Below are positions 1 to 20,436 of a stretch of DNA of 20,436 bases, one piece after another. The stretch lies in IMG/VR virus record IMGVR_UViG_3300046011_001679, positions 1 through 20,436 of that record, one strand, 5' to 3'. This DNA comes from a virus. The notes under the pieces are model-generated. The model was not told the DNA's origin and ran no database searches. It was given only the letters and a program-made list of their open reading frames with translations. The translations under genes were made by a program, and so were the position numbers. The number at the start of each line of letters is the position of its first letter. Position 1 is the stretch's first letter.

Positions 1-317
1 AAGCTGGCTCTGAGGTCCTGATTAGACCTGGATTCAAGCTGGCTCTGAGGTCCAGACCGACCCCCTCGCTTCGCTCGGGATCGGTCTCCTTGCCGAGCAA
101 GACTGGTCTTCCTGATTGAGCTTGGGCTCAGGACCGGTCTTCGAGATCGGTCTCCTTGCCGAGCAAGACTGGTCTTCCTGATTGAACCTGGGTTCAGAAC
201 CGGTCTCCTGATTGAACCTGGGTTCAAGCTGGCTCTGAGGCCCAGACCGACCCCCTCGCTCCGCTCGGGATCGGTCTCTTGCCAAGCAAGGCTGGTCTCC
301 TGGTTGAACCTTCAACC
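1..317. repeat. Mosaic of short dyad-forming repeats at the genome end
   Basis: Several short modules recur here in mixed order. A 20-base module, CCTGATTGAACCTGGGTTCA, is at 177-196 and 207-226, with diverged copies at 17-36, 111-130 and 299-317. Nearly every copy keeps an inverted repeat. A second module beginning AAGCTGGCTCTGAGG starts at 1, 36 and 226. A third has arms AGACCGA and TCGGTCT (54-60 with 81-87; 244-250 with 271-277). A fourth, CTTGC-N3-GCAAG, occurs three times, near 88, 154 and 278. An 80-base block is shared between 36-116 and 226-306, and a 40-base block between 79-118 and 145-184. No convincing gene is present. By position beyond the terminase this could be part of a terminal repeat or the arrayed repeats that flank one in T7; that is inference. 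Confidence 0.85.
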
Positions 318-345
318 AACCTACCCTCACTGGGGGCTTTGGACT

Positions 346-466
346 GTCGACTCCGTCTCCGGGTTTCGGACCTGTCTGTCCGTTGTCCGCTGTCCACCCC
401 GAGCACGCGGTCGACTCTGTCTCCGGGTTTCGGACCTGTCTGTCCGTTGTCCACTCCGAGCACGCG
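346..466. repeat. Two tandem copies of a ~60-bp repeat bounded by GTCGAC
   Basis: Copy one is 346-409 (64 bp) and copy two 410-466 (57 bp), followed by a third GTCGAC at 467-472. The copies are nearly identical. Most of the length difference is a 7-base stretch (GCTGTCC) present only in the first, itself a partial duplication of the neighbouring TGTCC. The repeat differs in sequence from the dyad mosaic at 1-317. Confidence 0.85.
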
Positions 467-707
467 GTCGACTGGTTGGGCCCACTGGCTGGGTGCGGAC
501 CCCACCACTTCCGCAACTGCAGGGGGCGGTACCGGGCCAGCGTCCTCTGTGGCTGCGTGGGCTTGCGCAGGCTGCACTTTGAGGGGTGGGTGGCTACCCT
601 AGGACCTTTTCCGCCCGAAATCGTTTATACGCGATCCTGGAGCGTTACAGAGGGTGCCCCTGTTTGGGCCCATTCTAGGGCGGGTACACTCGCACTTTGG
701 GGTAAGC
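467..707. other. Non-coding stretch before the zinc-finger genes
   Basis: No repeat, RNA gene or convincing ORF was found here. Short ORFs in several frames have no recognisable protein content. An AT-richer patch near 616-630 (TCGTTTATACGCGAT) could belong to a promoter, but no paired -35 element at normal spacing is visible. The stretch ends with a GTACACTCGC motif (684-693) and a weak GGGG ribosome-binding candidate just before the ATG at 708. Confidence 0.5.
684..693 (+). promoter_or_regulatory. GTACACTCGC motif, 14 bases upstream of ATG
   Basis: This 10-mer lies exactly 14 bases before the start codon at 708. The same 10-mer with the same 14-base spacing precedes the start codons at 995 (plus strand) and 19975 (minus strand). 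The copy at 971 is explained by tandem duplication; the one at 19999-19990 is independent. Function is unknown: a phage promoter element or a translation signal are both possible. Confidence 0.35.
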
Positions 708-998
708 ATGACCATTCATGTCTGCCCTAAGTGTTCTGGTAGTACGGGTGGGGGCTTCGTAACTGCCAACCAAGTGCTGTGCAACACTTGCCGCAAGACG
801 CACCGTCGATGCCCAGACTGCGGACGGATTCTGCGACAACGGAGCTTCTCAAACCTCGGCATCTACTGCACTACGTGCAGTAAGGTGAGAGAGAAGAGCT
901 TGCGAAGACTTCGAGCTGAAGGGCGTGCCCGTAGCGGAGTTCAGACCCCCGTTCCAGGCTCCCCAACAAAGTACACTCGCACCCCCGGACAATCATGA
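708..998 (+). CDS. Small zinc-finger protein, upstream paralogue
   Basis: A 96-residue basic protein with two four-cysteine modules: C6/C9 with C25/C28, and C35/C38 with C54/C57, followed by a basic Arg/Lys-rich tail. The second module (CPDC ... SF ... YCTTC) resembles zinc fingers found at the N-terminus of phage endonuclease VII/HNH-type proteins, but no HNH catalytic motif follows. A nucleic-acid-binding role is inferred. The ATG at 708 is preferred over an in-frame upstream start at 654, because homology with the next gene begins at 708 and a GGGG precedes it. It is encoded against the late genes and is joined to its paralogue by an ATGA overlap, which suggests translational coupling. The exact function is not recognised. 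Confidence 0.8.
   Translation: MTIHVCPKCSGSTGGGFVTANQVLCNTCRKTHRRCPDCGRILRQRSFSNLGIYCTTCSKVREKSLRRLRAEGRARSGVQTPVPGSPTKYTRTPGQS
971..980 (+). promoter_or_regulatory. GTACACTCGC motif, second copy
   Basis: Duplicated copy of the element at 684-693. It is inside the 3' end of the first zinc-finger gene and 14 bases before the ATG at 995, so any transcription or translation signal here is embedded in coding sequence. Confidence 0.35.
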
Positions 999-1678
999 CC
1001 ACGCCCACCCGTACCTGCCTCAAGTGCTCTGGAAGCACAGGCGGCGGCTTCGCAACCGCCAACCAAGTCCTGTGCAACATCTGCTCAACGACGCACCGTC
1101 GATGCTCGGATTGCAGACATGTTTTGCCCTTGCAGGACTTCAACAACCGCAGCGGTTACTGCCGTATGTGTAAGTCGGTCAGATCTACAAAGTCGCAAAG
1201 GGCTAAGGCGGGCAACTGTACCCAGTGCAACGGTCCTAAGTCCAGTGTTACCACTAGGTTATGTCAACGGTGCCACATCGGCAACTTACGCGAAAGTCGA
1301 CGCCAAAAGATGGCCGCCAAGTCCAAAACACTCTCTGCCAAGACGATCAAGGCGGTTGAGACTGTCCTGAACGACCCCATGTTGGGCCTCCCCGCGGGCA
1401 CCAAAGCCATCCTCAAGATGGTTGCGGCGAGGGCTACAGCGGCCGCAGACCGGGAGGCTTCCCCGTCGGATCAATCGCGTGCTAACGAGGACGTAGACCG
1501 GGCAGTCGCTGAGACCCCCGACTTGACTGCAACCACGACGGCTGAGGCTCAGGAGGCTTCCCCGTTGGATCAATCGCGTGCTCAAGGAACTGCTCCAGCT
1601 CCTTCTCCCACAACTCTGCCTTTCGACGTGCAAGAGCCTCATCAACTGATGCTCCCATTCGCTCCACCCAGTAGTTGA
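995..1678 (+). CDS. Zinc-finger protein, downstream paralogue with long acidic/proline-containing tail
   Basis: A 227-residue protein. Three four-cysteine modules are visible: C8/C11 with C27/C30, C37/C40 with C56/C59, and an extra one absent from the paralogue, C75/C78 with C90/C93. A basic segment (about 94-125) and a low-complexity tail follow, with two EASPxDQSRA repeats (around residues 154 and 187). Near the C-terminus is QLMLPF (217-222), which resembles bacterial beta-clamp-binding peptides such as QLSLPL of Hda. The gene overlaps the 3' end of the large terminase gene antiparallel by 197 bp (1482-1678), so the tail is overprinted on terminase sequence. DNA binding is inferred from the fingers; no catalytic motif is seen. 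The fingers are firm as a real gene; the tail is less certain because of the overlap. Confidence 0.75.
   Translation: MTTPTRTCLKCSGSTGGGFATANQVLCNICSTTHRRCSDCRHVLPLQDFNNRSGYCRMCKSVRSTKSQRAKAGNCTQCNGPKSSVTTRLCQRCHIGNLRESRRQKMAAKSKTLSAKTIKAVETVLNDPMLGLPAGTKAILKMVAARATAAADREASPSDQSRANEDVDRAVAETPDLTATTTAEAQEASPLDQSRAQGTAPAPSPTTLPFDVQEPHQLMLPFAPPSS
1453..1582. repeat. 31-bp direct repeat pair spanning the large terminase stop codon
   Basis: Copies at 1453-1483 and 1552-1582 differ at one base and are offset by 99 bp, so they stay in frame on both strands. On the plus strand they encode the EASPxDQSRA repeats of the zinc-finger protein. On the minus strand the right copy encodes HAIDPTGKPP in the terminase tail, and the left copy lies just after the terminase stop. 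The stop TAG (1484-1482) aligns with a GAG codon (1583-1581) in the other copy. Confidence 0.85.
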
Positions 1679-3206
1679 CTGCGATGGCCAGGGAGTCCAG
1701 GCGGTCGTCGTGAATGAGCGACCCGCGATCCAGCGTGATGTGCGAAAGCTGGTACATTAGGCTGTACTTGAGGCGCTGTTCAACACCCAGCTCAGGGTGG
1801 TCGTCACGGACAAACGCCAGGTCCTTCTCGATCAGACGGCGGTCGACGATCAGGTGGTGGCGGTTGATGATTGGCTCGAGCGTCTCGATGATCCGACGCT
1901 CCTTCTGGACCGAGTGCTTGACCTCGGTCAGGGTGCAGGGGTAGATCTCCTTGAGGATCGGGGTGAAGATCTGAGCCCACATACCGTCCCCGAAGTTGGC
2001 CTCGTAGATGATCTCATTGACCTGGTAGTCCTTGGCCAACTGGGCGAGCTTGGTCAGGTTTTCAACGGCGTAGCCTCCACGGAGTCCACCGTTCGCCAGT
2101 AAAACCATGTTGTGGGCGCTCTTGCCGAGCACGGTGTAGCCCAGCTCGTCCTTGCCCCGGCCAGAGGGGTCGATGGCGAGCACCCTGCCGTCGTGGGCAA
2201 CGGGCTTACCGATGCGCTCCAGGGGGCGGTAGTACCTGTCCCCCGAGAAGCCTACCGTCTCGATGTCCCAAGCCAGGGACTTGTCCGTGCTGTAGATGTA
2301 CTTCTCGAAGCAGGTCGTGACGTCCAGGTCGTCCACGATCAGCTCGCTCAGCTTGAGGGGATAGCGATTGGAGTCACTGATCGACGTGTCGAGCATGAAC
2401 TGCAGATTGAAGCCCGAGCGTCCATAGGACAGCTCACGCTCCTGCAGGTCGAGGTCGTCGAAGCGGTCGGGGTCGACAGGCTCACCTACCTCCAGCGGCA
2501 GCTCAGAGATGTACGGAGCCAGCTTGTTGCCGTATGCACGACGCTGCTTCTCGTTGGGCATCCGAGCAGGCCAGATGCGGATCGTGTAGCCACGGTCTCC
2601 GAGCACAGTGTAGATGGACTCCCCACTCTGTGGGGTTCCCAGGAAGCAGATGCGGGAGGTCTCTCCCGGCTTGAGGACGGCGTCGAACTCCTTGATCGAC
2701 TCCAGGAGCTTCTCGCGCATCCCAGGAGTCCAGGAGTTGTTCGCCACCTCGATGTCGTCCGGGATGATCAGGTCAGCACGGCTACCCGTGATCTGACCAG
2801 TGATGCCCACAGACCGCACTGAGGGGGCGTGAGCAGGCGGTGCCCCGAACACGTCGAAGGCTACCTTGCTGCACCGCTGCTCACCCTGAGGGTACAGGTG
2901 GTTCAACCACGCGATCTCGGTCAGGAGGCGCAGGGTGAACGTCGTGAAGTCGTCAGCCCGCTGCTTGCTCGCGGACACGACCAGGATGTTCAACGCTGGA
3001 TTCCAGTACAGGTTGAACACCACGAAGGCCGAAGCGATCCAGCTCTTGCCCACACCGCGGTACGCTTCGATCACTTGGCGCTTGGTCCCGTGCTGCATCG
3101 CATATGCAATGTCGTACTGGACGGGCGTGGGATCGGGCAATCCCAACTCCTTCCACACAAGGTAGAGGAAGTTGCGGAAGTCCTTGAGCTTCTCGTTCTG
3201 GACCAC
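1482..3206 (-). CDS. terL: Terminase large subunit (T7 gp19-like)
   Basis: ATP-driven DNA packaging motor and headful/concatemer nuclease, 574 residues (T7 gp19 is 586). The ATPase domain shows a Walker A motif RGVGKS (50-55) and a Walker B LIIPDD (146-151) followed by E153. The C-terminal RNase H-like nuclease shows AIDPSG (D346), YEANFGDG (E402/D408) and HDDRLDSL (D500, D501, D504), a plausible metal-binding acidic cluster. The start is GTG at 3206-3204, chosen because it overlaps the small terminase stop as TAGTG, suggesting coupled translation. The protein ends in a low-complexity tail within the zone antisense to the zinc-finger gene. Reading through the TAG would add only 15 residues, starting with a second HAIDPTGKPP. 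Confidence 0.96.
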   Translation of the reverse strand: MVQNEKLKDFRNFLYLVWKELGLPDPTPVQYDIAYAMQHGTKRQVIEAYRGVGKSWIASAFVVFNLYWNPALNILVVSASKQRADDFTTFTLRLLTEIAWLNHLYPQGEQRCSKVAFDVFGAPPAHAPSVRSVGITGQITGSRADLIIPDDIEVANNSWTPGMREKLLESIKEFDAVLKPGETSRICFLGTPQSGESIYTVLGDRGYTIRIWPARMPNEKQRRAYGNKLAPYISELPLEVGEPVDPDRFDDLDLQERELSYGRSGFNLQFMLDTSISDSNRYPLKLSELIVDDLDVTTCFEKYIYSTDKSLAWDIETVGFSGDRYYRPLERIGKPVAHDGRVLAIDPSGRGKDELGYTVLGKSAHNMVLLANGGLRGGYAVENLTKLAQLAKDYQVNEIIYEANFGDGMWAQIFTPILKEIYPCTLTEVKHSVQKERRIIETLEPIINRHHLIVDRRLIEKDLAFVRDDHPELGVEQRLKYSLMYQLSHITLDRGSLIHDDRLDSLAIAVNYWVERMGASVDEALARRKAELWEKELEQFLEHAIDPTGKPPEPQPSWLQSSRGSQRLPGLRPR

Positions 3207-3460
3207 TACTTAGCGTGCTTCTCTGCAAAGTTCGTACTGTGCATCTGGACGTTCTCCCGGTCGAACGGGAGGATCTTGCCCAACGTCGCCAGGCTGCTGT
3301 CAGGGGTGATCGTGGCGTCGATGTTGTTGTCCTTGAGCAACTGGCGGGCGATGTTCAGGTCGGCACTGGTAGCCGTGCCTTCCGCGATCCGTCGGAGCAG
3401 CTCCTTGGTGAGAGCTTCCTGGATGTTGCTGAGCGTGTCTGCGACTTCTTTCTTACCCAT
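3206..3460 (-). CDS. terS: Terminase small subunit (T7 gp18-like)
   Basis: DNA-recognition subunit of the packaging terminase, 84 residues (T7 gp18 is 89). The middle segment, GTATSADLNIARQLLKDNNI, is characteristic of small terminases of T7-like podoviruses. The start at 3460 overlaps the stop of the upstream holin-like gene as TAATG, and the sequence before it (GGGGAAACACTA) offers a reasonable ribosome-binding site. An in-frame start at 3493 would only add 11 residues encoded within the holin gene and is not favoured. Its own stop overlaps the large subunit start. Unlike T7, no Rz/Rz1 spanin gene lies between the two subunits. Confidence 0.88.
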   Translation of the reverse strand: MGKKEVADTLSNIQEALTKELLRRIAEGTATSADLNIARQLLKDNNIDATITPDSSLATLGKILPFDRENVQMHSTNFAEKHAK

Positions 3461-3687
3461 TAGTGTTTCCCCATGATGAGGTTCGTGATCCAACTCGAGA
3501 AGGCTCCCGCGGCGATCCCAATGCCAATTAGCTTGGAGCGGTCCTGCTCGAGCGAGCCAATCCTACCATCGTGCTTTTCGTCGGTCTCCAGGAGCTTGTG
3601 CTGCTGAGCAGCCATTGCATCCAGCTTCCCTTCGATACGGCCGATGGCGACGAGTGCTTGGATCGTGTGGTCGTTCTTTTCGTCCAT
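3460..3687 (-). CDS. Holin-like small membrane protein (gp17.5 position)
   Basis: A 75-residue protein with a charged, probably coiled-coil N-terminal half (residues 1-50) and a single hydrophobic C-terminal segment (about 53-71, LIGIGIAAGAFSSWITNLIM). This architecture resembles XhlA-type/hemolysin-like small phage lysis proteins, and the gene occupies the slot of the T7 class II holin gp17.5 directly before the small terminase. A role in membrane disruption at lysis is inferred from position and topology; no catalytic domain is expected. It starts 2 bp after the gp16 stop, and no Shine-Dalgarno sequence is obvious, so expression probably depends on coupling with gp16. Confidence 0.7.
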   Translation of the reverse strand: MDEKNDHTIQALVAIGRIEGKLDAMAAQQHKLLETDEKHDGRIGSLEQDRSKLIGIGIAAGAFSSWITNLIMGKH

Positions 3688-3689
3688 GA

Positions 3690-6600
3690 TTAGCGTGCGG
3701 TCAAATCAACAATAGAGGGTGCGACACCGTACTTGGACGCCCGTGCTTGGCTGTCCAACTGCATCAGGGCCGCATTGAGAACCGGGCTCTCCTTCTTGAG
3801 TTGACGGAAGGCCCGTTGACGGTACTTGGAAAACAGAGCCCGCACCATGTAGACCCGCGGGGACTCAACCATGTCGGTCGAGTAGGCTGAGGCCTGCTGG
3901 TAGCGAGCAGAGGTCAGCAACTCCTGCATGGCCTCCTCGAGGTTGCGGCCGCCAATCCTGACTTCCCCGGCCAGCTCCTGGAAGCGGCCGTAAGCCGTGC
4001 GGTTGGGTCCGATGTCGATCTTCGTCAGGTCCAAGCCCTGCTGCATCTTGCTCGGAGCATTGAACGAGCGGCCCAAAGCCTCGAACTCCTTAGAGATGAT
4101 GTCGTTCTTGACTGCCGTCGTGGCAATCGGGGACAGCACGTCAGGACCGAGCTGGTCAGCACGGAGGATGGGCTTACCGAACGCATCGCGGACGGGCTCA
4201 TTGGTCGACAGGCCTGGGATGCGGTTGACCACAGAGTCAAGGATGCCATCCATGAAGTCCGCGTCCACACTGCGACGGGTGGGGTCGATCGTATTGGCAA
4301 GGGTGCCAACAGCCGATCCAAACGGCATCCAGCCGCCAGCCACCTGTTGCTTGGTCCACTTCTGGAACCGCGACGGGTCCTGCCCAGTGATCATTTCCAG
4401 GAAGGACTTGAAGCCCTGCAGGTAGCTCTTGTTGGTCAGGTTGTTAGTCGTGGAGAACCACAGAGCGTTCATCGCGTACGTCAGTTGATCCAGAGCTTCC
4501 TCGTCGTCGCGGGTGTACTGGGCAGCCATGAACAGGTCGGCCACCGACCCGAGCATCGTGCTCAGGGGGTCCAGGCGCGAGTACGAGAACCAAGTGTCCC
4601 CAACCCTCACCGAGTATGGCTGGTTGCCCGCGGCGATCCACGTGATGCGCTCCTCGCGGTTCTTGGGACCGTGGCCAGTGACGATACCGCCCATCGCCAG
4701 GGTGTAGCCCAGACCGATCATGGCGGCTCCAGTGGCAGCACGGCCCTTGGCGTCGGCCACGATTGCGGGGTCCCCGCTGGACAGGTCCTTGTACATACGG
4801 GAGTGATTGTTCTTCAACCAGTCCATGGTCTTGGCCGGGAAGCCGAGCTTCTCTCCCACCTTGACCATCGCCCCATGGGAGTTGGTGACCTCCCCAATCA
4901 GGTAGGAGATTGCCTGAGCAGGGGCCACCAGTCGGTCGCCCGCATAGAACAGCGCATTGATCGGCGTGCTCACGAACGGCAGGAACAGACGGGCAGGCGG
5001 GAAACGCTTGACCCCCGACTTGATCACTTCAGCGGCGTCGCCAAACATTCCACCCCGACTATCAGCCTGCAGAGTGACCTCCTTAGCCAGGAAGGTGGCA
5101 CGGTCAGCGTGGTTGGTGAAGGTGGGGACAACGCCCTCCAGCTCATCCCACTTGGTCTTGCGATACGCCAGGGCCTTCCTCATCATGGCCTTGACGTCCT
5201 TGGGGTCGGTAGTCTTTGCAGCTTCCTGCCAGCCCTCCTGAATCAGGCGCTCGTTCGTCGCGAATTCGCCGTTGACGATGGCAATGTCCATGGCCTTCTG
5301 CATCTCAGCCGAGGCCGCGGTGCCGCTGATTCCCTGACGAGCAAGGCTGGCTTCCACGGCCGTCTTGAGCTGGGCACGATAGTTCAACTGCTTGAAGAAC
5401 TCGTCGCCAGCCTGGATGCCCCGCAACGGGAACCCCAGAGCAGAAGTGGCAAAGTCGACGGGCTTTTCACCCACCTTGTTCGCCAGCTTTTGCAATGCCG
5501 GGATCGTTTTGCGGCTGATCGTCGGGGTCTGCAGGCCGTCGTAGCGGCGACCAAGACCAATCGGGCGGTTCTCCTTGAGGGCCGACTTGGCGATGTTCAC
5601 CGACTCCGCGAAGCTGGTGATGTAGTGCTTGTAGAGCTTGAGGGCGTCCCCGAACCGACCACCCGCCGCTCGCTCCAGAGGAGCCAGGGCGGTCGTCAGG
5701 ATGTTCGAGATCATCTGGACACCGATGATCGTCTGACTGGACGACACCAGGTTGTTGATGAAGTAGGTGTTGTGGATGTCCCAGAAGCCCACCTTCTTGG
5801 CGTCATTGGCAATCTTCACCAGGTTGGCCATCTTCATGTAGGACTTGCCTGCCAGGGGGCCCGTGTTGGCATCCAGGGTCTCGCTCAGCTTGACGATGAA
5901 CTTGACCGCCTGCTCCTTGCCCCCCACGCCTTCGAGCATGGCCTTCTTGGTAGCAACGTCCACAGTGCCGCTGCGGATCTTCTCACGGACCTTCTCCAGA
6001 CCCTTGTCCAGGCTCAGAGACACGCCCTTGGAGTCGACCGGCAGATTCAGGGCCTGCAGGTAGCGGCCACCTTCCGAGGCCGCTCCAGAGACAGCCTGAG
6101 CCAGGTTAGCCACTTCATCCACTTCGAGCAGGACGTCCAGGACGACCTCATCGGGGAGGTTCTCCGCTCCAACCTCATCCGCCATCTTGAACAGGTCATG
6201 CAGCTTGGGAGTCAGCTCAGCGTTAGCCTGCACCAGGCGAATACGGGCGACACCCAGCGTAACCTTCAACTCGGCCAGGCTGTCCGCACCTCGAATAAGT
6301 TCGACCGCCGTGTCGTAGAGGTTCTGGCCAGTCATGGCAGCGTGCTCGCCGATCATGCTCTCCAGTTGTGGGAAGCCCACCTTGTCCAGGGCGGTAATGC
6401 CCTGGTCGCGGAGGCGCTTTCCGAACCCGAACTCTTCGAGCAGACGGAAGACACCAACCTCTTCGGCGGCGTTCAGGTTCATCCGGTTGAGGTTGATCCC
6501 GCGGTGGTGGAGGAACAGGCTAACCAGCTCGTCCTCATTGAGGTCGCGAGGGTTGATGTTCAGCTCTTGCCACTCCTGCTCGCTCCGTTCATTGACGGCA

Positions 6601-9600
6601 CGACGCAGATCAAGCAGGTCCTCGCTAGTGAGTGTACCTTTCTCAGAGCCCAGTTCGACCAGGCGCTTGGGCTTCCGAGGTTCACTCGGAGCTTCGGGTG
6701 CCTCCACCTTGGGCGGTTCGGGCGGCAGGAAGTCCTCAACCTTGTCTTCCATGGGAGGAAGTTCAGGCTCAGGCTCTTTCACAGGAGCGGGCTCCTCAAC
6801 CGCTGCGGCCGCAGGAGGCGTGCTCGGGGGCCCATCGGGACCCTTAGTTTCGCTGTTCCCCCCGGCCTCCTGAGTAGAAACAGGGGCTTCCGTGGCCTCA
6901 GGAGGCGTGCTCGGGGGCTCATCGGGACCCTTAGTTTCGCTGTTCCCCCCGGCCTCCTGAGTAGAAACAGGGGCTTCCGTGGCCTCAGCCTTCGGGGTCT
7001 TAGCCTTCGCAGAGACCTCAGCACCCTCCTCAGCCTGGGCAGCGAGCAGGCGCTCTTCCGCCCGCTGGAGTTCGTCAAACTGACGACGAGCACGCCCGGC
7101 GAACGCATCCATGTCGGTATCGTTCAACTCACCCGCTTCGACCTTGGCCTGGATCTCCATGCCCTCTTCCATCAGGGCCTTCCGACGCTCAGCGATCGAC
7201 TCAAGGGTGACCTTGGCCGAAGCCTCACGGCTCCGCTTGACCTGCAGGACAAGCTCAGGCTTGCTGTACTCCAGCTTGGCGAGCACGGCCTTCACGTCCT
7301 GCTCAGTGAGCTGGATGTCCGCGCCTGCCAGGGAGGACCCGCGGCCGCCCTTCGACATGCCCGCTCCAGCTTCCGTACGCTTAGCCTTGGCGACAACCTC
7401 ACCGGGGCGGGGCTTCCGAGTAGGGAAATCACCAGCCTCACCAGCCTCAGCGACCAGCGCATCCAGGTAGGCGTAGACCTTGTCCTGGACTTCGCGGGGT
7501 TCGTTCTCGAGGAAGTCCTCCACGAACGACCAGCCAGAGGTCTCACCAAGCTGGAGGCGTGACAGGGCACGCTGGTTCATCTCTTCCTGCTTGTCCAGGC
7601 CAAGCCCAACAATGCTCTTGTCGGCCTCCGCCATATCGCTGAGCATCTCCTTGCGCCGCCTGGAAGACAGAGTAGCAGAGCCGCCACCATCGTCCTCACT
7701 GGCGTTGCGGATGAACGTCCTGCTACCGTCCTCGTCGACGATCACTTCACCGAGGGACAGCGATTCCCTGGACGGCTGAGAGGGGCCCTTGGCCTCACCA
7801 ACCAGGAGTTCTTTAACAGCCTTCCGTTCAGCATCCAGGCGCGCCGTGAGCAGCTTCTCGGCGTCTTCCGTGACAGTCACACCCAGACGGCGGAGGTAAT
7901 TCTCAACGGCCTCAGCCTTGGCACCGCGGTTGTTTATGGCGACAACCATGGCGTAGATCACGTTGGCACCAGGCGGGTCGTTGGGCACCTTCACGTCGAC
8001 GGCGTTGTCGCCGCTGCCGTACTTGGGGTACTCCAGCGGAAAACCCGTAACGCGCTGCTGCCCATTGAGGGTGCGGGGGTAGGGGATGCTCGCAGCGAAG
8101 TCAGCACCGCGGAGACCCTGGCCATTGGCTTGCTCAGCGGCCTGGGAGATCGCGTCGAACTCTTCTTGGGTGACCTTGAAGGAGCGGGCGTAAGCCAGGT
8201 CCCCACGGCCCTTGAGGCGGGAGATCGAGGAGGCAGCTTGGCTCTTCCGACCGCCGAGGAAGTCCCCAACAATCGTGTCCAGATTCTTGCCGCCAAAGCG
8301 GGACCGCATCATGGACACGAAGTCCGAGAAGACCTCACGGATGCGGAGTAGGGTGTTCTTGATGCCGCCCCCCTGCATCGCCTTGAGCTTGGCCAGGCGG
8401 GACTCGGTCAGGTCAGTGGCGTTGGTGGCGAACCACTCGGCCGGGGAGATGAACTCATACTCGCCAGCTTCGACGATCTCGTCAATCGCGTCCTCGGTCT
8501 GAGCAGGGGTCATTGCCGCCTTCAATTGCTCGAAGCGACGAACCGCCCCAGGAGAGTTCTCAAAGTGAGCCTTCCTGGCTTCGACGAACTGGGTCGTGAT
8601 CTTCTTGGACTCAGCCGGGGTGAGGCGTCCTTCCAAGCTGTGCCAGACTTCGTGCATCAGGTCCTTGCGGATCCTCCCGAGCTGGAAGCTCTCGCTGAGC
8701 AGGCTGATGGTCTTGTAGCGGTAGTCGAAGTTGGAGGCACCAGGAGTGGTGGGCTCGAAGCGAACAGAGATGTCGTCAAACAGCTTCGGTCCGACTTTCG
8801 TGATGAAGGTCTCGAACATCTCGCGGTCGGCTCCCTCGAGCTGGGTCAGGGCACCCGTCTTGGAGACAATGTCCGACAGCTTGGTGTTGCCGTACACCTG
8901 CTCGAAGCGCGGAGCACGGCCCTCAGCGACGCGCAGGTCGTGAGCCTTACGGTGCATCTGCTTCGTGAGCAGGCCGTCAATGGCCTCCTCGTAGTAGGTC
9001 GTGGCGGCCTTGGCAGCCTCAGCCTGAGTGACGCCGCTGCGACGGAGCTTGTTGTACGTCTTGGTGACCTTGCTCGCATGGAACAGGAGGTCCAGAGGGA
9101 CACCGATGATACCACCCTCAGCCAGGTTCTTGAGGCGGCCCTCGAACTCGCTGTCGTCCTCGTCGGTCTCGAGGTAGCGGCTGACGTCGTTCTCAAAGGC
9201 AGTGCCCTTGACCAGGTCGCTCAGGCGGCCGCTCGATCCCTCGAACACGGTGAAGTCGACAAGTGCTCCCGCGGCCACGTCTCCAGCGATGGAACCGCTG
9301 CCAAGGAAGCGGCCAACCTTGCCGAGCTGACCGATCTTTCCAAGGCGAGTCAGGCCAACGTACGGTACGACGAACTGGGTCAGGCCCTCGATCAGGCCGC
9401 CACTGATCGTGGAGCTTTCCCCGAGCAGGCGCTTGTCGTAGTTGGGCAGAGCATCGCCAACGACAGTGTCAGCCAGACCGTAGACAGACTTGATCGCCCC
9501 CTCGAGGCCCCGAACAGGAGCAAAGAGGTTGTCTAGAGTCAGGTCGGTGTAGTCTTTGGTGCTGAAGCCTCCACCCGTCTCGGGGGCACTCGGAGCCTCT

Positions 9601-9656
9601 TGGTAAGGATAGGTCCCGGTGATCCACATGGTCCGTCCAGTAGTGTTGTCTTGCAT
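3690..9656 (-). CDS. Giant internal virion protein D (gp16-like) with metallopeptidase-like motif
   Basis: Inner-core/DNA-ejection protein of 1988 residues, far longer than T7 gp16 (1318). After a hydrophobic N-terminal region (about 85-140) there is an HEVWH zincin signature (335-339) with a downstream glutamate-containing segment, EFISPAEWFA (401-410), that could supply a third zinc ligand. No soluble-lytic-transglycosylase signature was recognised, unlike T7 gp16. A charged alpha-helical part is followed by a Pro/Glu-rich linker (about 890-1000) with an internal 29-residue duplication. The C-terminal half has features typical of podoviral ejection proteins: IHNTYFINNLVSSSQT, RLFLPFVSTPINALFYAGDR, a glycine-rich hydrophobic stretch around 1640-1660 and WFSYSRLDPLSTMLGSVADL. 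It likely helps to form the channel across the host envelope. It begins 1 bp after the gp15 stop. Confidence 0.9.
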   Translation of the reverse strand: MQDNTTGRTMWITGTYPYQEAPSAPETGGGFSTKDYTDLTLDNLFAPVRGLEGAIKSVYGLADTVVGDALPNYDKRLLGESSTISGGLIEGLTQFVVPYVGLTRLGKIGQLGKVGRFLGSGSIAGDVAAGALVDFTVFEGSSGRLSDLVKGTAFENDVSRYLETDEDDSEFEGRLKNLAEGGIIGVPLDLLFHASKVTKTYNKLRRSGVTQAEAAKAATTYYEEAIDGLLTKQMHRKAHDLRVAEGRAPRFEQVYGNTKLSDIVSKTGALTQLEGADREMFETFITKVGPKLFDDISVRFEPTTPGASNFDYRYKTISLLSESFQLGRIRKDLMHEVWHSLEGRLTPAESKKITTQFVEARKAHFENSPGAVRRFEQLKAAMTPAQTEDAIDEIVEAGEYEFISPAEWFATNATDLTESRLAKLKAMQGGGIKNTLLRIREVFSDFVSMMRSRFGGKNLDTIVGDFLGGRKSQAASSISRLKGRGDLAYARSFKVTQEEFDAISQAAEQANGQGLRGADFAASIPYPRTLNGQQRVTGFPLEYPKYGSGDNAVDVKVPNDPPGANVIYAMVVAINNRGAKAEAVENYLRRLGVTVTEDAEKLLTARLDAERKAVKELLVGEAKGPSQPSRESLSLGEVIVDEDGSRTFIRNASEDDGGGSATLSSRRRKEMLSDMAEADKSIVGLGLDKQEEMNQRALSRLQLGETSGWSFVEDFLENEPREVQDKVYAYLDALVAEAGEAGDFPTRKPRPGEVVAKAKRTEAGAGMSKGGRGSSLAGADIQLTEQDVKAVLAKLEYSKPELVLQVKRSREASAKVTLESIAERRKALMEEGMEIQAKVEAGELNDTDMDAFAGRARRQFDELQRAEERLLAAQAEEGAEVSAKAKTPKAEATEAPVSTQEAGGNSETKGPDEPPSTPPEATEAPVSTQEAGGNSETKGPDGPPSTPPAAAAVEEPAPVKEPEPELPPMEDKVEDFLPPEPPKVEAPEAPSEPRKPKRLVELGSEKGTLTSEDLLDLRRAVNERSEQEWQELNINPRDLNEDELVSLFLHHRGINLNRMNLNAAEEVGVFRLLEEFGFGKRLRDQGITALDKVGFPQLESMIGEHAAMTGQNLYDTAVELIRGADSLAELKVTLGVARIRLVQANAELTPKLHDLFKMADEVGAENLPDEVVLDVLLEVDEVANLAQAVSGAASEGGRYLQALNLPVDSKGVSLSLDKGLEKVREKIRSGTVDVATKKAMLEGVGGKEQAVKFIVKLSETLDANTGPLAGKSYMKMANLVKIANDAKKVGFWDIHNTYFINNLVSSSQTIIGVQMISNILTTALAPLERAAGGRFGDALKLYKHYITSFAESVNIAKSALKENRPIGLGRRYDGLQTPTISRKTIPALQKLANKVGEKPVDFATSALGFPLRGIQAGDEFFKQLNYRAQLKTAVEASLARQGISGTAASAEMQKAMDIAIVNGEFATNERLIQEGWQEAAKTTDPKDVKAMMRKALAYRKTKWDELEGVVPTFTNHADRATFLAKEVTLQADSRGGMFGDAAEVIKSGVKRFPPARLFLPFVSTPINALFYAGDRLVAPAQAISYLIGEVTNSHGAMVKVGEKLGFPAKTMDWLKNNHSRMYKDLSSGDPAIVADAKGRAATGAAMIGLGYTLAMGGIVTGHGPKNREERITWIAAGNQPYSVRVGDTWFSYSRLDPLSTMLGSVADLFMAAQYTRDDEEALDQLTYAMNALWFSTTNNLTNKSYLQGFKSFLEMITGQDPSRFQKWTKQQVAGGWMPFGSAVGTLANTIDPTRRSVDADFMDGILDSVVNRIPGLSTNEPVRDAFGKPILRADQLGPDVLSPIATTAVKNDIISKEFEALGRSFNAPSKMQQGLDLTKIDIGPNRTAYGRFQELAGEVRIGGRNLEEAMQELLTSARYQQASAYSTDMVESPRVYMVRALFSKYRQRAFRQLKKESPVLNAALMQLDSQARASKYGVAPSIVDLTAR
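6814..6987 (-). repeat. 87-bp tandem duplication inside gp16 (29 codons x 2)
   Basis: Copies 6814-6900 and 6901-6987 differ at one base (6832 versus 6919), which changes PDG to PDE. They encode two copies of a Pro/Thr/Glu-rich unit (EATEAPVSTQEAGG..., then a PPSTPP-type end). Near-identity, including silent positions, points to recent duplication or active repeat turnover in a flexible linker. Confidence 0.95.
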
Positions 9657-9657
9657 C

Positions 9658-12303
9658 TTAGCGACCTATGCGAGCTTTCACGGCAGCGAGTTGTGCCTCA
9701 AAGAATTGGGTGCGTACTTGTTCACTTTCAGGGTCCAGGCCAACGGCCCTCATGACCGAAGCGATTGTGGCGCGGACTTCAGGATCTACGTCGTAGCGAT
9801 CCAGTAACTGCGTCTTTATCAGCTCGCTGGTGCCACCGTAGTCCATGAATAGAGGCGTGGTCATGGGGTTTAAGGCGCTCGGGTTGAATGGGGCGTACCC
9901 AGCCTTACCTTCAATCCCGATAGCACCTCGCAGCACTTCACTGGTCGTCACCCCAAACAACGCTGCGGCCCGAGTTGCGGCCTCCCTTTTGACCCTGATC
10001 GTGGCTTTGGGATTTGAGTCAAGGACGTCTTTCACCGCTTGGGCCCGACTGAAGTCCCAACTCTTGCGGACTTCGTTTAGGCCCCTGGTGTAGGCTTCAA
10101 TCATGTCTGCTTGCTTGATGCCCCCATGACCATCAAGTGGAAGAAGAGACATGGTGGCGAGAACCACCTCGACCTCTTCATTGTTGATTCCAAGCCAGCT
10201 ATCGAGACCATCAGAGAGCTTCTCACTGACGTGCTCTCCCAGCCGAGACATCGTGTCGACGTCCTTCGAGGACTTGTTCTTACGCGCCTCCAGGAAGGGA
10301 CGCAACTGCTCAGAGAAGCGTAGGTCCCGCAGGGCGACAGCATTCATCTCAGCAGCAGCCTGCTTAGTAGCCTCCTCAGGGGAGTACCCAGCGAGCATGG
10401 CCTCTTTGTACTTCTTGTCTCCAAGCACGTACAGCTCCGTTTGGAATGCACCGAATTCGGGGGCAGCCTCCATGTCGCCTTCTTCTCGCAGGAGCTGCCC
10501 GAGGCTCTCAATCGCCGTAAAGGTCGTGCGCCCTTCAAGCGTGGCAGTCTGTAGGTTCTTCTCAAACCGGTTGTAGTTGCTACGGAGGTCTTCAAACCCA
10601 ACCAACTCGCTCCGACTGAGGTACTTCTCAGCCTCAGCCCTCTGCTCAGGTGACGCCGTGGACGACGGGTTGACAACCAGGTCGAGCAGGGTCTTGCGGG
10701 ACTTCTCCACGTTGGCCGACCAGGTCACCGTAGCTTCCGTGGCGGCCTTCTTGCTGGCCTCCAGGGCGAGTTTCACAGCGGCTTGGCGTCGATCAGCGGG
10801 CAGCTTGTCGGCCGCCTGCAGCTCGACAGACAGGTCGTTGCGAATGGACAGGAGACGCGACTCCAGCTCATCGACACCCGCGGTGTTGCGGCCGATGCTC
10901 TGGATCAGGGTAGTCAACGGCTCCACCGCCTTGTTCACACCGGGGTCGTGGTCCTCCAACGCCTGCTGCTTCGACTCATAGTCGTTGTGAGTGCGGATGA
11001 GCATCGGGCCCTGATCAAGGGTGACACTCCCATTGGCCATCGCCGCGATGATCTCCCCGCGGGTGGTAGTGCCATTGAGGATGCCCACGTACAGGTTTCT
11101 GGCCACCGTCTGGTCGTCACCGCTCAAGGTCGTGCTCAGTTGCTGGAGGTTCGCGATTATCCCACCGATGATGATCATCTCCTCGGCAGGCATCTTCTCC
11201 TGAGCTGCACGTTGTTGGAACCACTGACCGAGGGACTGGATTTCAATTCCAGAGGCCCTGGCTTCATCGATCAAGGTAAAGCCCTTCTTCTCGATGAGCT
11301 GCCTGCGGTCAACAGAGTTCTCCCGATCAGCGTGGTCGGCTTGCTGTTCAATATCAGCGAGGGCACCCTCCAGGCTCAATGCCAGCTCTTGGTTCTGCTC
11401 GAGCGTCGTCTTCCCGAACCTGACCTCCCCGGCCGTCTCGATGATCGCTCGGGCCTTCTCAAACATCCGCTGACGGCTCAGGGGGTCCGTGCTACGACGG
11501 GCCTCCATCACAATCACCTGGGCTCGGGTGATGGCAGCTCGGGCCACAGCGGCCTGGACATCAGGCATACCCGCTTCACGGGCACTCTGGATCTCGCGGT
11601 CGAGCAGCTCAGAGTTCTGACCTTCATTGACAGTGAGGTCTTCGAGCAGGGTCCCAAACTTGTTCTGGATCTGAGTGAGACGCCACTGCTTGAGCTTCTC
11701 AGCTCGGGCAATGACAGCCTGAGACCGCCAGTTGTCCGTGATGTTGTTGCGGTTGGCCGCAGCCACTTGCTGAGCATAGAAGTCAGTGAAGATCGGGTTG
11801 CCCGCGATCTGCTCAGACCACACCTCGTTGGCGATCTCGTCAGCGTCCTTGGCGGGGTCGGCGAGCAGGTTGCCCTCGTCGTCCTCGATCCGCGTGTACT
11901 CCTCCATGCGGAGGTTGAGGGCATCCCGGTACTTCGCCAACTGGCCCTCAGCAGCCAGCTCAGAGATCTGCCGATAGAAGTGAGGGATCGCCCACTCGGG
12001 GATCTCCTTCTTCCTGGCCATCGCAGCGATCTTGTCGCGGGAGTCCTTGTCCTGCAAAGCACCGACAGTACCCGCAGGGTCCGTAGCAAACGTACTCGCG
12101 CCCTTCTGCTGTGCATCCGTGGAGACCTCCTGCCCGATGGCCTGGGCCATGTTGGCAAAGGAGTTCGACAGGGGCGACAGATCCAAGATCTGCTGCATGG
12201 CAGGGCCCTGGATGATGGGCGTCATGAAGCTGTCCACAGGGGTTGCCTGCGGACGCAACTGGCCCTCATCCTGAGGTCCTTGGATCACGAAGCGACGAGC
12301 CAT
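9658..12303 (-). CDS. Internal virion protein C (gp15-like)
   Basis: A large, mostly alpha-helical, highly charged protein of 881 residues (T7 gp15 is 747), placed between gp14-like and gp16-like genes as in T7. No catalytic motif is visible. The N-terminus reads MARRFVIQGPQDEGQLR, followed by long helical segments rich in Ala, Glu, Arg and Gln. By synteny it is the middle component of the internal core that, with gp14 and gp16, is ejected at infection and forms the periplasmic conduit for DNA. Sequence alone would not identify it without the context. The start lies 1 bp after the gp14 stop, and its own stop is 1 bp before the gp16 start, giving a tightly packed core-protein operon. Confidence 0.82.
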   Translation of the reverse strand: MARRFVIQGPQDEGQLRPQATPVDSFMTPIIQGPAMQQILDLSPLSNSFANMAQAIGQEVSTDAQQKGASTFATDPAGTVGALQDKDSRDKIAAMARKKEIPEWAIPHFYRQISELAAEGQLAKYRDALNLRMEEYTRIEDDEGNLLADPAKDADEIANEVWSEQIAGNPIFTDFYAQQVAAANRNNITDNWRSQAVIARAEKLKQWRLTQIQNKFGTLLEDLTVNEGQNSELLDREIQSAREAGMPDVQAAVARAAITRAQVIVMEARRSTDPLSRQRMFEKARAIIETAGEVRFGKTTLEQNQELALSLEGALADIEQQADHADRENSVDRRQLIEKKGFTLIDEARASGIEIQSLGQWFQQRAAQEKMPAEEMIIIGGIIANLQQLSTTLSGDDQTVARNLYVGILNGTTTRGEIIAAMANGSVTLDQGPMLIRTHNDYESKQQALEDHDPGVNKAVEPLTTLIQSIGRNTAGVDELESRLLSIRNDLSVELQAADKLPADRRQAAVKLALEASKKAATEATVTWSANVEKSRKTLLDLVVNPSSTASPEQRAEAEKYLSRSELVGFEDLRSNYNRFEKNLQTATLEGRTTFTAIESLGQLLREEGDMEAAPEFGAFQTELYVLGDKKYKEAMLAGYSPEEATKQAAAEMNAVALRDLRFSEQLRPFLEARKNKSSKDVDTMSRLGEHVSEKLSDGLDSWLGINNEEVEVVLATMSLLPLDGHGGIKQADMIEAYTRGLNEVRKSWDFSRAQAVKDVLDSNPKATIRVKREAATRAAALFGVTTSEVLRGAIGIEGKAGYAPFNPSALNPMTTPLFMDYGGTSELIKTQLLDRYDVDPEVRATIASVMRAVGLDPESEQVRTQFFEAQLAAVKARIGR

Positions 12304-12304
12304 T

Positions 12305-12889
12305 CTATTGAACCTTGTTCTTCACGTAGTAGGTGGTGGCGTCCATGGATGCCTCCCCGATGCGCAACAGCGCGCCCAGGTAGTCAGGAGCCTGCACGGG
12401 CTTGGGAGCCGAGGCAGCGATGGCGGCCTGTTGGTTGGCCCGAACGGCGTCCATGTCCAGCTTCAACTGAGCACTCGCCCAGGTGGCGTTGCGGATCTGC
12501 GTCTGACGGAACCCCAGCTCTTGCTGACGGTACTCGTCGAGCAGGGCCGACACACTGTTACCAGCCGTGCCAACCTCTCCAGCGGACACACGGGCAGCCG
12601 CCGCGGCCGCCGCAGCCTTCCGACTGTTGGCGTCAATGGCTTGGGACGCCGCAGCGTTCTCTTGGTTCTGGCGATTGAGCAGTGCGCTGTACTGGCTGAC
12701 AGCCGCCGCAGTGGCGTTGGCCTGGACTGCCGCGGACTGCTGCTGCTGCCACTTGGCCTGAGCAGCGGCGTTCTGCTGTTGCTGGACGACACCGTAGACG
12801 GTGCCCAGCGTTGAGATTCCAAGCTGCGTAGCTGCCGCCGTGGCAGGGGCCATAGCCCCGAGGGCGGTGATTAGAGCCGGGACGCACAT
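12305..12889 (-). CDS. Internal virion protein B (gp14-like)
   Basis: 194 residues with the start at 12889 (MCVPALITALGAM), matching T7 gp14 (196). An upstream in-frame start at 13039 would overlap most of the preceding gene's 3' end and adds a Gln/His/Pro-rich segment that looks non-coding, so it is not used. The N-terminus is hydrophobic, followed by an Ala/Gln-rich helical central part (QQQQNAAAQAKWQQQQSA, and a run of eight alanines) and a conserved-looking C-terminus ending YYVKNKVQ. In T7, gp14 is the ejected core protein that forms the outer-membrane channel. It starts 2 bp after the stop of the gp13-like gene. Confidence 0.85.
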   Translation of the reverse strand: MCVPALITALGAMAPATAAATQLGISTLGTVYGVVQQQQNAAAQAKWQQQQSAAVQANATAAAVSQYSALLNRQNQENAAASQAIDANSRKAAAAAAAARVSAGEVGTAGNSVSALLDEYRQQELGFRQTQIRNATWASAQLKLDMDAVRANQQAAIAASAPKPVQAPDYLGALLRIGEASMDATTYYVKNKVQ

Positions 12890-12891
12890 GG

Positions 12892-13392
12892 TTAGAGGAT
12901 CATTCCTAGGTAGTAGTTGTTGAGGAGAACTTTGGTTGGGCGGAATCCCATTCGGAGTGCCCACTTGATGTGGGTGGTGTTCCTGATGTCGAAGTAGTTG
13001 AAGACCACAGGGCTGTGCTGCTTGATCTGCCCGAGCCACTTCTTGGACTCAATGAAGATCGACTTGTGGAAGGACTTCATAGCCGGGGTGCCGAGCATCC
13101 AGGGGAACGCTGTGCCGCCCTGGAAGAGGACACCTACGATCATGAACGGGACGCCCTTGTGCTTGACCACACGCGTCCCAGGAAGGTCCTTGACTCCCTC
13201 GAAGATCTGGCGAGCAGGCAGACCATGCGGATTGAACGGGCTCTCAGCCACCTCCCGCGCATCCTCAGTACGCAGGTTAGCGGCCAGGAAGTCCAAGTCC
13301 TCGTCGGTGGGCACCGAGATCGCTATTGAGCCCGAGGGAACCGGGTAGTAAACTCCGCGATCCATTCGGCTCCAATCAGTGTGCTCGGCCAT
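12892..13392 (-). CDS. gp13-like protein with GNAT-like fold
   Basis: 166 residues. The C-terminal motif (HIKWALRMGFRP) and overall layout resemble the GNAT acetyltransferase-like proteins found at the gp13 position of T7-like phages, between tail tubular protein B and internal virion protein B. T7 gp13 is needed for virion assembly, but is not known as an active enzyme. Whether this one binds acetyl-CoA is not clear: the canonical R/Q-x-x-G-x-G/A loop was not recognised. The start at 13392 overlaps the end of the tail tubular B gene by 70 bp. A second in-frame Met (13365, MDRGVYYPV) would shorten the overlap to 43 bp and is an alternative. Confidence 0.75.
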   Translation of the reverse strand: MAEHTDWSRMDRGVYYPVPSGSIAISVPTDEDLDFLAANLRTEDAREVAESPFNPHGLPARQIFEGVKDLPGTRVVKHKGVPFMIVGVLFQGGTAFPWMLGTPAMKSFHKSIFIESKKWLGQIKQHSPVVFNYFDIRNTTHIKWALRMGFRPTKVLLNNYYLGMIL

Positions 13393-16139
13393 GGGGTGTT
13401 GTTGGTGATGGTTACGGTGAATTCGTCGTTCCTGGCAAAGACCGGGAACCTGTACTGACCTTGGTCCAACTTGACCAGGGCGTTGCCGCCGCTGTTCCCC
13501 AGCGTTCCAGAGAACAGCATAGTTGATGCCGTCTCGCTGTCAATCTGGACGTCCACAGTGAAGTGGTTGGTGTTGACGTAGCGGATGGTGCCCCACTTAA
13601 CCTGGTAGCGTCCTTCAGCGATGGGGATTCGACCACCGTTGGTAGCTTCCTCACGGAGGTCGGCTTTACCAAACTGGTAACGCATGGTGTAGAGGCTACC
13701 AAGGATCATGCCCGTGGTGGCCGTCTGGTTGTTAGGTAGGCTGACCGTAGGGTTGGCGAACGGTAGGCCAGACACAGGGTCGGTCGTCTCGATGGTCGGG
13801 GAGGTGTAGCTCCCGATGGCGAACGTGATCACAGGGACGAACGGGGCATCCAGGTTGTACGACGCAGGCAGCGTTATGAAGGTTTTGTTTCCGGCAGGGT
13901 AGTACGTTTTGGTTGCGCTGTTCAGACTAATCTGGCGGTCCATCAGGGGAGCCGTGATCGTGCTGAAGTCGTCAGTGCCAAACTTGAAGTCCATGACCTC
14001 CAAGGCACTGGCGCTGTCCAGGCCCGCCATGATGTACAGCTTGTCACCGTAGAACTGGCAGCTCAGGACATCCCGGTCGAACGTGTACTTCGACCAGGCC
14101 GCTTGGAGCACGCGGTCCCCGTCGATGAAGTATTTGTAGATGAACAGTGACGTCGGCTCTGCCGAGCTGAGCACAACGATCACACGCTCGCTCTCGCAGG
14201 CAGTGATCGTGGTGACACCCTGGGGGATGTACCGCGGGATCTGCAGGCTGATGTTCTGGGCGATGTAGCTTCCCTTGGCAATGTCGCTGGGGTCAGCGAT
14301 CTGCTGGTACTCCATCAGCGAGGCCCACTCCTGTCGGTCTGACACGAAGTAGGCGTTCTTGCCCACGACAATCGGGGCGACAGCCGTGTTGATCGGGTAG
14401 CTCGTCACGAACTGGATGCTCGCCGTCTTGGGGGTCAAGATCGGGTCCCCGCTCACGACGAACTGGGCCTGCTCAGCGAACACCAGCAGGCGCTCATTGA
14501 GGGGCACCGCGTGCTGGAGCTTGGCAACCTCAGTGTGGGCCGCCTGGATGTCGATCACGTCGCTGTCGAGCAACTGCCGTACGGTCGTGCGGAAGAAGTT
14601 GCCGTAGATGCCTGCTTCGCTCATGCAGACGGAGCTTTCCGTCAGGATGCCAAAGCGGTTCTTGTGGAAGAAGATGTCGGTGATCGGCTTGCCAACGAAG
14701 CTGGGGGCGGGGTTGGTCTCAATGTCACCGGTCTGGCACTCCAGCCAGGGGTACTCCTCGAGCGAGAAGTAGATGGCGAAGGGGACAGTGGTGACGGTTC
14801 CCAGTGCATCGTCCTGCTTACGGATCAGGACCAGCGGCATCTTCTTGAGAGCAACGGGGCGGTCAGGCCCAACGGCCTCACGCCACTCGCCCTCCCCGAA
14901 GGTGTTGGGTACGGGGGTCACGAAGCGAACATAGAAGTCATCCTCGTTCGCTTCCACGGCTCCCTGCACTTGCAGGACGGTGCCGTCCAAGCATCGAGGA
15001 GGCAGCTCATCAAAGTTGTCCACGGTCAGGTGGTAGCCCTTGAGGGCGGTGTCCCCAACTGAGTCCGACGTGAAGATGCGGGTGATGTTGGCCGTACCAT
15101 TGGTGATCTTGAGCACGCTGCCCGAGCGGGTAACCGTCCAGCCGCCACCATCGAGCTGCGTCCGAAGCTGCTCAGCGATGTCGTCGGTCTTGATCGAGTT
15201 GTACTCGGTGCCAGTGGACTCAGTGATTACCACAGTCGAGGCGATCCCCGCTCCCGAGTTGAGGACGGTTGGGGTGAAGGACACACCAGCCACGTCGGCC
15301 TTGATCCGCAACACGGCCGTGATGCCGGGGTTGGGCTGAGAGGCCGTGACAATGTCCTCCATCGAGTCCCCGCCGACTGCGGAGTTAATCGCCGCAGCAA
15401 TGGAGGTCGCCACCTGAATCGGGGTAGGACTGCCGCTGACGGTGTAGGTCTTGGTGTAGCCCAAGACAGTGACCGTCCAGACAGTGCCGTTGGCTCCAGA
15501 CGAGCTGATCGTGGTCTGCCACTCTTCCTGGACAGGACCAGCCGCGGTGCCATTCCAGGTGGACACCTCAGCGGTCTTGCTCGTCGAGGCCGTGGACACT
15601 TCCACACGGTAGTTGGTCTTGTAGTTGCCCTGACGCACGTACAGGTACGCAGTCCGAGCATCCTGGGTGGGCGAGGGGTTGCCAGAGTCGACCTCGGGAA
15701 CAATCGACGTGTTCACCAGGAAGGTGTAGTCGTTCACCGTGGTCCACTTGAAGTCAGCCAGGGAGTCGTAGCTGGGCACCACGTAGGTGTTGATCAGGGC
15801 AGTAGGTCCCACCCCACCCGTGTCGCTGATGAAGATGGCATTGCCCTGCAGGTCCCATGCCCGAATGGTCGCGGAGGTCCCACCACTGGTGCTAACGACT
15901 CCGAGCAGGTAACGCTCAGTCGCGTCTCGATTGACCCAGTGGTAGGAGCCTCCAACGAAGTCGTCACTGGGATCGGTCTCCAGCCCGTTCAACCAGAGCG
16001 TGCCAGGACGCTTCTTGAGGCCTTCCTCAATCGTTCCGTAGGCGTTCTCCTGGATGCGACACTGACTCTCAAGACGGAGGTCGTCAGGTTGCTGAGACAC
16101 ACCGCCAACCAGGTTGGGCTGAGACTTAGCGAGGAGCAT
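13323..16139 (-). CDS. Tail tubular protein B / nozzle (T7 gp12-like)
   Basis: 938 residues (T7 gp12 is 794), forming the tail nozzle below the gp11 ring. The N-terminus has the family hallmark NLVGGVSQQPDDLR (residues 9-22) and GLKKRPGT (39-46). The middle is beta-rich with many Thr/Ser/Val repeats, and the extra length probably reflects an added beta domain between about residues 170 and 380. The start at 16139 overlaps the preceding stop as TAATG, so translation is probably coupled to the gp11-like gene. Its end overlaps the gp13-like gene. With no tail fibre found nearby, this enlarged nozzle could carry extra host-contact domains, but that is speculation. Confidence 0.95.
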   Translation of the reverse strand: MLLAKSQPNLVGGVSQQPDDLRLESQCRIQENAYGTIEEGLKKRPGTLWLNGLETDPSDDFVGGSYHWVNRDATERYLLGVVSTSGGTSATIRAWDLQGNAIFISDTGGVGPTALINTYVVPSYDSLADFKWTTVNDYTFLVNTSIVPEVDSGNPSPTQDARTAYLYVRQGNYKTNYRVEVSTASTSKTAEVSTWNGTAAGPVQEEWQTTISSSGANGTVWTVTVLGYTKTYTVSGSPTPIQVATSIAAAINSAVGGDSMEDIVTASQPNPGITAVLRIKADVAGVSFTPTVLNSGAGIASTVVITESTGTEYNSIKTDDIAEQLRTQLDGGGWTVTRSGSVLKITNGTANITRIFTSDSVGDTALKGYHLTVDNFDELPPRCLDGTVLQVQGAVEANEDDFYVRFVTPVPNTFGEGEWREAVGPDRPVALKKMPLVLIRKQDDALGTVTTVPFAIYFSLEEYPWLECQTGDIETNPAPSFVGKPITDIFFHKNRFGILTESSVCMSEAGIYGNFFRTTVRQLLDSDVIDIQAAHTEVAKLQHAVPLNERLLVFAEQAQFVVSGDPILTPKTASIQFVTSYPINTAVAPIVVGKNAYFVSDRQEWASLMEYQQIADPSDIAKGSYIAQNISLQIPRYIPQGVTTITACESERVIVVLSSAEPTSLFIYKYFIDGDRVLQAAWSKYTFDRDVLSCQFYGDKLYIMAGLDSASALEVMDFKFGTDDFSTITAPLMDRQISLNSATKTYYPAGNKTFITLPASYNLDAPFVPVITFAIGSYTSPTIETTDPVSGLPFANPTVSLPNNQTATTGMILGSLYTMRYQFGKADLREEATNGGRIPIAEGRYQVKWGTIRYVNTNHFTVDVQIDSETASTMLFSGTLGNSGGNALVKLDQGQYRFPVFARNDEFTVTITNNTPWPSTLIGAEWIAEFTTRFPRAQ

Positions 16140-16750
16140 TAGTAGGGACCGATGCCAGACAGCGGGGACAGGCGGTTCACGACACGCTGGACGGCCCAGG
16201 AGTCGAACACAGTGTAGTCGGCGTCGGTGGCCTCCTGATCACGCAGGTCGAGCAGGGCCATCATCTCGTCACGCTCTTGGAACTGGTGGATGTTGGGAGC
16301 ACCGGCCGCAGTGTCCTGAAAGATGCGAGCAGCTCGAACCATGATGTAGCGGCGGGCCGCCTCAGGGATCTTCTCGAAGTCCTGGAATAGCACGACCTCC
16401 ACCTTCATGGACGTGGTGAACGTGCTCGAGTTGGTCACCGTGTTGTACAGCTTCGCATCGCGGACAACGATGTCGTAGTCGCCGCGGTAGTAGCTGGGGT
16501 CATTGAGGTCGACCTTTGCCCAGGTAGCCTGGACGGGGATCTCGTTCGACACGTTCGGAGTGACGGTGATCGTCTCGGTATTGAAGTGCCAACCACGGCT
16601 GAGGACTTCCCGAGTAACCTCGTCCAGCACGGCCTCAGCTAACACTGCGTCACGGCGAGTTGCCGGGAGGGAGGCTACGGGAGCTTCGTTCACCGCGGCC
16701 AGGATCTTGTTGACTGCCTGGAGGCGGGTGGTGGAGGTTACGACTGCCAT
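16139..16750 (-). CDS. Tail tubular protein A / adaptor (T7 gp11-like)
   Basis: 203 residues (T7 gp11 is 196). The family pattern is clear: an N-terminal AVNKILAAVNEAPV segment, then LDEVTREVLSRGWHFNTE, and a C-terminal part with the paired YIMVRAARIFQD helix. It forms the dodecameric ring joining portal to nozzle. It is the first gene after the terminator-like hairpin that follows the capsid gene, the same arrangement as gene 10, T-phi and gene 11 in T7. No Shine-Dalgarno sequence is seen; the ATG is preceded by ACTCAACCA. Confidence 0.95.
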   Translation of the reverse strand: MAVVTSTTRLQAVNKILAAVNEAPVASLPATRRDAVLAEAVLDEVTREVLSRGWHFNTETITVTPNVSNEIPVQATWAKVDLNDPSYYRGDYDIVVRDAKLYNTVTNSSTFTTSMKVEVVLFQDFEKIPEAARRYIMVRAARIFQDTAAGAPNIHQFQERDEMMALLDLRDQEATDADYTVFDSWAVQRVVNRLSPLSGIGPY

Positions 16751-16784
16751 TGGTTGAGTGGTCTGTGTGGAGAGAGAGAGAAGG

Positions 16785-16817
16785 GAATAAGGAGGAGGAC
16801 GGGGTGTCCCCCTCCTT
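16785..16817 (-). terminator. Terminator-like hairpin after the capsid gene
   Basis: On the minus strand, AAGGAGGGGG and CCCC...CCTCCTT arms (16789-16817) can pair around a short ACA loop with a bulge on one side. They are followed by a T-rich, pyrimidine stretch (TTATTCCCTTCTCTC). It lies in the 84-bp gap between the capsid and gp11-like genes, the position of T-phi in T7, where it would reduce transcription past the very highly expressed capsid gene. Confidence 0.6.
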
Positions 16818-16834
16818 GTCAGGTCAGATCAGGA

Positions 16835-17953
16835 CTAGGCCACGCTGATCGAAGTCCAGCGCATGGCGGCGTCAGGACGCAGCACCGCGTGACCCATGGC
16901 GTAGCGAGCGACGAGCAGGGTGCCCTGACGCTCAACGCTGTACTCAGTCTGGATGCTCAAGTCCTTGAGCTTGACAGTACCGATGGCCGACTTGTGGAAG
17001 GCGACCGCACAGATTTGAGTCAGGTTCACGTTGTACTTGGTCGTGTTCCCAGAGGGACCGATGCCAGAGATGTTGGTGCCGTCGCCGGTGCTAACGCCCA
17101 ACGTGCAGAGCTTCGAGTCTGACTGCGCAGCCTGCTGGACCGGGATGATGGTGAAGCCCGCGTACTTGATCATCATCTTCGGCTCCAACGCATTACCGTT
17201 GGTGCCTGCATTGACGTCGTTGTTGAGAATGATCAAGCCCGCGGTGTTCGTCTGGTTGTACAGACGGTAGAACAACTCGGGGCGGCAGATGATGTAGCGA
17301 TCAGAGGTCGGGATCTTGGCCTCGTCAAAGACACGCGCCGTGGCCCAGATGGCGTTGAAGAGGGCCGCACTCACCGTGGCGGTGGCCGAGTTCTGGAGGT
17401 TGAGGTCAACCAGCCACGAGCCCGCCGTAGAGCCAACGGTGCCGCTGTTGAAAGTAACATCAGGCAGAGCCGCGTAGTCGGTGTTGAAGGTGGCTCCATC
17501 GAAGGCGGTCAGAGCCCCGCTGGCCAGAGCCGCACAAGCGATCAAGCGACGATCCGCTTGGCGGGCCAGCACTTCGCCCATCTGCTTGGCGTACTCAGCA
17601 CGGGTCTCGTAGTGGATCATCCATTCCTGAATGTCAGGAATGAAGGTCGAGGCCAGCAGGATGTCGTCGACGGTGAGCTTGGCTTCGGCGTGCTTGAAGG
17701 CGGTGCCGTAGGCGTTGTTGTCGTCGAGCAGCGACTGACCAGGGGTGTGGTACTTGGCCGACGCGATGCCGATCTGAGGCATCGTGGTAACCTTGCCATT
17801 GGAGATCGTCTTGACCTTGCCAAGCTCGATCATTTGGTTGGACTGGTTGAAGGCCGTCATGACCTCGCCAGCGTACTGCTTGAGGAAGAGTGCGTCCGTT
17901 GCACCGCCAGCGTTTGCCTGGCCGGGGTTGGACAGAGTAGGGTTGTAACTCAT
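16835..17953 (-). CDS. Major capsid protein (T7 gp10-like)
   Basis: 372 residues (T7 gp10A is 345), forming the icosahedral shell. Recognisable family features include an N-terminal LFLKQYAGEVMTAFNQSN helix region, LTVDDILLASTFIPDIQEWM (about residues 93-112) for the E-loop/spine-helix area, and a C-terminal LLVARYAMGHAVLRPDAA. It stands alone between two regulatory-looking gaps: a 312-bp leader with hairpins upstream and a terminator-like hairpin downstream, consistent with strong separate control. The ATG at 17953 has no Shine-Dalgarno sequence in the preceding 20 bases. No slippery site giving a minor 10B form was identified. Confidence 0.96.
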   Translation of the reverse strand: MSYNPTLSNPGQANAGGATDALFLKQYAGEVMTAFNQSNQMIELGKVKTISNGKVTTMPQIGIASAKYHTPGQSLLDDNNAYGTAFKHAEAKLTVDDILLASTFIPDIQEWMIHYETRAEYAKQMGEVLARQADRRLIACAALASGALTAFDGATFNTDYAALPDVTFNSGTVGSTAGSWLVDLNLQNSATATVSAALFNAIWATARVFDEAKIPTSDRYIICRPELFYRLYNQTNTAGLIILNNDVNAGTNGNALEPKMMIKYAGFTIIPVQQAAQSDSKLCTLGVSTGDGTNISGIGPSGNTTKYNVNLTQICAVAFHKSAIGTVKLKDLSIQTEYSVERQGTLLVARYAMGHAVLRPDAAMRWTSISVA

Positions 17954-18119
17954 TTGAGTAACTAGAAATCGAACAGGTTGAAACGAACAGAAGCGATCAG
18001 ATCAGCCGTCCGTTCACACAAGGTTGTCGCTCGTAAGCGGCCAGGTCTCGCGGATTAGCAATCAGTCGTATGCGTGCGGGAGTGCTGCCAGTTGGGCGCG
18101 TCTCCGATGATCTAAAACA

Positions 18120-18158
18120 GTGAAGCCCGCACGGGGAACCATCCCGTGCAGGCCTCAC
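18120..18158 (-). terminator. Strong hairpin with a short U-tract, upstream of the capsid gene
   Basis: The arms pair over about 17 positions with two internal mismatches, around an approximately 4-base loop. The inner stem is GCACGGG/CCCGTGC. Read on the minus strand, the stem is followed by TGTTTTAGA, a short T-run, so it could terminate or attenuate transcription coming from the scaffold, propeller and spanin genes before the capsid gene. It could also be an RNA-processing site. Confidence 0.55.
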
Positions 18159-18165
18159 AAAAGCT

Positions 18166-18193
18166 GGTCCTAAGGTAGCGAATCTCGTCGGGT
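18166..18193 (+). other. 23S rRNA-like segment (17-base exact match to the conserved I-CeuI-site region)
   Basis: The plus strand reads GGTCCTAAGGTAGCGAA at 18166-18182, identical to the universally conserved 23S rRNA domain IV sequence that is also the core of the I-CeuI recognition site. After a shorter spacer (TCTC), GTCGGGT (18187-18193) matches the next conserved block of the rRNA. Weaker similarity may continue to about 18205. The late-gene mRNA (minus strand) would carry the complement. Flanks are not rRNA, so it is not a contaminating rRNA gene. Confidence 0.8.
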
Positions 18194-18211
18194 CAGCTTG
18201 TACCAATGCAG

Positions 18212-18244
18212 AAGGCCGCACCGGGGAGCCCCCAGCACGGCCTT
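18212..18244. other. Strong 15-bp hairpin just after the spanin gene
   Basis: Arms AAGGCCG and CGGCCTT extend inward through wobble pairs to a GGGG/CCCC stem closed by a 3-base loop. On the plus strand it is followed by TTGTTGTTGT, while the minus strand has no T-run after it. It may be an mRNA-stabilising or RNase III-type element at the 3' end of the spanin message, or a terminator for plus-strand transcription. Confidence 0.55.
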
Positions 18245-18265
18245 GTTGTTGTCTCAGGCGTTTGA

Positions 18266-18649
18266 CTACGCCGTCTTACCCTTGGACTTCTCCAAGTCCT
18301 TCTTGCGAGTCGAGTTGCGGTAGAAGTTCAAAGCGACGGCTGCGAGAATGCCCACAAGACCACCCTCAGCAGACTCAGGGAGACCCGTGAGAGTGGCTTC
18401 GGTTCGCTCCTCAACCTCTTTCGCAATGGCTTCGACCGCCTCCTTGAACTCGGTCGACGCATCCTTGATCTCACCCTTGGCCTCGTCCACCTGCTCCTTC
18501 GTGGCAGTCGAGTCGGCAATCTTTTCGAGAGCCGCTTCGGTCTTCTGGTGGTACGTCTCTTGGACGTCAGCCAGTGCTCGGAGGTCGCCTGAGGTGATGC
18601 AGGCAGTCAGGGAGGTCAGACACAAGAGGGAGATCAGGATGTTCTTCAT
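18266..18649 (-). CDS. Probable unimolecular spanin (u-spanin)
   Basis: 127 residues. An N-terminal lipoprotein signal (MKNILISLLCLTSLTAC) has the lipobox LTAC with the modified cysteine at C17. A charged, probably coiled-coil periplasmic part (about 23-85) follows, then a short hydrophobic segment (about 97-110, GLVGILAAVALNFY) and a very basic tail. Outer-membrane lipoprotein at one end and inner-membrane anchor at the other is the topology of u-spanins such as T1 gp11 (131 residues), which fuse the two membranes at the last step of lysis. T7 instead uses a two-part Rz/Rz1 spanin beside the terminase, absent here. The hydrophobic segment is short for a membrane span, which is the main doubt. 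The start is 3 bp after the stop of the propeller gene. Confidence 0.72.
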   Translation of the reverse strand: MKNILISLLCLTSLTACITSGDLRALADVQETYHQKTEAALEKIADSTATKEQVDEAKGEIKDASTEFKEAVEAIAKEVEERTEATLTGLPESAEGGLVGILAAVALNFYRNSTRKKDLEKSKGKTA

Positions 18650-18652
18650 AGA

Positions 18653-19975
18653 TCAGGGCGTGATGTTGTAGAGGGTGATGTACGTGCCCAGGTTGCCTCC
18701 GGGAGGATTCCCGTAACGCAATGCCGCAGCACGGTTGGCAGGGTTGACTGCCAAGCGGTTGTTGAAGTGATCGCTGATCGACCAGTCCGTGGTGTAAGCG
18801 GGACCCCAGGTCGAACCCTGCTTGGTCCAGCAGGTGAGCTTGCCGTGAGTGCCCGCGATACGGGACATGGCAACCACCGTGGTGTCGTTCATGAACTTGA
18901 TGTCCGAGTAGAACGTGTAGGCGGCCAGACCCGTGATCGGGTACTGGACCAACGTCATGCCACTGGTGGCCAACGGCAAGGTCTGGCTGCTCAGGTCAAT
19001 CGTACCGAAGCCGCCGAGGTCAACCAGAGGGCTCACCAGACCCGTGAACAGCGTATTGCCGTCGGGGCTGATTGCCAAAGCCACGGGGTAGGTGCCGCCA
19101 GTGGTGAAGCCCTGGGTCTTCCACAAACCATGCTCGGTGGGAGCAGAGGGGTTGTAGTTCCAGTCGTAGAAGTTCGAGTGGTTGGCGTAGATCGTGGCAT
19201 TGCTGCCAATCACCGACATACGCACCGACACGTCACGGGCAGAACTAGCCAAGCCAGCCGAAGCGAAGCTCTGGCCCGCCGTGAAGCCCTCGAACAGGGT
19301 GGGGTACATCGAGCTTTGCGAGATCGCCGTGCTCGAATCATCGTCGATGTGGAACACGTAGTTGTAGTCCATGGCCTCCACGTACAGGGTGGTGCCGTCA
19401 GCCGAGAGGACCGACTGCAACGGCTGCGAAGTCACCTGGGTGAACTTCTCGCCGCCAATGAGGCCAGTCGCGGTATCACAAGTGTAGACGGTCAGGCCAT
19501 TAGTGCTGGTCCAACACCAACCAACAGCGATGCCGTTCTCACTCATGTGAGCGCCGAGCTTGTCACCAGCGTCCATCGTGACGGTGTAGGACGGGGTGCT
19601 CGAGGAAGCGCCCGCATCCGACCAGGCGAACATTCGGGTACGAATGGCACCACCGCTGACAGTGCGCTCCGCAGTCACGGCCACCAGGGCAGCCGTGTTC
19701 GCAGCAGCATCAACCTCAGCGGCGAGCATCTCGTAGCCCGCCTGCTTCGACCAGACAACACTGCCAGAGGCCAGGTTGTCCAGCAGAGTCACCTTGCCAG
19801 CAGACGAACCCGTGCCGCCCACGTTGGGGAAGGCCAGGAACATCGAAGCGCCCGCATCACCAACCGCATGGTCAGTGACACGGCCCTGCTGGTAGTAGGT
19901 GAAGATGGGACCGAACGACGACTGTGCGGTAGCCGTCGCGGTCAGAAGAAGAACAGAGAGGAAAGATTTGGTCAT
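18653..19975 (-). CDS. Secreted beta-propeller-like protein of unknown function
   Basis: 440 residues with a clear Sec signal peptide (MTKSFLSVLLLTATATA, likely cut at ATA|Q after residue 17). The rest is beta-rich with propeller-like blade turns: LSADGTTLYV (190-199), ISPDGNTLFTG (302-312) and several weaker repeats ending in short Tyr/Val strands. It resembles YVTN/lactonase-type or WD-like propellers in style, but no specific family or active site is recognised. It sits between scaffold and capsid, a place usually without extra genes in T7-like phages, and next to another envelope-targeted gene (the spanin). Possibilities are a host-envelope or extracellular factor (moron), a virion surface protein or a lysis helper. 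The signal peptide argues for export rather than cytoplasmic virion assembly. The start at 19975 follows a GTACACTCGC motif by 14 bases. Confidence 0.75.
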   Translation of the reverse strand: MTKSFLSVLLLTATATAQSSFGPIFTYYQQGRVTDHAVGDAGASMFLAFPNVGGTGSSAGKVTLLDNLASGSVVWSKQAGYEMLAAEVDAAANTAALVAVTAERTVSGGAIRTRMFAWSDAGASSSTPSYTVTMDAGDKLGAHMSENGIAVGWCWTSTNGLTVYTCDTATGLIGGEKFTQVTSQPLQSVLSADGTTLYVEAMDYNYVFHIDDDSSTAISQSSMYPTLFEGFTAGQSFASAGLASSARDVSVRMSVIGSNATIYANHSNFYDWNYNPSAPTEHGLWKTQGFTTGGTYPVALAISPDGNTLFTGLVSPLVDLGGFGTIDLSSQTLPLATSGMTLVQYPITGLAAYTFYSDIKFMNDTTVVAMSRIAGTHGKLTCWTKQGSTWGPAYTTDWSISDHFNNRLAVNPANRAAALRYGNPPGGNLGTYITLYNITP

Positions 19976-19989
19976 GCTGGGGTAGGACA

Positions 19990-19999
19990 GCGAGTGTAC
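19990..19999 (-). promoter_or_regulatory. GTACACTCGC motif, minus-strand copy
   Basis: It lies immediately after the scaffold stop codon and exactly 14 bases before the ATG of the propeller gene. It has the same 10-mer and spacing as the two zinc-finger genes about 19 kb away on the other strand. Confidence 0.35.
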
Positions 20000-20436
20000 C
20001 TACAGGTTCTTGCTGACGCGGATGCGCTCGCGGACCTGGTTGCGGAACTCTTCGCTGTCGCGGTACTGGATGGTCGCCATGTCCTTTTGAACGGCGATCC
20101 AGTTTTCGTACGGCTGAACTGCCGAACCCGCAGTCCCACGGCCCTGGGTAAGAGCGGGACCTGCCGTTTTGGCATACTGAGCATGGAGGCCTTGGATGGC
20201 GAGATCGCGGATTCCCGCATCGCCTGAGGAGACGGCCTTGTTGAAGGCTTCGATCTGCTCCTTGGGCAGGTTGTTGGCGGCCCACTGGACCATCTGGCCG
20301 TAGGCCTCTTGGCCACCGACCGCCGCAGTGACCTCAGCCACCTGCTGCTTGGCCAGGGCCTGCACGCCAGCCATGTACTGGTTGACCAGGTCTGCCGGGA
20401 TGCCGCGGTCAGCCAAGGCCTTGAAGGACTCCGGGC
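20000..20436 (-). CDS. Capsid assembly scaffolding protein (T7 gp9-like), 5' part missing
   Basis: Only the C-terminal 145 or so residues are in the window. The reading frame is open to the edge at 20436, so the true start is outside, and the TTG at 20416 is not a real start. The segment QEAYGQMVQWAANNLPKEQI followed by EAFNKAV matches the conserved C-terminal region of T7-like scaffolds, as does the basic C-terminus (RNQVRERIRVSKNL) that would contact the coat protein. It is expected to guide prohead assembly and then leave. The stop TAG at 20002-20000 is followed directly by the GTACACTCGC element of the next gene. Confidence 0.88.
   Translation of the reverse strand, partial: PESFKALADRGIPADLVNQYMAGVQALAKQQVAEVTAAVGGQEAYGQMVQWAANNLPKEQIEAFNKAVSSGDAGIRDLAIQGLHAQYAKTAGPALTQGRGTAGSAVQPYENWIAVQKDMATIQYRDSEEFRNQVRERIRVSKNL

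Follow-up and report, generated by a model that had tools for sequence, protein, structure and literature searches.

The window analysed here, the entire stretch of 20,436 nucleotides, is a fragment of the genome of a T7-like phage, with a capsid gene (PHROG 267), a terminase and internal virion proteins. The element that is the subject of this analysis lies in noncoding DNA between the capsid gene and a small lipoprotein-like ORF, both encoded on the minus strand (Table 1). Read along that strand, the order is the stop codon of the lipoprotein-like ORF (18266), a hairpin, a small stem that includes the complement of two blocks of 23S rRNA, another hairpin followed by TGTTTTAG, a leader, and the capsid start codon. 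The sequence-only reading had placed the element between two strong hairpins in the leader of the capsid gene. Both hairpins are there, and so is the noncoding position beside the capsid gene; however, the hairpin on the capsid side, together with the adjoining T-run, resembles an intrinsic terminator, and because of this resemblance the element is probably located where the upstream transcript ends, at its 3' end, and is not simply a part of the capsid leader. The leader proper, downstream of that hairpin, is presumed to provide the capsid gene with a promoter and a ribosome-binding site of its own.

Table 1. Features in and around the intergenic region of the window
Feature	Positions	Strand	Basis
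Major capsid gene (T7-like), downstream in late transcription	16835-17953	-	PHROG 267, E = 5.7e-62
Conserved 166-nt leader, from the terminator-like hairpin to the capsid start	17954-18119	-	About 99% identical in L025
Strong hairpin followed by TGTTTTAG; terminator-like, 7 nt past the element	18120-18158	-	Terminator score 32.5; best on the plus strand 16.5
Small stem AAGCTG/CAGCTT around blocks 1 and 2	18161-18199	-	Sequence, folding
Block 1, complement of 23S 1921-1937 in minus-strand RNA; the plus strand reads as rRNA	18166-18182	-	17/17 identity to rrlB
Block 2, complement of 23S 1945-1951; GTCGGGT on the plus strand	18187-18193	-	Sequence, 23S alignment
Possible block 3, ACCAATG on the plus strand; CACCAATGGCG form also in L004/L019	18202-18208	-	Weak alone
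Second strong hairpin, flanking the element opposite the first	18212-18244		Folding
Small lipoprotein-like ORF, upstream in late transcription	18266-18649	-	ORF without PHROG or Pfam match

Several other features of the window deserve mention. A 440-aa ORF (18653-19975, minus strand), signal-like at its N-terminus and without a PHROG or Pfam match, is an insertion in the T7-like late operon, between the scaffold-like gene and the lipoprotein-like one. Beside the terminase, two successive ORFs (654-1678, plus strand) contain similar CxxC zinc-ribbon-like motifs, the second without a Pfam or PHROGs match. Two tandem repeats are present as well, one of 66 bp in two copies (75-206) and an in-frame one of 87 bp (6807-6988) within the 1988-aa internal virion protein.

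On the plus strand, the element reads GGTCCTAAGGTAGCGAA, identical at 17 of 17 positions to nucleotides 1921-1937 of E. coli 23S rRNA (rrlB), then TCTC (18183-18186), then GTCGGGT, the counterpart of 23S 1945-1951, so that 4 nt separate the two blocks compared with 7 in 23S; both the identity and the shortened spacing had been described in the sequence-only reading and are confirmed by the alignment. The third, weaker block corresponds to ACGAATG in 23S. In E. coli numbering, H69 comprises nucleotides 1906-1924 and H71 nucleotides 1945-1961, and the element covers H70 together with the 3' strand of H69 and the 5' strand of H71. The 17-mer is the sole stretch of at least 15 bases that the window shares, on either strand, with E. 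coli 16S, 23S or 5S rRNA. That such a match would hardly arise by chance, as had been claimed, is borne out by 5000 shuffles of the intergenic region, in which the longest match to H69-H71 never exceeded 14 bases, and by the expectation of 0.05 matches in the window at 3 or fewer mismatches. The predicted duplex between the complement and 23S rRNA has an energy of -56.5 kcal/mol, compared with a mean of -34.8 and a minimum of -44.4 for shuffled sequences. A true rRNA gene or contamination was rejected given the noncoding context and the Rfam comparison of the window, in which no LSU rRNA or other family reached the gathering score. A protein-coding reading (PTRFATLGP, in a 74-aa ORF at 17997-18221) was likewise rejected, because the frame is not kept among the Guernsey-type copies of the element and the ORF crosses both hairpins.

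Conservation among related phages, to which the sequence-only reading had pointed as a check, is evident: five more contigs, recovered from other samples and encoding near-identical capsid proteins, carry it intact, and a 92% relative (L025) retains it with one change within the 17-mer; for this reason an assembly artefact is unlikely. The 312-nt intergenic region of L025 shares 98.4% identity with that of the window, and the terminator-like hairpin is unchanged, whereas the capsid gene is 84% identical and the other genes 93.5-97%; divergence this low would have P = 1.6e-6 at the coding rate. In the same comparison, no stretch is more divergent than the capsid gene, which lies beside the most conserved stretch, as if this gene had been exchanged or were under diversifying selection. 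L005, L011 and L014 show about 106 differences, all in the tail gene at 13840-16139, the rest being nearly identical, which is a mosaic exchange of this gene. Among distant T7-like capsid relatives (L055-L077), the element was not found; a 14-mer in L062-L066 and L076 falls inside a 482-aa upstream ORF and was taken as a chance match.

The recurrence of the element extends to named phages. A search of 50,697 phage records with 77 nt of E. coli 23S rRNA around H69-H71 returned 20 records with real 23S rRNA and 23 weak matches, the latter in Jilinvirus, Guernseyvirinae (TS33, AH01), Sextaecvirus and relatives, and Vibrio phages. The records with real host 23S rRNA are probably mislabelled or contaminated. 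Among the annotated weak matches, 19 of 20 lie outside annotated genes. The controls were the same query in reverse and three further conserved segments of rRNA; each yielded 1-8 weak matches, and all the annotated ones were within a CDS. When counted by group, matches were intergenic in 5 of 5 cases for the H69-H71 query versus 0 of 7 for the controls (Fisher P = 0.0013). The window intergenic region as a query adds Lysinibacillus phage LC76P1, and a Guernsey-type query adds Serratia phage MQ-4. The copy in Jilinvirus ep3 has two changes in the 16-base block. In Jilinvirus ECO1230-10, a 65-bp noncoding segment beside the element (L031:1076-1140) is 97% identical in Skatevirus phages of Salmonella (L048:601-665). 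In HeidiAbel (Bas97), a phage of E. coli K-12, the putative element is GGAACUUACCCGACAAGUGAUUCC, with what appears to be a CCCCGC...GCGGGG terminator.

Scans of IMG/VR with the 17-mer and with 23S 1943-1958 added further groups. Clustered by how similar the surrounding 6 kb of DNA are, the loci fall into 35 groups, 23 noncoding and 12 coding. The coding groups (for example, L080 and L133) are taken as chance matches; L010, L040 and L145, the last inside a spanin gene, were treated in the same way. The 23S segment at about 1907-1976 (H69-H71) thus recurs in the noncoding DNA of, at the upper estimate, some 20 mutually dissimilar phage groups; the estimate is an upper one because L082/L125, L090, L098, L101 and L145 contain the 16-mer only and might be chance matches, and about 15 groups have at least two 23S blocks or a terminator nearby. 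In the added groups, noncoding copies contain further 23S blocks, in 23S order: 1921-1938, 1944-1958 and GACCTGC in L018/L026; 1921-1937, then GCACCAATGGCGT, in L004/L019; 1943-1958, then CACGAATGGCGTA, in L088 and relatives; CCGTAAC, AGGTCC, 1943-1958 and GCACGAATGG in L143; the 1943-1958 block, a new hairpin, then CTGCACGAAT in L093/L115; and nearly all of 1921-1961 in L003/L130/L146. An Rfam scan of 17 related loci found no family other than tRNA. The genes next to the elements differ widely and include terminase-side genes, an ATP-dependent protease, ribonucleotide reductase, lysis genes, integrase and tRNA clusters. In the related contigs L015 (199-215) and L016 (motif on the minus strand), one flank is common and the other differs, with an extra gene in L015; the element of this pair is at a gene-exchange boundary. 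A match to 23S 2607-2621 on the other strand in L036/L041 is near the chance level.

Both gene direction and terminators set the two strands of the element apart. In 11 of the 23 noncoding groups, the rRNA-complementary strand has a strong terminator no more than about 110 nt downstream of the element, versus none of the 23 for the rRNA-like strand; none of the 12 coding groups has one. Neighbouring genes are co-directional with the complementary strand in 18 groups and with the rRNA-like strand in 2 (L003/L130/L146 and L101); in 2 more, they are convergent. The distance from the stop codon to the element is 0-26 nt in several groups (5 in L012, 14 in L016, 10 in L032, 26 in L036), and several elements are bounded by a stop codon on one side and a terminator on the other, as is typical of small RNAs that derive from a 3' UTR; for several groups, no terminator could be recognised, and in L088 and relatives, a start codon follows about 35 nt downstream. 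Folding energies are equal for both strands in Jilinvirus, and a wobble test (5 compatible versus 1 incompatible transition) is suggestive at most. Accessibility (0.53 for the antisense and 0.42 for the sense strand) was set aside because base composition alone could produce the difference.

Some enterobacterial phages combine the element with a complement of the 3' end of 16S rRNA, AGGAGGUGAUCC. In KA2-1 (Klebsiella), MQ-4 (Serratia) and Guernsey-type phages, this complement (AGGAGGTGATCC or shorter; 12 of 12 positions in KA2-1) is located between the anti-23S block and the terminator, and no start codon is found at a usable spacing from it in these phages. This second complement favours rRNA as the target. 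The window has no complement of the 16S 3' end and no match of 13 or more bases to E. coli 16S rRNA, and in a scan of bacterial genomes, a pattern combining the anti-23S with the anti-16S motif had no match.

Given that the late genes of the window are on the minus strand, late RNA holds the 23S complement. The sequence itself, its recurrence, noncoding location and conservation, and the bias in strand and terminators are direct observations, and they seem best accounted for by an untranslated late phage RNA that would pair with H69-H71 of host 23S rRNA, a function to which we assign a probability of about 0.45. Such pairing was one of the options in the sequence-only reading and is the best supported of these, by the gene direction and terminator counts; expression of the RNA and its pairing are what we infer from them. 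The late transcript would exit the lipoprotein-like gene, form a hairpin, display the anti-23S blocks in the small stem-loop, and stop at the strong terminator-like hairpin ahead of the capsid leader. H69-H71 is part of the subunit interface and is buried in the intact 70S ribosome, so that access would be limited to some states; pairing could occur when this region is open, that is, in immature 50S particles or free 50S subunits. H69 and H71 are flexible in 50S intermediates with undocked H68 (PMC11260487). Pairing might then slow 50S maturation or subunit joining, and host ribosomes would be lowered late in infection. Synthetic peptide nucleic acids (PNAs) against helix 69 and against the mRNA-binding site of 16S rRNA inhibit the growth of E. 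coli (PMC7038079), and therefore, pairing at these two sites can act. That the phage RNA specifically inhibits host ribosomes is, nevertheless, only a tentative suggestion. We regard as similarly doubtful the broader scenario under which many unrelated phages would have independently evolved untranslated RNAs that lower host ribosomes via 23S H69-H71 and, in some cases, also the 16S 3' end. The L003/L130/L146 group, with its long 23S matches on a strand that reads as rRNA in the direction of the genes, is counter-evidence to the proposed pairing.

The same complement could act in cis, by holding or recycling ribosomal subunits on the phage's own mRNA, for example, capturing 50S subunits released at the upstream stop codon or raising translation of the next gene. 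The short distances to stop codons in L012, L016, L032 and L036 and to a start codon in L088 and relatives would be compatible with this possibility, and so would the proposed pairing of the T7 capsid-gene leader with 16S rRNA. In many groups, however, a terminator comes next and no further gene belongs to the same transcript, and in the window, the terminator-like hairpin separates the element from the capsid gene; we consider a cis-acting element unlikely. Were the opposite strand transcribed, an rRNA-like RNA imitating H69-H71 could serve as a decoy that binds an rRNA-modifying enzyme, a ribosome factor or a 23S-cutting toxin, a kind of mimicry that had also been proposed. What stands from that proposal is the conserved 23S block order, along with the near-complete 1921-1961 segment in gene direction in L003/L130/L146 and the two extra G-U pairs that the small stem gains on the plus strand of the window. 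Yet gene direction and terminators point to the complementary strand, and most copies lack the 3' strand of H71: the pairing of GUCGG with CCGAC is kept in L130/L146, and in most copies, the stem is broken just after GUUCC (GTTCC in DNA). Furthermore, in many groups, the rRNA-like strand is immediately preceded by a terminator hairpin, so that a promoter would hardly fit. All this makes a decoy rather improbable.

Still less probable is a feature acting at the DNA level, be it a relic or target of homing or of recombination with host rRNA operons, or the core of an integration site, all of which the sequence-only reading had entertained. Its identification of the 17-mer with the core of the I-CeuI site in 23S rRNA holds for the right half; the left half, TAACTATAAC, is absent from the window, where there is also no Rfam intron and no endonuclease match (PHROG, Pfam) in the adjoining ORFs. 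Jilinvirus copies do adjoin an integrase gene, but in the Guernseyvirinae and T7-like loci, no integrase adjoins the element, which occurs at many unrelated gene positions; moreover, the core is interrupted and falls inside 23S, not at a gene end. The window being a fragment, an integrase gene may still be present elsewhere in the genome. The interrupted blocks with swapped or inserted hairpins, the strand bias and the association with terminators also count against a feature at the DNA level, and homing or recombination would leave the strand bias unexplained. Least probable of all is a chance match or assembly artefact. Lone 16-17-mers do occur in collections this large, as the 12 coding groups and probably L010 illustrate, but 17 and 7 bases in the proper order go beyond what shuffling produced, the element is kept in independent contigs, and recurrence is seen for the H69-H71 region only, mainly between genes. 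The chance or artefact possibility considered in the sequence-only reading fails, since the element is conserved and recurrent.

The antisense reading, if correct, would amount to a new viral way to act on the host ribosome, at a site that is difficult for the host to alter; it may shed light on the way in which translation is redirected by phages at late stages of infection and would identify H69-H71 as an accessible natural target. HeidiAbel, as a phage of E. coli K-12, offers a concrete, testable element. Whatever the mechanism, the fact that unrelated phages repeatedly carry one specific segment of rRNA in their untranslated regions requires explanation. In the literature searched, the coverage of which is incomplete so that an earlier description is possible, no RNA of phage or bacterial origin with complementarity to 23S rRNA came up, and a 2025 review on the small RNAs of phages makes no mention of rRNA (PMC12197685), which suggests that the antisense-rRNA pattern in phages has not been described previously.

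The pattern fits no family tested here; several known systems share parts of it. The I-CeuI site with its group I intron in 23S has the right half in common with the window; the left half, the intron and the endonuclease are not seen at the window element. The leader of T7 gene 10 contains the 'epsilon' sequence, for which pairing with 16S rRNA close to the start codon has been proposed. The window resembles this case in that a T7-like phage, a position near the capsid gene and a proposed pairing of phage mRNA with rRNA are involved, but the element matches 23S, is located about 210 nt from the capsid start, past the terminator-like hairpin, and no 16S complement is found near a start codon in the window. 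The growth-inhibiting antisense PNAs would address the same two rRNA regions as the phage elements (PMC7038079); they are synthetic, whereas the elements would be natural RNA. A further likeness is to terminator-ended, trans-acting small RNAs of bacteria and phages, which often derive from 3' UTRs: like the phage element, these are untranslated, with a stop codon before them and an intrinsic terminator after, here found directly downstream on the proposed RNA strand in the window as in the other terminator-bearing groups, and in both, the complementary stretch lies partly in a loop. The known small RNAs pair with mRNA or with other small RNAs, whereas the complement of the phage element is 23S and, in some phages, 16S rRNA.
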